64,000 bases of DNA from NCBI RefSeq assembly GCF_002214525.1, contig NZ_CP015104.1:372001-436000 (forward strand), written 5' to 3'. The notes under the pieces are model-generated. The model was not told where the DNA came from. It did no database searches and worked only from the letters and a program-made list of their open reading frames with translations. This stretch comes from Thermococcus sp. P6. Its GTDB lineage: Archaea > Methanobacteriota_B > Thermococci > Thermococcales > Thermococcaceae. A program made the translations under genes and the position numbers. Positions 1 to 64,000 of this stretch are shown piece by piece (position 1 is the first letter of the stretch; each line of letters begins with the position of its first letter).

Positions 1-928
1 CGGCGTTCCGGCCTATCCCCTGAGCAAGATGCGTGAGAACCTCCGCGGAAAGGCGCTCCTCAGGGTCAGCAGGAACACTCTGATAGAGCTCGCCATAAAG
101 AGGGCAGCTCAGGAGCTCAACGATCCCGATCTTGAAAAACTCATCGACCACATTGAGGGTGGGGCCGGAATCCTCGCCACCGAGATGAACCCCTTCAAGC
201 TCTACAAGCTCCTCGAGGAGAGCAAAACCCCCGCAGCTGCGAAACCGGGGGTGCCGGTTCCCAGGGATGTCGTTATTCCCGCGGGTCCGACCCCGATCTC
301 ACCCGGTCCCCTCGTCGGTGAGATGCAGGCCCTCGGCATACCCGCGAGGATTGAGAAGGGTAAGGTCAGCATCCAGAAGGACTACACCGTCCTCAAGGCG
401 GGAGAGGTCATAACCGAACAGCTCGCCAGAATACTCAACGCCCTCGGGATAGAGCCGCTCGAGGTAGGTCTCAACCTGCTCGCGGCTTACGAGGACGGGG
501 TCGTTTACACCCCGGACGTGCTGGCGATAGATGAGGAAGAGTACATTAACATGCTCCAGCAGGCCTACATGCATGCCTTCAACCTGTCGGTTAACACCGC
601 CTACCCGACGAAGCAGACCATTGAAGCCATAATTCAGAAGGCGTTCCTCGGGGCCAAGAACGTCGCCGTGGAAGCAGGTTACATCACGCCCGAAACGGTC
701 GAGGACATCTTCGGCAGGGCACTCAGGGTTGTCCTGCTCATAGCCCAGCAACTGCCAGAGGAACTGCTTGACGAGAAGACCAAAGAGCTTTTAAAGAGGG
801 GGGCACAAATAGCCGTTGCCACCCAGCCTCAGGAGGAGAAGGTTGAGGAGGCTGAGGAGGAAGAAGAAGAGGAAGAGGAAGCTTCCGAAGAGGAGGCGCT
901 CGCCGGACTGGGCGCTCTCTTCGGCTGA
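1..928 (+). CDS. rpl10: Large ribosomal subunit protein L10/P0 (5'-truncated by window)
   Basis: Stalk-base protein that anchors L12 dimers to the 50S subunit and helps recruit translation factors. The open frame runs in from the window edge (in frame from base 2); roughly the first 30 residues lie outside. The visible 308 residues hold the rRNA-binding domain, the archaeal insertion with the P-rich '[11 protein letters not shown]' stretch, the helical L12-binding spine and a glutamate-rich linker. The last about 20 residues ([14 protein letters not shown] end) are identical to the tail of the following L12 gene, as is usual for archaeal stalk proteins that bind elongation factors with this tail. 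It is followed by rpl12 after 73 bases. Identity is secure. Confidence 0.97.
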
Positions 929-1001
929 ACTTTCCGTTTCCCTCGTATCCCTGACGGATCCATGTGAAATTGAAGAATAAGGCTGATCGGAGGTGTGAAA
1001 A

Positions 1002-1322
<321 letters not shown>

Positions 1323-1336
1323 GTTCTTTACCTTTT

Positions 1337-1354
1337 GTCCGCCTTCGGGCGGAC
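1337..1354 (+). terminator. GC hairpin downstream of rpl12
   Basis: A perfect 7-bp stem (GTCCGCC/GGCGGAC) closed by a TTCG tetraloop lies 14 bases after the rpl12 stop and is followed by a T-containing stretch (AACTTTTCTT). It probably marks or protects the 3' end of the stalk mRNA. Archaeal termination depends mainly on T-runs, so the hairpin may be a stability element rather than the terminator itself. Confidence 0.4.
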
Positions 1355-1409
1355 GTCAACAACTTTTCTTGAGGCCTCACCCGGAAGGTTTCACCGGAGA
1401 AGTCTCTTC

Positions 1410-1485
<76 letters not shown>

Positions 1486-1533
1486 CCCGGAGAAGTTTTA
1501 AAGGGGCGTAAAATAAACTTTGCGGTGGTTGTC

Positions 1534-2022
1534 ATGATGCTTCCCGACTGGAAAATAAAGGAGGAGATCCTGATAGAGCCCTTCAGTGAGGAGTCCCTTC
1601 AGCCGGCCGGTTACGACCTTCGCGTCGGCGCGGAAGCTTACTTAGATGGAAAACTTCTGGAGGTGAAAAGCCGGGGAGAGTTTCAGATACCCCCCGGGTC
1701 CTACGCACTGGTTCTGACCCTTGAAAGGATAGGGCTTCCCGGGGACATCGCGGGCGATATGAAACTCAGGAGCAGCCTCGCCAGAGAGGGTCTCATCGGA
1801 TCATTCGCGTGGGTTGATCCCGGATGGGACGGTAACCTCACCCTCGGCATCTACAACGCCTCGACCACTCCCGTAAAGCTAACTTACGGGGAGCGTTTCG
1901 TTCAGATAGCCTTCATCAGGCTGGAGGCACCGGCAAAGAGCCCTTACAGGGGCAGCTATCAGGGGAGCCAGCATCTGGCACTGTCGAAAAGGGGAGGAAA
2001 ATGGAGCCCTATCCGTGGATGA
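1534..2022 (+). CDS. dcd: dCTP deaminase/dUTPase family protein, probably a dUTPase
   Basis: Nucleotide-pool enzyme of 162 residues. The hallmarks LQPAGYDLRVG (22-32), MKLRSSLAR (76-84) and AWVDPGWDGN (92-101) are clear. In dCTP deaminases and the bifunctional Dcd-Dut enzymes the residue four after the DPGWxG motif is a catalytic Glu (LEFYN); here it is Gly105 (LGIYN), while Asp95 is kept. From family knowledge this predicts dUTP hydrolysis without dCTP deamination, which fits reports that Pyrococcus Dcd-like protein acts as dUTPase. The ATG pair at 1534/1537 is preferred over longer starts, which would run through the tRNA; TATA-like GTTTTAAA lies about 30 bases upstream. Confidence 0.88.
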   Translation: MMLPDWKIKEEILIEPFSEESLQPAGYDLRVGAEAYLDGKLLEVKSRGEFQIPPGSYALVLTLERIGLPGDIAGDMKLRSSLAREGLIGSFAWVDPGWDGNLTLGIYNASTTPVKLTYGERFVQIAFIRLEAPAKSPYRGSYQGSQHLALSKRGGKWSPIRG

Positions 2023-2039
2023 CGGCCTTTCAGGTATCC

Positions 2040-2200
2040 TTCCTCTGGTAGTGCCCCTTACCACCGGATCCGGGCTTATGGGAGGCGCCACCCGGATGAG
2101 GTCTTCTCCGGAGCAGTGGCCCCCCAAGGGGTTACCTTTTCCGGTTAATGCCCGTGGAAGCGGAACTGCCAGCGGGTGGGTCACTTCCACGGGCGAAGGG
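2040..2200. ncRNA. GC-rich region with strong inverted repeats, possible structured RNA
   Basis: The 275-base gap between the dUTPase and histone genes has no convincing reading frame, but it holds a perfect 11-bp inverted repeat (2150-2160 with 2184-2194) and a 7-bp one (2068-2074 with 2091-2097). GC content is well above the flanking AT-rich histone promoter. It could be a 3' UTR structure of the upstream gene or an independent RNA such as an H/ACA-type guide. I could not place ACA boxes or k-turns with certainty, and no clear promoter precedes it. Confidence 0.3.
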
Positions 2201-2237
2201 GACGTTTGATCTCCCCAGAAGGCTTTTTTACCAAAAG

Positions 2238-2247
2238 GTTTATATAT
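2238..2247 (+). promoter_or_regulatory. Histone promoter TATA box
   Basis: GTTTATATAT with a preceding CCAAAAG BRE-like stretch. Transcription would begin near 2270, giving a leader of about 28 bases with a strong GGAGGTG ribosome site at 2285-2291. The consensus quality fits a highly expressed gene. Confidence 0.8.
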
Positions 2248-2297
2248 CCCTAATCCCAAAAATAACACTGAAAAAAACCTTCATGGAGGTGTTGTGG

Positions 2298-2501
2298 ATG
2301 GCTGAGTTGCCGATTGCTCCGGTAGACAGGTTGATTAGGAAGGCTGGTGCTGCTCGGGTTAGTGAGGATGCTGCCAGGGTTCTTGCCGAGCACCTTGAGG
2401 AGCATGCTATTGAGATAGCCAGGAAGGCTGTGGACTTTGCCCACCACGCTGGCAGGAAGACCGTCAAGGCCGAGGACATAAAACTCGCCCTCAAAGCCTG
2501 A
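2298..2501 (+). CDS. Archaeal histone
   Basis: Histone-fold protein of 67 residues that dimerises and wraps DNA into archaeal nucleosome-like filaments. It starts [18 protein letters not shown] and ends [14 protein letters not shown]; the three helices, the RVSEDA loop and the intramolecular R-D clamp region are as in HMf/HTk histones. The ATG at 2298 is chosen because GGAGGTG precedes it by 6 bases; a longer frame from 2148 would include the promoter. The position next to a phosphodiesterase, TFB and Gar1 matches the HTkB locus of T. kodakarensis as I recall it. Confidence 0.96.
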
Positions 2502-2507
2502 AAGCCC

Positions 2508-2526
2508 TTCTTCTCCTTTTTGATTT
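2508..2526 (+). terminator. T-rich terminator after histone gene
   Basis: TTCTTCTCCTTTTTGATTT directly follows the histone stop, typical of intrinsic archaeal termination at T-runs. It overlaps the end of the convergent phosphodiesterase gene. Confidence 0.5.
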
Positions 2527-3029
2527 CACCAGAAGCGCACCCTCTTTATCCTGACGCTTTCACCCCTGACCTCGAGGAACGCGAGGCCCGGCGAATCCAT
2601 TCTCGGAAAGGTGGGCGAGCCCGGGTTCAGGAGGACGACCCTTCTCCCGTGCACGGAAACGACATCGTGGTAAAAGCGATGGGTGTGGCCAAACACCAGA
2701 ACGTCCACGCCCATGTCGAGCGCCTTTAGGGCCAGAAAGTCTGAATTCAGCGAGAAGAATTCATGGCCGTGGAGGAGGCCGATTCTAATATCCTCAGCGT
2801 CGATGACCCGTTCCCCGGGTAGATCCAGATGATCGGCGTTCCCGCGAACCGCCACCACGGGGGCGAACCCTTCGAGTCTTTCAAGCAACTCCCCGGAGGT
2901 AACGTCTCCGGTATGGAGTATCATATCCGGCCCCTTCCTCTCAAGGCTCTCAAAAAGAGGTAAAGGAAGGTTTTTCGTTTTGTCGCCGTAATGCGTGTCC
3001 CCGGTTACGGCTATCAGCAAAGTTCTCAC
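2526..3029 (-). CDS. YfcE/MJ0936-type metallophosphodiesterase
   Basis: Calcineurin-like phosphoesterase of 167 residues, the usual length for the single-domain family. Metal ligands are visible: GDTH (Asp11, His13), GDVT (Asp42), GNAD (Asn64), HGHE (His87/89) and GHTH (His115/117). Family members hydrolyse phosphodiesters; the natural substrate is unknown. Its start (ATGA, 3026-3029) overlaps the stop of the upstream TFB gene, so it is translationally coupled to it. Confidence 0.88.
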
Positions 3030-3934
3030 ACCGGGACGTTTATGTTGAGCCTCTCCACGAGTTCCTTGTACCTGTTCCTGACGGTCACTTCCGTAACGTG
3101 CGCCACTTCCGCAACTTCACGCTGGGTTTTCTTCTCCCCCTCAAGGATCGAGGCCACGTAGAGGGCAGCCGCCGCAAGACCCGTGGGGCCTTTGCCGCTC
3201 GTTATACCCCTTTTGATGGCCTTCTGGAGTATCTCCTTGGCGCGCTTCTTCGTCCTGTAACTAACGGAGAGCGCATCTCCAAAGCGGTCAACGTAATCCA
3301 CAGGACTGGTGGGCCTGAGGTTCAGGTTAAGACCCTTTACAAGGAAGCGGTAACTCCGCCCTATCTCCTTCTTTTTGACCTTGGAAACTTCGGCTATCTC
3401 ATCGAGGGTTCTGGGCATTCTCTCCATCCTGCATGCTGCGTAAAGGGCTGCGGATACCATCCCCTCTATTGATCTTCCGCGTATGAGCTTCTTCGCGACG
3501 GCCTTTCTGTAGATGGAGGCGGCGGCCTCCTTAAGGTGTCTCGGCAGCATCATCTGGGCGGCCATCCTGTCAAGTTCGCTAAGGGCAAAGGCGAGGTTCC
3601 TCTCGGCGGCATCGTTTATCCTCATCCTGCGCTGCCACATTCTCAGCCGTCTCATCTTCATCCTGTACATCCCCTTTATCTGGTTGCCGTTTACGTCCCT
3701 ATCGCGCCAGTCTATGTCCGTGGAGAGACCCTTATCGTGGATCATCAGCGTCATGGGTGCACCGGTTCTGGCACGCCTTGCCCTCTGGTTTGGGTCGAAC
3801 GCGCGCCACTCCGGACCGTTATCAACAATGTTCTGCCGAACGACGTAACCACAGCTACTGCAATAATACTCCCCATGCTGTCGGTCATAAATCAGCTTGG
3901 AGCCACACCTCGGACATACCATCCTATCAGCCAA
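3026..3934 (-). CDS. tfb: Transcription initiation factor TFB
   Basis: Archaeal TFIIB homologue, 302 residues, that bridges TBP-DNA and RNA polymerase and sets the transcription start. It has an N-terminal zinc ribbon (Cys7, Cys10, Cys25, Cys28), the B-reader/linker region around residues 40-100 and two cyclin repeats (about 105-200 and 205-300). The downstream recognition helix region TEVTVRNRY is present. It follows gar1 by 6 bases in an apparent gar1-tfb-phosphodiesterase operon, the arrangement of TFB2 in T. kodakarensis from memory; Thermococcales usually carry two TFBs. Confidence 0.96.
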
Positions 3935-3940
3935 AGGCTC

Positions 3941-4249
3941 TCACCCCCTCTTTCTGGGGGTAGGGCGTCGGGTTTTTTTATTCCCGCGCTTTTTACGGCT
4001 CCCATCTGGTTTTGCCTTCTTGCGTCTCGAATCAACGTAGAGAACTGCCCCGACGTAATCCTCGGGGTTCTTCACCCTCGGCTTCACCGCCACGTAGGGC
4101 ATCTTAACCGGCCCGAAAACATCCTTTACAACCCCAACTACCGTCAGTCCTTTGTCAACCACGCGGTCGTTGAGCGAAGGAACCCATCCGGTTCTCAGAA
4201 TGAGGAACCCCTGTTTTGCGTAGTGAGAAACCTTTCCAAGACGCCTCAT
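3941..4249 (-). CDS. gar1: H/ACA RNP subunit Gar1
   Basis: RNA-guided pseudouridylation component of 102 residues. The beta-barrel core (residues 1-75) reads RRLGKVSHYAKQGFLILR, then VFGPVKMPYVAVKP, the Cbf5-binding Gar1 fold. A Lys/Arg-rich tail (RKKAKPDGSRKKRGNKK) suits RNA contact. It heads the operon with tfb. A TATA element (4298-4305, reading the minus strand) would start transcripts near 4276, inside an inverted repeat that may be an operator. Confidence 0.9.
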   Translation of the reverse strand: MRRLGKVSHYAKQGFLILRTGWVPSLNDRVVDKGLTVVGVVKDVFGPVKMPYVAVKPRVKNPEDYVGAVLYVDSRRKKAKPDGSRKKRGNKKTRRPTPRKRG

Positions 4250-4262
4250 AGCCCCACCCCAA

Positions 4263-4278
4263 AAGGGTACATACCCTT
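4263..4278 (-). promoter_or_regulatory. Inverted repeat over the gar1-tfb transcription start
   Basis: AAGGGTA-CA-TACCCTT is a near-perfect palindrome with 7-bp arms. It sits about 25 bases downstream of the minus-strand TATA box (4298-4305) and 13 bases before the gar1 start, so a bound protein would block RNA polymerase. The regulator is unknown. A hairpin in the mRNA leader is an alternative reading. Confidence 0.5.
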
Positions 4279-4371
4279 AAACTTTATGCTTTTTACCTTA
4301 TAAAGTTTTCGGTAAGTTTCCAAAAGGTTTTTATTTAGAAGGCATCTAAAGACAAAAATTGGTCGGGTAAA

Positions 4372-5217
4372 ATGAAGTGCCTTCTGGTCGGTCACCTCGT
4401 CATAGACAGGATCATCGGGAATCCGAGAAGGGAAACCAGAATGGGCGGCGGTGCCTACTACTCGGCTATGGCACTCTCTAACCTCTGTGACGTTGAGGTT
4501 TTAACGAGCGTGGGCGATGACTTCCCGGAGGTGTGGCTCGAGGAACTGAGGGACCGCGGGATAAGGCTTAGGGTGATACCCTCCAAGGAGAGCACCTCCT
4601 ACGAGCTCCGTTACATTGACTCCAGCAGAAGGGAGCTCAGGCTTCTCTCCAGGGCGGGGAAGATTAACGAAGCCCCGGCCGGGAGGTACGATATGATAAC
4701 CCTCAATCCAGTTGCGGGTGAGGTGCCTCCCGGTAGTGTTGAGACTTTCCGGAAAAGAACGGAGTTCCTGGCGGCGGACGTTCAGGGCTTTATAAGATCC
4801 CTGAATCCCGGAAAGGTTGAGCTGAGGGAAAGGGACGCATCTTTTCTGCACGGTTTAAAGGTTCTCCATTCGGATCTTGAGGAAATGGTTCACCTGAAGA
4901 ACCTTCAAACCGACCGGGTGGAGGTTCTGCTCGCGACGAACGGCGCCGGGCCCGGTTTCGCCTACCTCCAGGGCAGGGCTTACACCTACAGGCCCATCAG
5001 GATGGCCGTAGAAGAGTCCACGGGAGCCGGGGACGTCTTCCTCGCGGCCTTCAGCTACTTTTACAGGGAATGCCCCTTCGTTCAGGCTCTTAAAAAGGCG
5101 AGCGCCTTCACGGCCCTCTTCTTAAAGAGGAGGAACTTCTCCTTCTCCATGGAGGAGGTCAGCGAACTGGCGATGAATGTGGAGGTGGAGAGGTTTAAAG
5201 GAGGGAGGAAGTTATGA
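4372..5217 (+). CDS. PfkB-family sugar kinase, probable myo-inositol 3-kinase
   Basis: Ribokinase-fold ATP-dependent kinase of 281 residues. Substrate-side GGG (25-27) and the ATP/catalytic motif STGAGDVFLAAF with base Asp221 are intact. Synteny with tfb, gar1 and the Nudix gene matches T. kodakarensis TK2285, described as a myo-inositol 3-kinase (from memory), and the DIP-synthesis genes lie 1.4 kb downstream, so inositol is the best substrate guess. TATA-like GTTTTTATTTA at about 4327 with a CCAAAAG BRE serves it. The stop overlaps the longest possible start of the Nudix gene. Confidence 0.82.
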   Translation: MKCLLVGHLVIDRIIGNPRRETRMGGGAYYSAMALSNLCDVEVLTSVGDDFPEVWLEELRDRGIRLRVIPSKESTSYELRYIDSSRRELRLLSRAGKINEAPAGRYDMITLNPVAGEVPPGSVETFRKRTEFLAADVQGFIRSLNPGKVELRERDASFLHGLKVLHSDLEEMVHLKNLQTDRVEVLLATNGAGPGFAYLQGRAYTYRPIRMAVEESTGAGDVFLAAFSYFYRECPFVQALKKASAFTALFLKRRNFSFSMEEVSELAMNVEVERFKGGRKL

Positions 5218-5234
5218 AAACCGGAGGGGATCCT

Positions 5235-5738
5235 ATGGACAGGTACGTTCTGCTCGTGAAGGCCCCTGAGGGCTACGATGTGGACCGCTTAAGGACCGAA
5301 CTGAAAGACTTCATACGGGAGAGGCACCCGGAGCTCAGGGTCGAGGCCCACAGGTGCATAGGTCTCACCGTCGATCTGGTGATCCTCTACAGGGGCAACG
5401 TCGTCCTCATAAAGCGTAGAAACGAGCCTTTTAAGGACAGGTTCGCGCTACCCGGTGGCTTCGTGGAGTACGGCGAAAGTGTCGAGGAAGCTGCTCTGAG
5501 GGAGGCGAAGGAGGAGACGGGCTTAGATGTAAGGCTCGTAAGACTGATAGGGGTATACTCCGACCCGAAGCGGGATCCGAGGGGGCACACGGTGACGGTC
5601 GCCTTTCTGGCCACCGGGGAAGGTGAACCGAAGGCCGGCGACGATGCCCGGGAAGTTCACGTGGTTCCCCCCGATAGGGCCCTTCAGCTGCCCCTCGCCT
5701 TCGACCACGGGAAGATCCTGAGGGACGCACTCGGGTAA
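5235..5738 (+). CDS. Nudix hydrolase, ADP-ribose pyrophosphatase-like
   Basis: Pyrophosphohydrolase of 167 residues with a complete Nudix box: Gly75, Glu81, Arg89-Glu90, Glu93-Glu94, Gly96. The overall pattern (VVLIKRRNEPFKDRFALPGGF) resembles archaeal ADP-ribose pyrophosphatases; the substrate is inferred. The ATG at 5235 follows GGAGGGG at 6-7 bases; an in-frame ATG at 5214 overlaps the kinase stop and also has a GGAGG, so it remains possible (7 extra residues). It forms an operon with the kinase. Confidence 0.85.
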   Translation: MDRYVLLVKAPEGYDVDRLRTELKDFIRERHPELRVEAHRCIGLTVDLVILYRGNVVLIKRRNEPFKDRFALPGGFVEYGESVEEAALREAKEETGLDVRLVRLIGVYSDPKRDPRGHTVTVAFLATGEGEPKAGDDAREVHVVPPDRALQLPLAFDHGKILRDALG

Positions 5739-5810
5739 GAGGATGAACCGGGAATCCAGAACTCTTTCCCCTTCAGGGGTTAACATCACGGAGGATGGAG
5801 GGGCTACCCG

Positions 5811-6509
5811 TCAACCGCCCTTCGAAAGCTGGGCCTCCTTCGGCTCAAGGTGCGCCCGCGTCACCTCAAGCACTCCCGAATAGCTTGGCCCATCCCATTT
5901 TTTCACGACCTCATCGAAGACCACCCTCGCCCTGAAGAAGGGTGCGTCCCTGACGAAGGTCTCAAACTCACCGCCCTCACCCGCGGGATGGACGCCGTAC
6001 CTCTCGTGGAGCCTCACGAGCTCCTCGATGGCCCTCTCGTCCACCCTCCTGCCCAGCCATCTCTCATCGAGCCCGTAGGCGGAGACGCCGACTACGACGA
6101 TATCGAAGATGCCCGTCAGCTCGCGCATGTAATCGATGGGGTCACGGTGCCACGCGGGGGCGAAGCTTTTCAGTCCGAGTTCCCCGGCGATCCCCTCGAC
6201 CCTCTCCTTCTGGTACTCGCTGGCGAGGGCTCCCGCAACGATCCCATCCACCCTGAGCCCTTCAATGACGGCCTTCATATCCTCAACTTCTTTTTCCTTC
6301 TCGCCCGAGGTGAAACCCTTTACGAGCGGAATCCCTGCCGCCCGGGCCTGAAGCTCCGTGAGATGGATGTTGGGAACGTGGTACATGTAGCTGTCGTCCC
6401 TCTCGCTCACCATTGAGAGCAGGTACTTAACCTCAAAGCCCTTCCGCAGGGCCCAGTAAAGGGCATAATTGGAGTCCTTTCCACCGGAATAGAGCACGAC
6501 AACGCGCAT
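5811..6509 (-). CDS. Diphthine-ammonia ligase-type PP-loop ATPase (Dph6/MJ0570 family)
   Basis: ATP pyrophosphatase of 232 residues with the PP-loop SGGKDS at 8-13 and the family's C-terminal [11 protein letters not shown] motif. Relatives catalyse the final amidation of diphthine on elongation factor 2. The window also has DphB (16406-17200), an earlier step, which supports but does not prove this role. The ATG at 6509 with GGTGAGG upstream is preferred over a GTG at 6518. It lies opposite in direction to its neighbours. Confidence 0.85.
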
Positions 6510-6581
6510 TAGCCTCACCCGAAACCTTAAAATTACCCGGGATAATTCACGATGGAGTGTTCAGGGGGTTTTAAAAAGGTG

Positions 6582-7868
6582 ATGCCGATGACACCGGGGA
6601 CGGCTGTGATTCTGGCGGCCGGTCTCGGAAGGAGGATGGGGGAAAGGCCAAAGGGACTCCTGAAGGTGGCCGGCAGGGAGATCCTTTACAGGACGCTCGT
6701 CCTCCTGAAGGAGAAGGGCGTCGAAAGGTTCCTGCTGGTAACCAACGATAGATACGCACCAGCTTATAAAAGGTTCATCGAGGAGAATGACTTCAACGTC
6801 GAGCTGATTCTCAATCCCGAGCCGGAAAGGGGCAACGGCCACTCGCTTCACCTCGTCAAAGGCCGCGTTTCCGGGAGGTTCATCCTCGTCATGAGCGACC
6901 ACGTTTACGGCAGAAGCTTCGTTGGGCGGGCCGTTCACGGAGAGGGTCTCATAGTTGACAGAAGGCCGAAATGGGTGGATACGGAAGAGGGAACCCGCGT
7001 CAGGATCCGCGAAGGGAGGGTCACGAAAGCGGGCAAGAATCTCGTGGAATGGGACGGAATTGACACGGGCTTCTTCGTTCTCAGCGACGGGATTTTCGAA
7101 GTGACCGAAAGGATGGAGAGGGAGGAAGTTTATTCCCTGAGTGAGGTCGTGGAAGCGGCCCAGCTCCCGGTCACCTTCGTCGACGGCCTCCCGTGGACGG
7201 ACGTCGATACCCCGGAAGATCTGAAGAGGGCCAGAAGGATGCTCGTCCTCACGGCCGTGAAGGGGAGCGGAGACGGCTTTATCAGCAGGCACCTCAACAG
7301 AAAGATCTCCACCCGGATAAGCTATCTCCTCGTGGAAAGGACCACTCCGGACGTGATGACGGGCGTAACCTTTGGCGTTGGAATTCTGTCCGCGCTGTTG
7401 ACGGGCATCAGTCTTCCTCTGGCGGGTCTCACCTACCAGCTGAGTTCAATTCTTGATGGCGTCGATGGGGAGCTGGCGAGGGCCCAGCTCAGGGAGAGCA
7501 GGTTCGGGGGATACGTTGATTCGATCCTCGACCGTTACGTTGACGGGACCTTCCTTACCCTGCTCGCCTTCTGGACACTTAAAGAGCCGATCTGGTATCT
7601 AATAGCCCTCCTGGCCCTTCTGGGCTCGGTTATGGTGAGTTACTCCACGGAACGCTTCAAGGCCGCCTACTGCGAGAGCGCCTACGAGAGGATCCCGGGG
7701 TTAAGAGTGCTCCCGGGAAAAAGGGACGAGCGAGTGTTTCTCACGATGCTTTTCCTCCTTTATCCGGTGGGGACTTCCGTCAGGGCCCTGTTCCTCCTTC
7801 TGGCCATAATAACGAACCTCAGGGTCCTCCTGACGGTCTGGCTCGCCGGAAAAGGGAGCCGACCATAG
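6582..7868 (+). CDS. Bifunctional CTP:inositol-1-phosphate cytidylyltransferase / DIPP synthase (IPCT-DIPPS)
   Basis: Fusion enzyme of 428 residues that makes CDP-inositol and joins it to inositol-1-phosphate, giving phosphorylated di-myo-inositol phosphate. Residues 8-225 form a nucleotidyltransferase with LAAGLGRRMG and Lys24/28. Residues 245-428 are a membrane CDP-alcohol phosphotransferase with the complete motif Asp292, Asp295-Gly296, Ala299-Arg300, Gly309, Asp313, Asp317 and several hydrophobic helices. DIP is a heat- and salt-stress solute of hyperthermophiles. The start is uncertain (ATG 6582 or 6588, with AGGTG upstream). Inositol-1-phosphate synthase follows 63 bases later. Confidence 0.93.
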   Translation: MPMTPGTAVILAAGLGRRMGERPKGLLKVAGREILYRTLVLLKEKGVERFLLVTNDRYAPAYKRFIEENDFNVELILNPEPERGNGHSLHLVKGRVSGRFILVMSDHVYGRSFVGRAVHGEGLIVDRRPKWVDTEEGTRVRIREGRVTKAGKNLVEWDGIDTGFFVLSDGIFEVTERMEREEVYSLSEVVEAAQLPVTFVDGLPWTDVDTPEDLKRARRMLVLTAVKGSGDGFISRHLNRKISTRISYLLVERTTPDVMTGVTFGVGILSALLTGISLPLAGLTYQLSSILDGVDGELARAQLRESRFGGYVDSILDRYVDGTFLTLLAFWTLKEPIWYLIALLALLGSVMVSYSTERFKAAYCESAYERIPGLRVLPGKRDERVFLTMLFLLYPVGTSVRALFLLLAIITNLRVLLTVWLAGKGSRP

Positions 7869-7931
7869 GTTTTCCAACCAAAAACTATTTAACTACTGTA
7901 AAATATCACAAAACAGAAAGGAGGTGAGGAA

Positions 7932-9080
7932 ATGGTCAGGGTAGTCATACTGGGACAGGGCTACGTTGCCAGCGTATTTGCGAGCGGTCTGGAGAAGATA
8001 AAGGCAGGGAAGCTGGAGCCTTACGGGGTTCCGCTGGGAGATGAGCTTCCGATTAAGATCCGGGACATCGAGATAGTGGGTTCGTACGATGTTGACGCCT
8101 CCAAGGTAGGAAAGGATCTCCACGAAATCGTTAAAACCTACGATCCGGAGGCTCCCGAGAGCCTTCGGGGGATTACGGTAAGGAAGGGTATCCATCTGGG
8201 AAGCCTCAGGAACCTGCCGATAAAGGCCACGGGCCTCGAGGACGAGATGACCCTTGAGGAAGCCGTGGATCATCTGGTGGAGGAGTGGAAGGACCTCAAA
8301 GCGGAGGTCTTCGTCAACGTCTGCACCACGGAAGCTTTTAGGCCCTTTGAAAGCAGGGAGGAGCTTGAAAAGGCCATCGCCGGGGACGACAGGGAAAGGT
8401 TAACCGCCACCCAGGTTTACGCCTACGCGATAGCCAGATACGCGAGAGAAACCGGGGGAGCGGCTCTCGTCAACGCGATTCCAACGCTCATAGCCAACGA
8501 TCCGGCGTTCGTTGAACTTGCCCGGGAGAGCAACATGGTGATCTTCGGCGACGACGGAGCCACCGGAGCAACTCCCCTCACGGCGGACGTGCTCAGCCAC
8601 CTCGCCCAGAGAAATCGCTACGTCCTCGACATAGCCCAGTTCAACATCGGTGGAAACAACGACTTTCTGGCCCTGACCGACAGGGAAAGGAACAGGAGCA
8701 AGGAGTTCACCAAGAGCTCGGTCGTAAAAGACCTCCTCGGCTACGACGCTCCGCACTACATCAAGCCAACCGGATTCCTCGAACCCCTCGGAGACAGGAA
8801 GTTCATAGCGATGCACATAGAATACGTAAGCTTCAACGGTGCCCGCGATGAGGTCGTCATAACGGGCAGGATAAACGACAGCCCCGCACTGGCCGGTCTG
8901 CTCGTGGATTTAACCAGACTCGGGAAGATGGCCCTCGAGAGAAAGGCCTTCGGAACGGTTTACGAGGTCAACGCCTTCTACATGAAGAACCCCGGACCGA
9001 AAGATGCCCGGAACATACCGCGCATAATTGCCCACGAGAAGGTAAGATCCTGGGCGGGCCTGAAGCCAAGATGGCTCTGA
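7932..9080 (+). CDS. ino1: myo-Inositol-1-phosphate synthase
   Basis: NAD-dependent isomerase of 382 residues converting glucose-6-phosphate to inositol-1-phosphate, the first step of DIP synthesis. The Rossmann motif VVILGQGYVAS is at the start, and the family motifs NVCTTEAFRP, FGDDGATGATP and FNIGGNNDF are intact. The GGAGGTGA site precedes the ATG. A TATA-like CTATTTAAC at about 7885 suggests its own promoter as well as read-through from IPCT-DIPPS. Confidence 0.94.
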   Translation: MVRVVILGQGYVASVFASGLEKIKAGKLEPYGVPLGDELPIKIRDIEIVGSYDVDASKVGKDLHEIVKTYDPEAPESLRGITVRKGIHLGSLRNLPIKATGLEDEMTLEEAVDHLVEEWKDLKAEVFVNVCTTEAFRPFESREELEKAIAGDDRERLTATQVYAYAIARYARETGGAALVNAIPTLIANDPAFVELARESNMVIFGDDGATGATPLTADVLSHLAQRNRYVLDIAQFNIGGNNDFLALTDRERNRSKEFTKSSVVKDLLGYDAPHYIKPTGFLEPLGDRKFIAMHIEYVSFNGARDEVVITGRINDSPALAGLLVDLTRLGKMALERKAFGTVYEVNAFYMKNPGPKDARNIPRIIAHEKVRSWAGLKPRWL

Positions 9081-9130
9081 TTCTCTAAAACTTTTTAATC
9101 CCCTCACCTATTTTTTCAGGGGGAAACTCG

Positions 9131-9733
9131 ATGGACTGGAAAAGGGGAGCGTATCCCGAGTTCACGCTCGAGGATGCCGTTGCGGTTCTTTTCATGCTCA
9201 GGAATCCAACGGGGAGAAAGGCCGTGTCAGAGGCGTTGAACATCGGGGAGGGCAGCGTTAGGACGCTTCTGAAGAAGCTTTCCCGGCTCGGCGTCATAAC
9301 CTCAACCCGGCGGGGGCACTCTCTTAACGATAGGGGCATGGCGCTCCTCGGGAGGATCTCCCGGAACTTCTCGGGGGTGGAGAAGGTCGGGACCGTTGAA
9401 GGCTATCCAGCCTACGGCCTGATCGTCCGAAATCCGGGGGAGTTCAATAGCATCAATCTCAGGGACGAGGCCGTAAGGTTCTTCGCCAGAGGGGCCATGA
9501 TACTGGAGGTCCGGAACGGGGAACCCGTTTTCCCCGAGGACGGAAGGAGCTTGAGCGAAACCCTGCCCGAACTGGCCGGGAGCATAAAAAGGCTTTTGAA
9601 GCCCGGGGAAGGTGACCTGGTCGTGGTAACTTGGGCCGGGGAGGAAGCCCACGCTGTGAAGAGCGCCTACCACGTGGCCCTAACGCTCAAAGGAGAGGAA
9701 ATTCCGGAGGAAATAAAGACCCTGGCGAGGTGA
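9131..9733 (+). CDS. wHTH transcriptional regulator with DUF4443-type C-terminal domain
   Basis: Protein of 200 residues. Residues 12-70 form a winged helix (AVSEALNIGEGSVRTLLKKLSRLGVI); the remainder is an alpha/beta domain seen in Thermococcales proteins annotated DUF4443, with conserved EKVGTVEGYPAYGLIVRNPGE. The ligand is unknown. It precedes pyrF by 4 bases and is likely co-transcribed with it. It could sense a pyrimidine or an inositol-pathway metabolite, but that is a guess from position only. Confidence 0.75.
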   Translation: MDWKRGAYPEFTLEDAVAVLFMLRNPTGRKAVSEALNIGEGSVRTLLKKLSRLGVITSTRRGHSLNDRGMALLGRISRNFSGVEKVGTVEGYPAYGLIVRNPGEFNSINLRDEAVRFFARGAMILEVRNGEPVFPEDGRSLSETLPELAGSIKRLLKPGEGDLVVVTWAGEEAHAVKSAYHVALTLKGEEIPEEIKTLAR

Positions 9734-9737
9734 AGGT

Positions 9738-10376
9738 ATGAAAAGGCTCATTCTGGCCATAGACGTTTACGATAGAGAAAGGGCCCTCGAGATAGCCCGC
9801 CGCACCGCCGACTACCTGTGGGGCGTGAAGGTGAACTGGCCCCTGATAATCTGTTCAGGTCTGGATATTCTGGGGGAGCTCAAGCGGGTTACGGGGCTTC
9901 CGGTTATAGCCGACCTCAAGCTCGCCGACATCCCCAACACCAACAGGCTGATAGCGAGGAAGGTTTTCGAGGCCGGGGCGGATTACGTTATCGTCCACGG
10001 CTTCACCGGGAGGGACAGCGTCAGTGCCGTTATGGAGCTCGGGGAGACCATAATCGTCGTGGAGATGAGCCATCCGGGGGCGAGAGAGTTCATCCAGCCC
10101 GTGAGCGACGGACTGATAGAACTGGCCAACGAGCTCAGGCCCTTCGGAGTTATAGCGCCGGCAACGAGACCCGGGAGGGTGGCCTACATCAGATCGAAAC
10201 TTGATGGGGGGATAAATATCCTAACTCCCGGTGTGGGTGCCCAGGGTGGGAACGTGAGGAGCGTCCTGAAGGCCGGGGCCGATTACATCATAGTCGGCCG
10301 TTCGATATACGGGAGTGAGAACCCGCGTGAGAGTGCCAGAAAGCTCCACGAAGAGATAGGGAGGTGTGAGACATGA
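9738..10376 (+). CDS. pyrF: Orotidine 5'-phosphate decarboxylase
   Basis: Last step of UMP synthesis, 212 residues. The catalytic Asp-Lys-Asp array is seen in ADLKLADIPNT (Asp59, Lys61, Asp64), and phosphate binding in GVGAQGG and IIVGRSIY. The stop overlaps the ATG of the PUA gene (ATGA), forming an operon with it and FAD synthase. Confidence 0.95.
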   Translation: MKRLILAIDVYDRERALEIARRTADYLWGVKVNWPLIICSGLDILGELKRVTGLPVIADLKLADIPNTNRLIARKVFEAGADYVIVHGFTGRDSVSAVMELGETIIVVEMSHPGAREFIQPVSDGLIELANELRPFGVIAPATRPGRVAYIRSKLDGGINILTPGVGAQGGNVRSVLKAGADYIIVGRSIYGSENPRESARKLHEEIGRCET

Positions 10377-10891
10377 ATCTGAAGGTGAAACATCCCCTCA
10401 GCAAGAAGGAGATTAGGCAGATAATCCGGGAGATGGAGTCCCTCTTCGGCAGGGAGATAGCGGAGGGGATGCTCGGCAGGAAGGACAGGGTTGAGGTGGC
10501 CGATTTCGACAGGAGCACGGAGATAATCCTCGTTAACGGCAAACCCTTCTTCATCAGAAGGAAAGGCCTCATATTCCCGCTTGTTGCGGCACTTTACGAG
10601 ATTTCAAACGAGGAAGACCTGAGGAAGTGGCCCAGACGGGTCGTCGTCGACTCCGGGGCAGTGCCCTTCATCCTGAAGGGTGCGGACGTCATGGCGGCGG
10701 GAATAGTCGACGCTGATGAGAACGTAAGGGAGGGGGATTTTGTCTTCGTGGTGGAGGAGGAGTACGGAAGGCCCCTCGCCATAGGGACGGCCCTCATGAG
10801 CGGAAGGGACATGAAGGAAAAACCGAAGGGAAAGGCCGTGAAGAACATCCATCACGCAGGGGACAGGATCTGGGAGCTGACGGTGGGCTGA
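10373..10891 (+). CDS. PUA-domain RNA-binding protein (DUF1947 + PUA, MCT-1-like)
   Basis: Protein of 172 residues. An N-terminal DUF1947-like domain (1-80) precedes a PUA domain (about 85-165) with [23 protein letters not shown] and [13 protein letters not shown]. Archaeal relatives resemble the MCT-1/eIF2D module that acts at ribosomes, so an RNA or ribosome role is likely but not defined. It is coupled to pyrF by ATGA and nearly touches ribL. Confidence 0.82.
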
Positions 10892-10892
10892 G

Positions 10893-11333
10893 ATGGGAGA
10901 AAAAATCCGGGTTCTCGTCGGTGGCGTCTTTGACATTCTTCACGTCGGCCACGTCCACTTCCTGACTCAGGCAAGGTCCCTCGGGGACGAGCTGGTGGTG
11001 ATAGTGGCTCACGACGAGACGGTCAGAAGACGGAAGGGGAGGGAACCGGTCAACAGTGCCGAGGACCGTGCGGAGCTTCTCAGAGCGCTTAAAGTCGTGG
11101 ACGAGGTTTACATCGGCTCCCCGGGGGGGATAGACTACGAACTGGTGAAGCGCATAGATCCCGACGTTGTGGCCGTGGGTCCGGATCAGGAATTCAACTG
11201 CGAGCGCCTCAAAAAGGAGTTGAGGGAGCACGGGGTAGAGGCGGAGGTGATAAGGGTGCCCTACCTCTACAAAAAGGACAGGGCAAAGACGAGCAAGATA
11301 ATCAAAAGAATTGTGGAAGCTTTCTGCGATTGA
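10893..11333 (+). CDS. ribL: Archaeal FAD synthase (FMN adenylyltransferase)
   Basis: Cytidylyltransferase-fold enzyme of 146 residues transferring AMP to FMN. The nucleotide site HVGH (17-20) and the later [15 protein letters not shown] segment (KTS motif) match RibL. The ATG is one base after the PUA gene stop. The gene converges on ftsZ with no spacer. Confidence 0.9.
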
Positions 11334-12566
11334 TCAGGATAGGTCCAGAAAGCCCTTGAGGACGTCTCTGGCGGGTCTGGGCTTCCCCTTTTCAGGGTTG
11401 AACAGCCTGCTCAGGAGATCTTCCCTAACCCCGAAGGTACCGGTCGGTTTTGGTGTCGGGTCTATGATGTTACCCTTCGGTGAACCGACCTGCAGGGCGT
11501 TGCTGCCCCCCATGATGTGGGGTGATTCCACGCCCGTCATTATGACCATCGCCCTGACGACTTTGCCCATGTCCTCGTCTATCCTTGCACCCCACTTGAT
11601 CTCGCTTTTCTCACCGAGTTTTTCGTAGACCAGGTTCATTGCCTCGTTTATCTCGATGAGGCTGACGTCAGGTCCAACTGTAAAGTGAACCAGAGCCTTA
11701 TCACCGCTTCCGTACTTAACCTCGAGCATCTTGTTCTCGAGGGCGTTCTTGACCGCATCGACGGCCCTGTTACTCGAATCGCTCTCGCCTATCCCTATCA
11801 GGGCTGCCCCACCGTTGTGCATGACGCTGTAAACGTCCGCAAAGTCGATGTTCACCATGGACGGGAGCTTTATGGTTTCGGTTATGCCCTTGACCATCCG
11901 GGCTATTATCTCGTCCGCAAAGCGGAATGCCGCGTTTATCGGGAGCTTCGGCACGAGTTTGAGCAGTTTATCGTTTTCGATTATGATGACCGTATCTGAG
12001 TAGTGCATGAGCCCCTTTATGCCCTCCTTAGCCTTCTTTATCCTCAGGGTACCCTCGTTCCTGAAGGGATAGGTCACAACGCTGACGACGAGCGGCTCCC
12101 TGAAGCGACCGCTGTGTCTGGCGCTCTCCTTAACGACCTTGGCAACAACCGGGGCTGCTCCGGTACCCGTTCCGTTACCCATGCCCGCGGTTATGAACAC
12201 GAGGTCGGCGTCACCGATTACCTCGGCGATCTCGTGGGCGCTGGCCTCGGCCGCCTGATAACCCACCCTTGGCTCCCCACCAGAGCCCTTCCCGTGGGTT
12301 ATCTCCCTGCCGAGAAGAAGCTTCTTGTGGGCCTTCGTTCTGGCAAGGTGCTGGGCATCGGTGTTCATGGCTATGAGCTCGGCACCCTGAACGCCGAGTT
12401 CGTAGAGCCTGGTTATGGTGTTGTTTCCAGAACCGCCAACACCAACTATAACGATCCTTATGAGATCCTCGAGATCCCCATCGATGGAACCATCAAGCTT
12501 CGCGTTTTTGGACTCATCGTCCAGATCGAGGTTTATTCCGGCCTGTTCCAGCAGTTTAAACACCAT
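11334..12566 (-). CDS. ftsZ: Cell division protein FtsZ
   Basis: Tubulin-like GTPase of 410 residues that assembles the division ring. It has an N-terminal extension (1-35), the nucleotide loop [10 protein letters not shown] (41-50), the tubulin signature [11 protein letters not shown] (127-137) and a C-terminal tail after about residue 365. ATG 12566 follows GAGGGGGG; the frame extends to a GTG at 12587, which is less likely. A TATA-like ATTTTAAAT near 12607 may give ftsZ its own promoter besides read-through from the RHH gene 61 bases upstream. Thermococcales normally have two FtsZs; this resembles FtsZ1 by overall form. Confidence 0.95.
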
Positions 12567-12627
12567 CGTCCCAACCCCCCTCAACACGTCTTATTCAACC
12601 GGTGATTTAAAATATGATTTTAACGGC

Positions 12628-12819
12628 TTATTTAAGGATGTAATCAGGTGTTGAGCGTTCTTCGGTCTCAAGCTGGTAGAGCTCCTTCTTCAAAAGCTCA
12701 CGGATAGCTTCCCTTATGATCTCGCTTCTATTGGGGTAAACCCCCCTTTTGACGAGCTGGTCCATGGCGTTTATCAGGCCCCGTGGGAGCTGTACACTGA
12801 TGATACGCATCTTGCTCAT
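12628..12819 (-). CDS. Ribbon-helix-helix regulator beside ftsZ (CdrS-like)
   Basis: DNA-binding protein of 63 residues: beta strand MRIISVQLPRGLI, then helices AMDQLVKRG and NRSEIIREAIRELLKKE, the CopG/Arc fold. Small RHH proteins next to ftsZ are conserved in Euryarchaeota, and haloarchaeal CdrS regulates cell division from this position; equivalence here is inferred. GGTGGTG precedes ATG 12819. The upstream inverted repeat (12892-12910) is a plausible operator. Confidence 0.85.
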   Translation of the reverse strand: MSKMRIISVQLPRGLINAMDQLVKRGVYPNRSEIIREAIRELLKKELYQLETEERSTPDYILK

Positions 12820-12891
12820 CCCTGCACCACCCGGTTCAGCAAGCCGCTAAAATAAGGATGCATTAAGTAGTTAAATACTTTGCGGATGAAT

Positions 12892-12910
12892 CATAATATT
12901 ATGATATTAT
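12892..12910 (-). promoter_or_regulatory. Overlapping inverted repeats upstream of the RHH-ftsZ operon
   Basis: CATAATATTATG (12892-12903) is a perfect palindrome, and ATAATAT/ATATTAT (12893-12899 and 12904-12910) form a second overlapping pair. They lie just upstream of the BRE/TATA (about 12868-12884, minus strand GTATTTAAC) of the RHH gene. Short tandem palindromes are typical RHH operators, so autoregulation is a reasonable inference. The region is AT-rich, which lowers significance. Confidence 0.45.
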
Positions 12911-13026
12911 CCTTCTCAAAAAATATTTGGAAAATTCAAAAAATATTAAAAATAATTTAGAAGGGGCAAAAATCCAAGAGGAAAAGGGTTTTAACGCTCA
13001 AAACCAAACCAACCCCCGGGGAGACG

Positions 13027-13434
13027 ATGAAGGAAATAAGGGAAAACCTTCACATCGCTAAGGTCTACGTTGAGAGGAGGGAGGAGGTTATCCCAAAGAT
13101 CGGAGGAGACTTTCAGATTGTCAGTGCCGAATGCTGGGAAGCAGTTGGATTTGCAGCCCTGTTGGCGCTCCGTTCATTTGAAATGGGCACCAATCACGCG
13201 AGGACTCTTAGAGGAGAGCTTCTCATCCGTCTGAGCGGGACGCTTCAGATAAAGGACGCAATCGCCCGAAACGGGATAAAAAACGGTGAAAACTATCTCG
13301 TGGTCTTCGGAACCCGTGACAGAGCCCTTGAGATCCTGAGAACGCTCGACCTTATGGAGCGCCCCATGGACGATTGCGACCCAGAAAAAGTGAAAACTTT
13401 TTTTGAAAAAGCAGCACTCGTTGAAGTTCTGTAG
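13027..13434 (+). CDS. cgi121: KEOPS complex subunit Cgi121
   Basis: Protein of 135 residues of the tRNA t6A-modifying KEOPS complex, where Cgi121 binds Bud32 and the tRNA 3' end. NHARTLRGELLIRLSGTLQIKDAIARNGI matches the family core in the order and spacing expected. TATA-like GTTTTAAC at about 12988 places the transcript start some 10 bases before the ATG. It diverges from the RHH-ftsZ operon across an AT-rich 200-base spacer. Confidence 0.82.
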   Translation: MKEIRENLHIAKVYVERREEVIPKIGGDFQIVSAECWEAVGFAALLALRSFEMGTNHARTLRGELLIRLSGTLQIKDAIARNGIKNGENYLVVFGTRDRALEILRTLDLMERPMDDCDPEKVKTFFEKAALVEVL

Positions 13435-13511
13435 ATGGCAGGTGTCCTTTTCTATACATTATCGAGGATAGGTTTATAAAACCCTCCCTCCCACTCCCAG
13501 AGCGCCGGGTG

Positions 13512-14696
13512 ATGCTCGTGAGATATAAGAAACGTAAATATTTCCTTGCGGGGAGAATAAATCTCATACAGCGCTCAAAAATCAGGGAGCTCTTCGAGAA
13601 GGCAAGGAAGATGAAGAACGTGATATCTCTCGGCATCGGGGAACCGGATTTCGACACTCCAGAGGTCATCAAAGAGGCCGCGAAGAGGGCCATTGATGAA
13701 GGATACACCCACTACACCCCCAACGCCGGTATTCCCGAGTTCCGCGAGGCCATAGCCGAATACTACAGGAGCCATTACAGGATTGACGTTTCATCCGATG
13801 ACATAATCGTCACGGCTGGAGCCTACGAGGCCACCTATCTCGCTTTCCAGACCCTTCTTGAGGCGGGTGATGACGTCATAATCCCGGATCCGGCTTTCGT
13901 GTGCTACGCTGAAGACGCGAAGATCGCGGAGGCCGGCATAATCAGGCTACCCCTCAGGGAGGAGAACGATTTTCAGATCAACCCGGATGAGCTTCTGGAG
14001 GCCATAACAAAACGCACGCGGGTGCTGGTCGTCAACTATCCCAACAACCCCACCGGTGCCGTTCTCACCAAGGAGACCGTCAGGGCAATCGCCGACATAG
14101 CCGAGGACTACAACCTCTACATACTCAGCGATGAGCCCTACGAACACTTCCTCTACGAGGGAGCTAAGCATTATCCCATGATAAAGTACGCCCCCGATAA
14201 CACCATTCTGGCCAACAGCTTCTCCAAGACCTTTGCCATGACCGGATGGCGGCTGGGCTTCACGATAGCCCCGAAGCAGGTTATCCGGGACATGATAAAG
14301 CTCCACGCTTACGTTATTGGAAACGTCACTTCCTTCGTGCAGATAGCCGGGATTACGGCCCTGAGGGACAGAAGAAGCTGGGAAGCGGTAAAGAGGATGA
14401 GGCATACCTACGCCGAGAGGAGGAAGGTCGTCCTCAAATATCTGGAGGAGATGCCGCATCTGACTCCCTTCAGGCCGAAGGGGGCATTCTACGTATGGGC
14501 AAAGATAGATCCGGAGCTTGACATGAGCAGTGAGGATTTCGCCAACTGGCTGCTGGAGAATGCCCGCGTCGTCGTTATCCCGGGAACCGCCTTTGGAAAG
14601 GCCGGAGAAGGGTGGGTAAGGATAAGCTACGCCACCAAGAGGGGCCAGCTCATCGAGGCGATGGAGAGGATGAAGGAGGCCCTATCGGGGCTCTGA
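13512..14696 (+). CDS. Class I aminotransferase (aspartate/aromatic type)
   Basis: PLP enzyme of about 394 residues. VISLGIGEPDFDTP, NYPNNPTGAV and the Schiff-base lysine in NSFSKTFAMTGWRLGF (near residue 240) are all intact, and the C-terminal Arg in EGWVRISYA binds the carboxylate. Close family members in Pyrococcus transaminate aromatic amino acids or aspartate; exact specificity cannot be read. TATA GTTTATAAA (13471-13479) is clear. Starts at GTG 13509, ATG 13512 or GTG 13518 (best Shine-Dalgarno spacing) are possible. Confidence 0.9.
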   Translation: MLVRYKKRKYFLAGRINLIQRSKIRELFEKARKMKNVISLGIGEPDFDTPEVIKEAAKRAIDEGYTHYTPNAGIPEFREAIAEYYRSHYRIDVSSDDIIVTAGAYEATYLAFQTLLEAGDDVIIPDPAFVCYAEDAKIAEAGIIRLPLREENDFQINPDELLEAITKRTRVLVVNYPNNPTGAVLTKETVRAIADIAEDYNLYILSDEPYEHFLYEGAKHYPMIKYAPDNTILANSFSKTFAMTGWRLGFTIAPKQVIRDMIKLHAYVIGNVTSFVQIAGITALRDRRSWEAVKRMRHTYAERRKVVLKYLEEMPHLTPFRPKGAFYVWAKIDPELDMSSEDFANWLLENARVVVIPGTAFGKAGEGWVRISYATKRGQLIEAMERMKEALSGL

Positions 14697-14741
14697 AAGA
14701 CGAGACCGGTGATTTATGAAGAGCTTTGGGGGGAACCATGA

Positions 14742-15947
14742 ATGGATAGAAGGTGGACTTCGGTTTTGTTGGACACACTCGTCATGACCGCAGGTCTTGG
14801 GACCCTGACCATGATGGCGGTCGCAAAGCCCGACGTTATGGCGCACTTTGGGATAAGCAGTGACGAATACGAGTGGCAGCATGTGGCTTACGTCTTTGGA
14901 CTGTTCGTGGCGTTCCTTCTTGGCCACACCAGACTCTACGAGGGGAGCTTCAAGAAAAGCGTTGCCATAGCGCTCAGCTGGGCGGCGATAACGCAGGCCC
15001 TCATACCCCTCGCACCCGGCTGGTACGTTGTGGTGTTCCTGAGGCTTATACAGGGCTTCGTCATCACGCTCGTGCCCCTCTTCAGCACCCAGATAGCGAG
15101 CTTCTTCGTTGCCGAGAGGCCCCTGGCCAAGGGTATAATCCTCTCCGGCATCTTCTGGGGTGGCATTTTTGGGAGCATGAGCGCCGGCTACGCCGTCGAA
15201 GCACTGGGCTGGAAAGGTGCCTTCTGGCTTACGGCGGTCATAATGTACCTCGTCCTCGCCCTCTGGTGGCTCTACGTGGAGGATTTCGAAATAATCCACG
15301 AGACGGGAGACGGTAGGGGAACAAGCGTCTGGAAAATGCCCTTCACGTGGGTTCTCGGTCTGACCTTCTTCCCGGCCCTGTGGGTTATATTCACCATAGT
15401 CGGCTTTTCGGCGTCGCTTGGCTACGAGGTCGGCTGGGGAAAGGAACAGGTGACGACTCTAAGCACCGCCCTCAACCTCTCGAAGGCGCTCTGGAGCATC
15501 GGCATGGGCTACGTGGGCTACCTCCTCTCCCGAAAGAATCCGAGCGCGAGGGGACTCTTCAGGGCCATAGTGCAGGTAATGCTGTTCTCCTACGCGGTGG
15601 CCTTCGTCGGTCTTTTGATCTACGGGAAGGCCATGCTCGCCGGTGACTACACCCTCGCACTCCTCTCGGTTGCCCTCGTCGGAGCCCTTCAGGGAACCGG
15701 GCCGGCGTTCTGGACCAGCGCCCCGGCCACGTATCCAAGGAACATCTTTCCAAAGGCCAGCTTTGCCCTCGGGCTCATCTCAAACTCGGCCAACGTGGTG
15801 GCCCCGGGGCTTACGGATCTGCTTGCTGGGCGCAGCGTGGAGCTTGCCCTCGGCGAGCTGGCGGTAATGCCGCTCCTCGGGATTCTGATTCTCCTAACCG
15901 TCTCGAGGATGAGGCTTCCAGTGGAGGAACTGAACGATGCGCCCTAA
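14742..15947 (+). CDS. Major facilitator superfamily transporter
   Basis: Integral membrane protein of 401 residues with about 12 hydrophobic segments and a hydrophilic midpoint loop after residue 185 (EDFEIIHETGDGRG). RLIQGF and the loop near FFVAERPLAKG correspond to MFS inter-helix motifs. The substrate is unknown. It overlaps the next small membrane gene by 11 bases, so the two are translated together. Confidence 0.82.
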   Translation: MDRRWTSVLLDTLVMTAGLGTLTMMAVAKPDVMAHFGISSDEYEWQHVAYVFGLFVAFLLGHTRLYEGSFKKSVAIALSWAAITQALIPLAPGWYVVVFLRLIQGFVITLVPLFSTQIASFFVAERPLAKGIILSGIFWGGIFGSMSAGYAVEALGWKGAFWLTAVIMYLVLALWWLYVEDFEIIHETGDGRGTSVWKMPFTWVLGLTFFPALWVIFTIVGFSASLGYEVGWGKEQVTTLSTALNLSKALWSIGMGYVGYLLSRKNPSARGLFRAIVQVMLFSYAVAFVGLLIYGKAMLAGDYTLALLSVALVGALQGTGPAFWTSAPATYPRNIFPKASFALGLISNSANVVAPGLTDLLAGRSVELALGELAVMPLLGILILLTVSRMRLPVEELNDAP

Positions 15948-16266
15948 AACCCTGATCGTTTCCTTCTTTCTCCTTCTTGCGCTCTTCTTCTACGGGATAG
16001 CCCTGATGAGCCTTGCCGAGGAGTACACCTTCACGGGCTATCTAATCGTCGGGAGCCTGCACCTGCTCTTCGCCACCGGTATCTGGAAGGGCTGGGATGC
16101 CCCGGTGGATCTCTCCGCCTACATAGCCCTGCTCGATCTGCTCTTCGGGCTCCTCTGGATCATGATAGGGCTGTCCATACCCGCAATAACCCTAACGCTC
16201 CTTTCTGCTCTAATCCTGTTCGTTCTAATGGACGAAGAAGTCAGAACGGAGCTGAAGATGGAATGA
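15937..16266 (+). CDS. Small membrane protein of unknown function
   Basis: Protein of 109 residues with four predicted membrane helices (about 6-25, 34-48, 58-78, 80-97) and an acidic C-terminal end (DEEVRTELKME). No family recognised. It overlaps the end of the MFS gene (start 15937, MFS stop 15947), suggesting co-translation and perhaps a shared role. Confidence 0.7.
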   Translation: MRPKTLIVSFFLLLALFFYGIALMSLAEEYTFTGYLIVGSLHLLFATGIWKGWDAPVDLSAYIALLDLLFGLLWIMIGLSIPAITLTLLSALILFVLMDEEVRTELKME

Positions 16267-16287
16267 AAGTTTCCTTTTGGAAGAAGC

Positions 16288-16365
16288 TGGTGGGCCCGCG
16301 GGGATTCGAACCCCGGACCTTCGCCGTGTGAGGGCGACGTCATAACCAGTCTAGACCACGGGCCC
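16288..16365 (-). tRNA. tRNA-Val (anticodon CAC)
   Basis: Reverse complement folds as a cloverleaf with acceptor GGGCCCG/CGGGCCC, discriminator A, encoded CCA (16288-16290), T-loop GGTTCGAATCC and anticodon loop CTCACAC, giving CAC (reads GUG). A TATA-like TTTATATT on the minus strand at about 16390-16397 lies at the expected distance. Confidence 0.95.
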
Positions 16366-16405
16366 GCCCGGGTTATTGAACCGGGGAGGGAATATAAATC
16401 TTTCG

Positions 16406-17200
16406 CTAAACATCCTCAAGTATCTCCCGCGGGGCACCGGCGAAGGCCACCAGATACTCAGCCTCAACCACGTGAAGCCTGCCGGGAACGACCATAACGT
16501 GAGGCTGTCCCCCGAAGTCCTCCCCGAGCATATCCCGGACGTAACCGGCTTTAAGCGTCGGATCGAGCGATCCGGCCCGGGCAAGAACAACCACCAGCGT
16601 GTCGGGTGTGAAAACCTTCTCCTTTCTCATGTCCTCAACCCTGAGAAGTATCTCCATGGCCTCGTTGGCGGTCATGTAGCGGTTCTCCTCTGCCTTCACA
16701 TCGAGGAAGAGCATCGTGTGCAGGCCCCTTTCCCCGTTCTCCCTTATGACATCGTAGTGACTCGTTGGGAACCAGTTCTTCTCGGGGTAGGAAACCGTAG
16801 CGCTCTTACCGAACTTGTAAACCTGCAGCCCGGTTATGGCTATGGCCGAGTAGATGCTCGGAGCGTGGATAACGTAGCTCTCGATTCCAAGCTCCCTGGC
16901 CCGCAACCTGAGGTCCGAATGTGTCGTTGCGACCATCGGATCGCCGGCCGTCAGGAAGGCCACGTCCCTTTCCCTCGCCTCGCTCAACACGATGCTCTCG
17001 AAGTGGAGCTCGACTTCCTCCCTGCTGAGCCTTCGGATGGGCTTTCCTATCAGCCCCTCGATTCTGTCAAGGGTCGTTCCCGCCATGAGTGAGGTGTAGA
17101 ACTCCGCAAAGAGCAGGTCGCACTTTCTCGCCGTTTCGAGACCCTTCAGGGTAATGTCCTTCTCGTCGTATAGACCCAGCCCTATGAAGTATATTGCCAT
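16406..17200 (-). CDS. dphB: Diphthine synthase
   Basis: S-adenosylmethionine-dependent methyltransferase of 264 residues that methylates the EF-2 histidine precursor in diphthamide synthesis. Motifs IYFIGLGLYDEKDIT at the start and VAFLTAGDPMVATTHSDL are characteristic of the tetrapyrrole-methylase fold. ATG 17200 follows GGTGG; the frame extends to 17287 without support. A minus-strand TATA (CTTAAAAG, about 17230) fits. Divergent from the regulator at 17297. Confidence 0.95.
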   Translation of the reverse strand: MAIYFIGLGLYDEKDITLKGLETARKCDLLFAEFYTSLMAGTTLDRIEGLIGKPIRRLSREEVELHFESIVLSEARERDVAFLTAGDPMVATTHSDLRLRARELGIESYVIHAPSIYSAIAITGLQVYKFGKSATVSYPEKNWFPTSHYDVIRENGERGLHTMLFLDVKAEENRYMTANEAMEILLRVEDMRKEKVFTPDTLVVVLARAGSLDPTLKAGYVRDMLGEDFGGQPHVMVVPGRLHVVEAEYLVAFAGAPREILEDV

Positions 17201-17296
17201 GAAACCACCGAAGACCGTAGGGGGGAAGGCTTTTAAGGTTGACCCGATTAGGCAATTGCCGAAAAGCTTATAATTATTGACGAACACCTTACCAAC

Positions 17297-18028
17297 ATGC
17301 TTGAAAAGAAGAAGGAAGCCCTGGCCAAGAGGATAGCCGGGGAGATAACCCTCTCCTCTGACCCCGGGAAGACGATGCGCAAATGGCGTGAGATATTTGG
17401 CATCAGCCAGACGGAGCTCGCGGATTATCTCGGGGTGTCCTCATCGGTCATAAGCGATTACGAGGGTGGAAGGAGGAAGAGCCCGGGGGCATCAACGATA
17501 AGGAAGTTCGTGGAGGCCCTGTTGAAAATCGACGAAAGCCGTGGTGGAAACGTTATCCGGGCGTTCAGCAAGACCCTTGAAAGCGAGCTTCCCACGAGCG
17601 CCATACTCGACATCAGAGAGTTCGCCCTACCGGTTACGATCGCTCAGCTTGTGGAAGCGGTGAAGGGAGAGGTCGCGGCGAACGCCCACCTTCTGGACAG
17701 GAGGATCTACGGCTACACCGTCGTTGACAGCATAAAGGCCATCCTCGAGATGAGCAGTGAAGAGTTCCTCAAGCTCTACGGCTGGACCACGGAGCGGGCG
17801 CTCATATTCACCCAGGTAACCACCGGGAGGAGCCCCATGATAGCCGTCAGGGTTCAGGGGTTAAAACCAGCTGTTGTGGTGCTCCACGGTGTTAAGAAGC
17901 TCGACGAGCTCGCCGTGAAGCTTGCGGAACGCGAGATGGTGCCCCTCGTTGTGTCCCATGCTCCCAACAGGGCGGAACTCATAACGGGCCTAAGGAAACT
18001 TGTAGAAAGGAAAGAAAACGCGCTCTGA
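17297..18028 (+). CDS. XRE-type transcriptional regulator with conserved C-terminal domain (COG1709-like)
   Basis: Regulator of 243 residues. Residues 28-68 form an HTH (FGISQTELADYLGVSSSVISDYEGGRRKSPG); a long C-terminal domain ends with a conserved VVLHGVKKLDELAVKLAER segment that may sense a ligand. TATA GCTTATAATT (17266-17275) with BRE GAAAAG places the start of transcription at or next to the ATG, so the mRNA is probably leaderless. Targets unknown. Confidence 0.8.
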   Translation: MLEKKKEALAKRIAGEITLSSDPGKTMRKWREIFGISQTELADYLGVSSSVISDYEGGRRKSPGASTIRKFVEALLKIDESRGGNVIRAFSKTLESELPTSAILDIREFALPVTIAQLVEAVKGEVAANAHLLDRRIYGYTVVDSIKAILEMSSEEFLKLYGWTTERALIFTQVTTGRSPMIAVRVQGLKPAVVVLHGVKKLDELAVKLAEREMVPLVVSHAPNRAELITGLRKLVERKENAL

Positions 18029-18030
18029 TG

Positions 18031-18813
18031 CTATTCAAGATCTTTCTTTCTCCACACCCCCTCCCCCGCGAGCCGGGTTAGTCTGTCCCTTATGTGGAGG
18101 AGCACCTCGTTGAGCACCTTTCCGTTGTCGTAGTCCCCCACCACCTCAAGGAGCTCCCGCCGGCTGTAGCCGGCCATCTCCCGGGCCAACTCGACCATCC
18201 TTGGATAGGCACGAACCACGTTGTCGACCACCGTTACGTCCGCCATCCTCGCGCTCCTCGAAAGCGGGTTGAGGTCAACCGTTACAACGAACTTCCCCAT
18301 CCTCACGAGCGCCTCCGTCCTGTCGCCGTCCTCCAGCGGGACGAGAACCACGTCCGCCTTCCATATGCCCTCCTCGTCAACCCTGCCCCTCTCGTGCTCA
18401 AGGCCGGGAATGCGCTTCGTTGGGTTCAGCCCGAGGATTTCCTCCGCCCCGTGCTTCTTCAGTTCCTCGGCTATTGCCCTTACGCGCTCCTCCGTCCGGT
18501 AGAAGAGGTTTACCTCAAGCTTGGCATTAAGAGCCCTCGCCAGCTCGACCGTCTCCTTCGGCACGAGGGCGGCCACGTTCCCGTTTACGGACACGACCGG
18601 GTGCTCTGCCAGAAGAAACTTCGCCACCGCAACCCTCATGGCCCGCTCGGCCGGTTCTATCGTCCTCTCTCCGAGGAGGTAGTCGAAGGCCTCGCCGCGA
18701 CCGTGGGCTATTAGACCTGCCCTTGCCGTCATGCCCTTCTCCATGCCCTCGATGATCCTCTCGCGATAGTAGAGACTCCAGTACCTCGGATGGCTTCTGG
18801 GTATTTCCACCAT
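18031..18813 (-). CDS. 4-phosphopantoate-beta-alanine ligase (phosphopantothenate synthetase)
   Basis: Archaeal CoA-pathway enzyme of 260 residues (DUF137 family). Typical segments: IPRSHPRYWSLYYRERI, LLAEHPVVSVNGNVAALVP, GLNPTKRIPGLEHERGRV and TVDLNPLSRSARMADVTVVDN. It joins 4-phosphopantoate with beta-alanine, replacing the bacterial PanC route; the T. kodakarensis enzyme was characterised (TK1686, from memory). ATG 18813 follows GGTGG; a GTG 9 bases earlier is less likely. Confidence 0.93.
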   Translation of the reverse strand: MVEIPRSHPRYWSLYYRERIIEGMEKGMTARAGLIAHGRGEAFDYLLGERTIEPAERAMRVAVAKFLLAEHPVVSVNGNVAALVPKETVELARALNAKLEVNLFYRTEERVRAIAEELKKHGAEEILGLNPTKRIPGLEHERGRVDEEGIWKADVVLVPLEDGDRTEALVRMGKFVVTVDLNPLSRSARMADVTVVDNVVRAYPRMVELAREMAGYSRRELLEVVGDYDNGKVLNEVLLHIRDRLTRLAGEGVWRKKDLE

Positions 18814-18951
18814 TTCAACCACCGAAGGGAGTGGGCGATAACGGATAAAAACCTTCGTGCCTCCTGAGAGGTTCTTAACTCTTGGTTTAAAAAATCCTTA
18901 TAAGTCCGGAGTTTAGAGCCTCAGATGGAGATATGAACGGGAGGGCCCATT

Positions 18952-19800
18952 ATGGGGTATGCCATAACGAAAAAAGTGAACCTGAGTGCAATTGATTTTT
19001 TCATGGAAGTGGAGGCACCCCACGTGGCAAGGGCATGGAAGCCGGGCCAGTTCGTTGTTTTGATACCCGATGAAAAGGGCGAAAGGGTTCCGATGTCGGT
19101 TTACTACGTCCGGAACGGAAGGGTTGGAATGTTCATAAGGAGACTTGGAAAGACAAGCCTCAAGCTCTGGTACGAGTTTGACGTCGGTGACGAGCTCCGC
19201 GACGTAGCTGGCCCACTTGGAAGGCCCATTGAGGTTAAACACTACGGCAACGTCGTCTTTGTAGCGGACGCCGTCTGCGCCCATGCCGAGGCCTGCGCCA
19301 CACTGAAGGCCATGAAGGAAGCGGGCAACTACACGATAGCCATCCAGAGCTTTGAGAATGCCGCCAACGTTTATCCGGAGAAATACCTCGCAAAGTCGAT
19401 CGTGGATGAACACTACCTGACGACCGAAGACGGGAGCGTCGGGATCCGTGGGCACTACCTGGACATCCTGAAGGAACTCATAGAGGAGGACAGGGTCGAT
19501 ATTGTGTTTGGTGGCGGAAAGCTCGGTTCCTTGAAGAAGCTCGCCGAGTTAACGAGGCCCTACGGCATTCCGACCATTGCAACGGTCAGGCAGATAATGG
19601 TTTGCGGAATGGGGATGTGCGGCTCGTGCAGGGTTCTCTACGATGGAGAGGTGAAGTTCGCCTGCATGGACGGGCCCATGATGGACGCACACAAGGTGAA
19701 CTGGGACTACGTTATAAAGAGGGACGCACGCTTCAAGGAGGAAGAAAAACTCGCCAAGGAAAGGTATCTGGCCGAGCTTAAGGCCCGGGGAGTGATCTAA
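18952..19800 (+). CDS. Divergent NfnS/SudB-like ferredoxin-NAD(P) oxidoreductase small subunit, orphan
   Basis: FNR-family protein of 282 residues: FAD-binding barrel with RVPMSVYY (46-52), nucleotide domain, and a C-terminal [2Fe-2S] loop with Cys218, Cys223, Cys226 and Cys238. Two oddities: the Gly-rich NAD(P) motif expected after residue 100 reads VVFVADAVCAHAEAC, and the first cluster ligand, Asp in Pyrococcus SudB-type proteins (VDGTGMC), is Cys here (VCGMGMC). The large GltA-like partner subunit normally encoded next to it is absent. It may work with a distant partner or in a different electron-transfer complex. Confidence 0.78.
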   Translation: MGYAITKKVNLSAIDFFMEVEAPHVARAWKPGQFVVLIPDEKGERVPMSVYYVRNGRVGMFIRRLGKTSLKLWYEFDVGDELRDVAGPLGRPIEVKHYGNVVFVADAVCAHAEACATLKAMKEAGNYTIAIQSFENAANVYPEKYLAKSIVDEHYLTTEDGSVGIRGHYLDILKELIEEDRVDIVFGGGKLGSLKKLAELTRPYGIPTIATVRQIMVCGMGMCGSCRVLYDGEVKFACMDGPMMDAHKVNWDYVIKRDARFKEEEKLAKERYLAELKARGVI

Positions 19801-19895
19801 AGGACAATCAAAGGAAACCCCTTAAGGTTCGTGTTCATACATGGAAGGCTCCGGTGTTTCAGGGATCGCCCTTTACGGGATTCTTAGGCCGTCAG

Positions 19896-19904
19896 CCTTT
19901 TAAC
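19896..19904 (+). promoter_or_regulatory. TATA-like element upstream of candidate C/D sRNA
   Basis: CCTTTTAAC is centred about 25 bases before position 19926, the first base of the sRNA terminal stem. This is the spacing expected for independent transcription. Confidence 0.4.
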
Positions 19905-19925
19905 GCCCTTTCGCTTATACCCCTC

Positions 19926-19985
19926 GAGCGATGACGAGCTCTAGGGTATCTGACGGCCGGATGATGAGAAAATACGACCGAGCTC
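19926..19985 (+). ncRNA. Candidate C/D-box sRNA (2'-O-methylation guide)
   Basis: All elements occur in order: terminal stem GAGC (19926-19929) with GCTC (19982-19985); C box GATGACGA (19930-19937, one deviation); guide GCTCTAGGGTAT; D' box CTGA (19950-19953); 6-base spacer; C' box GATGATGA (19960-19967); guide GAAAATACGA; D-like box CCGA (19978-19981, consensus CTGA). The 60-nt length is typical for Thermococcales. Targets were not identified. A competing inverted repeat (19887-19895 with 19950-19958) overlaps it. The rest of the 220-base gap shows nothing else. Confidence 0.5.
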
Positions 19986-20020
19986 ATCCCGATCAACTTT
20001 TCATAAATGAATAGAAGAGA

Positions 20021-20431
20021 TCACAGGTTCTTCAGGTACTCCGCGTAAGCCCCGGCATCCATGAGGTCCTTAAGATCCTCTTCGAGGTTGTTCGGCTTAA
20101 GCTTCGCGATCCAGCTCCCGTAGGGATCCTCGTTGAGCTTTTCGGGAGAATCCTCAAGCTCTTCGTTGACCTCAACGATCTCACCGCCGACGGGGGCGTA
20201 AACCTCGCTGACCGCCTTGACGCTCTCAAGCTCGCAGAGAACGTCGCCTTTGGCCACTTCCTTCCCGACCTCCGGGAGCTCGACGTAGGCGAGGTCACCC
20301 AGCTCCTTCTGGGCGTAGTCGCTTATCCCGACGAGAACGGTGCCGTCTTCAAGGACCTGAGCCCACTCGTGATCTTTGGTGTAATAAAGCCCCTCCTTGA
20401 TCAGGTATTCCCCTACCTCGATCATGAACAT
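20021..20431 (-). CDS. gcvH: Glycine cleavage system H protein
   Basis: Lipoyl carrier of 136 residues that shuttles the aminomethyl group between glycine decarboxylase and T protein. The lipoylation site is Lys72 in ELESVKAVSEVYAP; GISDYAQKELGDLAYVELP precedes it. GGAGGAGCGGTG lies before ATG 20431; ATG 20425 is an alternative start. No other glycine-cleavage genes are nearby. Confidence 0.95.
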   Translation of the reverse strand: MFMIEVGEYLIKEGLYYTKDHEWAQVLEDGTVLVGISDYAQKELGDLAYVELPEVGKEVAKGDVLCELESVKAVSEVYAPVGGEIVEVNEELEDSPEKLNEDPYGSWIAKLKPNNLEEDLKDLMDAGAYAEYLKNL

Positions 20432-20544
20432 CACCGCTCCTCCTTCGCGGGCGGGAATTTAAACCTTTCCCCCCAAGTACGGCCCTTTTCAGTGCTGGGA
20501 AATTCAGCGTAAGGATTATTAACTTTCAGGCGAAAGGATCCTTT

Positions 20545-21669
20545 ATGGAGATTATAGGGTACGTTTTCATCATCATAGCCTTCGCGAGGCTTCTTGCGGA
20601 GGGCTTTGAGAGGGCCGGTTATCCGGGTTTTCTGGGGGAGATAACGGCCGGGATGCTGCTCAGTCACATCCTCGTGGGGATGCCACGGGATCAGATGCTT
20701 CTCGTAGCCGAGTTCGGTCTCTTCTTCCTCATGATATCCGCCGGCCTCGAAACGACCCCCGAGGAACTCCACTACGCCGGGAGAAAGGCCCTGATCCTGT
20801 ACGCGGTCACGTACTCCTCCATGCTGCTTGCTGTACTCCCCTTCAACGGATGGAAGCTCAACTCCGATGCGGTTATCGTTGCCGCGATAACTTCAACGGC
20901 CTCGGCACCGATAGTTCTAAGGCTCAGGCGCTTCTTTGGAGGGGATTTCCTCCACGTGGCCCTATCCTATTCTGTCATAAGTGAAGTGGCGGCCCTTGCG
21001 ATCGTCTACGCCGCTGTCAGGGTGCACAGCAGCCCCGGGAACTACGTTCCGTTGCTGGGGATCCTTCTGGGGGATGTCCTCTTCGTGGGCATCCTGTTCT
21101 ACGCAAACTACGCCATAGGGATAAAGCACAGGGTCAGGATAGTGAGGTTCCTTCGCAGGCTCAAAAGCGACGAGGCGGTCTTCGGTCTCTTCATGGTATT
21201 CTCGACCTCTCTGGCATTCATCAGCGATGAGATAGGCCTGCATTTCAGCATAGGCGGTTTCATGGCCGGTCTGATCATGCACAGCGACCTCGTAGGAACC
21301 AAGCAGTACGACAGGCTAACCACCATCATAAGTGGCGTCACCTACGGGGTATTCGCACCGGTGTTCTTCGCATGGAGGGGCCTGAACTTCGAGACGGAGA
21401 TTTCTTTCGTGGTTGTGGAGTTCTTCGTGGTGTCCTATTTCCTGAGACTGCTCGTCTCCACGATTCTGGTGAGGGATGAGAGTCCGGTAACGTCGCTCCT
21501 TCGGGGAACGGGGGTGGCGAGTTTCGGTGTCCTCGGCCTGCTCGTCGGGGAGGTGGGTTTCGTTTCAGGTGTTTTGAGCCGGCACATGTACGCTATGGCG
21601 TCCCTTGTGTGCGTCCTTGGGATGTTCACCTCGGCGACGCTGGGCAGAGCTTTGAATTCCACCGAATAA
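20545..21669 (+). CDS. CPA2-type cation/proton antiporter (Kef/NapA-like)
   Basis: Membrane protein of 374 residues with 11-13 hydrophobic helices. GEITAGMLLSHILVG and the AEFGLFFLMISAGLET stretch match the Na+/H+ exchanger domain of the Kef/NapA group. It lacks the C-terminal TrkA-N domain of true KefB/C, so Na+ or K+ versus H+ exchange is open. A GGATTATTAAC TATA region lies about 30 bases before the ATG, and a T-run follows the stop. Confidence 0.85.
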   Translation: MEIIGYVFIIIAFARLLAEGFERAGYPGFLGEITAGMLLSHILVGMPRDQMLLVAEFGLFFLMISAGLETTPEELHYAGRKALILYAVTYSSMLLAVLPFNGWKLNSDAVIVAAITSTASAPIVLRLRRFFGGDFLHVALSYSVISEVAALAIVYAAVRVHSSPGNYVPLLGILLGDVLFVGILFYANYAIGIKHRVRIVRFLRRLKSDEAVFGLFMVFSTSLAFISDEIGLHFSIGGFMAGLIMHSDLVGTKQYDRLTTIISGVTYGVFAPVFFAWRGLNFETEISFVVVEFFVVSYFLRLLVSTILVRDESPVTSLLRGTGVASFGVLGLLVGEVGFVSGVLSRHMYAMASLVCVLGMFTSATLGRALNSTE

Positions 21670-21670
21670 G

Positions 21671-21679
21671 CCTTTTTTA
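21671..21679 (+). terminator. T-run after antiporter gene
   Basis: CCTTTTTTA directly follows the stop, a simple archaeal termination signal. Confidence 0.45.
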
Positions 21680-21831
21680 ACAACAAACCGGTTTCCGGAC
21701 GTTCTTACAGAAAATCGGCCACGGGTTCTCTTTTCAGTGATGACGAAACGTTTTTAAGCCCCGCCCTGATTAGCGACTGAATAAAATTCCAATCATCGAG
21801 AAAGAAAGGAGAGATAAAGGGGGAAGCCGGA

Positions 21832-22305
21832 ATGAGCTGGACAACACCCAGAAGGGCCTTTATTGGGGCCGCCGCTGCAGAGGGCGGGACAAAGCTCAAC
21901 GCCTTTGATAATGCCCTCCTCAAGCTGGGTATAGGGAACGTTAACCTCGTCAGGCTAAGTAGCGTGATTCCATCACACATCGAGTGGATAGACCGGATTC
22001 ACGACGTTCCGATAGGGATGCTACTGCCGACCGTTTATGCGCACATAGAGAGTGACGAGCCGGGAATGACCATCAGCGCGGCCCTCGGGGTGGGCATCAG
22101 CGAGAACAACGAGGGCGGCCTCATCTACGAGTACTCCGGTTACTGCAGCCGGGAAGAGGCCGAGGAAATGGTGAGAAAGATGGTGAAGGAAGGTTTCGCC
22201 GTACGTGGATGGAAGCTGGCCGAGTTCAAAGTGGCGAGCGCGAGCATAACGGTCGAAAAAAAACCGGCGGCCGCGGTGGCAGTGGTGGTGATGTTCCCCT
22301 ACTGA
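21832..22305 (+). CDS. pdaD: Pyruvoyl-dependent arginine decarboxylase proenzyme
   Basis: Makes agmatine from arginine, first step of archaeal polyamine synthesis; 157 residues. The precursor self-cleaves at the Ser43-Ser44 pair in VRLSSVIP, converting Ser44 to the pyruvoyl cofactor. GGTKLNAFDNALLKLGIGNVNLV and GGLIYEYSGYC are family hallmarks. TATA CGTTTTTAAGC near 21750 implies a leader of roughly 50 bases. The aminopropyltransferase gene follows under its own promoter, so the pathway is clustered. Confidence 0.95.
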   Translation: MSWTTPRRAFIGAAAAEGGTKLNAFDNALLKLGIGNVNLVRLSSVIPSHIEWIDRIHDVPIGMLLPTVYAHIESDEPGMTISAALGVGISENNEGGLIYEYSGYCSREEAEEMVRKMVKEGFAVRGWKLAEFKVASASITVEKKPAAAVAVVVMFPY

Positions 22306-22311
22306 GACGGC

Positions 22312-22327
22312 CCTTTTTTACTTCTTC
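22312..22327 (+). terminator. T-rich terminator after pdaD
   Basis: CCTTTTTTACTTCTTC begins seven bases after the pdaD stop, typical of archaeal termination. Confidence 0.5.
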
Positions 22328-22444
22328 AAACTTAATCCCTTTTCTGGCCTCTCCCGGCCGTCTGTTTACCGCCGGTACGGCGTCCTTCAAAACCCGGTAG
22401 GTAAGGTTTAAAACGGCTCACCGTAAGGGAGGGTGGTGGGGTTC

Positions 22445-23296
22445 ATGGGTTTCGACGAAAGGGAGGGGGCTTTCGTAGAATGGTATCCCCGCGGTTACGG
22501 CGTTGGCTTTAGAATCAGGAAAAAGATCCTTGAGAGGCGGACGAAATACCAGAAACTCGAGCTTTACGAGACGGAAGGATTTGGCAAGCTGCTCGTTCTT
22601 GACGGGACCGTTCAACTCGTCGAAGCCGGGGAGGAGAGCTACCACGAACCGCTGGTTCACCCGGTAATGCTGGCACATCCCGACCCGCGGAGGGTTCTCA
22701 TCGTGGGTGGGGGCGACGGCGGAACCCTCAGGGAGGTTCTCAGGCACAAAACCGTTGAGAGGGTCAGGATGGTGGAGATAGACGAGGAGGTCATCGAGGT
22801 CTCGAAGCGTTACCTCAACGTCGCGAGGGGGGCCTTCGAAGATCCGCGGGCGGATGTAATGGTTGGTGACGGCGTGGAGTACCTCCTGAAGACGGAGGAG
22901 CGCTTTGACGTCATCATCGTCGATTCAACGGATCCCGTCGGTCCCGCGAGGCTCCTTTTCAGCGAAGACTTCTACCGCTCGGCCTACGGGAAGCTCGGGG
23001 AGAGGGGACTGTACGTTACACAGGCGGGGAGCGTTTACCTCTTCACTGAGGAGCTTCTCAATGCCTACCGCTCCATGAAAAAAGTGTTCGACCGCGTTTA
23101 CTACTTCAGCTTCCCCGTAATCGGCTACGCCTCTCCATGGAGTTTCCTCGTCGGGGTCAAGGGGGACGTGGACTTCACCCGGGTGGATGCGGAGAGAGCC
23201 GGAGAACTCGAGCTCAAATACTACGATCCGGAAAGGCACGAGACACTCTTCCAGATGCCGAGGTACGTAAGAGAACTCCTCGAAAAAGCCCGTTAA
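22445..23296 (+). CDS. speE: Polyamine aminopropyltransferase (agmatine/cadaverine-type SpeE)
   Basis: Transfers an aminopropyl group from decarboxylated SAM; 283 residues. The cofactor site [18 protein letters not shown] and [19 protein letters not shown] are intact. Beside pdaD the preferred acceptor is probably agmatine, giving N1-aminopropylagmatine as in T. kodakarensis. TATA GTTTAAAAC (22406-22414) and GGTGGTG before ATG 22445 define the start; a GTG at 22433 is less likely. Confidence 0.93.
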
Positions 23297-23346
23297 TCCC
23301 TTCCCATCCCCCGAAGGGTTTATCGACCGTTAAACCGTCCTCCGGG

Positions 23347-23994
23347 ATGCCCATGGGACGCGAAGAAGCCCTGAAGGAAATCGAGGTCCGTATGAGGCGC
23401 CTGCAGGCGGAGGTGGAACTCGCCGAGGAGAGACTCCGCTACCTTGAGGAACTGGGCGTGCCGTCAAAGTACAGGGCCCTCAGGAGAAAGGATTCCGCCC
23501 ATACCTACCTCCTCCTGATGGCGGTCTGGGTTCTCCTCGGGTTCCTCCTCTTCATCGTTACCTCCCGGCGCCTTCCCTACTGGTTCGGCTTTCCCCTGAG
23601 TCCGTACCTCCTTGTGATGCTCGTCGTGATGCTCCTTCCACTCGTCTATTACTACCTCTCCAGAAGGAACGAACCAAAAACGCCCATGGAGGAGCTTGAG
23701 GAACGGGAGAGGATGGCGAGGCTTGTTTTATCGCGCTTCTACCGGCCCCTGCGGAAAGCGCTGGAGAAGGACGACAGAAGTGCCATGGAGAAGCTGGCGG
23801 AGGAACTCCTCAACGATCCCCTGCTCGGAAGGGCGATAGAGGAGACCCGGGAAGGGGACCCGAAGATGATGGCCTACGCCCTCTACCTCTACACGGAATA
23901 CCGGCAGGGAATGGAAGAGGAGGTCCGGGAAACCATCTCCAGACTCTCCAACAGGCCCCTGAGGGCCCTCCTGCTCGGTCTCATAGAGGGGTAA
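23347..23994 (+). CDS. Membrane protein of unknown function with N-terminal coiled coil
   Basis: Protein of 215 residues, not assigned to a family. Residues 4-36 form a charged coiled coil, two membrane helices follow (about 52-72 and 84-104), and the rest is a cytosolic helical, charged domain (PMEELEERERMARLVLSRFYRP). A GTTTATC TATA at about 23317 puts the transcript start at or next to ATG 23347, so it may be leaderless. The frame is open much further upstream but that part overlaps speE. Confidence 0.7.
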   Translation: MPMGREEALKEIEVRMRRLQAEVELAEERLRYLEELGVPSKYRALRRKDSAHTYLLLMAVWVLLGFLLFIVTSRRLPYWFGFPLSPYLLVMLVVMLLPLVYYYLSRRNEPKTPMEELEERERMARLVLSRFYRPLRKALEKDDRSAMEKLAEELLNDPLLGRAIEETREGDPKMMAYALYLYTEYRQGMEEEVRETISRLSNRPLRALLLGLIEG

Positions 23995-24034
23995 GGTTAT
24001 AATCCCCGGCGTGTTTCTTAAGTGGGTGGGGAAT

Positions 24035-24847
24035 TTGAAACTGGAAGTTCTCAGCAGGAAGGATATGAACGCCCTATCGAGGGAGCTCAGCAGGGCGGGT
24101 ATAATGAACAGGACCCGAGAGGAGGTAACGTCCGAGGTTCTCCACTACGTTGTCGTGAGGGGAACCTACGACGAGCTCGTTGAAAAAGCTGGCAACGTAG
24201 AACCCCTGCAGTGGAGCCTCGAGGGGGTGAGGGTGTCCTTTGAGAGGATGATGGAAAACTGGAAGCCTGGGGAGGCGAAGGAACCGGAGGAACTCCTCGA
24301 AGAGGGAGACCCGGAAAGGATCTCCGTTCTAACGGCCCTGATGGAGAGCGGGTTTGTGGTTGAGGAGGAAGGGGGGTTATTGCTCACCGGAAACCCCCTT
24401 CTGGACGACCTCAGGCTGGAACTCCACTTTCCCCTGAGCGAGATCGAGGATTACCTCGAAGAGCTTGAGGAACGCTTTGAGACCGAGATGATAACCGAGT
24501 ACAACATGGAGAAGAGGTACTTCGTCGAGGTAATCGAGGTGGAGGGGGAACTCATAGAGAGGGCCCTCGATGTGGCCGGTGACTACGCCACGGAGGAGAG
24601 CATCGTTGAGGCGATGTTCGAGGGCATAGCACGCTCTGTTCTGGCCGACACGATCCTCAAACTGGCGGAGAAGTACAGGAGGAAAAACGAGCTCATCAAG
24701 GCCCTGATGGAGATGGAGCCTCTGGTGGCCGAGGGGAAGAGCGGAAGGGTGAACGTGTACTTTGATGAAGACGCTCTGTTCGACTTCCTCAGGGACCTCC
24801 AGACGCTCGGCTACCTGAAGGTGAAGGGCAACAGGATATGGGTCTGA
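24035..24847 (+). CDS. Hypothetical protein, mostly helical and acidic
   Basis: Protein of about 270 residues with no recognised domain. It is rich in Glu and Leu with long predicted helices (EIEDYLEELEERFETEMITEYN) and a C-terminal wHTH-like end (FDFLRDLQTLGYLKVKGNRIWV). A TATA GTTATAAT at 23996 and GGGTGGGG just upstream favour the TTG start at 24035; GTG at 24011 or 24026 are alternatives. The preceding membrane gene ends 40 bases earlier. Confidence 0.6.
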   Translation: MKLEVLSRKDMNALSRELSRAGIMNRTREEVTSEVLHYVVVRGTYDELVEKAGNVEPLQWSLEGVRVSFERMMENWKPGEAKEPEELLEEGDPERISVLTALMESGFVVEEEGGLLLTGNPLLDDLRLELHFPLSEIEDYLEELEERFETEMITEYNMEKRYFVEVIEVEGELIERALDVAGDYATEESIVEAMFEGIARSVLADTILKLAEKYRRKNELIKALMEMEPLVAEGKSGRVNVYFDEDALFDFLRDLQTLGYLKVKGNRIWV

Positions 24848-24859
24848 CCTCTCGAGTCT

Positions 24860-25858
24860 TCAATCCTTCAGGATTATCTCCTTGGTTAGCCTCACGGTAA
24901 AGGTCTTTCCAACCTTTTCCCTCTCCACGAGCTGCTTTTTCTCAAGCTCCTTAATGACCCTGCTTATCGTTGGTCTGGAGTAGCCGGTAAGCTCCGGTAG
25001 ATCCTCCTGCTTGACCGTTCCGCCTTTTTCGAGGATCGCCCTGACGACTATGCGCTCCTTCTCGGTGAGCACCTCTATAGGAACCCTGTTGGAGGACCAC
25101 TTCTTCTTGGCGTAGTAGAGCGAAAGGGGGACGGATATGGCGAGGGCAAGGACAACTATAGCAGCGGTGATCACCCAGTTGGTCCGCCCGGGTTCCTTGG
25201 GCACGGTTACCTTGAGGGTCTCCTTGACCCAGTAGGTCTTGTAACCGAGGGCTTCGATTTTAGCCTGCACATCCTTGGACATACCTGCCCCCATCAGGAG
25301 AACGAGATCGGGATTGAGTTTCTCCAGTGCGCTGGCGGTTGAGTCGGAGAGCGCGTCCTCCTGCGTGAGTAACAGCGGATAGCCGTATATCATCGCCCAC
25401 CTCGCCGCGGCGAGTGCAGAACCGTAATCGCTGGAGCTGGCGACGACAACCGTATCGTGACCGCTGGGGTAGAAATGAAGCGCCAGCTTCGCCGCCGTCT
25501 CGGTTCTGACGGCACCGCCTATCCTTTCCACGATGAAGCCCATGGCGAGAAGCTCGTCCTGAACCCTACCGCTAACCGCCTCGGAATCGCCTATTATGAG
25601 AACGTGGTTCCATCCAAACTGGGCGTAGCTTTGAAGCTGGGCCATGGTGCCCGGGTCAAGTTCCCGGGGATTGACGGGGAGGATCGGAACGCCGAGCATC
25701 TTGGCGTAGGGAAGCGCCACGATGTAATCGATCAGGTCATCGTTCCTAACGATTATTAGATCGTAATTCGGCTCGTCCTGCTGGGCCGATGAGAGGGGAG
25801 CAAGGAAGGATGAAATGCTGATCACGATGAGCGCCAGTGTCAGAATCCTTTTAACCAT
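24860..25858 (-). CDS. Membrane-anchored wHTH regulator with extracytoplasmic CWB2-like domain
   Basis: Protein of 332 residues with a striking layout: signal peptide (1-25), an extracellular domain (32-210) with cell-wall-binding-repeat-2 features (PYAKMLGVPILPVNPREL, HVLIIGDSEAVSGRVQDEL, ERIGGAVRTETAAKLA, then PDLVLLMGAGMSKDV), one membrane helix (228-250), and a cytoplasmic winged helix (262-330, LTEKERIVVRAILEKGG, YSRPTISRVIKELEKK). It looks like a one-component sensor linking surface or extracellular signals to transcription. Target genes unknown. Confidence 0.82.
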   Translation of the reverse strand: MVKRILTLALIVISISSFLAPLSSAQQDEPNYDLIIVRNDDLIDYIVALPYAKMLGVPILPVNPRELDPGTMAQLQSYAQFGWNHVLIIGDSEAVSGRVQDELLAMGFIVERIGGAVRTETAAKLALHFYPSGHDTVVVASSSDYGSALAAARWAMIYGYPLLLTQEDALSDSTASALEKLNPDLVLLMGAGMSKDVQAKIEALGYKTYWVKETLKVTVPKEPGRTNWVITAAIVVLALAISVPLSLYYAKKKWSSNRVPIEVLTEKERIVVRAILEKGGTVKQEDLPELTGYSRPTISRVIKELEKKQLVEREKVGKTFTVRLTKEIILKD

Positions 25859-25903
25859 TCCATCACCTGAAAAGGGGATAAGAAGAGCTCTTTAAAAGGT
25901 TTT

Positions 25904-26578
25904 TCAAAGCTCTAGTGCCTCACCGGGTTTGAGGATAACCACCTCGGCCTTGTCCCTGACCAGCCTCCTGAACTCCTCCGGGTCGGCCGAGATCGGCGGC
26001 CACGTGTTGTAGTGCATCGGGACCACCTTCCTCGGCCTGAGGAACTCAACGGCCTTGGCGGCCTCGAGGGGTCCCATCGTGAAGTGCCCCCCTATCGGAA
26101 GCAGGGCGAGGTCTATCGGTCCGTAGAGCTCGGGGAAGAGCTTCATGTCGCTGAAGACGTAGGTATCGCCCGCGTGGTAGATCCTGACGCCATCGAGCTC
26201 AACTATGTAACCGCAGGGGTTTCCTATGCTGTGCTTGCCGTCGCTGCTCGAGTGCCACGCGGGAACCTGGACGATCTTAACGCCCTCCACTTCCGTCGGA
26301 CCGTAGTTCATCCCTACCGTCGTGATTCCCCTCTCCTTCTCGACGAGGTAGTTGGCCACGTCGTACATTGCCACTATCTTCGCCCCGGTTCTTCTGGCTA
26401 TTCCTGGCGCATCGCCTATGTGGTCGCCGTGGGCGTGGGTTACGAGTATAAGGTCCGCATCCAGCTCCTCCGGCTTCGCTGCGGCGCTTGGATTTCCGGT
26501 CAGGAACGGGTCTATCAGGATCTTTTTGCTCCCCTCTATAAGAAAGGCCGCGTGTCCAAGAAACCTCACCCTCACCAT
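25904..26578 (-). CDS. UPF0173-family metallo-beta-lactamase-fold hydrolase
   Basis: Hydrolase of 224 residues. The zinc motif THAHGDH includes His48, His50, Asp52 and His53; later ligands are HSSSDG (around 110), HAGDT and PMHYNTWP. The reading MVRVRFLGHAAFLIEG is the family signature. The substrate is unknown. The 232-base gap upstream to acdA holds promoters only. Confidence 0.85.
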   Translation of the reverse strand: MVRVRFLGHAAFLIEGSKKILIDPFLTGNPSAAAKPEELDADLILVTHAHGDHIGDAPGIARRTGAKIVAMYDVANYLVEKERGITTVGMNYGPTEVEGVKIVQVPAWHSSSDGKHSIGNPCGYIVELDGVRIYHAGDTYVFSDMKLFPELYGPIDLALLPIGGHFTMGPLEAAKAVEFLRPRKVVPMHYNTWPPISADPEEFRRLVRDKAEVVILKPGEALEL

Positions 26579-26771
26579 GCCATCACCCCGGAGTATAATA
26601 ACCGGAGCTTACTTAAGCGTTTCGGAGTGGACTATAAACTTATTCCCGGGCGTTTGAGGCACTGCTTCAATTTGCACGGGAAAGTTTCGTCCTATGATGC
26701 CCTTTTTAACCCATTAAAGCTTTAATTTTTCCTTCAATGTCCCTATCTGTCTCACTGTCCCTTTTGGGAAA

Positions 26772-26780
26772 GCTTATATA
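26772..26780 (+). promoter_or_regulatory. TATA box of the acdA-ior operon
   Basis: GCTTATATA with a GGGAAA BRE. Transcripts would begin near 26803, some 8 bases before acdA. The upstream 180 bases (26590-26770) show AT-rich stretches but no gene. Confidence 0.7.
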
Positions 26781-26810
26781 GAATCCCCGGGAGTTTAAAG
26801 CGGTGATGCG

Positions 26811-28184
26811 ATGACCTTCGATTACTTCTTCAGACCGGAGGGCATAGCGGTTATCGGAGCGTCCAACGATCCGCTTAAGCTCGGCTATGAGGTGTTCAAG
26901 AACCTTAAGGGTTACAGAGACGGAACCGTTTATCCTGTCAACGTCAGGGAAGAGCTCGTTCAGGGGGTCAAAGCCTACAGGAACGTGAAGGACATCCCGG
27001 GCAGGGTTGACCTGGCGGTCGTAGTGGTTCCGAAGCGCTTCGTCAGGCAGACGCTGATCGACTGCGGCGAGAAGGGCGTTAAGGGGGTAATCCTGATTAC
27101 AGCGGGCTTCGGGGAGGTCGACGAGGAAGGAAAGCGAGAAGAGAGAGAGCTCGTTGAGATAGCCCGAAAATACGGCATGCGCATAGTGGGACCGAACTGC
27201 GTCGGCATAATGAACACCCACAACGACATGAACGCCACCTTCATTATGAACGCTAAGAAGGGGGACATAGCCTTCATAAGCCAGAGCGGTGCCCTCGGGG
27301 CGGGCATAATCTACAAGACCCTCAAGGAGGGAATAGGCTTCTCGAAGTTCGTCAGCATAGGCAACATGGCCGACGTGGATTTCGCCGAGCTCATGGATTA
27401 CCTAGCGAACACGGAGGAAGACAGGGCGATAGTGCTGTACATCGAAGGCCTCAGGGACGGGAGGCGTTTCATGGAGGCAGCTAAAAGGGTCACGAAGAAG
27501 AAACCCGTCATAGTTCTCAAGGCCGGAAAGAGCGAGAGCGGGGCGAGGGCCGCTTCGTCCCACACGGGCTCTCTGGCGGGATCTTACAGAATCTACGAGG
27601 CGGCCTTCAGGCAGAGCGGCGTGATGGTTGCGGATACGATAGATGAAATGCTCAGCATGGCAAGGGCCTTCACCCAGCCGCTGCCTGAAGGGAAGAGGGT
27701 TGCGATAATGACCAACGCCGGTGGCCCCGGGGTTTTAACGGCAGACGCGATAGACAAATATGGTTTAAAGCTTGCAAACCTCGAGGAGGGAACCGTGGAG
27801 GAACTGCGCTCCTTCCTGCCCCCGATGGCGGCCCTTAAGAACCCCGTGGACATGATAGCGAGCGCCCGCGGGGAGGATTACTACAAAACGGCAAAGGCCC
27901 TCCTTAAGGACCCGAACGTTGACATGCTCATAAGCATCTGCGTTGTTCCAACCTTCGCGGGGATGAAGCCAAGGGAGCACGCGGAGGGAGTTGTCAGGGC
28001 AGTTGAGGAGGTCAACAACGGCAAACCGGTCCTCGGCCTGTTCATGGCGGGTCACGTGAGCGAGGAGGCCAAGGAGATCCTCGAAGCGAACGGAATCCCA
28101 AGCTACGAGAGGCCCGAGGATGTCGCGGCCGGGGCCTACGCCCTCGTGGAGTTTGCACGAGCTAAAGGAATCCTGAAGGAGTAA
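26811..28184 (+). CDS. acdA: ADP-forming acetyl/acyl-CoA synthetase alpha subunit
   Basis: Converts acyl-CoA, ADP and phosphate to acid, CoA and ATP; 457 residues. A CoA-binding domain (EGIAVIGASNDPLKLG) is followed by two succinyl-CoA-ligase-like domains with the phospho-histidine His251 in AASSHTGSLAG. The beta subunit is not in this window. Its position directly before iorA-iorB suggests a substrate range including aryl-acetyl-CoA from aromatic amino acids. Confidence 0.93.
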   Translation: MTFDYFFRPEGIAVIGASNDPLKLGYEVFKNLKGYRDGTVYPVNVREELVQGVKAYRNVKDIPGRVDLAVVVVPKRFVRQTLIDCGEKGVKGVILITAGFGEVDEEGKREERELVEIARKYGMRIVGPNCVGIMNTHNDMNATFIMNAKKGDIAFISQSGALGAGIIYKTLKEGIGFSKFVSIGNMADVDFAELMDYLANTEEDRAIVLYIEGLRDGRRFMEAAKRVTKKKPVIVLKAGKSESGARAASSHTGSLAGSYRIYEAAFRQSGVMVADTIDEMLSMARAFTQPLPEGKRVAIMTNAGGPGVLTADAIDKYGLKLANLEEGTVEELRSFLPPMAALKNPVDMIASARGEDYYKTAKALLKDPNVDMLISICVVPTFAGMKPREHAEGVVRAVEEVNNGKPVLGLFMAGHVSEEAKEILEANGIPSYERPEDVAAGAYALVEFARAKGILKE

Positions 28185-28225
28185 AATCAGGCATTCACTG
28201 GAATACAACGTCTGGAGGTGTGGGG

Positions 28226-30166
28226 ATGGCGAAGGTTACGGACATGGTGTTGTGGGACAAGCCGGGGGAGAAGGTTCTCCTGCTCGGGAATCAGGCCATA
28301 GCAAGGGGTGCCTTGGAGGCGAACATAGCCGTTTACGCCGCCTACCCCGGAACGCCGAGTTCCGAGCTAACTGATACGATGGCCATCGTAGCCAAGAAAG
28401 CCGGGGTCTACATGGAGTACTCCGCCAACGAGAAGGTGGCCTTTGAGACGGCTCTGGCGGCGGCCTGGAGCGGTCTGAGGGCGATGACCGCAATGAAGCA
28501 CGTTGGACTCAACGTTGCTGCAGACACCTTCCTGAGCTCCGTTGGGATGGGGGTCGAGGGTGGCTTCGTCATAATGGTCGCCGACGATCCGAGCATGTGG
28601 AGCAGCCAGAACGAGCAGGATACGAGGGTTTACGGGAAGTTCGCCAACGTCCCCGTTCTCGAACCGAGCTCCCCTCAGGAAGCCAAGGAGATGACGAAGT
28701 ACGCCTTTGAGCTGAGCGAGAAGTTCAAGCACTTCGTGATTCTGAGGACGACCACGAGGAGCTCCCACGCAAGGGGTGGCGTTGAACTTGGAGAACTCCC
28801 GGAGGAGATAAAGGCCGGAAAGAGGAAGTTCGGGAAGTTCAAAAAGGACCCAAACAGGTTCGTTGACGTTCCCTCAAACGCCAGAAAGTTCCACCCGATA
28901 GTCCTTGAAAAGATCGAGAAGATCCGCGAGGAGTTCAACGAGATGCCCTTTAACTGGATCGAGGGGGACGAGAAAGCGAAGGTTGGAATAATAGCCCCCG
29001 GTCTTTCCTACGCCTACGTGAAGGAAGCCCTCGCATGGCTCGGCGTTGAGAACGTTAAGGTCCTGAAGCTTGGAACACCCTTCCCGGTTCCCTACGGCCT
29101 GCTCGAAAGGTTCTTTGACGGCCTCGAGAAGGTCCTCATCGTTGAGGAGCTCGAACCGGTCGTTGAGGAGCAGGTCAAGACGTGGGCCTACGACAGGCAG
29201 ATAAGAATCCCGATCCATGGAAAGGACCTCGTGCCGAGGGTCTACGAGATGACGACGAGGAGGGCCGTCACTGCCATAGCGAAGTTCCTTGGCCTTGAGA
29301 CGCCGGTTGATTACGAGGAGCTCGACTCCAGATACGAGAAGGCCCTGAAGCTGGTTCCCCCGAGGCCGCCCTCACTCTGTCCCGCGTGCCCCCACAGGAA
29401 CAGCTTCTACGCCATAAAGAAGGCCACCCACAGCAGGGGCATCTACCCGAGCGACATAGGATGCTACACCCTCGGATTGTTGCCACCGTTGAACGCAGTT
29501 GACACGACGGTGGCCATGGGGGCCTCGATAGGCATAGCCCACGGTCTCGAGATAGCCCAGAACGGAAGCCTGAGCGAGGAGGCGAGGAAGGGAGGTAAGA
29601 AGATAGTCGTGGCGACCATAGGTGACTCCACCTTCTTCCACACGGGCCTTCCGGCACTGGCGAACGCGATATACAACCGCTCCAACGTGCTCGTGGTGGT
29701 TCTCGATAACCTCGTTACGGCCATGACGGGCGACCAGCCCAACCCGAGCACCGGCCAGACACCGCACGGTGTGGGTAAGAGGATCCCCATAGAGGACGTC
29801 GCAAAGGCCATGGGGGCCGATTTCGTGGCGGTGGTTGACCCCTACGACATCAAGAAAACCTACGAAACCATCAAGAAGGCCCTCGAGGTTGAAGGTGTCA
29901 GCGTCGTCGTTTCGAGGCAGGTCTGCGCCCTCTACAGGGTCGGCCAGATGAGGAGAAGGGGCGAGAAGTGGCCTGTTTATTACGTGGACGAAGAGGCCTG
30001 TACGGGCTGTAAGATCTGTATAAACGCCTACGGCTGTCCGGCAATCTACTGGGATGCGGAAAAGAAGCAGGCGAGGATAGAGCCCAGCATGTGCTGGGGT
30101 TGCGGAGGCTGCGCCCAGATCTGTCCATTCGGAGCCTTTAAGCCCGTGGAGGGGGGAGATGAATGA
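28226..30166 (+). CDS. iorA: Indolepyruvate ferredoxin oxidoreductase alpha subunit
   Basis: Catalytic, thiamine-diphosphate subunit of 646 residues oxidising aryl pyruvates to aryl-acetyl-CoA with ferredoxin. N-terminal [27 protein letters not shown], the TPP region [22 protein letters not shown], and C-terminal 4Fe-4S motifs [13 protein letters not shown] and [13 protein letters not shown] are clear. GGAGGTG precedes ATG 28226. The stop overlaps the ATG of iorB. Confidence 0.96.
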
Positions 30167-30771
30167 AGGAGTATAGCATCGTGATTACGGGTGTGGGCGG
30201 TCAGGGCGTTCTCACCGCGGCGAACATCCTCGGCTGGGCGGCTTTAAACGCCGGCTACAACGTGAGGATGGGAGAGGTCCACGGAATGAGCCAGCGCTTT
30301 GGGAGCGTCGTTTCCTACGTGCGCTTCGGTGAGGACGTCTACGGCTCGATGGTCCCGGAAGGAAAGGGAGATGTCATACTCTCCTTTGAGCCCGTTGAAG
30401 CCCTGCGCTACGTAAACCACCTTAAGTACGGCGGCATGGCCGTCGTGAACACCAAACCCATCGTGCCCGTTCAGGTGTCCATGGGAAAGGCCAGCTACCC
30501 GGAAATCGAGGAGATCAGGGCGATCTTTGAAAAGGACTGGGGGGCGAAGTGGATAGGCTTTAACGCGGAGGAACTGGCGGTAAAAGCGGGGCACGTCATC
30601 ACCACGAACACCGTTCTCATTGGAGCGTTAACCCAGATACCGGGGTTCCCGCTGGGCGAGGAACACGTCAGGGAAGTGATAGCGCTCAGCGTCCCGCCGA
30701 AGGCCGTGGATATGAACATGAAGGCCTTTGAGCTCGGCGTTAAGGCGGCCCGGGAGATACTGAAGCTCTAA
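30163..30771 (+). CDS. iorB: Indolepyruvate ferredoxin oxidoreductase beta subunit
   Basis: Second subunit of IOR, 202 residues, of the pyruvate-oxidoreductase gamma-domain type: [22 protein letters not shown] at the start and [20 protein letters not shown] near residue 40. It is coupled to iorA by an ATGA overlap. A T-rich terminator follows. Confidence 0.95.
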
Positions 30772-30777
30772 GGTCGC

Positions 30778-30791
30778 CCTTTTCTTTTTCC
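30778..30791 (+). terminator. T-rich terminator after iorB
   Basis: CCTTTTCTTTTTCC follows the iorB stop by six bases and ends the acdA-iorA-iorB unit. Confidence 0.5.
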
Positions 30792-30835
30792 CGATAAGGT
30801 GAAGGGAATGAAAAATCTTTAAGGTTCGAGGGACT

Positions 30836-31414
30836 TCACCACTCCTCTTCCTCTTCTTCCCTGAGGAGGTCGTATTTCTCCAGCTCGTGGATGATCTTCC
30901 TGACGGCTTCCCATGCGTGGCGCTCGCTCTTGGCCCCGGAGCAGACTATCTTTCCCGACGAGAAGAGCAGTATCACCGTCCTTGGGTCCTTAACGCGGTA
31001 GATTACACCCGGGAACTGCTCGGGTTCGTACTCGCAGTTGGGGAGGCTCAGGGCGACGACATCGAGGTTGAACTCCCTCCCCAGATCACCGCTGAAGACC
31101 ATGTTCTGGATGTCTATCTGGGGTGCGCGGCTGAACTTTGCCCCGACCTTTTTGAGCATCTGAATGAGCATGTTGACGGCCTTCTCTATGTCCTCAACGC
31201 TCTTGGCACCCGTCACGACCAGCTTTCCGGAGCCGAATACGAGAAGGGCCACCTTGGGCTCCTCAAGGCGGCATATGACCCCGGGGAACTCCTCAGGGTT
31301 GTACTTGGAGTTGGGGCATATCTCTATAACCTTCTCAAGGTTCAGCTGCGTAAAAAGATCAACAGAAGCCACGATGTTCTCGATTCTGAGCTTTACACCG
31401 CTCATGTCAACCAA
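30836..31414 (-). CDS. tbp: TATA-box-binding protein
   Basis: Core promoter recognition factor, 192 residues. Two homologous repeats (about 5-95 and 96-182) carry the pairs [16 protein letters not shown] / [16 protein letters not shown] and [12 protein letters not shown] / [12 protein letters not shown]. The acidic tail REEEEEEW is usual for Thermococcales. The start is TTG 31414, six bases after GGGAGGTG, giving MVDMSG as in Pyrococcus TBP; ATG 31405 is the alternative. Confidence 0.96.
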
Positions 31415-31534
31415 GGCTTACACCTCCCGATGGTGGGTTTAAAAACCCTTTATAAATAACCCCATCGGTTTTTAAAGGTTTTGGATGGAGGAACCCTTAA
31501 AAGGCATCCGCGTTAGAAACGCCCGGTGACGTCC

Positions 31535-31930
31535 ATGAGAAACACGATGGTTCTGGTGAGAACCGATGACTTTCAGAAGGCGAGCATAGCGCTCTCCGAC
31601 CTCGTCCGCTACGGCGGGATGGAGATACGCGGTGATCCAAGGATCATCTCCCCGGCACTCTCCGACTGGGCCTTCGAAAAAATAAGCGGCGAGAAACCGA
31701 GGAAACGCTTCAGGGCTCACGTGATAGCCCAGATAAACCTGCCACCGGCGAAGGCCATAGGCAGGCTTACGGACATACATCCGCCCGCCCACGTCCTCGT
31801 CATTCCACCCGATTCAGAGGTCTGGGAGGAATTGATGCGCCTCTGGGGCACCTTTAAAAAACTCCGCGGTTTCCACCCACCGAAGAGGAGGAAGGCTGGA
31901 GGATCCGGGGAAGCATCGGAGAAGTTTTAG
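31535..31930 (+). CDS. Conserved archaeal protein, DUF356-like
   Basis: Basic protein of 131 residues. RNTMVLVRTDDFQKASIALSDL and PPAHVLVIPPDSEVWEEL recall the DUF356 family of methanogens and Thermococci, whose function is unknown. A Lys/Arg-rich end (PPKRRKAGGSG) might bind nucleic acid. GGTGACGTCC precedes ATG 31535. It lies between divergent tbp and convergent aMBF1. Confidence 0.62.
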   Translation: MRNTMVLVRTDDFQKASIALSDLVRYGGMEIRGDPRIISPALSDWAFEKISGEKPRKRFRAHVIAQINLPPAKAIGRLTDIHPPAHVLVIPPDSEVWEELMRLWGTFKKLRGFHPPKRRKAGGSGEASEKF

Positions 31931-31955
31931 CTTCCCCAAAAAAGGGAAACTGCAG

Positions 31956-32492
31956 TCACTTCTTCCTCTTCTTGATCCTGATGTTGGCCATGTCGCCAAG
32001 TGTCGGCTCGTAGTCCCGGGGAATCGAGGGCCTCTCCTCCACGGTGCCTTCGGCCTGTTCGATCAGCGTTATCCCGAAGTATCTCTCCAGTTTTCGGGCC
32101 TCCTTTATCGTCGGCTCGCGATGGCCGTGGGCTATCGCCCTTAGGTCGTTCACGGACAGGCCTATCTCATGGGAAAGCTCCTTGTAGGTCTTGCCCGACC
32201 GCTGTATGGCCCTGTAAACGCGCTCGGCGTAATCCTCAACTATCTCCTCGGTGTAGAGAGGCCTTTCCCTCCTCCCTCTGCCAGCCCCTGCCCTCGAGGG
32301 CCTCGATTGCACCCTCCTGAGGGGCCTTCTCCCCGTGGGCATGGTGCTGAAGGTTCCGGGCTTCTTTCGGGCGTACCTCTCGTAACATCTGTCGCAGACA
32401 AGGACCTCGGCCCCCTCGATCCTTATCTTGTGACCCTCTCCCCTTATCGGAGCCCCGCATATCTCGCAGTACCTTGGTTTGGCCTTTCCCAT
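31956..32492 (-). CDS. Archaeal multiprotein bridging factor aMBF1
   Basis: Protein of 178 residues. N-terminal zinc ribbon (Cys9, Cys12, Cys33, Cys36), a basic linker (GRRPLRRVQSRPSRAG) and a Cro/XRE HTH (about 88-140, YKELSHEIGLSVNDLRAIAHGHREPT). Eukaryotic MBF1 bridges TBP and activators; archaeal forms associate with small ribosomal subunits, so its exact role here is open. AGGTGAT precedes ATG 32492. Confidence 0.9.
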   Translation of the reverse strand: MGKAKPRYCEICGAPIRGEGHKIRIEGAEVLVCDRCYERYARKKPGTFSTMPTGRRPLRRVQSRPSRAGAGRGRRERPLYTEEIVEDYAERVYRAIQRSGKTYKELSHEIGLSVNDLRAIAHGHREPTIKEARKLERYFGITLIEQAEGTVEERPSIPRDYEPTLGDMANIRIKKRKK

Positions 32493-32562
32493 TTCGATCA
32501 CCTTCGCTTCTCAGGTTATGATCTGAGTTAGGTTTTTTAAACCTCCCGATGAAGAGGGACCG

Positions 32563-33039
32563 ATGGAAGACGTGAAGATAGAGCGGCTCAAAAAGCTCGA
32601 TCGGGAAACCCTCGAGTTACTCGTTGGTATCTACATGCGCGGTTACGAGGGAATGCGCCAGTACGGGGGAGAGGGCGAGGACTACGCCAGGCGCTACCTG
32701 AGGTGGTGCTGGGGCAAAGCGAAGGATGGCTTCTTCGTGGCGAAGGTCGGCGATCGGATAGCGGGGTTTATAGTCTGCGACGCCGACTGGTACAGCAAGT
32801 ACGAGAAAGGAACCGTCGGGGCCATCCACGAGTTCGTGGTCGATAGCGGGTTTCAGGGGCACGGAATAGGCCGTAAGCTGATGGAGAAGTGCATGGAGTA
32901 CCTTGGAAAGCACAACGACAGGGTGGAGCTGTGGGTCGGAGAGAAAAACAGAAAAGCCATGGAGTTCTACAGGGAATACGGCTTCAGACGGGGGGGACAG
33001 AGCGGGATATGGGTGCGAATGGTTAAGGACCTGAAATGA
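32563..33039 (+). CDS. GNAT-family N-acetyltransferase
   Basis: Acetyltransferase of 158 residues. The acetyl-CoA loop GFQGHGIGRKLMEK and the C-terminal NRKAMEFYREYGFRR are the standard GNAT motifs A and B. The pattern resembles RimI-like N-terminal acetylases, but the substrate cannot be read. A small unknown gene follows after 9 bases. Confidence 0.82.
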   Translation: MEDVKIERLKKLDRETLELLVGIYMRGYEGMRQYGGEGEDYARRYLRWCWGKAKDGFFVAKVGDRIAGFIVCDADWYSKYEKGTVGAIHEFVVDSGFQGHGIGRKLMEKCMEYLGKHNDRVELWVGEKNRKAMEFYREYGFRRGGQSGIWVRMVKDLK

Positions 33040-33048
33040 GGTGATAAC

Positions 33049-33342
33049 ATGCCGTGCATAAGACCGGCCGAACCGGAGGGTGTAGAGGGACTGAAGGAGG
33101 AGAGTTTCATACGAAAGGGAAAGGGCAAAGTGAAGGTCGTTGTGGAGAGCGAGGGCGAAAGGATGGAGACCACGATAAACGGCTCCCTGAAAAGCGTCGA
33201 CGAGATGGCCGAGATGCTCGGGGTAGAGCCCGGGGATGGAAGGATAGATGCAGTGGTGGACGGGGTCAGGGTGAAGGCGGAAGGCGGAAAACTCGAGATG
33301 GAGTTCGAGAACGGGGATAGGCTGAGGATAGAGAAGGCATAG
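33049..33342 (+). CDS. Small hypothetical protein
   Basis: Protein of 97 residues, beta-rich, with alternating charged strands (KVKVVVESEGERMETTINGS, RIDAVVDGVRVKAEGGKLEME) and a central helix SVDEMAEMLGVE. GAGGTGATAAC precedes the ATG. It is probably co-transcribed with the GNAT gene. No family recognised. Confidence 0.68.
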   Translation: MPCIRPAEPEGVEGLKEESFIRKGKGKVKVVVESEGERMETTINGSLKSVDEMAEMLGVEPGDGRIDAVVDGVRVKAEGGKLEMEFENGDRLRIEKA

Positions 33343-33392
33343 AACCTTCGATCGTTTTTCTTTAAACAAAAATGAATTAGAGGGAAGAGGGG

Positions 33393-33797
33393 TCACTTCA
33401 CGGGCGGCCTGAACTTGTAGCCGTAGAGGATTATGCCGTCCTCCTCGAACTCCCTCAGCTTTCTCGTAACGACCTCAACCTCCATGCCGAAGTCTATCTC
33501 CTCCGGATCGACGTCGGTGAGCTGGGCCAGCACCACGGGGCCTTCCTCGAGTTCCACGAGCGCCAGCGGGAAGGGTTTGTAGTACTCGAAACCGCTCGGC
33601 GGGTTCCTGACGATCGTCCAGCTGATAACCTTACCCCTTCCGCTCAGTTCGACCTCTTCGATGTTCTTCGAGCCACAGACCGGGCACACCGGCCTCTTTG
33701 GGAAGTGGACGTGTCCGTTCTCGCACCTTCCCCCTATGAGCCTGTACTTCTCGCGGAAGTGCCTCCAGTATCTGGAAACCTGCATTGGACGGGCCAT
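33393..33797 (-). CDS. DUF35 OB-fold/zinc-ribbon partner of the thiolase-HMG-CoA synthase complex
   Basis: Protein of 134 residues: rubredoxin-like zinc ribbon (Cys25, Cys38, Cys41 and a nearby Cys/His such as His29) and a C-terminal OB fold (GRGKVISWTIVRNPPSGFEYYKPFPLALVEL). In methanogens this protein holds thiolase and HMG-CoA synthase together, channelling acetoacetyl-CoA. Its start (33797) sits at the end of the thiolase gene, forming a three-gene operon. Confidence 0.9.
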   Translation of the reverse strand: MARPMQVSRYWRHFREKYRLIGGRCENGHVHFPKRPVCPVCGSKNIEEVELSGRGKVISWTIVRNPPSGFEYYKPFPLALVELEEGPVVLAQLTDVDPEEIDFGMEVEVVTRKLREFEEDGIILYGYKFRPPVK

Positions 33798-33799
33798 CT

Positions 33800-34960
33800 T
33801 CACACCCTCCTGAGAACGTTAACGGTTATGTTCGAACCGGTTCCACCTATGTTCTGGGTCAGTCCAACCTCAGCGTCCGGCACCTGGTTCGGGGCCTCAC
33901 CGCGAAGCTGGAGAACGGCCTCGACGGTCTGGTAGACGCCCGTGGCACCCACCGGGTGACCGCGGGACTTCAACCCGCCCATCGTTTGTATTGGATAGTC
34001 TGCGTCGATGGCTATCTGCCCCTCTCTGGCGAGCTTTGCGCCCTCCCCCTTCTTTGCCACGCCAAGGGCCTCCAGGCTGAGGGCTGCCATAATCGTGAAG
34101 GCATCGTGGACCTCGAAGAAGTCGATGTCGTTTGCCTCAACGCCGGCCATCTTATACGCCCTCTCGGCAGCCACCTTCGCGGCCTTCAGGCTCAGCAGGT
34201 CCTCCCTGTTGGCCAGGTTTATCGTGTCTATGGCCCTTCCCATCCCGGCCACTTCGACCCACTTTTCCTTCGGGACGCCGAGTTCCTTTGCCTTCTCAGG
34301 GGTTGTGATTATGACGGAGGCGGCTCCGTCGCAGATGGGTGAAGCATCGAAGAGCTTGATCGGATCCGCCACGTAGGGGCTCTTGAGAACCGTCTCAACT
34401 TTGATCGGCCTCTTGAACATTGCGTAGGGGTTCTTTGCACCGTTGGCGTGGGCGTTGACGGCGAAGTAGGCCAGATCCTCTTCGGTGTAACCGTAGGTCT
34501 TCATGTAGTAGCGCATTACGAGCGCGTTCAAAGCCACGAAACTCGCACCGTGGAAGAGCTCCCAATCGGCATCCGCAGCGTAACCGAGGTAGCGGGTAGC
34601 ATCGCTCGGCCACGCATCCATCATCTTCTCGACGCCGACGACCGCGACGGTATCCTCAAGCCCGCTGAGAACGGCTTTAACGCCCTCCTGAACCGCTGCC
34701 CCACCGCTGGCGCAGGCCGCTTCGACCTTTACGGCCGGGATGTTGCCCAGACCGGCCCAGTCCGCTATGAGGGCACCGAGGTTCTCCTGCTCTACGAAGG
34801 AACCGGAGAGCATGTTCCCGACGTAGAGGGAGTCAACCTTATCCACTCCTGCGTCTTCCATGGCGTTGAGCAAAGCTTCAACCGCCATATCCCTCAATCC
34901 GAGTTTCCAGTGCTCGCCAACCGGCGTCATGCCGGCACCTATTATAACGGCCTTCCTCAT
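33800..34960 (-). CDS. Acetyl-CoA C-acetyltransferase (archaeal thiolase)
   Basis: Condenses two acetyl-CoA to acetoacetyl-CoA, the entry to mevalonate and archaeal lipids; 386 residues. The nucleophile is Cys83 in EAACASGGAAV; later GGLKSRGHPVGATGVYQ supplies the active-site His. GAGGTGG precedes ATG 34960; a GTG at 34969 abuts the upstream gene. It is in one operon with HMG-CoA synthase and DUF35. Confidence 0.93.
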   Translation of the reverse strand: MRKAVIIGAGMTPVGEHWKLGLRDMAVEALLNAMEDAGVDKVDSLYVGNMLSGSFVEQENLGALIADWAGLGNIPAVKVEAACASGGAAVQEGVKAVLSGLEDTVAVVGVEKMMDAWPSDATRYLGYAADADWELFHGASFVALNALVMRYYMKTYGYTEEDLAYFAVNAHANGAKNPYAMFKRPIKVETVLKSPYVADPIKLFDASPICDGAASVIITTPEKAKELGVPKEKWVEVAGMGRAIDTINLANREDLLSLKAAKVAAERAYKMAGVEANDIDFFEVHDAFTIMAALSLEALGVAKKGEGAKLAREGQIAIDADYPIQTMGGLKSRGHPVGATGVYQTVEAVLQLRGEAPNQVPDAEVGLTQNIGGTGSNITVNVLRRV

Positions 34961-34970
34961 ATCAACCACC

Positions 34971-36023
34971 TCACACGATGTACTTTCTCCTCGCCTTGGC
35001 GTAGAGGGCGTAGTCGATGTACTTCTTCCTGTTCACGTAGTCCATGGTCTTAGGTGCCAGATCGCGCTTCTCCTCGATCGCGTCCTGAACGACCAGTGAA
35101 AAGGCATCGCTTCCGGCTCCGCTTCCAAAGCTGACCCACAGGATCCTGTCGCCGGGCTTTGCAACGTCCAGAACGGCGCTGACCCCAACGAGGGTGGATC
35201 CACTGTAGGTGTTCCCTATTACTCCCGAGAGCAGTCCGGGAAGGACCTTCTCCTTCGGAATCCCGAGGATCTTGGCGGCCGTAAGCGGGAACTTGACGTT
35301 GGGCTGGTGGAAGACGGCGTAATCGAAGTCCTCTGGTTTAAGGCCAAGCTCCTCCATGAGGGTCTTTGCCGCGTTGATCAGATGGTGGAAGTAAGCGGGT
35401 TCGCCCGTGAAGCGGTTCCCATGCCTCGGGTAGTGCTCGTGCTGCCTCCTCCAGAAGTCGGGCGTGTCCGTAACGTAGGAGTAGCTTCCCTCGAAATAAG
35501 CCACCGTGTCGGGGCCCTTCGGACCGAGCACAAAAGCGGCTCCTCCCGCGGAAGCCGTGAACTCGAGGTGATCGCCGGGCCTTCCCTGCGAGGTGTCGGC
35601 CCCTATGGCCATGGCGTAATCCATCATCTCCGAACCCACCGCACCTATGGCAGTCTGGAGCGCCTCGGTTCCGGCCTTGCAGGCGAACTCGAAGTCCGCG
35701 GTGCTAACGTCCGGGGTTGCCCCTATCGCCTCGGCTATCACCGTCCCCGTTGGCTTGACCGCGTAGGGCTTGCTCTCGCTACCGAACCACACGGCCCTTA
35801 TGAGCCCCGGATCTATACGGGCCCTTTTGAGGGCGTTTCTTGCGGCTTCGATTCCTATCGTGAGCGCATCCTCGTCAAGACCCGGAACGGACTTTTCCTC
35901 TATTGGAAAGCTGTTGATCCCCCAGACCCTTCCTATCTCCTCGCTCTTTATTCTATACCTCGGAACGTAGGCACCGTAGCCCACGATGCCGATTTCACGT
36001 TTTGGCCTCAGGAGCTTTTTCAT
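34971..36023 (-). CDS. Hydroxymethylglutaryl-CoA synthase
   Basis: Second mevalonate-pathway enzyme, 350 residues. The catalytic triad is visible: Glu83 ([14 protein letters not shown]), Cys115 ([11 protein letters not shown]) and His239 ([10 protein letters not shown]). [17 protein letters not shown] and [13 protein letters not shown] complete the fold. It is the first gene of the operon; its end is 10 bases from the thiolase start. Confidence 0.95.
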
Positions 36024-36170
36024 CGGGCACCACCTTCAGGATTCCGAACAATTCACCCAACGTAAAAGGGGGTGTTATAAAAGTCTTTCGGTAAAAGTAA
36101 AAGTATAATTCGACGATTAGCGATAAGGAACGTTAATAACCTCCCGCGCGAACACCCATCGGTGAACGTT

Positions 36171-36839
36171 ATGAAGTACGAGATTCTGCACAGACCGAGC
36201 TTCAGCCTCCTCGAGGTTGAGCTTGAGAACGGAGAGGCCGTACAGGCTGAAGCCGGGGCGATGGTGCACATGAGCCCGAACGTTAGGATAGAGACAAAGG
36301 CCAGGGGAGGAGTTTTCGGCGCCCTCAAGAGGAGCATACTCACGAAAGAAAGCTTCTTCATAAACCTCTTCAGGGCCGAGGGAGGGAAGGGCCTTATAGG
36401 CCTCGCACCGCCTTACATGGGTGACATAAAGGCCTTTGAGCTGGACGGCACACTTTACGCCCAGAGCGGGGCCTTTCTGGCGAGCTCGGAAGGGGTAAAC
36501 ATAGACACGAAATGGGGCGGGGCCAGAAGCTTCTTCGGAAGGGAAGGGCTCTTCCTGCTCAAGATGACCGGGAGGGGAACCGTCTTCCTCTCGAGCTTCG
36601 GGGCCATCTACAGGAAGGAGCTCCACAACGAAAGGTTCGTTATAGACACCGGGCACATGGTGGCCTTCAGCGAGGGTCTGAACTTCAGGATCAAACGCGT
36701 TGGCGGGCTGAAGAGCACACTGTTCAGCGGAGAGGGGCTTGTGGCCGAGTTCGAGGGCACCGGGACTCTTTACATCCAGACGAGAAGCATGGACAGCTTT
36801 TTGAGCTGGCTTATCCCCTATCTCCCCAAGAAGGATTAA
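36171..36839 (+). CDS. AIM24/TIGR00266 family protein
   Basis: Beta-rich protein of 222 residues. GEAVQAEAGAMVHMSPNVRIETKARGG and KRSILTKESFFINLFRAEGG are the family hallmarks; the fold is TRAP-like. Function is unknown in archaea. GGTGAACGTT precedes ATG 36171. Several TATA-like elements (GTTATAAAAG near 36073, GTATAATTC near 36105) lie upstream between it and the HMG-CoA synthase gene. Confidence 0.83.
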   Translation: MKYEILHRPSFSLLEVELENGEAVQAEAGAMVHMSPNVRIETKARGGVFGALKRSILTKESFFINLFRAEGGKGLIGLAPPYMGDIKAFELDGTLYAQSGAFLASSEGVNIDTKWGGARSFFGREGLFLLKMTGRGTVFLSSFGAIYRKELHNERFVIDTGHMVAFSEGLNFRIKRVGGLKSTLFSGEGLVAEFEGTGTLYIQTRSMDSFLSWLIPYLPKKD

Positions 36840-36868
36840 TTCCTTCTTTTTCAAAATTGAAAAAGATA

Positions 36869-37549
36869 TCAGGGTTTTCTGACGACGAAGAGCGCGTGGT
36901 CCTTCTCGTAGGGCTCAAGGGATATACGCTCCACTATCTCAAAGTACTCTGCCAGCTCCTTCTCCACCTCGTTGAAGACCTGCTCCGGTGACTTCGTGAC
37001 GTCGATGCTCCTGCTCTTGACGGATATCATACCGTATCCGCCCCTCTTCAGGTAGGCCTTTGCGTTGTCCACGAGTATCTTCGCCTGCGACGGCTGGGCC
37101 ACGTCCTCGAATATGACGTCAACCTTCGGGACGAGGGCACGGTAACCTTCGGGCTTTGTTGCATCGCCGAGTATCGGGACCAGGTTCCTTCTCTCGTCAA
37201 CCAGAGGGACGAGCTCCCTCAGAACCCTCGGCGAGAACTCGACTCCAAAAACCATTCCCTCAGGACCCACGATGTCGCTGACGTGCGAAGCCGTTGTTCC
37301 GCTCGCGACCCCGAGGTAGAGGACCCTTGAACCGGGTTTTATCGGAAAGTTCCTGAGCCCGTTGAGCAGGGCCGCAGCCAGCTTTGAGCGTCTCGGGTTC
37401 CAGATACGGTACTCCTCCCTGTTCCAGTTTACTACCCTCTCCCCGTAAACCCTCTGGCCGGGAACGAGGTTCTTCGTCGCTATCTTCTCGCTACCGTCCT
37501 CATCAACGAAGACGTAAACTCCGGGAAATTCATGCTCCCTGATCTTCAT
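36869..37549 (-). CDS. flpA: Fibrillarin-like rRNA/tRNA 2'-O-methyltransferase
   Basis: Catalytic subunit of C/D sRNPs, 226 residues. The SAM site [17 protein letters not shown] (76-92), [11 protein letters not shown] and the [13 protein letters not shown] region are intact. Downstream partner gene nop5 starts the operon 5 bases before, as in other archaea. A candidate guide RNA for this machinery lies at 19926-19985. Confidence 0.97.
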
Positions 37550-37554
37550 TCACC

Positions 37555-38802
37555 TCACCTCCTTGACTTTTCCCTTCCACGTTTCTTGCCCTTCTTTTTG
37601 CCGGCGGGCATCTTTCCTTTCTTTTTCCTGGTTTTCCCGGCTTTAGCCTTCTTTCTTTTCTTTCCGGGCTTCTCCTTCCTCTTAGGCGGGTTGGGATACT
37701 TCCGCTTTATCTCCTCTATACGCTGCTCCAGTTCCTGCTTCAGTTCCTCCGCTATGTACTCGCCTGAGAAGTAGTCGACCCTCGCAGCTATGGCCAGTTT
37801 TCCGGCCAGAGCCCTCGCTATCTTTCCGCGCTGCCACCACGGTGAGCGGTTTATGGCCGGGTACTGGAAGATCACGCCGTGCTTGGGCGGTTTTGCCCCG
37901 CTCCTCAGGTGCCTGAAAAGGGCCTTCTCCGCTCCAAGAACCTGTATCGTCGATGCGGGCATCATCGCAAGCTCCCTTAGTCCCCCGGCTAGGCTTATCA
38001 AACGCGCCCCCAGCTTTGCACCAACGAGGGCCTTCAGGTTCGGGGCCACCTCGTCCATGGCCCTCTCGAGGTATTCCTCGGTCTCTTCCCTCAACCTGTA
38101 GAGGTCCGCTATCTCACCGGCGAGCTTCGTTATTATATCCGCATCGAACTTCCCAAGCGGAGCCCCCATAGAGCTCTCAGCGGCCTTTAGGATCTTCCGG
38201 GCCTTCTCCTCGGGGAATCCAAGGGCTTTGAGCTTCTCCTCGCTAACGTTCTCCCGTGGGCCGATCTCTCTGACGAAGGTTACGTACTGCCCGTGCTTTG
38301 GGAGGAGTTCGTCCAGTTCCGGAAAGTGCAGGCCGTACCACTCCCTGAGACGGGAAACGAGCAGGTTCGTAACCTTGTCAATATCGTCCAGAGCCTCGAT
38401 GGCCTGTATAATCATCTTGTCCCTTGCACCGCTCTGCTCCTGTATGCGGAGTCTCGTGAGTGCAACGCCGACGGAGTAATAGCGTTCGAACCATCCCTCC
38501 CCAAGGAACTCCTCCGGATTAGAGCGGAGTCTCTTCCCGGCAGGGCTCGGGAACTCCGCGGTGGCGGAGTATCCGAGTTCCCTCAGGTTTCTGGCGAGTT
38601 CCGTGTCCTCGACGACGAATTCGTCGTAACCCTTCTCCTTAAGCGCGTCGAGGAACTTCAGGAGTTCTTCGTCCGGTTCTCCCTTCAGAAGCCTGTCGAG
38701 GACCTCCTCGGGTCTTCCGGAGAAGGTCCTCCGATCAATAAGATTACCGCTTTCGTCAAAGGCGTAAACGCCCCCGACGTTTTCAGATACGTAAGCTTTC
38801 AT
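37555..38802 (-). CDS. C/D sRNP scaffold Nop5 (Nop56/58 homologue)
   Basis: Scaffold of 415 residues: N-terminal fibrillarin-binding domain, a coiled-coil dimerisation segment (about 115-270), the Nop RNA-binding domain with GARLISLAGGLRELAMMPASTIQVLGAEKALFRHL in the usual place, and a Lys/Arg-rich tail from about residue 370 (KRKEKPGKKRKKAKAGK). It binds box C/D RNA with L7Ae. Upstream in the operon with flpA. Confidence 0.96.
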   Translation of the reverse strand: MKAYVSENVGGVYAFDESGNLIDRRTFSGRPEEVLDRLLKGEPDEELLKFLDALKEKGYDEFVVEDTELARNLRELGYSATAEFPSPAGKRLRSNPEEFLGEGWFERYYSVGVALTRLRIQEQSGARDKMIIQAIEALDDIDKVTNLLVSRLREWYGLHFPELDELLPKHGQYVTFVREIGPRENVSEEKLKALGFPEEKARKILKAAESSMGAPLGKFDADIITKLAGEIADLYRLREETEEYLERAMDEVAPNLKALVGAKLGARLISLAGGLRELAMMPASTIQVLGAEKALFRHLRSGAKPPKHGVIFQYPAINRSPWWQRGKIARALAGKLAIAARVDYFSGEYIAEELKQELEQRIEEIKRKYPNPPKRKEKPGKKRKKAKAGKTRKKKGKMPAGKKKGKKRGREKSRR

Positions 38803-38924
38803 ACAATCACCCTCCCACTTTCGTCTCTTAAGTATAAAAGGGTTAGGCGTTTTAAACCCTTGCCACCGTTCCGGAGTCGCATCCCACTACGGAGTAACAG
38901 CGGGGACACAAAAAGGTGGGTGAA

Positions 38925-39632
38925 TCAGTCCAGGTGAAGATCATCGTCGAACCCTTCTTCCCTCAGGTAACCCATTCTCCTGAGGTTACCGGAGTACTCG
39001 TAGACCAGCGGAACCCCAGTTGGTATGTTGAGCCTCAGAACCTGCTCCCTGGTAAGTCCCTCGATGTGCATAACTATGGAGCGCAGGCTGTTCCCGTGGG
39101 CGCTCACGAGGACGTTCCTGCCCCTTTCCAGCTCTGGGATGATTCGTTCCTCGAAGTACGGGACGGTCCTCTCCGCGGTGTCCTTCAGGCTCTCCCCGCC
39201 GGGTGGCGCTATGTCGTAGCTCCTCCTCCACAGGTGGACCTGCTCCTTTCCGTAAACCCGCCGGGCGTGGTCCTTGTTCCACCCCTGAAGCTTTCCGTAG
39301 TAGCGCTCGTTCAGGTGCCAGCTCTTATACACGGGAACGTAGTTCTTCCCGTGCTCCCCGTAGACCCTGCCCCACTCCTTCATTCTCCCGCCCTCGTGGA
39401 TTATTTTGGGAACCCCGGAGTTGTTCCGGCTCATGATGAGCATCGCCGTCTGGATCGCCCTGATCAGTTCCGACGTGAACACGACGTCGAACCTGTAGTC
39501 CTTCAGCAGCTCTCCCGCCCTCAGCGCCTCCTCTATTCCGCGGTCGCTCAGGGGCACATCGACCCATCCCGTGAACAGGTTCAGCCTGTTCCAGAGACTT
39601 TCACCGTGCCTGACGAGAACCAGCTTACTCAT
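38925..39632 (-). CDS. Histidine phosphatase family protein, dPGM-like
   Basis: Phosphoglycerate-mutase-superfamily protein of 235 residues. LVRHGESLWNRLNLFTGWVDVPLSDRG gives the phospho-acceptor His8 and the GpmA-like substrate loop; ERYYGKLQGWNK and APPGGESLKDT are diagnostic of 2,3-bisphosphoglycerate-dependent mutases, with the second His in VSAHGNSLRS. Thermococcales usually use the unrelated iPGM, so this may be an extra enzyme or a different phosphatase. ATG 39632; the frame extends to 39641. Confidence 0.85.
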   Translation of the reverse strand: MSKLVLVRHGESLWNRLNLFTGWVDVPLSDRGIEEALRAGELLKDYRFDVVFTSELIRAIQTAMLIMSRNNSGVPKIIHEGGRMKEWGRVYGEHGKNYVPVYKSWHLNERYYGKLQGWNKDHARRVYGKEQVHLWRRSYDIAPPGGESLKDTAERTVPYFEERIIPELERGRNVLVSAHGNSLRSIVMHIEGLTREQVLRLNIPTGVPLVYEYSGNLRRMGYLREEGFDDDLHLD

Positions 39633-39707
39633 TAGGTTCACCTAACAGCCCTCCGGAGAGGAGCTTAAAAGGTTACCCCACCGGAAGCGGTTAAAAGAAA
39701 AACCTTC

Positions 39708-40730
<1,023 letters not shown>

Positions 40731-40901
40731 TCATTACTGTCCCGCTGGCTTCGTTGATGTTTCTAAAAATACACACCAATCCACCTTTACAAATGGAAAC
40801 CCTGCTAACGGCCATTGTGGAAAGATTTATAAGCAATCGCCGCTACTCCAACATGTATAGATGCGGTGACGTGTTCGAACATGTCCATCGGAGGGAAGGA
40901 A

Positions 40902-42158
40902 ATGGAAGAGAAGCTCATGCGTAAACTGGGTTCGGGTTCACTGGATTTTGATGCCTACTTTTCGGAGAAGGCCAAGGCCATGAAAGCCTCGGAGATAAGG
41001 GAACTTCTCAAGCTTGTTGAGAGTGGAGACGTCATATCCCTCGCCGGAGGCCTTCCAGCTCCCGAAACCTTTCCCGTTGAGACCATCAGGAAGATAACCG
41101 CCGAGGTTTTGACCAGCCACGCGGATAAGGCACTCCAGTACGGAACCACCAAAGGCTTTACACCGCTCCGCCTTGCCCTTGCCGAGTGGATGAAGAACCG
41201 CTACGCCATTCCAACCAGTAAAGTCGACATAATGATCGTCGCAGGTTCCCAGCAGGCCCTCGATCTCATAGGCAGGGTCTTCATAAACCCGGGGGATGTG
41301 GTTGTGGTCGAAGGCCCAACGTACCTCGCGGCCCTAAACGCGTTCAAGTACTACGATCCCCGGTTCATAAGCATACCGATGGACGATGAGGGAATGAAGG
41401 TTGAACTGCTCGAGGAGAAGCTGGAGCAACTCCGCAGGGAGGGGAAGAAGGTCAAGTTCGTCTACACCGTCTCCACCTTCCAGAACCCTGCAGGAGTGAC
41501 TATGAGCCTTGAGAGGAGGAAAAGGCTCGTTGAGCTGGCGGACGAGTACGATTTCCTCATAGTTGAGGACAACCCCTACAGCGAGCTCCGTTACTCCGGG
41601 GAGCCGATACCTCCCATAAAGCACTTCGACGATCAGGGGAGGGTTCTTTACCTTGGGACCTTCTCGAAGATACTGGCCCCCGGGTTCAGGCTGGGCTGGA
41701 TCACGGGAAGCCCCCACTTCATAAGGAAGATAGAGATAGCCAAGCAGGCCGTTGACCTCTGCGCCAACACCTTCGGGCAGGTCATCGCGTGGAAGTACGT
41801 GGAGGAGGGTTATCTGGACGAGCACATTGAGGAGATCGTAGAGTTCTACAGGCCGAGGAGGGATGCGATGCTGGAGGCTCTGGAGGAGTACATGCCCGAG
41901 GGGGTCAGGTGGACGAGGCCCGATGGGGGGATGTTCATCTGGGTCACCCTGCCCGAGGGCATAGACACCAAGCTCATGGCCGAGAAGGCAATAAGAAAGG
42001 GCGTCGCCTACGTTCCGGGGGAGGCCTTCTTCGCCCACCGCGAGGTGAAGAACACGATGCGTCTCAACTTCACCTACGTGCCAGAGGAGACGATACGCGA
42101 GGGCGTAAAAAGGCTCGCTCAGGTCATAGAAGATGAGATGAAGGCCCTCAGGGGGTAG
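40902..42158 (+). CDS. PLP aminotransferase (aromatic/2-aminoadipate type)
   Basis: Class I/II aminotransferase of 418 residues. ISLAGGLPAPETFP near the start, QNPAGVTMS, the Asp in VEDNPYSELR and the Schiff-base Lys256 in LGTFSKILAPGFRLGW are intact; this is the LysN/PH0207 subgroup. Likely substrates are aromatic amino acids, glutamate and 2-aminoadipate. TATA GATTTATAAG (40825-40834) is strong. GGAGGGAAGGA favours ATG 40902; ATGs at 40866 and 40881 are in frame. Confidence 0.92.
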   Translation: MEEKLMRKLGSGSLDFDAYFSEKAKAMKASEIRELLKLVESGDVISLAGGLPAPETFPVETIRKITAEVLTSHADKALQYGTTKGFTPLRLALAEWMKNRYAIPTSKVDIMIVAGSQQALDLIGRVFINPGDVVVVEGPTYLAALNAFKYYDPRFISIPMDDEGMKVELLEEKLEQLRREGKKVKFVYTVSTFQNPAGVTMSLERRKRLVELADEYDFLIVEDNPYSELRYSGEPIPPIKHFDDQGRVLYLGTFSKILAPGFRLGWITGSPHFIRKIEIAKQAVDLCANTFGQVIAWKYVEEGYLDEHIEEIVEFYRPRRDAMLEALEEYMPEGVRWTRPDGGMFIWVTLPEGIDTKLMAEKAIRKGVAYVPGEAFFAHREVKNTMRLNFTYVPEETIREGVKRLAQVIEDEMKALRG

Positions 42159-42211
42159 TCTTTTTTCCATAAACTTTTTACCCGCCGGTGCGAACCACAA
42201 CCGGTGGTTCT

Positions 42212-43057
42212 ATGAAGCCTTTGATAGGCATGGTCGGGCAAAGGGATCCATCGGGTAGGGGGTTCTCCATCGGCCAAAGGCATCTCGATATCATCGCCGC
42301 TGCCGGGGGCGTTCCGGCGGTTTTCGGGGTTAACGTATCCCCTGAGGAGGTAATCGAGCACGTGGACGGCTTACTCCTCGTTGAGGGGCCCGACGTCCAC
42401 CCCCACTTCTACGGGGAGGATCCTTCGGATGCCATAAGGAGCGTTGACGTGGAGAGGGACGAGTTCGAGATAAGGCTCGTGAAGATGGCCGTTGACAGAG
42501 GACTCCCGGTACTCGGCATTTCCCGGGGAATGCACGTAATAAACACGGCCCTGGGTGGGACGCTTTATCAGGACCTGAAGGATATTCCAAAGACCATAAA
42601 GCACGACTGGAGTACCAACCTGACGGACCCCGGCCAGAGGGTCCACGGGCTCAGGATAAAATCAAACTCGAGACTCTACCGGATACTCAGGGAGGCATTG
42701 AACATCGAGGGAACCAGCGAGGTTTACCTGAGGGTCAACAGCTTTCACCATCAGGCCGTGAAGAAGGTCGGTGATGGGATAAAACCCGTTGCCTACGCCG
42801 TTGATGGACTGGTGGAGGCCATAGAGGGCGATGAAGGGTTCCTAATAGGCGTCCAGTGGCAACCGGAGTACCTTCCGGAGATGATGAATCTCTTCGAGGC
42901 CTTCGTGGAGGCCGCCCTCGAGTACCGCACGAAAAAGCTCGAGCTGGAGAGGGTTGAGATAGAGGCGGAGGTAAGGGAGGCCCTCAAAGGGGAACGAGAT
43001 GGGAACCATCACAGCTCGGAAACGACCGATAACCCTCCCGGCACGAGCCAAACGTGA
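42212..43057 (+). CDS. Class I glutamine amidotransferase-like protein (PuuD/C26), probably catalytically dead
   Basis: Protein of 281 residues with the whole gamma-glutamyl hydrolase/PuuD fold: GLLLVEGPDVHP, GTLYQDL, VNSFHHQAV and a GVQWxPE end motif. The nucleophile elbow normally reads GICRGMQ, but here it is GISRGMH (Ser104), and the catalytic His of WHPE is Gln217 (QWQPE); Glu219 remains. Such a protein cannot form the usual thioester. The start at 42212 follows GGTGGTTCT. Its last 74 bases overlap the end of the convergent radical SAM gene. Confidence 0.85.
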   Translation: MKPLIGMVGQRDPSGRGFSIGQRHLDIIAAAGGVPAVFGVNVSPEEVIEHVDGLLLVEGPDVHPHFYGEDPSDAIRSVDVERDEFEIRLVKMAVDRGLPVLGISRGMHVINTALGGTLYQDLKDIPKTIKHDWSTNLTDPGQRVHGLRIKSNSRLYRILREALNIEGTSEVYLRVNSFHHQAVKKVGDGIKPVAYAVDGLVEAIEGDEGFLIGVQWQPEYLPEMMNLFEAFVEAALEYRTKKLELERVEIEAEVREALKGERDGNHHSSETTDNPPGTSQT

Positions 43058-43826
43058 TGCCCCGTTCCAGAATCTTTTTCTCAGCCAGCCGGAGTATCTC
43101 GAACCTCAGTTCCCGTGGCAGGTAGCGGTAACCTCCTATCCTCTCACCCCTCTCGTACAGCGGCCAGAGCCTCTCCATCAGTTCAGGAAGCCGGGCGAAG
43201 AGGCGCTTTTTTGAGTCGGGCCTGAGCTTGAGCGTTGAAACGGTCACGTGCTCAACGAAGTCGAGCGCATCGAGGGTTTCCTCGAAGTCCTCCCACGTGT
43301 AGAAAGGGATTATCGGGTCGATCCGGGCGTAAACGGGTATGCCCATCTCCCGGGCCTTCCGGAGGGCCCTTATTCTTTTCTCCGGAGCCGGAGCATTGGG
43401 TTCCAGTATCTTTGCCTTCCTCCCGTCCACGGTGGTGACGGTTATCCCGACGGCGCACCTGAGCTCGCTAAGCACATCCAGATCCCGCTCGAAGATGTCC
43501 GACTTGGTGAGTATCATGCACCTCACGTCGTACCTCCTGAAGAGTTCCAGAACCCTGCGGGTTATCCCCAGCTCCCTCTCCACGGTCGGATAGGGGTCGG
43601 AGGAGTAGGAGAGGGCCACCACGTACCTCCTGTCCAACCGCCGCAGTTCCCTCTCCAGCCCCGGCAGGAGGCCTTCCTTGGTCCTGACCCTGAAAGCCCG
43701 GGGAATGTAGGAGGTTATGTAACAGTAGAGGCAGGCGTGGTCGCAACCCGTGTAAACGTTCAGCGTGTATTTAAAGGGACAGGTGCAGAGTTTTGACCTC
43801 CACGGATCGAAGGGTCGTATGTACAT
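42984..43826 (-). CDS. Radical SAM protein (SPL/COG1533 type)
   Basis: 4Fe-4S SAM enzyme of 280 residues with the cluster motif CDHACLYC (Cys28, Cys32, Cys35) after VYTGC, and the family's C-terminal FGSCREGYRSFPSCDGS. Relatives include spore photoproduct lyase-like proteins; the substrate is unknown. A TATA on the minus strand (centred at 43852) is 26 bases from ATG 43826, so the mRNA is probably leaderless. Confidence 0.85.
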   Translation of the reverse strand: MYIRPFDPWRSKLCTCPFKYTLNVYTGCDHACLYCYITSYIPRAFRVRTKEGLLPGLERELRRLDRRYVVALSYSSDPYPTVERELGITRRVLELFRRYDVRCMILTKSDIFERDLDVLSELRCAVGITVTTVDGRKAKILEPNAPAPEKRIRALRKAREMGIPVYARIDPIIPFYTWEDFEETLDALDFVEHVTVSTLKLRPDSKKRLFARLPELMERLWPLYERGERIGGYRYLPRELRFEILRLAEKKILERGITFGSCREGYRSFPSCDGSHLVPL

Positions 43827-43845
43827 GACTAAAGTTCCCAAAAGG

Positions 43846-43857
43846 CATTTAAAAAAG
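43846..43857. promoter_or_regulatory. Shared bidirectional TATA element
   Basis: CATTTAAAAAAG reads as a TATA box on both strands. It is about 25 bases from the radical SAM start (minus) and from the leader of the OsmC gene (plus). One TBP site may serve both, or two start complexes compete. Confidence 0.5.
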
Positions 43858-43884
43858 ATAATGCAAGTTCATGTGGGTGGTAGA

Positions 43885-44295
43885 ATGAGCGATGAGGTAA
43901 GGGGAACGGTTGAGTGGTTCAAAGACATGCAGTTTATAGGGAGGATCGAAGGCGATAAGTGCTCCGTAATTCTGGGTGAGGGTGGAATAAGTCCCATGAA
44001 GCTCCTGCTTCTAAGCGTGGCCGGATGCACGGCTTACGACGTTGTTATGATACTCCAGAAGATGCGCGAGCCCATAAAAGGGCTTGAAGTTGAAATAAGC
44101 GGGGAGCGCCGTGATGAGCATCCCAGAATTTACAAGAGGGTTAATCTGCACTACAGGATTTACGGGGATGTGGATGAGGAGAAGGCGGAGCGTGCCATAA
44201 AACTGAGCCAGGATAAATACTGCTCGGCCTCCGCCCATGTAAAGCTCAGCGGTGCCGAGGTTACCTACTCCTTTGAAATAACCGGTGATTCGTAA
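43885..44295 (+). CDS. OsmC family protein
   Basis: Thiol peroxidase-fold protein of 136 residues. The peroxidatic Cys48 in LLSVAGCTAYDV and Cys113 in DKYCSASAHV are in place; GGEGGISPMKLLLLS is the conserved segment. It may reduce organic peroxides. GGGTGGTAGA precedes ATG 43885; the frame is open upstream but overlaps the divergent gene. Confidence 0.88.
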   Translation: MSDEVRGTVEWFKDMQFIGRIEGDKCSVILGEGGISPMKLLLLSVAGCTAYDVVMILQKMREPIKGLEVEISGERRDEHPRIYKRVNLHYRIYGDVDEEKAERAIKLSQDKYCSASAHVKLSGAEVTYSFEITGDS

Positions 44296-44315
44296 CCCCG
44301 CCGGGAAGTGATAAC

Positions 44316-44957
44316 TTGATCGAGTACCTGAAGTATTTCATCATGGTGTACGGCGGTCTGTTTGCGATAACCAACCCCGTGGGGGCCGTTCCGGTCTTTC
44401 TCAGCGTTACCCACAACCTGAGCTGGAAGGAGAGGCACGAGATAGCGAGGAAGACCGCTCTGGTTGTGGTGATCACGCTGACCCTCTTCGCACTCCTCGG
44501 GGAGTGGATATTCCGGTTCTTCGGTTCGAGCGTTAACGCCTTCGCAATAGCCGGAGGGATACTGCTCTTCAAGATGGCCATGGAGATGCTCTCGGGGAAG
44601 GTATCCACCGTAAAGATAAGCAGCGAGGAGACCGAGGAGCTTGGAGAGGAGGTCGTTACACTGGAAGAAGTTGCGATAACACCCCTCGCGATACCCCTCA
44701 TCTCCGGTCCGGGCGCTATAACCACCGTAATGCTCTACATGGGGAACAGTCACGGGGTCCCGGAAAAGGCCGTCGTTATGGCGGGCGTTCTCGCGATAGG
44801 CCTTACGGTCTGGCTTGTCCTCTGGTCCTCCAGAGGAATACAGATGAGACTCGGAAGGACAGGCATAAAGGTCCTGACGAGGATGATGGGTCTGATACTC
44901 ACCTCGATGGCCGTCCAGATGGTCATCAACGGGATAAAGGGGGCCTTCGGGCTTTAG
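44316..44957 (+). CDS. snatA: MarC-family transporter, SnatA-like
   Basis: Membrane protein of 213 residues with six helices. The MarC motif GGLFAITNPVGAVPVFLSVT and ITPLAIPLISGPGAITTVM are present. A Thermococcus member of this family transports small neutral amino acids (SnatA), which is the best guess. The start is TTG 44316, after GGGAAGTGATAAC. The encapsulin-like gene follows after 35 bases. Confidence 0.85.
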   Translation: MIEYLKYFIMVYGGLFAITNPVGAVPVFLSVTHNLSWKERHEIARKTALVVVITLTLFALLGEWIFRFFGSSVNAFAIAGGILLFKMAMEMLSGKVSTVKISSEETEELGEEVVTLEEVAITPLAIPLISGPGAITTVMLYMGNSHGVPEKAVVMAGVLAIGLTVWLVLWSSRGIQMRLGRTGIKVLTRMMGLILTSMAVQMVINGIKGAFGL

Positions 44958-44962
44958 GGAAA

Positions 44963-44970
44963 GCTTAATA
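44963..44970 (+). promoter_or_regulatory. TATA box of the encapsulin-like gene
   Basis: GCTTAATA with GGGAAA BRE, centred about 26 bases before GTG 44993. The transcript would be leaderless and independent of snatA. Confidence 0.55.
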
Positions 44971-44992
44971 GCATGGAGGCCAAGGGGTTACG

Positions 44993-45283
44993 GTGGTGGA
45001 AGTGAGGGGTGATCTGATCCGCGTTCTGAGCACGGTGGAGGAGAAGGCCAACGAGCTGAAGCTTGAAGGTTACGAGCCCGATGTTCTTTTAATCGGGAAG
45101 AAGGCCTACGAGTTCGTGAAGGAGCAGCTCAACGAAGAGTTTGGAGAGGGAGACGAGGTTCTCGAGCTGTCCGGGTTCAGGGTGCGCGTGGTTGAAGAAC
45201 TGGAAGGTGACGCTGTTGTAATCGACAGCAGGGTCATCGGCCTCGGGTCGGGTGGGGCGAAGAGGTTCAGGGTGATTCAATAA
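44993..45283 (+). CDS. Single-domain (Family 4, A-domain) encapsulin-like protein
   Basis: Protein of 96 residues. It reads RGDLIRVLSTVEEKANELKLEGYEPD, ending GDAVVIDSRVIGLGSGGAKRFRVIQ. This closely follows, from memory, a P. furiosus structural-genomics protein (2PK8) later classed as a Family 4 encapsulin: only the A-domain of the HK97 capsid fold. Whether it forms a shell or a small ring is unknown. Its start is GTG 44993 or 44996. The 3' end overlaps the convergent CitG-like gene by 17 bases. Confidence 0.78.
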   Translation: MVEVRGDLIRVLSTVEEKANELKLEGYEPDVLLIGKKAYEFVKEQLNEEFGEGDEVLELSGFRVRVVEELEGDAVVIDSRVIGLGSGGAKRFRVIQ

Positions 45284-46193
45284 CTCCCCACGCCCTTCCC
45301 TCCCTCATCTCAATCCTCAGCCCCCTGAGAACGAGAAGGCTAAGCGAGACGGCCATCACGTCCGCAAGACTGCCCGGGTTTCTCAGATCGCCCTTTTCCC
45401 TCATGAACGAATCGAACTCCTCAACGCCCATCTCTCCTTTGAGGACCTTCCGGGCCTTATCCCGAACGAGTTTGGCCTCACCGGGACCGGCCTTCCTGAT
45501 TATCAGGGTGTCGAGGTTCTCGCTCAGAAGCTCGATGAATGCTCTCACAACGGCATCCTCCAGCGGAAGTACCTTTATCAGGCCGTAGAGCCTTTCAAAG
45601 GTGGCGTAGCTCAGGTTGTAGCCGTTGAGCCACTCGCAGAAAATCAGCTCCCTCTCACAGCTTATCTCCGCGAGCCTCGCGAGGTTTATTCCGTCCTGAA
45701 AGAGCTCCCTGAAGGATTCGTCGCTGTAAACGTCGTACCTAACCCCGGCCTGAACGCCCTTCGGGTTTGCAATCCTTATCGCGCGGTAAAGCTCTATCGT
45801 GTCGCGAACCGTCGATTCTTTAATCAGGAGCCCCGCCTTTTCCCGGGCTTCGAGCATGTTCCTTCCGATGGCCATCCCCATGATCAGCGGGATCGAGAGG
45901 GTCACGACACCGAAGTTCGGGTTCGCATCCTGAGCCTCACGTGAGGACTGGACTGCCCTTCGTATGAGCTCCCCCATCCCGGCCTCCCTGAAGGAGAGGA
46001 GTCCCCTCCGTATCAGTTCCGCGGTCTTCACCGCCTCGTAGTAGATGCCCACAACGGCGGTATCCCCGAACAGAAAGTTGTACACGCTCAGGTCGTCGAA
46101 GTCCGCATAGCGGTTCACGTTACCCGGCTTTGGAACGACCACCTCGAGCAGGGGTCCAAGGATGAACGCTCTCACGATCCTCCAGCGGTCCAT
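45267..46193 (-). CDS. CitG/MdcB-like triphosphoribosyl-dephospho-CoA synthase family protein
   Basis: Protein of 308 residues. VVVPKPGNVNRYADFDD, NPNFGVVTLSIPLIMG and the late KGDLRNPGSLADVMAVSLSL are the family motifs. Bacterial members make the citrate-lyase/malonate-decarboxylase prosthetic group precursor; no such acyl carrier is seen here, so the product is open. It is followed upstream by a small membrane gene with no gap. Confidence 0.82.
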   Translation of the reverse strand: MDRWRIVRAFILGPLLEVVVPKPGNVNRYADFDDLSVYNFLFGDTAVVGIYYEAVKTAELIRRGLLSFREAGMGELIRRAVQSSREAQDANPNFGVVTLSIPLIMGMAIGRNMLEAREKAGLLIKESTVRDTIELYRAIRIANPKGVQAGVRYDVYSDESFRELFQDGINLARLAEISCERELIFCEWLNGYNLSYATFERLYGLIKVLPLEDAVVRAFIELLSENLDTLIIRKAGPGEAKLVRDKARKVLKGEMGVEEFDSFMREKGDLRNPGSLADVMAVSLSLLVLRGLRIEMREGRAWGVIESP

Positions 46194-46424
46194 TCACACC
46201 ACCAGATAGAGGATGAGATAAATCAGGTAAAGGACCTTCACAACCCTTCTGAAGGTCCCTCTCGCGAGGAGGTAGGCCCCGAAGGCCACCAGAGTAACCC
46301 CCCAGAAAGCGTTTTTTATGTAGCTCCTATAGGGGGAAAGCCACCCAAGGAACGAAGGGTGGAACTCCCTCAGTAACAGGAGGAAGCCTAAGAGCACAAG
46401 AACCCAGCCGATGGTTCTCACCAT
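46194..46424 (-). CDS. Small membrane protein, unknown
   Basis: Protein of 76 residues with three hydrophobic segments (about 4-20, 38-54, 60-76). It ends exactly where the CitG-like gene begins, so the two are co-translated. No family recognised. Start ATG 46424 lies after GGAGGGATC. Confidence 0.65.
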   Translation of the reverse strand: MVRTIGWVLVLLGFLLLLREFHPSFLGWLSPYRSYIKNAFWGVTLVAFGAYLLARGTFRRVVKVLYLIYLILYLVV

Positions 46425-46544
46425 GATCCCTCCTCAGGACAACTCCGAAACTCCGGATACGTGCTATTCCGGGACTTTCGTCTGGATGGGTTTTATCGCC
46501 TCACCGGAAGGTAGTTAAAATCCCGCAGGCTGGAATAAAAGAAG

Positions 46545-47042
46545 TCAGCGAAGGAGCTTCACGAACTCCCGCATCCATGCGTATAGATCTCCCGGATGTC
46601 TCGAGCTAACCCAGTTGCCGTCCACCACAACCTCCTCGTTGACCCACTGAACGCCGGCGTTTACGAGGTCATCCCTTATGGTTATCGTGCTCGTTCCCCT
46701 CCTGCCCTTGAGCACTCCAGCGGAGATGAGTATCTGCGGACCGTGGCAGATGCTTGCAACAGGTTTTCCGGCCTCGAACATCCTTCTGGTTATCTCCACA
46801 GCCTTCTCGTTGAGCCTCACCCTCTCGGGGGCCCTCCCACCGGGCAGGACGAGGGCATCGAACTCTTCCGGATCAACCTCCTCGAAGGAAAGCTGGACTT
46901 CCACGGAATAGCCGTGCTTTCCGGTTATCCTTCCCCGTTCGAAGCTGGCCACGTAGACCTCATGGCCCTCCTCCCTGAGGCGGTGGAGGGGATAGATAAG
47001 CTCCAGATCCTCAAACTCGTCTGCACTGAGAAACACCACCTT
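46545..47042 (-). CDS. pfpI: PfpI family protease/glyoxalase III-like protein
   Basis: DJ-1/PfpI protein of 165 residues, nearly the length and sequence of the P. furiosus archetype. Cys100-His101 in ASICHGPQ and Glu12 form the active site. It is an oligomeric intracellular peptidase or deglycase. GGAGGTG six bases before ATG 47042 fixes the start; the frame extends a little further. Confidence 0.95.
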   Translation of the reverse strand, partial: KVVFLSADEFEDLELIYPLHRLREEGHEVYVASFERGRITGKHGYSVEVQLSFEEVDPEEFDALVLPGGRAPERVRLNEKAVEITRRMFEAGKPVASICHGPQILISAGVLKGRRGTSTITIRDDLVNAGVQWVNEEVVVDGNWVSSRHPGDLYAWMREFVKLLR

Positions 47043-47105
47043 CATCCATAACACCTCCCTTAGTTCAGGGGGTAATGGAAAAAGGAGATTATAACCCTTT
47101 TGGAA

Positions 47106-47558
47106 TTAGAGCGGGAGCTCGGTGGTCTCCCTGTGAACCTTGAGGACCACCATCGTGTGGGTGGCCTCGACTCCCTCGATCTCGCCTATCCTGTCGAGGA
47201 ACTCGTTCAGCTCGTCGCTTCCACGGCTCCTTATCTTCACGAGCATGTCGTAGTCGCCCGTGGTCTCGTAGATCTCAACTATCTCCGGGTATTTTTTGAG
47301 TTCACCCGCCACGCTTGAGTATTTTCCGGCCTTGGCCTTTATCAGAACAAAGGCGAGGATATTGAAACCGATGGAATCGGGGTCGAGTATTACGGTGAAC
47401 TTCCTTATTACCCCCCTCGTCTTCAGCCTTTTAATCCTCTCGTAGATCGTTGATTCGGCGAGGTTAACCTCCTTGGAGATTTCCCTCAGGGGGGTTCGAC
47501 TGTTCTTCTGGAGAATCGCCAGTATTTTCCTATCAACCTCATCAAGGCCTGCCCTCAT
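47106..47558 (-). CDS. Lrp/AsnC family transcriptional regulator
   Basis: Regulator of 150 residues: HTH (about 20-45, PLREISKEVNLAESTIYERIKRLKTRG) and a RAM ligand-binding domain (70-150, VLIKAKAGKYSSVAGEL, EIYETTGDYDMLVKIRS). AAGGTGATATC precedes ATG 47558. A minus-strand TATA CTTTATATA (near 47594) is strong. Ligand unknown, commonly an amino acid. Confidence 0.92.
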   Translation of the reverse strand: MRAGLDEVDRKILAILQKNSRTPLREISKEVNLAESTIYERIKRLKTRGVIRKFTVILDPDSIGFNILAFVLIKAKAGKYSSVAGELKKYPEIVEIYETTGDYDMLVKIRSRGSDELNEFLDRIGEIEGVEATHTMVVLKVHRETTELPL

Positions 47559-47745
47559 GATATCACCTTCTAAAATTTTTCGAGAAAGTATATAAAGTTG
47601 ACGATGCATTTAACACCGTTATCCCTGAAAAACTCCCTCTCGGCATCCGGCCGGTCAGCCCTCCAAATGGGGTCGATGTTCTGTGAGCAATACATTTTTA
47701 TAAAACCCTCCGTCCCTTAAAACGGCGGAGCGAAGGGGTGAGAAG

Positions 47746-48909
47746 ATGCCCACCAACGTTACAGTAGAGTACCTGAAGGCTGAGGAGGAGTATCAAAAGG
47801 CCAGAACCATTCAGGAAAAGATCCGGGCACTTGAGAAGATGTACGCGACGGTTCCGAAGCACAAGGGGACCGAAAAGCTCAGGCTCCATATTAAACGGAA
47901 ACTCTCGGAGCTCAGGAAGGAGCTCGAAAAACAGCAGGCCCAGAAAAAGGGGGGAGGGTATTCTTTCAGCGTCAGGAAGGAGGGAGCTGCCCAGATAGTC
48001 CTTGCAGGATTGCCAAACGCGGGTAAATCCTCACTCCTGAGGGCCCTCACCAACGCTGACACGGACGTTGCGGATTACCCCTTCACCACCGTGGAGCCGA
48101 TTCCGGGCATGATGCACCACAAGGACGTTCAAATTCAGCTCGTGGAAGTTCCGGGCCTCGTTCAGGGTGCCGCCCTTGGAAAGGGTATGGGACCGCAGCT
48201 TTTAAGCGTCATAAGGAACGCCGATGCCATAGCCATAGTCGTTGACCTCTCCCGGGATCCCGTGGAGCAGATGGAAATCCTCCTGAGGGAGTTCGAGCGG
48301 GCCGGTATAAAGCTCAACAGACGTCGCCCAGCTGTAGAGATCAGAAAAACCGTCACGGGGGGAATAGTCATCAACGGTCAGGAGAACATCAAGGGGGACG
48401 TAAGGGAAGTCATGAGGATGCTCAGGGAGGAGAGAATACACAGCGCCGAGATAACCGTTAAAGAGCCCGTAACCCTTGAGGATTTCTCCGATGCCCTCGA
48501 TGAGAGCCTCGTGTGGAGGAAGGCCATAGTAATAGCGAATAAGGGCGACGCTCCCGGCAGCAGGGAGAACTACGAGAGGCTGGTTAAAGCTTACGGCGAG
48601 AGGTTCCGAATAATCCCCGTTTCAGCTAGAAAGAAGATCCAGCTGGATAAACTCAAGGACGAGCTCTACGAACTGGCGGGTATCATCAGGGTCTTCACCA
48701 AAAGCCCCGGCGAGGAGCCCGCTTACCCACCAGTGCCCCTGAAGAAGGGCTCGACGGTCATGGATCTGGCCGAAAGGATACACAAGGACTTCGCCAGAAA
48801 CTTCAAGTACGCGAGGGTCTGGGGTAAGAGCGTCAAGTTCCCGGGCCAGAGGGTCGGTGCCGATCACGTTCTTGAGGACGGGGACGTGGTGGAGATCCAC
48901 GCCCGGTAG
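47746..48909 (+). CDS. DRG/Obg-type GTP-binding protein with TGS domain
   Basis: GTPase of 387 residues. An N-terminal coiled coil (1-70) precedes the G domain: G1 GLPNAGKSS (88-96), G2 DYPFTT, G3 VEVPGLVQGA, G4 ANKGD. A C-terminal TGS domain starts near 310. Eukaryotic DRG proteins assist translation at stalled ribosomes; the archaeal role is inferred. TATA TTTTTATAAAA at about 47692-47702. Confidence 0.93.
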   Translation: MPTNVTVEYLKAEEEYQKARTIQEKIRALEKMYATVPKHKGTEKLRLHIKRKLSELRKELEKQQAQKKGGGYSFSVRKEGAAQIVLAGLPNAGKSSLLRALTNADTDVADYPFTTVEPIPGMMHHKDVQIQLVEVPGLVQGAALGKGMGPQLLSVIRNADAIAIVVDLSRDPVEQMEILLREFERAGIKLNRRRPAVEIRKTVTGGIVINGQENIKGDVREVMRMLREERIHSAEITVKEPVTLEDFSDALDESLVWRKAIVIANKGDAPGSRENYERLVKAYGERFRIIPVSARKKIQLDKLKDELYELAGIIRVFTKSPGEEPAYPPVPLKKGSTVMDLAERIHKDFARNFKYARVWGKSVKFPGQRVGADHVLEDGDVVEIHAR

Positions 48910-48911
48910 GG

Positions 48912-49361
48912 TTATCCTCTTATGAGGTCCTCAAGGGCGAATTCCTTCCCGTCGAGGCTGTCCATTATGAACTTCTTTCCATTCTTCTCAAAGATCCAGA
49001 AGACCCTGTAGGCCCTTTCGTGGCGGACGACCTCTACCCTCGGCAACCACCACGAGACGACCCTCGAATTTCCCCAGGTTATTGCGCTCTCAAAGGCCTT
49101 TTTTCTGGCCTCCTCGTAATCGACCAGAGGCTCCATGACGTTCTTCTCATCGACCTCCCACTCCTCCAGTTCCATAAATCCATCCCCGCGCTCTGCCCCC
49201 AGCCGGTAGAGATCAACGTAGGCGAAGTAGTCGAACACCCTGTCCTTCATTCCAAGTCGCCTGTAGAAGAGCCTCAGATGGAATATGTGGTAGGGATAAA
49301 GGACGAATCCGGTTCCTTCGGCATCGGGCTTGAATATCGGTCTCATCACCTTTACCCTCAT
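48912..49361 (-). CDS. Hypothetical protein
   Basis: Protein of 149 residues, no family recognised. It has a beta-rich, aromatic-rich region (GTGFVLYPYHIFHLRLFYRR) and a C-terminal FWIFEKNGKKFIMDSLDGKEF. TATA GTTAATAAG (near 49396) lies 30 bases before ATG 49361; the frame extends to 49433 without support. Confidence 0.65.
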   Translation of the reverse strand: MRVKVMRPIFKPDAEGTGFVLYPYHIFHLRLFYRRLGMKDRVFDYFAYVDLYRLGAERGDGFMELEEWEVDEKNVMEPLVDYEEARKKAFESAITWGNSRVVSWWLPRVEVVRHERAYRVFWIFEKNGKKFIMDSLDGKEFALEDLIRG

Positions 49362-49510
49362 GTTAATGCCCCCGGTCCTTAGGTTACGGGGCTTATTAAC
49401 CCTTTTCATTGGTTTGTCAGGTTGTGAGAACATAGAATTCCAAAACCGACATTATTGGACCGATAGGTTTATAGCTCCATAAAACCACACTATGGTGATC
49501 TTATCGTGAC

Positions 49511-49714
49511 ATGGATGCACGGGGGTCGATGGAAATGGGTCTTAGTGGCGCAGCCTGGGCAACGCTGATAATACCCACCATTTTGGGAATTCTAACGATG
49601 CTGTTGTACGGCTACTGGGACAGGATAACCGGAAAGGAGTACTACGTGGATGACGAGATTCTGGCCTACGACGAGGACCTTGTTAAAGAGCTTAAGGAGG
49701 GGGGTAAGGCATGA
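49511..49714 (+). CDS. Small single-helix membrane partner of the sodium symporter
   Basis: Protein of 60-67 residues: one membrane helix (AAWATLIIPTILGILTMLLYGYW) and an acidic tail with conserved-looking DEILAYDEDLVKELKEGGK. Its stop overlaps the ATG of the symporter. Some archaeal SSS transporters come with such small subunits. Starts at 49511, 49529 or 49535 are possible; TATA GGTTTATAG at 49465. Confidence 0.72.
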   Translation: MDARGSMEMGLSGAAWATLIIPTILGILTMLLYGYWDRITGKEYYVDDEILAYDEDLVKELKEGGKA

Positions 49715-51327
49715 ACACCGGAATACTCCTGGGCTTTCTGGTGTACCTCGGCCTGCTCGCCTACATAGGCTGGTGGGCCAACCGCTACACGAAGAACGAA
49801 GACCAGTACTTCGTTGGAGGCAGAAAGGTGCACGTTCTGGCGGCGACCCTCTCCGACAAGGCGAGCGACTTCTCAGGCTGGCTGATGCTGGCCTACCCGG
49901 GAAAAGCCTTCAGCGCAGGGCTCGGTGCATTCTGGGCCGGTATAGGCTGTCTCTTCGGTACCCTCGCCGATTACGTCCTGATAGGTCCAAGGCTAAGGAT
50001 CTACGCCGGTAAGTTCAGGGCCATAACCGTTCCCGATTATCTGGAAGCCCGTCTGAAGGATAACACGAAGCTGATAAGGATCCTGAGCGCATTGATAATC
50101 ATAACCTTCATGACGGCCTACGTTGCGGCTCAGTTTGCGGCGGGGGGTAAAACCTTCGCCGAGGGATTCGGAGTAAGCGATAACGCGGGCATACTGATAA
50201 CCGTCATAATCCTGACGGCCTACGTTATCACAGGGGGATTCTTCGCCGTCGTCTGGACGGACGTGGTTCAGGCAACCTTTATGCTGCTCACGCTCCTTAT
50301 AGTTCCCTTCCTTGCGCTCTCCAGGATCGGCGGGCTTGAGAGGGCAACGGATATAATAGCCTCGGCCGATCCAGCAAAACTCCACCCCTTCGGTGGGGCC
50401 ACGGGACTGGCCGCGATAATCTTCGCCATAGGCTACGCCTCATGGATAGTCGGCTACCTCGGACAGCCTCACATAGTTACCCGCTATATGAGCGTTGAAG
50501 ACCCGAGAAAGCTCAGGAGGCCGGGCATATTCATCAGTGGCACGTGGACTATCCTCGTCCTCTGGGGGGCATTTTTCGCGGGGTTCCTTGGCTTCGCAAT
50601 GTATCAGAGCGGGATTCTGCAGGTCAGCGATCCTGAGAAGGTGATCCCGGCGATGGCCGTTAAGCTGATGCCGGGCTGGCTGGCGGGCTTCATCATTGCC
50701 GGAATAATCTCGGCCGTCATGAGCACGGCTGATTCCCAGCTGCTCGTTGCTTCCTCGGCAATAGCGAGGGACTTCTATCACAAGGCCCTTGGAAAGGAGG
50801 TGGGCAAGCGAGAGATGGTCAACATATCGAGGCTGGTAGTCCTCGGTGTCGCCCTCGTGGCCCTCTGGTTCGCCATCAACGGATCCAAGGTAATCTACCA
50901 GATGGTTGCAACCGCATGGGGAGGGCTTGCGGTTGGCTTCGGTCCGATACTCACGCTGAGCCTCTGGTGGAAACGCGTGACAAAGGAAGGCGGTATAGTG
51001 GGAATGGCCTACGGCCTGATCAGCGAGGTAATCCTCGAGGCCAAGATCTACGGATGGGCGTTCACAAAGGATGCCCCGGGAATCTTTGGAACCATAGGGG
51101 GATGGTTCCAAGACGTTCCAGTGTTCTTCATCAACTTCTTCGTTACCCTTCTGGTCATCGTAATCGTCAGCCTGCTCACGAAACCGCCTGAGGAGATCGT
51201 TAAAACACACGAGGAGATATTCAGGAAGGTTCCGGTGGAGGCCGGCAGGAAAACCATAGCCGAGACCCGTGCTAGGAGTCAGGTTGAGAACGTTGCCGAG
51301 TTCGTTCTTGCCACGGGGCTCGTATGA
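49711..51327 (+). CDS. Sodium/solute symporter (SSS, PutP-like)
   Basis: Transporter of 538 residues with about 13 helices. SDFSGWLMLAYPGKAFSAG and TADSQLLVASSAIARDFYHK carry the Na+-site residues of the SSS family. Proline is the likely substrate, because proline dehydrogenase genes follow 100 bases later. The start overlaps the small membrane gene. Confidence 0.9.
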   Translation: MNTGILLGFLVYLGLLAYIGWWANRYTKNEDQYFVGGRKVHVLAATLSDKASDFSGWLMLAYPGKAFSAGLGAFWAGIGCLFGTLADYVLIGPRLRIYAGKFRAITVPDYLEARLKDNTKLIRILSALIIITFMTAYVAAQFAAGGKTFAEGFGVSDNAGILITVIILTAYVITGGFFAVVWTDVVQATFMLLTLLIVPFLALSRIGGLERATDIIASADPAKLHPFGGATGLAAIIFAIGYASWIVGYLGQPHIVTRYMSVEDPRKLRRPGIFISGTWTILVLWGAFFAGFLGFAMYQSGILQVSDPEKVIPAMAVKLMPGWLAGFIIAGIISAVMSTADSQLLVASSAIARDFYHKALGKEVGKREMVNISRLVVLGVALVALWFAINGSKVIYQMVATAWGGLAVGFGPILTLSLWWKRVTKEGGIVGMAYGLISEVILEAKIYGWAFTKDAPGIFGTIGGWFQDVPVFFINFFVTLLVIVIVSLLTKPPEEIVKTHEEIFRKVPVEAGRKTIAETRARSQVENVAEFVLATGLV

Positions 51328-51426
51328 GTCCCTTCATAATTTTTAGGGGACATTTCCGATCATCTCAACGTTTATAAACATCGTGGTACACCTCCGGGTG
51401 TGGATTAGAATTCTCGAGGTGGGAAC

Positions 51427-52920
51427 ATGAGACCGCTCGACCTTACGGAGAAGGGCATGAAGAAGGTCACGATATATTTCGAGGGTCAACCTCTGGAGGC
51501 CTACGAGGGGGAGAAGCTCCCGGTTGCCCTCCTCGCCAACGGCGTTTACTGGCTGACCAGCAGCACGGAGGGAAGAAAGCGCGGAGCCTTTACCTTCGGC
51601 CCCCTTCCGGTTGTCCTTAACGGGGTAAAGAACGTGAACGGAAGGACGGTCAGGGTCAGGGACGGCATGAGGATAGAGCGCCAGAGCTACGGGGACTTTC
51701 AGGAGACAGTTGAGATAGACACGGGAAAGCCGGTTGAAAGGATGGTAGCCGACGTGGTGGTTATCGGCGGAGGCCCGGCCGGCATAGGGGCTGTGCTTGA
51801 GGTTCAGGAACACCTGACGGTGGCCCTGATCGAAGAGAAGGGCTGGCTCGGGGGGGACCTCTGGCTTAAGGGCCTCCCCCAGGAGGGGTTTGAAAAGGCC
51901 CCCAGAGAGGCAGTGCGGGAGATGGTCTCGAAGTTCAACGAGAACGTGACGGTCTTTAAGGAGACCGTAGCCCTCGGAGTGTTCGACAAGGGCGAGTACT
52001 TCCTCGTTCCGGTGGCTAAGGGAGACGAGCTCATCGAGCTGATGGCCAAGAGGGTCGTTCTGGCAACCGGTGCCGTTGATGGGATATCCCTGTTTGAGAA
52101 CAACGATATTCCGGGCGTGTTCAGAAGGGACTACGCCCTCGAGGTCATGAACGTGTGGGGCGTTGCCCCGGGCAGAAGGGTGGCCGTCGTCGGGAGCAGG
52201 CCCGAAGAGGTAACCCCTGAACTGGAGCGCTGGGGTATAGAGTACGTTATCGTGCCCGATCCAAAACGTGCCGAGGGCAGGGAGAAGGTTGAAAGGCTCG
52301 TGGACATGAAGGGAAACACCTACGAGGTTGATGCGGTTATAACCTCCGAGGGCAGGATACCGGACATCAACCCGATAACCCAGGCGGGAGGAAAGCTCAC
52401 CTTTAGGCGGGGCTACTACACGCCGGTTCTCGATTCCGAGCACAGAATACGGGACGGGATATACGTTGCTGGAAGCGCCGTCTCGGTGAAGCCCCATTAC
52501 GCGAACTACCTCGAGGGTCGTCTCGTGGGGGCCTACATCCTGCGGGAATTCGGCTTCGACTCAACGCCCTGCATCTACGAGGACAAACTAAAGGATTACG
52601 AGCCGATCCCCTTCGTCCATCGCAGGATACCCTTCGAGAGCTTTAACCTCGAAGACGTCCAGATATGCGGTTGCGACGTTTCCCTGAAGAAGGTGGACGA
52701 CGTTGTAAGGAAGGGCATAACCGACCTGCAGGTGATCAAGAGGCTGACCCACCTGGCCATGGGCTTCTGTCAGGGCAGGTTCTGCCTCTTCAACGGCGCG
52801 GTGGTTGTTTCCCAGATAACTGGCTCTGATATGGCCCGCATAGACCTTCCGGGAGCCAGACCACCGTTGAAGAACGTAAAGATGAAGGTCCCGGCGAGGA
52901 GGGATGTCCATGCCGAGTAA
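51427..52920 (+). CDS. Proline dehydrogenase complex alpha subunit (PDH1 type)
   Basis: Flavoprotein of 497 residues. The N-terminal ferredoxin-like domain (12-90) has no cysteines, unlike SoxA-type relatives. FAD/nucleotide fold GGGPAG (114-119) follows, and a C-terminal BFD-like [2Fe-2S] motif uses Cys414, Cys416, Cys448 and Cys453. In Pyrococcus PDH1 the alpha subunit oxidises NADH or hosts FMN with the beta subunit. GGTGGGAAC precedes ATG; TATA GTTTATAAAC at 51369. Confidence 0.9.
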   Translation: MRPLDLTEKGMKKVTIYFEGQPLEAYEGEKLPVALLANGVYWLTSSTEGRKRGAFTFGPLPVVLNGVKNVNGRTVRVRDGMRIERQSYGDFQETVEIDTGKPVERMVADVVVIGGGPAGIGAVLEVQEHLTVALIEEKGWLGGDLWLKGLPQEGFEKAPREAVREMVSKFNENVTVFKETVALGVFDKGEYFLVPVAKGDELIELMAKRVVLATGAVDGISLFENNDIPGVFRRDYALEVMNVWGVAPGRRVAVVGSRPEEVTPELERWGIEYVIVPDPKRAEGREKVERLVDMKGNTYEVDAVITSEGRIPDINPITQAGGKLTFRRGYYTPVLDSEHRIRDGIYVAGSAVSVKPHYANYLEGRLVGAYILREFGFDSTPCIYEDKLKDYEPIPFVHRRIPFESFNLEDVQICGCDVSLKKVDDVVRKGITDLQVIKRLTHLAMGFCQGRFCLFNGAVVVSQITGSDMARIDLPGARPPLKNVKMKVPARRDVHAE

Positions 52921-54070
52921 AGAGCTTCCGGAGAGGAGCGATATAGTCATCATCGGCGGGGGAATAATCGGAACGACCCTCGCCCACGAACTGGCAAGGC
53001 GCGGTGAAGAGGTCACCGTGATAGAGAAGCGCTTTATCGGTTCGGGTTCTACCTTCCGCTGCGGGACGGGGATAAGGCAGCAGTTCAACGACGAGGCCAA
53101 CGTTAGGGTTATGAAACGCTCGGTGGAGCTCTGGAAGGAGTACAGCGAGAGGTACGGTTTCTCCTTTGAGCAGACCGGCTACCTTTTCCTGCTCTACGAC
53201 GAGGGTGAAGTCGAGGAATTCAAGAGGAACATAGAGATTCAGAACCGCTTTGGCGTCCCCACGAGGCTGATAACCCCCGAAGAGGCAAAAGAAATCGTTC
53301 CTCTTCTGGATACAAGCGAGGTAATAGCCGCTTCATGGAACCCGACTGACGGGAAGGCCGATCCCTTCCATGCGACGGTGTCCTTCGCCATCAACGCCGA
53401 GAAGTACGGTGCAAAGTTCGTGGAGTACACCGAGGTCAAGGGCTTCCTCAGGGAGAAGGGAGAGATAAAGGGCCTCAAAACCAGCAGGGGAATCATAAAA
53501 ACGGGCATCGTTGTTAACGCCACCAACGCATGGGCCAAGCTCATCAACGCGATGGCCGGGATAAAGACCCGCATACCCATAGAGCCCTACAAACATCAGG
53601 CGGTTATAACACAGCCCATACGGAAGGGAGCCGTTAAGCCCATGGTGATCTCCATGCGTTACGGCCATGCTTACCTGACCCAGACGGCCCACGGTGGCAT
53701 CGTTGGTGGCGTTGGATACGAGCTCGGGCCGACCTATGACCTCAACCCAACCTACGAGTTCATGCGTGAGGTGAGCTACTACTTCACGAAGATAATCCCG
53801 GCCCTGAGGGAACTCCTCATACTGAGGACGTGGGCCGGTTACTACGCAAAAACGCCCGACAGCAACGCCGCCATAGGAAAGATCGAGGAGCTGAGCGATT
53901 ACTACATTGCGGCAGGTTTTTCAGGACACGGTTTCATGATGGCCCCTGCGGTCGCCGAGATGGTGGCTGATCTGATAACCAAGGGCAGGACAGACCTCCC
54001 GGCGGAGTGGTACGATCCCTACCGCTTCGAGCGTGGGGAACTTCGCGGAAGGGCCCTCCAGATGGGCTGA
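52910..54070 (+). CDS. Proline dehydrogenase complex beta subunit (DAO-family FAD enzyme)
   Basis: FAD amine oxidase-fold protein of 386 residues that oxidises L-proline to pyrroline-5-carboxylate. VIIGGGIIGTTLAHELARRGEEVTVIEK is the dinucleotide-binding end, and TFRCGTGIRQQF is typical of PDH beta. The end GFSGHGFMMAP closes the FAD site. Its ATG 52910 lies inside the alpha gene end (stop 52920), so they are coupled. Confidence 0.92.
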   Translation: MPSKELPERSDIVIIGGGIIGTTLAHELARRGEEVTVIEKRFIGSGSTFRCGTGIRQQFNDEANVRVMKRSVELWKEYSERYGFSFEQTGYLFLLYDEGEVEEFKRNIEIQNRFGVPTRLITPEEAKEIVPLLDTSEVIAASWNPTDGKADPFHATVSFAINAEKYGAKFVEYTEVKGFLREKGEIKGLKTSRGIIKTGIVVNATNAWAKLINAMAGIKTRIPIEPYKHQAVITQPIRKGAVKPMVISMRYGHAYLTQTAHGGIVGGVGYELGPTYDLNPTYEFMREVSYYFTKIIPALRELLILRTWAGYYAKTPDSNAAIGKIEELSDYYIAAGFSGHGFMMAPAVAEMVADLITKGRTDLPAEWYDPYRFERGELRGRALQMG

Positions 54071-54181
54071 TTCCCCTCTTATTTTTAAAAGCCTAACACC
54101 TTTCCGACCTTCATAGGATCAACCCGGTTAAATTTCTATGGATAGCGGAATATAAAGGGGAATTTAAAATCGAAAAGAACC

Positions 54182-55501
54182 TCAGCCCAGTCTTCTGAGT
54201 GCCATCTCACCGGCCACGCTGATCGGGTCTATCGTCGGGCTTATCGGGGGAGCGTAGGCCGTCTCGAGGTAGGCAACGTCCTCCGCGGTTGCTCCTTTCT
54301 GCGCCAGAGCCGAGAGGGTCATTATCCTGCCCCAGACCCTTTCTCCCCCGACTATCTGGGCTCCCACGAGTTTCCCGTCGGCCTTCCGGAAGATGAGCTT
54401 GACGGTTATCGGCTTCCCGCCCGGGTAGTACTCCGGCCTCGTGCTTCCCCTGAACCTGCCCACGACAACTTCGATCCCTTCCTTCCCGGCCCTTTCCTCG
54501 GTCAGTCCAAAGGTTCCCACCTCCAGACCAAAGAGCTCGGTAATGGCTGTGTTAAAAACGGGCCTGAAGGAGACTTCCCTACCGGCTATGTGCTCCGCGG
54601 CCACCTTGGCCATTCTAACGGCGCTCGTTCCGAGCTGGCTGAGGGTTCTCCTTCCCGTTACGGCATCCACGACCTCCGCACAGTCGCCTATGGCGTAAAC
54701 GTCGGGATCGCTCGTCTGGAGGTGTTCGTTGACAACGATCCCACGGCTGACCTCAAGGCCGGCCTCTCTGGCGAGGTCAACGTTTGCCCTGACGCCCGTG
54801 GCCACGAGAACGAGATCCGCCTCAATCTTTTCCCCACCGATCTCAACGGCCTCAACCGGGTCCCCGATTAAGGCGCTCACCCCGACGCCAAAGCGGAAGG
54901 AGATACCATGGTCCTCCATTTCCCTCTGGACGAGCTTTGCCGTGTCCTTATCCAGACTCAGGGGCATCAGGTGCTCCATGAGCTCAACCACAAGGACCTC
55001 CATGCCGAGCCTTGCCAGAGCCTCTGCTCCCTCGAGACCGATTAGACCGGCCCCTATGACGACGGCCTTCTTCGGCTTCCTCCGGGCCATGTAAGACTTT
55101 ATCCTCCTAACGTCGTCGAGGCTCTTGAGGGTGAAGACTCCCCCGTTACCGATGCCCCTTATAGGCGGAATGAAGGGCTTTGAGCCCGTGGCAAGAACGA
55201 GCTTATCGTAAGGAACCTCGCCCTTATCGGTCACCACGACCTTCCTTTCCCTGTCTATCGCCTTTGCCTCGGTGTTCAGCATCAGCCTTATCCTCTGCCT
55301 CTCGTAGAAGCCGTTGGGGAAGACGATAACGTCCTCCGGCCTTTCTATCTTACCGCTCAGCACATGGGGAAGGGCGCAGGGCGAGTACTGCATCGTTGGT
55401 TCCTTTCCTATGACGGTGATCTCAGCCTTCCGGTCGAGCTTGCGCATGAACAGTGCGAAGTTGCTTCCGGCAGTTCCGGAACCCACCACCAGAATCCTCA
55501 C
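54182..55501 (-). CDS. NAD(P)H-dependent FAD oxidoreductase, NOX/CoA-disulfide reductase family
   Basis: Flavoprotein of 439 residues. FAD motif VVGSGTAGSN, NAD motif VVIGAGLIGLEGAEALARLG, and the redox Cys42 in YSPCALPHVLSG. Relatives are NADH oxidases, CoA-disulfide reductases and NAD(P)H sulfur reductases; the Pro-His context differs from the usual PY, so the substrate is open. GGTGACGGCC favours GTG 55501. It ends about 110 bases from the proline operon, convergent with it. Confidence 0.85.
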   Translation of the reverse strand: MRILVVGSGTAGSNFALFMRKLDRKAEITVIGKEPTMQYSPCALPHVLSGKIERPEDVIVFPNGFYERQRIRLMLNTEAKAIDRERKVVVTDKGEVPYDKLVLATGSKPFIPPIRGIGNGGVFTLKSLDDVRRIKSYMARRKPKKAVVIGAGLIGLEGAEALARLGMEVLVVELMEHLMPLSLDKDTAKLVQREMEDHGISFRFGVGVSALIGDPVEAVEIGGEKIEADLVLVATGVRANVDLAREAGLEVSRGIVVNEHLQTSDPDVYAIGDCAEVVDAVTGRRTLSQLGTSAVRMAKVAAEHIAGREVSFRPVFNTAITELFGLEVGTFGLTEERAGKEGIEVVVGRFRGSTRPEYYPGGKPITVKLIFRKADGKLVGAQIVGGERVWGRIMTLSALAQKGATAEDVAYLETAYAPPISPTIDPISVAGEMALRRLG

Positions 55502-55560
55502 GGCCGTCACCGGAGACTCAAAGGAGAAGAAGTATAAAAAGTTGCCCATGATTCAACGGC

Positions 55561-56467
<907 letters not shown>

Positions 56468-56634
56468 TTAAGTTTTTCTTTACGGTAGAAGCCATTAAAA
56501 CGCACCGGATTTCGAAGACCATGGAGGGATTTATTCATAAGGGAAAAGGCTATTAACCGGACGATTATGGCGGGCGTCCATTCAGGAGTACATATCAAAC
56601 ATTTCATTTAAAGTTCTCAAGTGAAATCCAAAAA

Positions 56635-56646
56635 GATTTATATTTT
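56635..56646 (+). promoter_or_regulatory. TATA box of the AT-rich island gene
   Basis: GATTTATATTTT with a CCAAAAA BRE. The transcript would begin near 56668, close to the GTG at 56676. Confidence 0.65.
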
Positions 56647-56675
56647 ATGGCAGTAACTAATAACGGTGATCACGG

Positions 56676-58115
56676 GTGAACCATGAATATGTTAAGAGGG
56701 AAATAAGGGACATCCTCAGATTCTATGGATTTAAGGCTGAGGAGGAAGCCCCCGCAAGAATCCCCGAGGGTGGGATGGGCAGGGTCGATGTGGTTGGATA
56801 CAAAGACGGTATTTCTATTGGTGTTGAGATTGTAGAGAGCGGTGATGTTGCAAGGGATGCAAAAAAGCTTGCGATGAACAAGTACACTTACAAGTACATC
56901 GTAGTCCTTGAGCCTTCAAAGAGGGTGGAGGAGGTAATGGTTGGATATGAGAGGATTAAGGTTTTAACCAGCCCTCTATCCTTTGAGCATGAGCTAAGGA
57001 TGACATTGGCGATCCCACCCACACACCCATATTATTCCTCCACGAAAATTCCAGATGTCAGCGTTCTTTCAAGAACCAGCAAAACCCAAGAATTACTGGA
57101 GGAACTCGAAGAAAGTGGTCTCGAGAATTTCGCTGATGACATCATGAATTCCCTTGTAATGATATACATCCCAGAACTCCTACCCGTTGAGATCCGGGTA
57201 AATTATAACCCTGTTACAGGGCCGATAAGAGGGAGGCCAGAGTATGAACCTGTGAACATTCAGCCACAGATCCTTGCGATCTTAACCAGACTTAACCTCG
57301 TCAGTACTCATAGGAATGGATCAGGGTATCATAGAAAAACAATTGCAAAGCTGACTTCAAGAGGAAAAGAAATTGCACGCGAGATCATCATGCGCCGTAT
57401 CAAAGAGAACAAGTCTCAACTTGAAGACATGATACGCAAGTATGGAAATGAGATCTGGATAGTTTTGCAGGGCTCTGTAGTGGATAGGGTTGACTGGACC
57501 GGGGCAATATATCCAGCGGAAAGCGATGAGAAAAGAAAGGATATACTTGAGGTCGCTAAGTACTGTGGAGACCCTTTTATAGGCGAATCAGAACTAAGCA
57601 AGTATGCTCCAAATTCTGTTGTTGTATTCTGTGAATTTCTTGCAAAGACTTCATTAAGGGACTTTGCACTGAGGTTTTTTGAAAAACTCGAGGGTTTGGG
57701 TTTGGCAGTCAGGGAATACAGTTACGACTCACGTATGAGACCTATAAACCTTAATTACTACGCCCCCAAGGAGGTCTTAGAGTTCTTCCTTGCTCGAACA
57801 AGTCCGCCAGCGAACTTCGATTATTATGTCCAGCGCTTCAGTGCTTATTATGTGCTGATCAATAGTGCTTTACCAACTCCCTCAGTTGCCAGGAAAAGAT
57901 ATGAAGAGCTCATGAAAGCCCTTGAGGTACCTGAGAGGATAGTTGCTGAAGTTCTGAATGACATGAACAGGAGAGGAATAACTTCGAGGCTTATAACAAA
58001 GAAAGACAGGGCTCCTTTTGTAATCCTTGACGAAGAAGGCTTCAGGGAGTACCTGAGGTCCGCTCTGCGTTTAATAGCCTCGATAGGTGATAGACCTCCA
58101 GAGCCTCGGTTTTAA
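56676..58115 (+). CDS. Unknown protein with N-terminal restriction-endonuclease-like domain
   Basis: Protein of 479 residues with visibly lower GC and more A/T-ending codons than its neighbours, suggesting recent transfer. Residues 1-85 resemble a PD-(D/E)xK fold: Gly35-RVDVVGYKDG (Asp38), then GVEIVESGD (Glu51), but the catalytic Lys of ExK is Val53. A wHTH-like stretch (AILTRLNLVSTHRNGSGYHRK, then LTSRGKEIAREI) lies near 205-240. Large middle and C-terminal helical parts are unassigned. Roles in defence or plasmid-like biology are guesses. GTG start; alternatives within a few codons. Confidence 0.75.
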   Translation: MNHEYVKREIRDILRFYGFKAEEEAPARIPEGGMGRVDVVGYKDGISIGVEIVESGDVARDAKKLAMNKYTYKYIVVLEPSKRVEEVMVGYERIKVLTSPLSFEHELRMTLAIPPTHPYYSSTKIPDVSVLSRTSKTQELLEELEESGLENFADDIMNSLVMIYIPELLPVEIRVNYNPVTGPIRGRPEYEPVNIQPQILAILTRLNLVSTHRNGSGYHRKTIAKLTSRGKEIAREIIMRRIKENKSQLEDMIRKYGNEIWIVLQGSVVDRVDWTGAIYPAESDEKRKDILEVAKYCGDPFIGESELSKYAPNSVVVFCEFLAKTSLRDFALRFFEKLEGLGLAVREYSYDSRMRPINLNYYAPKEVLEFFLARTSPPANFDYYVQRFSAYYVLINSALPTPSVARKRYEELMKALEVPERIVAEVLNDMNRRGITSRLITKKDRAPFVILDEEGFREYLRSALRLIASIGDRPPEPRF

Positions 58116-58144
58116 GATGTAAAAAGGTGAGACTCTCTTTATCT

Positions 58145-58900
58145 TTAGAGCCCCGTGGGATCGTCGATGAACATCGTCTCGACTCCAAACCTCTCCGCCA
58201 CGACGTCCATCAGGGCCCTCACTCCAAGGGTCTCGGTAGCGTAATGACCCGCTACGAGAACGCTCTGGGGCAGGTCCACTGCCGTCAGGTAATCCGCGTG
58301 GCCGAACTCTCCCGTGATGAGCAGGTCAATGCCCTTCCTGTGGGCCTCCTCGAGGGCGAAGGCCCCGGCCCCGCTCACGGCACCAACGGTCCTTACATCC
58401 CTTTTCCCGAAGGGGTAGGTTCTAACCCCCGCGTTGAGCTTTTTCGATACTATTCCGGCCACCTCCTCCACAGGCAAAGGCTCCTCAAACTCGCCCCAGA
58501 ACCCGATGCTCAGACCCTTATAATCCCCGAACGCTCCCCGGGGTTCGAGGCCGAGTAGTTTCAAAAGGCCGACGTTGTTCCCGACCTCCGGATGGGCGTC
58601 CAGTGGAAGATGGGCCGCGTAGAGGTTCAGGCCGTTCTCTATGAGGGCCTTAAGGCGTTTGTAGTGTATCCCGGTAACGTAATCCAGACCGCCCCATATC
58701 ATGCCGTGGTGGACCACGAGCATGTCGGCTTTATCCCTTACGGCCTTCTCTATCGTCCTGAGGGTTGTGTCAACGGCGAAGGCGACCTTCTGGATTTCCA
58801 CCTTACCCTCAACCTGCAGGCCGTTGCTCGACTTGTCCGGGAATTCGTTTGTCCTGAGATACCCATCGAGAAACTCCACCAGCTCATCCCTTCCGACCAT
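58145..58900 (-). CDS. Nif3-like dinuclear metal centre protein
   Basis: Nif3/YbgI family, 251 residues, forming hexameric toroids with a two-metal site. DMLVVHHGMIWGG (early His pair), AHLPLDAHPEVGNN and the late GHYATE carry the metal ligands. The biochemical role is unclear. GGTGGTCTGG precedes ATG 58900; the frame extends to 58918. Confidence 0.9.
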   Translation of the reverse strand: MVGRDELVEFLDGYLRTNEFPDKSSNGLQVEGKVEIQKVAFAVDTTLRTIEKAVRDKADMLVVHHGMIWGGLDYVTGIHYKRLKALIENGLNLYAAHLPLDAHPEVGNNVGLLKLLGLEPRGAFGDYKGLSIGFWGEFEEPLPVEEVAGIVSKKLNAGVRTYPFGKRDVRTVGAVSGAGAFALEEAHRKGIDLLITGEFGHADYLTAVDLPQSVLVAGHYATETLGVRALMDVVAERFGVETMFIDDPTGL

Positions 58901-58999
58901 CCAGACCACCGAATCCAATCTCCGGGGGAACTTTTAACCCTATCCCACACCAGCTAACCTTTTAAAAGGCCCCTCCAACCTGCTTCAAGAGGTGCCGGT

Positions 59000-60772
59000 A
59001 TGGGTGAGAACTTTCAGAAGGCCGTCGAGGAGCTGGCGAGACTCGTGATGAGCGGCGAGATAAGGGATAAAGAGGAGCTCAACCGCTGGAAGGTCAGGGT
59101 CTCACGGAAGTACCACCTCTCCAGGATTCCCGGTAACTCCGACGTGTTGAAGGCCATCCCCGAGGAGAGGCGGGAGGAGTTCAGGGACCTGCTGAAGAAG
59201 AAACCTACGAGGACGATAAGCGGTGTGGCCGTTGTTGCGATGATGACGAAACCATTCCCCTGCCCGCACGGTAGGTGTATCTACTGCCCCGGCGGGCCGG
59301 GCGAGGGCTCTCCCCAGAGCTACACAGGGAAGGAACCCTCGGCTCTAAGGGCCATCCAGAGCGCCTACCATCCCTACATCATAATGATGCGCAGGTTGAA
59401 GCAGCTCACGGACATAGGCCACGACGTTGACAAGGTAGAGGTGATAATTCAGGGCGGAACCTTCCCGGCCGTGGATCTGGACTATCAGGAATGGTTCGTC
59501 AAGGAGGCCTTCAAGGCCATGAACGACTTTCCCTACTTCAAGGACGTGGAGAACCTCGAGGAGAAACTCATCAGGCTTATAGTGAAGAAGGACACCTCCG
59601 TTTTTGAGGACAGGAACTTCAAGCGGGCGTGGGAGAGGACCCACAGGAAGAGCTATTATTACCTTGAGGAGGAGCAGAGGAAGAACGAAAAGGCCAAGGT
59701 AAGGATGGTCGGCTTAACCATCGAAACGCGTCCGGACTGGGCCTTCGAGAGGCAGATAGACAGGATGCTCAAACTCGGCACCACGAGGGTCGAACTAGGG
59801 GTGCAGACGGTGTTCAACTTCATCCACGAGAGGACCCGGAGGGGCCACGGGATCGAAGAGGTGATCAAAGCCACCCGGCTACTCCGCGATGCGGGGCTCA
59901 AGATCAACTACCACATAATGCCCGGCCTTCCCGGGAGCAACTTCGAGAGGGACCTCTACACCTTCAGGAAGATCTTCGAGGACCCACGCTTCAGGCCCGA
60001 TATGCTCAAGATATACCCGACGCTGGTCACCACCGACGCACCCCTCTACCGGCTCTGGAAGGAGGGTAAATACCGGCCCTACAGAACGGAGGAAGCCGTT
60101 GAACTCATCGTGGAAGCCTACAGGCTCTTCCCGAAGTGGGTTCGCGTCATGAGGATTCAGAGGGACATCCCCGTTCAGCTGATAGTCGACGGTGTAAAGC
60201 ACTCAAACCTCGGCCAGCTGGTCTTTAACGAGCTGGTAAGGAGGGGCATCAGGCCGAGGGAGATTCGCTTCAGGGAAGTTGGCCACATGATGGAGAAGTT
60301 TGGGGTGGAGCCCGAGGTGGAGCACGTTAAACTTCTGAGGGAAGATTACGATGCGTCCGGCGGGAAGGAGATCTTCCTGAGCTTTGAGGATGTTAAGAAC
60401 GACATTTTGATAGGCTTTTTGAGATTGAGGATACCGAGTGAGAGGGCCCACAGGAAAGAAATTAACTGCTGCTCATCCGCAATAGTCAGGGAGCTTCACG
60501 TCTACGGACCCCTTGTGCCCATAGGCGGGAAGCCCAGATACGAGTGGCAGCACCGCGGCTATGGAAGGGAACTTCTGGCCGAGGCGGAGAGGATAGCGAG
60601 GGAAGAATTTGACGTCAAAAAGATGCTCGTGATCAGCGGCGTTGGCGTTAGGGAGTACTACCGGAAGTTCGGCTACAGGAAGGACGGTCCTTACGTGAGC
60701 AAGAGGCTGGATAAAAAGGGATACGCCAGCTTCTCAAAGGATGAAAGCTTTGATGGCCACCTGAACACCTAA
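59000..60772 (+). CDS. elp3: Elp3 radical SAM/GNAT tRNA uridine-34 modification enzyme
   Basis: Archaeal Elp3 of 590 residues making cm5U-type wobble modifications. The radical SAM cluster is PFPCPHGRCIYCPGG (Cys88, Cys93, Cys96); GTTRVELGVQTVFN and LKIYPTLVTTDAPLY follow. The C-terminal GNAT domain (about 440-575) has QHRGYGRELLAEAERIAREE. AGAGGTG precedes the ATG. It ends overlapping the next gene by 4 bases, tail to tail. Confidence 0.96.
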   Translation: MGENFQKAVEELARLVMSGEIRDKEELNRWKVRVSRKYHLSRIPGNSDVLKAIPEERREEFRDLLKKKPTRTISGVAVVAMMTKPFPCPHGRCIYCPGGPGEGSPQSYTGKEPSALRAIQSAYHPYIIMMRRLKQLTDIGHDVDKVEVIIQGGTFPAVDLDYQEWFVKEAFKAMNDFPYFKDVENLEEKLIRLIVKKDTSVFEDRNFKRAWERTHRKSYYYLEEEQRKNEKAKVRMVGLTIETRPDWAFERQIDRMLKLGTTRVELGVQTVFNFIHERTRRGHGIEEVIKATRLLRDAGLKINYHIMPGLPGSNFERDLYTFRKIFEDPRFRPDMLKIYPTLVTTDAPLYRLWKEGKYRPYRTEEAVELIVEAYRLFPKWVRVMRIQRDIPVQLIVDGVKHSNLGQLVFNELVRRGIRPREIRFREVGHMMEKFGVEPEVEHVKLLREDYDASGGKEIFLSFEDVKNDILIGFLRLRIPSERAHRKEINCCSSAIVRELHVYGPLVPIGGKPRYEWQHRGYGRELLAEAERIAREEFDVKKMLVISGVGVREYYRKFGYRKDGPYVSKRLDKKGYASFSKDESFDGHLNT

Positions 60773-61545
60773 GCCTTGAGCTCCTCTTCCATGCTCCTGA
60801 TCTGAGCCATCTTTACGGCCTCCTCGTGCTCGAGGTCTCCCTTCGGACCCTTTATCCTCTTTGAGAGCCTGAGCAGGCCTTCCTCCGGGCCGTAGCACAC
60901 CAGCACATCCCCCGGCTTTATGAGGGTGTCCCCCCGGGGTGCCCCTATGTAGATCTCTCCCCCATCGCTTTTTCTGTAGATGCCGAGGACGATGACGCCT
61001 TCTTTGTTAAGCTCGAGTTCTCTTAGTGTTTTGTTGGCCATCCAGCTCCCGGGCCCGACCTTTACCTCCGAGATGGAATAACCCTTTGTTAAGCCGAGCA
61101 GCTGGTGGTAGTCGTAAACCCTGAGTTCCGGGAAGGCCCTGTTGAGGAAACGCTTTATCCACCTCCTCATGAGTCTCTCCACTCTCTTAGAGGTGAAGGT
61201 GATGTAGAGGACGATCAGGCTCAGGGCAAGGATTATCAAAGAGTTTATGGTTTCTTCACCGGTTTTTCCAACGAAGGTGAGGAGCAGGGTGGCGATGGCG
61301 GAGGTTATCCCGGCGCTTCCAAGGAATATCAGGGTTCTTATTATCCTCCTCCTCACGGGGTTCGAAACGACGTATTCGCTCTCGTTCGTCGTGAAGCCAG
61401 CCCCCGAGAAGGCCGACTGAGCCTGAAACGAGGCCACATCCTTTGAAAGTCCCGTCATCTCAAGGGCTATCGCACCGATTCTGACTATCAACATTGAGAG
61501 CGTGATGACCAGAATCAGGGAAATGAGAGCCAGCGTGCCTTTCAC
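60769..61545 (-). CDS. Membrane protein with TrkA-C (RCK-C) domain
   Basis: Protein of 258 residues with four hydrophobic segments in the first 120 residues, including a TrkH/KtrB-like SAFSGAGFTTNESE stretch (44-57), then an RCK_C domain (about 150-235, LLGLTKGYSISEVKVGPGSWMANKTLREL, GDTLIKPGDVLVCYG). It may be a potassium-handling or regulatory protein, but it is far shorter than a full Trk channel. Start ATG 61545. Confidence 0.8.
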   Translation of the reverse strand: MKGTLALISLILVITLSMLIVRIGAIALEMTGLSKDVASFQAQSAFSGAGFTTNESEYVVSNPVRRRIIRTLIFLGSAGITSAIATLLLTFVGKTGEETINSLIILALSLIVLYITFTSKRVERLMRRWIKRFLNRAFPELRVYDYHQLLGLTKGYSISEVKVGPGSWMANKTLRELELNKEGVIVLGIYRKSDGGEIYIGAPRGDTLIKPGDVLVCYGPEEGLLRLSKRIKGPKGDLEHEEAVKMAQIRSMEEELKA

Positions 61546-61673
61546 CCCCTATGTAAGATGACCCTTTCCCCTCAGGTCTTTACGGTCGGGTATCTAAAAC
61601 CTTTCGCCCTCCAAACTTTTTCAGCGTGGTAAAACTTTTAAGCATCGCTGAACAACCCGGGTCGGGTGAGAGG

Positions 61674-62243
61674 GTGGTAAAAAAGTTCCGGTTGTCCTAC
61701 GAGACGTCCTTCCGGTTAAAGGTCCTCCTGACGGTGCTGGCCTTTGGAACGGCCATATTCATGATCGTTTACTACCCCCTGCTAACCCATCAGACGAATC
61801 CGTGGGGGGTCGCCGCACCGAAGGGCCGGATAGTTCTGGCCCGGAACCTCACGTTTGGCTCCGTTAACTACACCAACGCCGTTATGGTAACGTCCCAGAA
61901 CAACCTCCTCGTGTTGAAGGGCAACGACGATAGGGGCGATACCCTCATCCTCAGGGTGAACACACCCGGCTGGTGCATTGACGTGTGGGAGTGGGGCGGT
62001 TCGTCAAGAGGGTGGCAGAGGGAGTATGACTGCGCCAGGGAGATCCCCTTGAGCCAGCATCTGTTCAAAAAGCTTCCAGTCCACGAGGCCGGGGAGATAT
62101 TCTACTGGTACCTCGAAAGCGGCTACGTGATGATATTCCACAAAAACTCCCCCGTAAAGAACTACGAAACGGTCAACTTCACGGTTACCTATGGAGAAAG
62201 AACGGACTGGGGAGCCTTTAGGGTCGCCCTCGGGAGGGGATGA
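61674..62243 (+). CDS. Hypothetical single-helix membrane-anchored protein
   Basis: Protein of 189 residues: one N-terminal membrane helix (about 15-36) and an extracytoplasmic beta-rich domain with three N-glycosylation-like NxS/T sites (NLTFG, NYTN, NFTV) and a Cys pair (around 103 and 119, possibly a disulfide). TATA ACTTTTAAG (near 61634) fits the GTG start at 61674, preceded by GGGTGAG. No family recognised. The next gene starts 5 bases after. Confidence 0.68.
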   Translation: MVKKFRLSYETSFRLKVLLTVLAFGTAIFMIVYYPLLTHQTNPWGVAAPKGRIVLARNLTFGSVNYTNAVMVTSQNNLLVLKGNDDRGDTLILRVNTPGWCIDVWEWGGSSRGWQREYDCAREIPLSQHLFKKLPVHEAGEIFYWYLESGYVMIFHKNSPVKNYETVNFTVTYGERTDWGAFRVALGRG

Positions 62244-62247
62244 TAAC

Positions 62248-62778
62248 GTGAGGTTCGAACCGAAGCCCTTCACCGAACCACTCCCTTTCAGATGCATGTT
62301 CTGCCTCGACTGCTGCAGGGGAAGACATGTGTATCTGACGCTGGGAGACGTGGAGAGAATAGCAAAGGCCGGTTACGACCCGGAGGAATTCGTGACGTTC
62401 TCGGTGGAGGGAAATAAAGTCCGCTTCGTGCTGAGCATCAGGGAGTGGGATCTGGGCTGTGTCTTCCACGACCCTGAAACCGGAAAGTGCAGGATACACC
62501 GGGTAAGGCCCCTGATATGCAGGATCTACCCCTTCATGGTCTCGGAGAAGCCCCTGGGAGTGGAGGGTGAGAGGGCTTTTGAGTACAGGGGTAGAAAACT
62601 CTGGCTCTACTACGACGCGAACTGCCCCGGAATAAAAGCCGAAAACCCGGAAAAAATCGTGAGTCCGGAGGAGATAGCCGAACTCGATCTCAGGTTCAGG
62701 GAGGAGTTCGAGAAAACCGACGTTGAGGGCCTTGCAGAGCTTCTTGATGAACTACCATTTCAACCGACGACGGGTTAA
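62248..62778 (+). CDS. YkgJ-family cysteine cluster protein
   Basis: Protein of 176 residues with a CMFCLDCCRG motif (Cys16, Cys19, Cys22, Cys23) and later GCVFHDPETGKCRIHRVRPLICRIYPF, the zinc/iron-binding pattern of the UPF0153 family. Function unknown. The start is GTG 62248, placed by GGGAGGGGATGATAAC; the membrane protein gene ends 4 bases before, so they are probably one operon. Confidence 0.85.
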   Translation: MRFEPKPFTEPLPFRCMFCLDCCRGRHVYLTLGDVERIAKAGYDPEEFVTFSVEGNKVRFVLSIREWDLGCVFHDPETGKCRIHRVRPLICRIYPFMVSEKPLGVEGERAFEYRGRKLWLYYDANCPGIKAENPEKIVSPEEIAELDLRFREEFEKTDVEGLAELLDELPFQPTTG

Positions 62779-62808
62779 GGTTTTAAGGCCTTCACCGGGG
62801 CTTGGACC

Positions 62809-63315
62809 ATGGAAGAAAAGCTCGTCTACCGAAGGGCCTCGGCGTGGGAGTACGACCTGATCCTGCGGGAAGCTGAGAAGTACGGGGAGCTAAAACATGA
62901 TTTTTTCGCGATCGTGGAAGGAACGTTCAGAGACGTTTACGCGGTTAACGAGAGGCTGTGGCGGGAAATAGAGAGGATGAGGGTCAAACCCTACTCCTAC
63001 GGAACCTTCGTGGGCACGATAAAGGTGGATGAAAACCTCGTCGAGAAGTTCTACCCGAACGTGGAGTTCTTCTACTTCGTTGAGGTTGAGAGGAACTACG
63101 CGGTTCTAACTCCGAAGGCGGGCTTTCTCTTCACGACCGGAAAGGACGTGCCAAGGAACGGGGTGAGGAGATACCACTGGGAGGGAACGAAGAAGCTCGT
63201 TGTTTACGATGAGAACGGGGTCCTTCTCGGCATCGGGAGAATAAACCCGCGTAGCAGAAGGAAGTTCATCCTGAACGTTACGGACGTTGGAGAGTTCATA
63301 AGAAGGCACCGGTGA
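62809..63315 (+). CDS. Nip7-like ribosome biogenesis protein with PUA domain
   Basis: Protein of 168 residues matching archaeal Nip7. The N-terminal domain reads [23 protein letters not shown] and the C-terminal PUA domain covers about 95-165 ([49 protein letters not shown]). It probably binds pre-rRNA in 50S assembly. A TAAGGTTTTAAGG TATA lies just upstream. Confidence 0.9.
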
Positions 63316-63434
63316 GGGTCCTTAGGCGTAAAGCTTAAATATCCCCAGCATAATAAAAACAAATGTAACTAAAAGATTATTCTACTCAACCGGGCTTAAA
63401 TCATCACGAAAAGTTCGTTATGGAGGTGAAGCGG

Positions 63435-64000
63435 ATGAAGAGGATTAAAACCGGGATTCCGGGTATGGACGAGATTCTTCACGGGGGGATTCCAGAGAGG
63501 AACGTGGTACTTCTCAGCGGTGGACCCGGGACGGGGAAGAGCATCTTCAGCCAGCAGTTTCTATGGAACGGCTTAAAAATGGGCGAACCCGGGGTTTACG
63601 TGGCCTTCGAGGAACATCCGGTTCAGGTGAGGCAGAACATGGCAGGATTCGGATGGGACGTCAGAGAGTACGAGGAGAAAGGGCTATTTGCCATGGTGGA
63701 CGCGTTTACCTCCGGAATAGGGAAGTCAAAGGAGTATGAAAAGTACATTGTCCACGATTTAACGGACGTGAGGGAGTTTATAGACGTTTTGAGACAGGCA
63801 GTAACGGACATCGGAGCAAAGAGGGTCGTGGTCGATTCGGTTACAACCCTCTACATAAACAAACCGGCGATGGCAAGGAGCATAGTTCTCCAGCTCAAGA
63901 GGGTTTTAGCCGGACTGGGGTGCACCAGCATCTTCGTAAGCCAGATCAGCGTCGGCGAGAGAGGTTTCGGCGGACCCGGTGTTGAACACGGCGTCGATGG
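63435..64000 (+). CDS. KaiC/RadA-superfamily ATPase (3'-truncated by window)
   Basis: RecA-fold ATPase cut by the window end; 188 residues visible. Walker [10 protein letters not shown] (28-36), KaiC-like [19 protein letters not shown], Walker [13 protein letters not shown] and TSIFVSQIS follow in order. Such proteins act in signalling or motility control in Thermococcales, but the target is unknown. GGAGGTGAAGCGG precedes ATG 63435; an ATG at 63420 is possible. Upstream TATA-like GCTTAAATA lies at 63331-63340. Confidence 0.85.

Follow-up and report, generated by a model that had tools for sequence, protein, structure and literature searches.

A Family 4A A-domain encapsulin-like gene of Thermococcus sp. 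P6 and its conserved promoter in the Thermococcaceae

We have analyzed a stretch of 64,000 nucleotides (the window) from the genome of Thermococcus sp. P6, a single contig of 1.52 Mb whose relatives are the Thermococcaceae. Almost certainly, one gene in it is the single Family 4A A-domain encapsulin-like gene of this genome (4A from here on), the ortholog of PF0899 of Pyrococcus furiosus, the protein of structure 2PK8. It is a gene of a known kind, the standard Thermococcus copy of a family described by Andreas & Giessen (2021; PMC8346489), one of whose operon types has the order OsmC-MarC-A-domain protein. These authors stated that the function "remains speculative" (PMC8346489), and no later experimental study was found in the literature searched. 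The survey of 73 related loci showed that the promoter of 4A stays while the upstream gene varies. Our preferred reading, to which we give a nearly even chance of being right, is a free-standing protein that serves as an oligomeric scaffold or in the manner of a chaperone, and not a cargo-filled shell.

Identity, coding sequence and predicted fold

The 4A protein scored 154.4 bits with the NCBIfam model encap_f4a (NF041190, cut-off 90) and 98.8 bits with Pfam PF08967 (ENCP4, cut-off 31.4), and well under the cut-off with the NCBIfam models of Families 4B (40.5 bits, cut-off 90) and 4C (24.1 bits). Its only clear solved relative was 2PK8 (E 5e-26). These two models, the match to 2PK8 and the fold bear out the placement in Family 4 and the relationship to 2PK8 that the initial annotation had proposed. 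The gene agrees with the published OsmC operon type (PMC8346489) in curated model, length class, gene order, taxon and in the presence of one 4A and one 4B gene, as is general in Pyrococcus and Thermococcus (PMC8346489). The second and last PF08967 gene of the genome is the 4B paralog (G000:C1:841028-841258; L103:5478-5780, minus strand), which lies behind DeoC and overlaps it by 23 nt.

The initial annotation had taken as the gene a GTG-initiated open reading frame of 96 codons on the forward strand (44993-45283). This frame is intact, and the comparison with 34 ungapped relatives gave 599, 365 and 1688 differences at codon positions 1, 2 and 3, respectively; the alignment indicates that coding selection acts on it. 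Its start had to be moved. Among 73 orthologous loci, 68 of which start with ATG and five with GTG, the starts align with the GTG at 45002 (MRGDLIR...), with the exception of seven Pyrococcus-group loci that begin two codons earlier, and several relatives have in-frame stops between the aligned start and the position of 44993. For these reasons the coding sequence most likely begins at 45002 and has 93 codons instead of 96 (Table 1).

Table 1. Coordinates of the 4A gene, its signals and its neighbors in the window.
Feature	Coordinates	Strand	Evidence
OsmC-like protein, 136 aa, ATG after GGTGGT	43885-44295	+	PF02566, 61 bits; start from relatives
MarC/NAAT-family membrane protein	44316-44957	+	PF01914, 204 bits; TIGR00427, 210 bits
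BRE (AAA, 44960-44962) and TATA-like box (CTTAATA, 44964-44970)	44960-44970	+	Conserved position in 73 loci
Shine-Dalgarno motif GGTGGT, fits GGDGRD	44992-44997	+	GGTG conserved in 73 loci; motif as in PMC5316973
Three extra codons of the earlier frame, probably untranslated leader	44993-45001	+	Stops or no start codon in relatives; overlaps Shine-Dalgarno motif
Family 4A A-domain encapsulin-like protein, 93 aa	45002-45283	+	PF08967/NF041190; 2PK8; alignment of 73 relatives
CitG-like protein, convergent to 4A	45267-46193	-	PF01874, 160 bits
Small LiaI/LiaF-like membrane protein	46194-46424	-	PF18917, 27.4 bits against a cut-off of 27 (borderline)

An AlphaFold2 model built on a 40-sequence alignment (pLDDT 90.5, pTM 0.80) has the order of elements H-E-H-E-E-E, that is, the two helices and four-stranded sheet in about 100 residues (93 here) with the 2PK8/HK97 A-domain fold that define Family 4A. 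In Foldseek searches this model matched 2PK8 with an E value of 3.5e-11 and a TM score of 0.95 (49% identity over 92 columns). The matches that followed were weak singly (E 0.04-0.65, TM mostly 0.36-0.56) and overwhelmingly HK97-fold capsids and encapsulins, among them HK97 (TM 0.56) and the Thermotoga maritima encapsulin 3DKT (TM 0.53, 24% identity over 75 columns). A search of the predicted fold against 2PK8 and HK97 A-domains, the check proposed with the initial annotation, thus matched 2PK8 closely and HK97-fold proteins weakly, and an unrelated fold did not turn up. The topology held in common with HK97 gp5 and 3DKT covers about 75 residues (TM about 0.53-0.56) and is that of the A-domain. 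Unlike HK97-fold capsids and Family 1 encapsulins, the 93 residues span the A-domain only, with no P-domain, E-loop or N-arm, and they have no significant sequence similarity to those proteins. No capsid family of Pfam or PHROGs was matched in HMM searches with the 4A family, and no significant sequence relatives were found in viral contigs, phages or plasmids. The relationship to the A-domain thus rests on the predicted structure; sequence profiles do not reveal it. Searches with Pfam and NCBIfam found no catalytic or known ligand motif. The match to a PHROG "tail fiber protein" in eight of the 40 members (best value 2.5e-4), none for the window protein, was treated as uninformative.

Conservation is concentrated in helix 1 (residues 2-21): 14 of its 20 positions reach at least 90% identity, compared with 22 of the 73 positions in the rest of the protein (Fisher p 0.0018). 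Many of the conserved residues are charged (R2, R7, E13, E14, K15, E18 and K20). The alignment suggests that this nearly invariant N-terminal helix, specific to 4A, is a conserved contact surface, although its conservation could instead serve folding or self-assembly.

The initial annotation had judged such a gene unusual, a view that does not fit an already described family found throughout the Thermococcaceae. The 4A model scored above the cut-off in 88 of 94 genomes, including all 74 of good quality, over the six genera; in good-quality genomes of this family 4A is a universal single-copy core gene. Outside the Thermococcaceae, PF08967 matched none of the genomes listed for the phylum.

Promoter and neighborhood

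The BRE/TATA element of 4A in the window (AAAGCTTAATA) starts directly after the stop codon of MarC. When the DNA 5' of the 4A start was aligned over the 73 loci, an A-rich BRE appeared at -46 to -41, a TATA box at -38 to -32 with A/T in up to 95% of the loci, an A-rich pair at -20/-19 and the GGTG at -10 to -7. With a promoter matrix built from all relatives and a small shift allowed, the site was among the top 0.1% of window positions, the chance of such a match rising to roughly 0.5% because several offsets were tried. With a strict fixed-offset matrix trained on other genera only, the window site scored poorly because of a TATA displaced by 1-2 nt. In Thermococcus onnurineus the distance from TATA box to transcription start is about 27 nt, and 5' UTRs have a median length of 12 nt, with GGDGRD as the Shine-Dalgarno consensus (PMC5316973). 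On this spacing, transcription of 4A is predicted to start around 44992 with a leader of about 10 nt, and the mRNA would probably have a short leader with a Shine-Dalgarno motif. The leaderless mRNA that had been proposed was rejected, since the GTG at 44993 falls inside the conserved GGTGGT, 10 nt before the start at 45002, and the starts of the relatives lie 9 nt downstream of it.

This arrangement of BRE/TATA and Shine-Dalgarno motif was kept in the 73 loci under every upstream context: OsmC/MarC, MarC alone, an inserted gene, hydrogenase and opposite-strand genes. Three loci (L090, L091 and L101) have an opposite-strand gene directly upstream of 4A, which there needs a promoter of its own. 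The initial annotation had argued from the TATA box for separate regulation, and its conservation whatever the upstream gene strengthens that argument. The conserved promoter argues against dependence on transcription of the upstream enzyme gene, although read-through from MarC would still be compatible with it.

The same annotation had found no known cargo among the neighbors, overlooking OsmC; the gene order in the window is the published Family 4A type OsmC-MarC-4A (PMC8346489). The enzyme gene upstream that goes with Family 4A (OsmC or hydrogenase) is thus OsmC here, a linkage that is not universal in the relatives. The survey of neighboring genes that had been suggested for the Thermococcales was carried out by reading 73 Thermococcaceae loci in detail. 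Upstream of 4A there was OsmC(-MarC) in 38 loci, OsmC-MarC followed by an inserted gene (cluster C15) in 11, MarC without OsmC in nine, the hydrogenase alpha gene in six (immediately before 4A, in Pyrococcus-group genomes), a C58 gene in three and other arrangements in six. In 50 of the 73, OsmC lay upstream at a distance of no more than 3.6 kb. In contrast to the published OsmC type, the window and its relatives show an own promoter for 4A and an unstable linkage, so that an operon with OsmC is not established. The window also differs from P. furiosus PF0899, of the hydrogenase type, in having MarC and OsmC upstream, the sulfhydrogenase I alpha gene being about 605 kb away. In locus L101, where the 4A protein and 2PK8 share 98% identity, hydrogenase alpha and 4A are separated by four genes on the opposite strand. 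We take the hydrogenase genes of P. furiosus to be PF0891-PF0894, followed in number by PF0899, and the four-gene gap is consistent with this numbering.

The most stable neighbor was CitG, convergent with 4A in 64 of the 73 loci, which by itself does not imply a common function. The overlap already noticed in the window, between 4A and the convergent CitG-like gene, is real (17 nt, 45267-45283) and recurs in the relatives, with 17 nt in 41 loci and 11 nt in 18. Outside the Pyrococcus group, most Thermococcaceae retain an overlap of one of these two lengths. The C15 gene, of about 290 codons and inserted between MarC and 4A, codes for a membrane-anchored or secreted protein; insertions were seen in L033, L034, L037, L044, L046, L054, L057, L066, L078 and L080, with two copies in L066 and L078. 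The OsmC open frame of the window extends from 43765, 40 codons 5' of the conserved ATG and into the region of a divergent gene (43765-43884), and this mechanical start is probably wrong.

Possible roles of the 4A protein

In the reading that we prefer, 4A would be made from its own short-leader, Shine-Dalgarno-carrying mRNA, fold as an isolated HK97 A-domain and form a small open oligomer, either the dimer seen in crystals of 2PK8 or a five-fold facet. By its charged and nearly invariant N-terminal helix it may bind and stabilize soluble partner proteins in trans, and it would not be a closed shell loaded with OsmC. Judging from the model, with no P-domain or E-loop, such a shell is not an obvious product. 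A small oligomer binding soluble enzymes would resemble Family 4B, which is reported in PMC8346489 to associate with GAPDH in a stable complex in P. furiosus. Against a scaffold acting in trans stand the fact that this evidence of complex formation concerns the 4B paralog and the proximity of OsmC in 50 of the 73 loci, possibly a real link of 4A to OsmC in those lineages.

Andreas & Giessen suggested a peroxide-protection nanocompartment for the OsmC operon type (PMC8346489), and pentameric facets of 4A might close into a small shell around OsmC, with MarC perhaps nearby. The gene order of the window, the 50 loci with OsmC upstream and a fold that is the A-domain lining five-fold pores all agree with it; we nevertheless hold it to be improbable. 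A protein of 93 residues has neither P-domain nor E-loop for shell contacts, many species have lost or interrupted the linkage, and 4A is present in genome G011, where no OsmC ortholog was found (best match 28% identity). Linked OsmC has no added tail either: its C-terminal end is the same whether the gene is next to 4A (134-139 aa) or not (134-148 aa). OsmC was therefore rejected as a carrier of a targeting peptide and, as far as OsmC goes, the targeting peptide or extension expected of encapsulin cargo is not seen. 2PK8 crystallized as a dimer, which the authors of PMC8346489 consider a possible tag artefact. A search of the window's genome for Linocin_M18 (PF04454) found nothing, so that a Family 1 encapsulin as shell partner was ruled out. 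The main text of a T. kodakarensis interactome paper has no mention of encapsulin or OsmC.

The six Pyrococcus-group genomes with 4A right behind hydrogenase alpha could point to an ancestral arrangement in which 4A was an assembly or stability factor for the cytosolic hydrogenase (sulfhydrogenase I), acting now in trans where the genes have separated. The alpha subunit does occur in most genomes surveyed, the window's included, but this role also seems to us a poor prospect. With orthologs taken at 76% identity or more, none was found in the complete genome G019 and only a 44% paralog in the complete genome G087, and both have 4A; moreover, the two genes are unlinked in L094 and separated by the four opposite-strand genes in the genome nearest 2PK8. 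In G033 the alpha gene looks split in two pieces (G033:C1:1964872-1966153) and 4A is intact. Finally, 4A might be a small protein of ligand binding or regulation that keeps the A-domain fold without a structural role. This would suit a core gene present once per genome, with a conserved promoter of its own and strongly conserved charged residues. We regard it as unlikely, given the lack of any catalytic or known ligand motif in Pfam and NCBIfam and the structural nature of the HK97-fold relatives.

The promoter is kept, the neighbors change and 4A outlasts the loss of hydrogenase or of OsmC in some complete genomes, so that naming its cargo from the operon is weak. The survey thus adds a reason to doubt the neighborhood as a guide to the cargo of 4A, which is kept where either published partner is missing. 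With T. kodakarensis and P. furiosus genetically tractable, what an isolated capsid domain does in the cell becomes a directly testable question.

Other A-domain-like proteins

The best viral structural match to 4A in BFVD (E 4.5e-4, TM 0.66) was A0A127AW84 of Bacillus phage SP-15, a protein of 128 aa. Only two annotated SP-15 proteins of 128 aa were seen, a putative membrane protein and SP15_096 (L121:44161-44547), and from length and motif the match is probably the latter. SP15_096 has the motif GYRPDTVILGEVEY, resembling GYEPDVVLLGKEAY of 4A, and aligned with the 4A profile by hhalign with a probability of 83% (E 9e-6). It sits in a replication and repair region, far from the capsid genes. 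Since it resembles 4A away from capsid genes, free-standing A-domain-like proteins may exist in phages. A wider view is possible but doubtful, in which 4A would not be an encapsulin bound to a cargo. It would instead descend from capsid proteins, be expressed on its own throughout the Thermococcaceae as a single domain and act on partners in trans, as one of a class of free-standing A-domains found also in phages outside the capsid cluster.

Family 4B (PF08967, NF041191), with its DeoC and GAPDH types, belongs to the same fold family as 4A. It differs in its curated model and in the overlap with DeoC, where 4A has its own promoter. The 4B paralog of this genome convergently overlaps a downstream membrane protein gene resembling a transporter component. 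This convergent neighbor recurs at the 4B loci L107, L109, L111 and L112, even with a different upstream gene.
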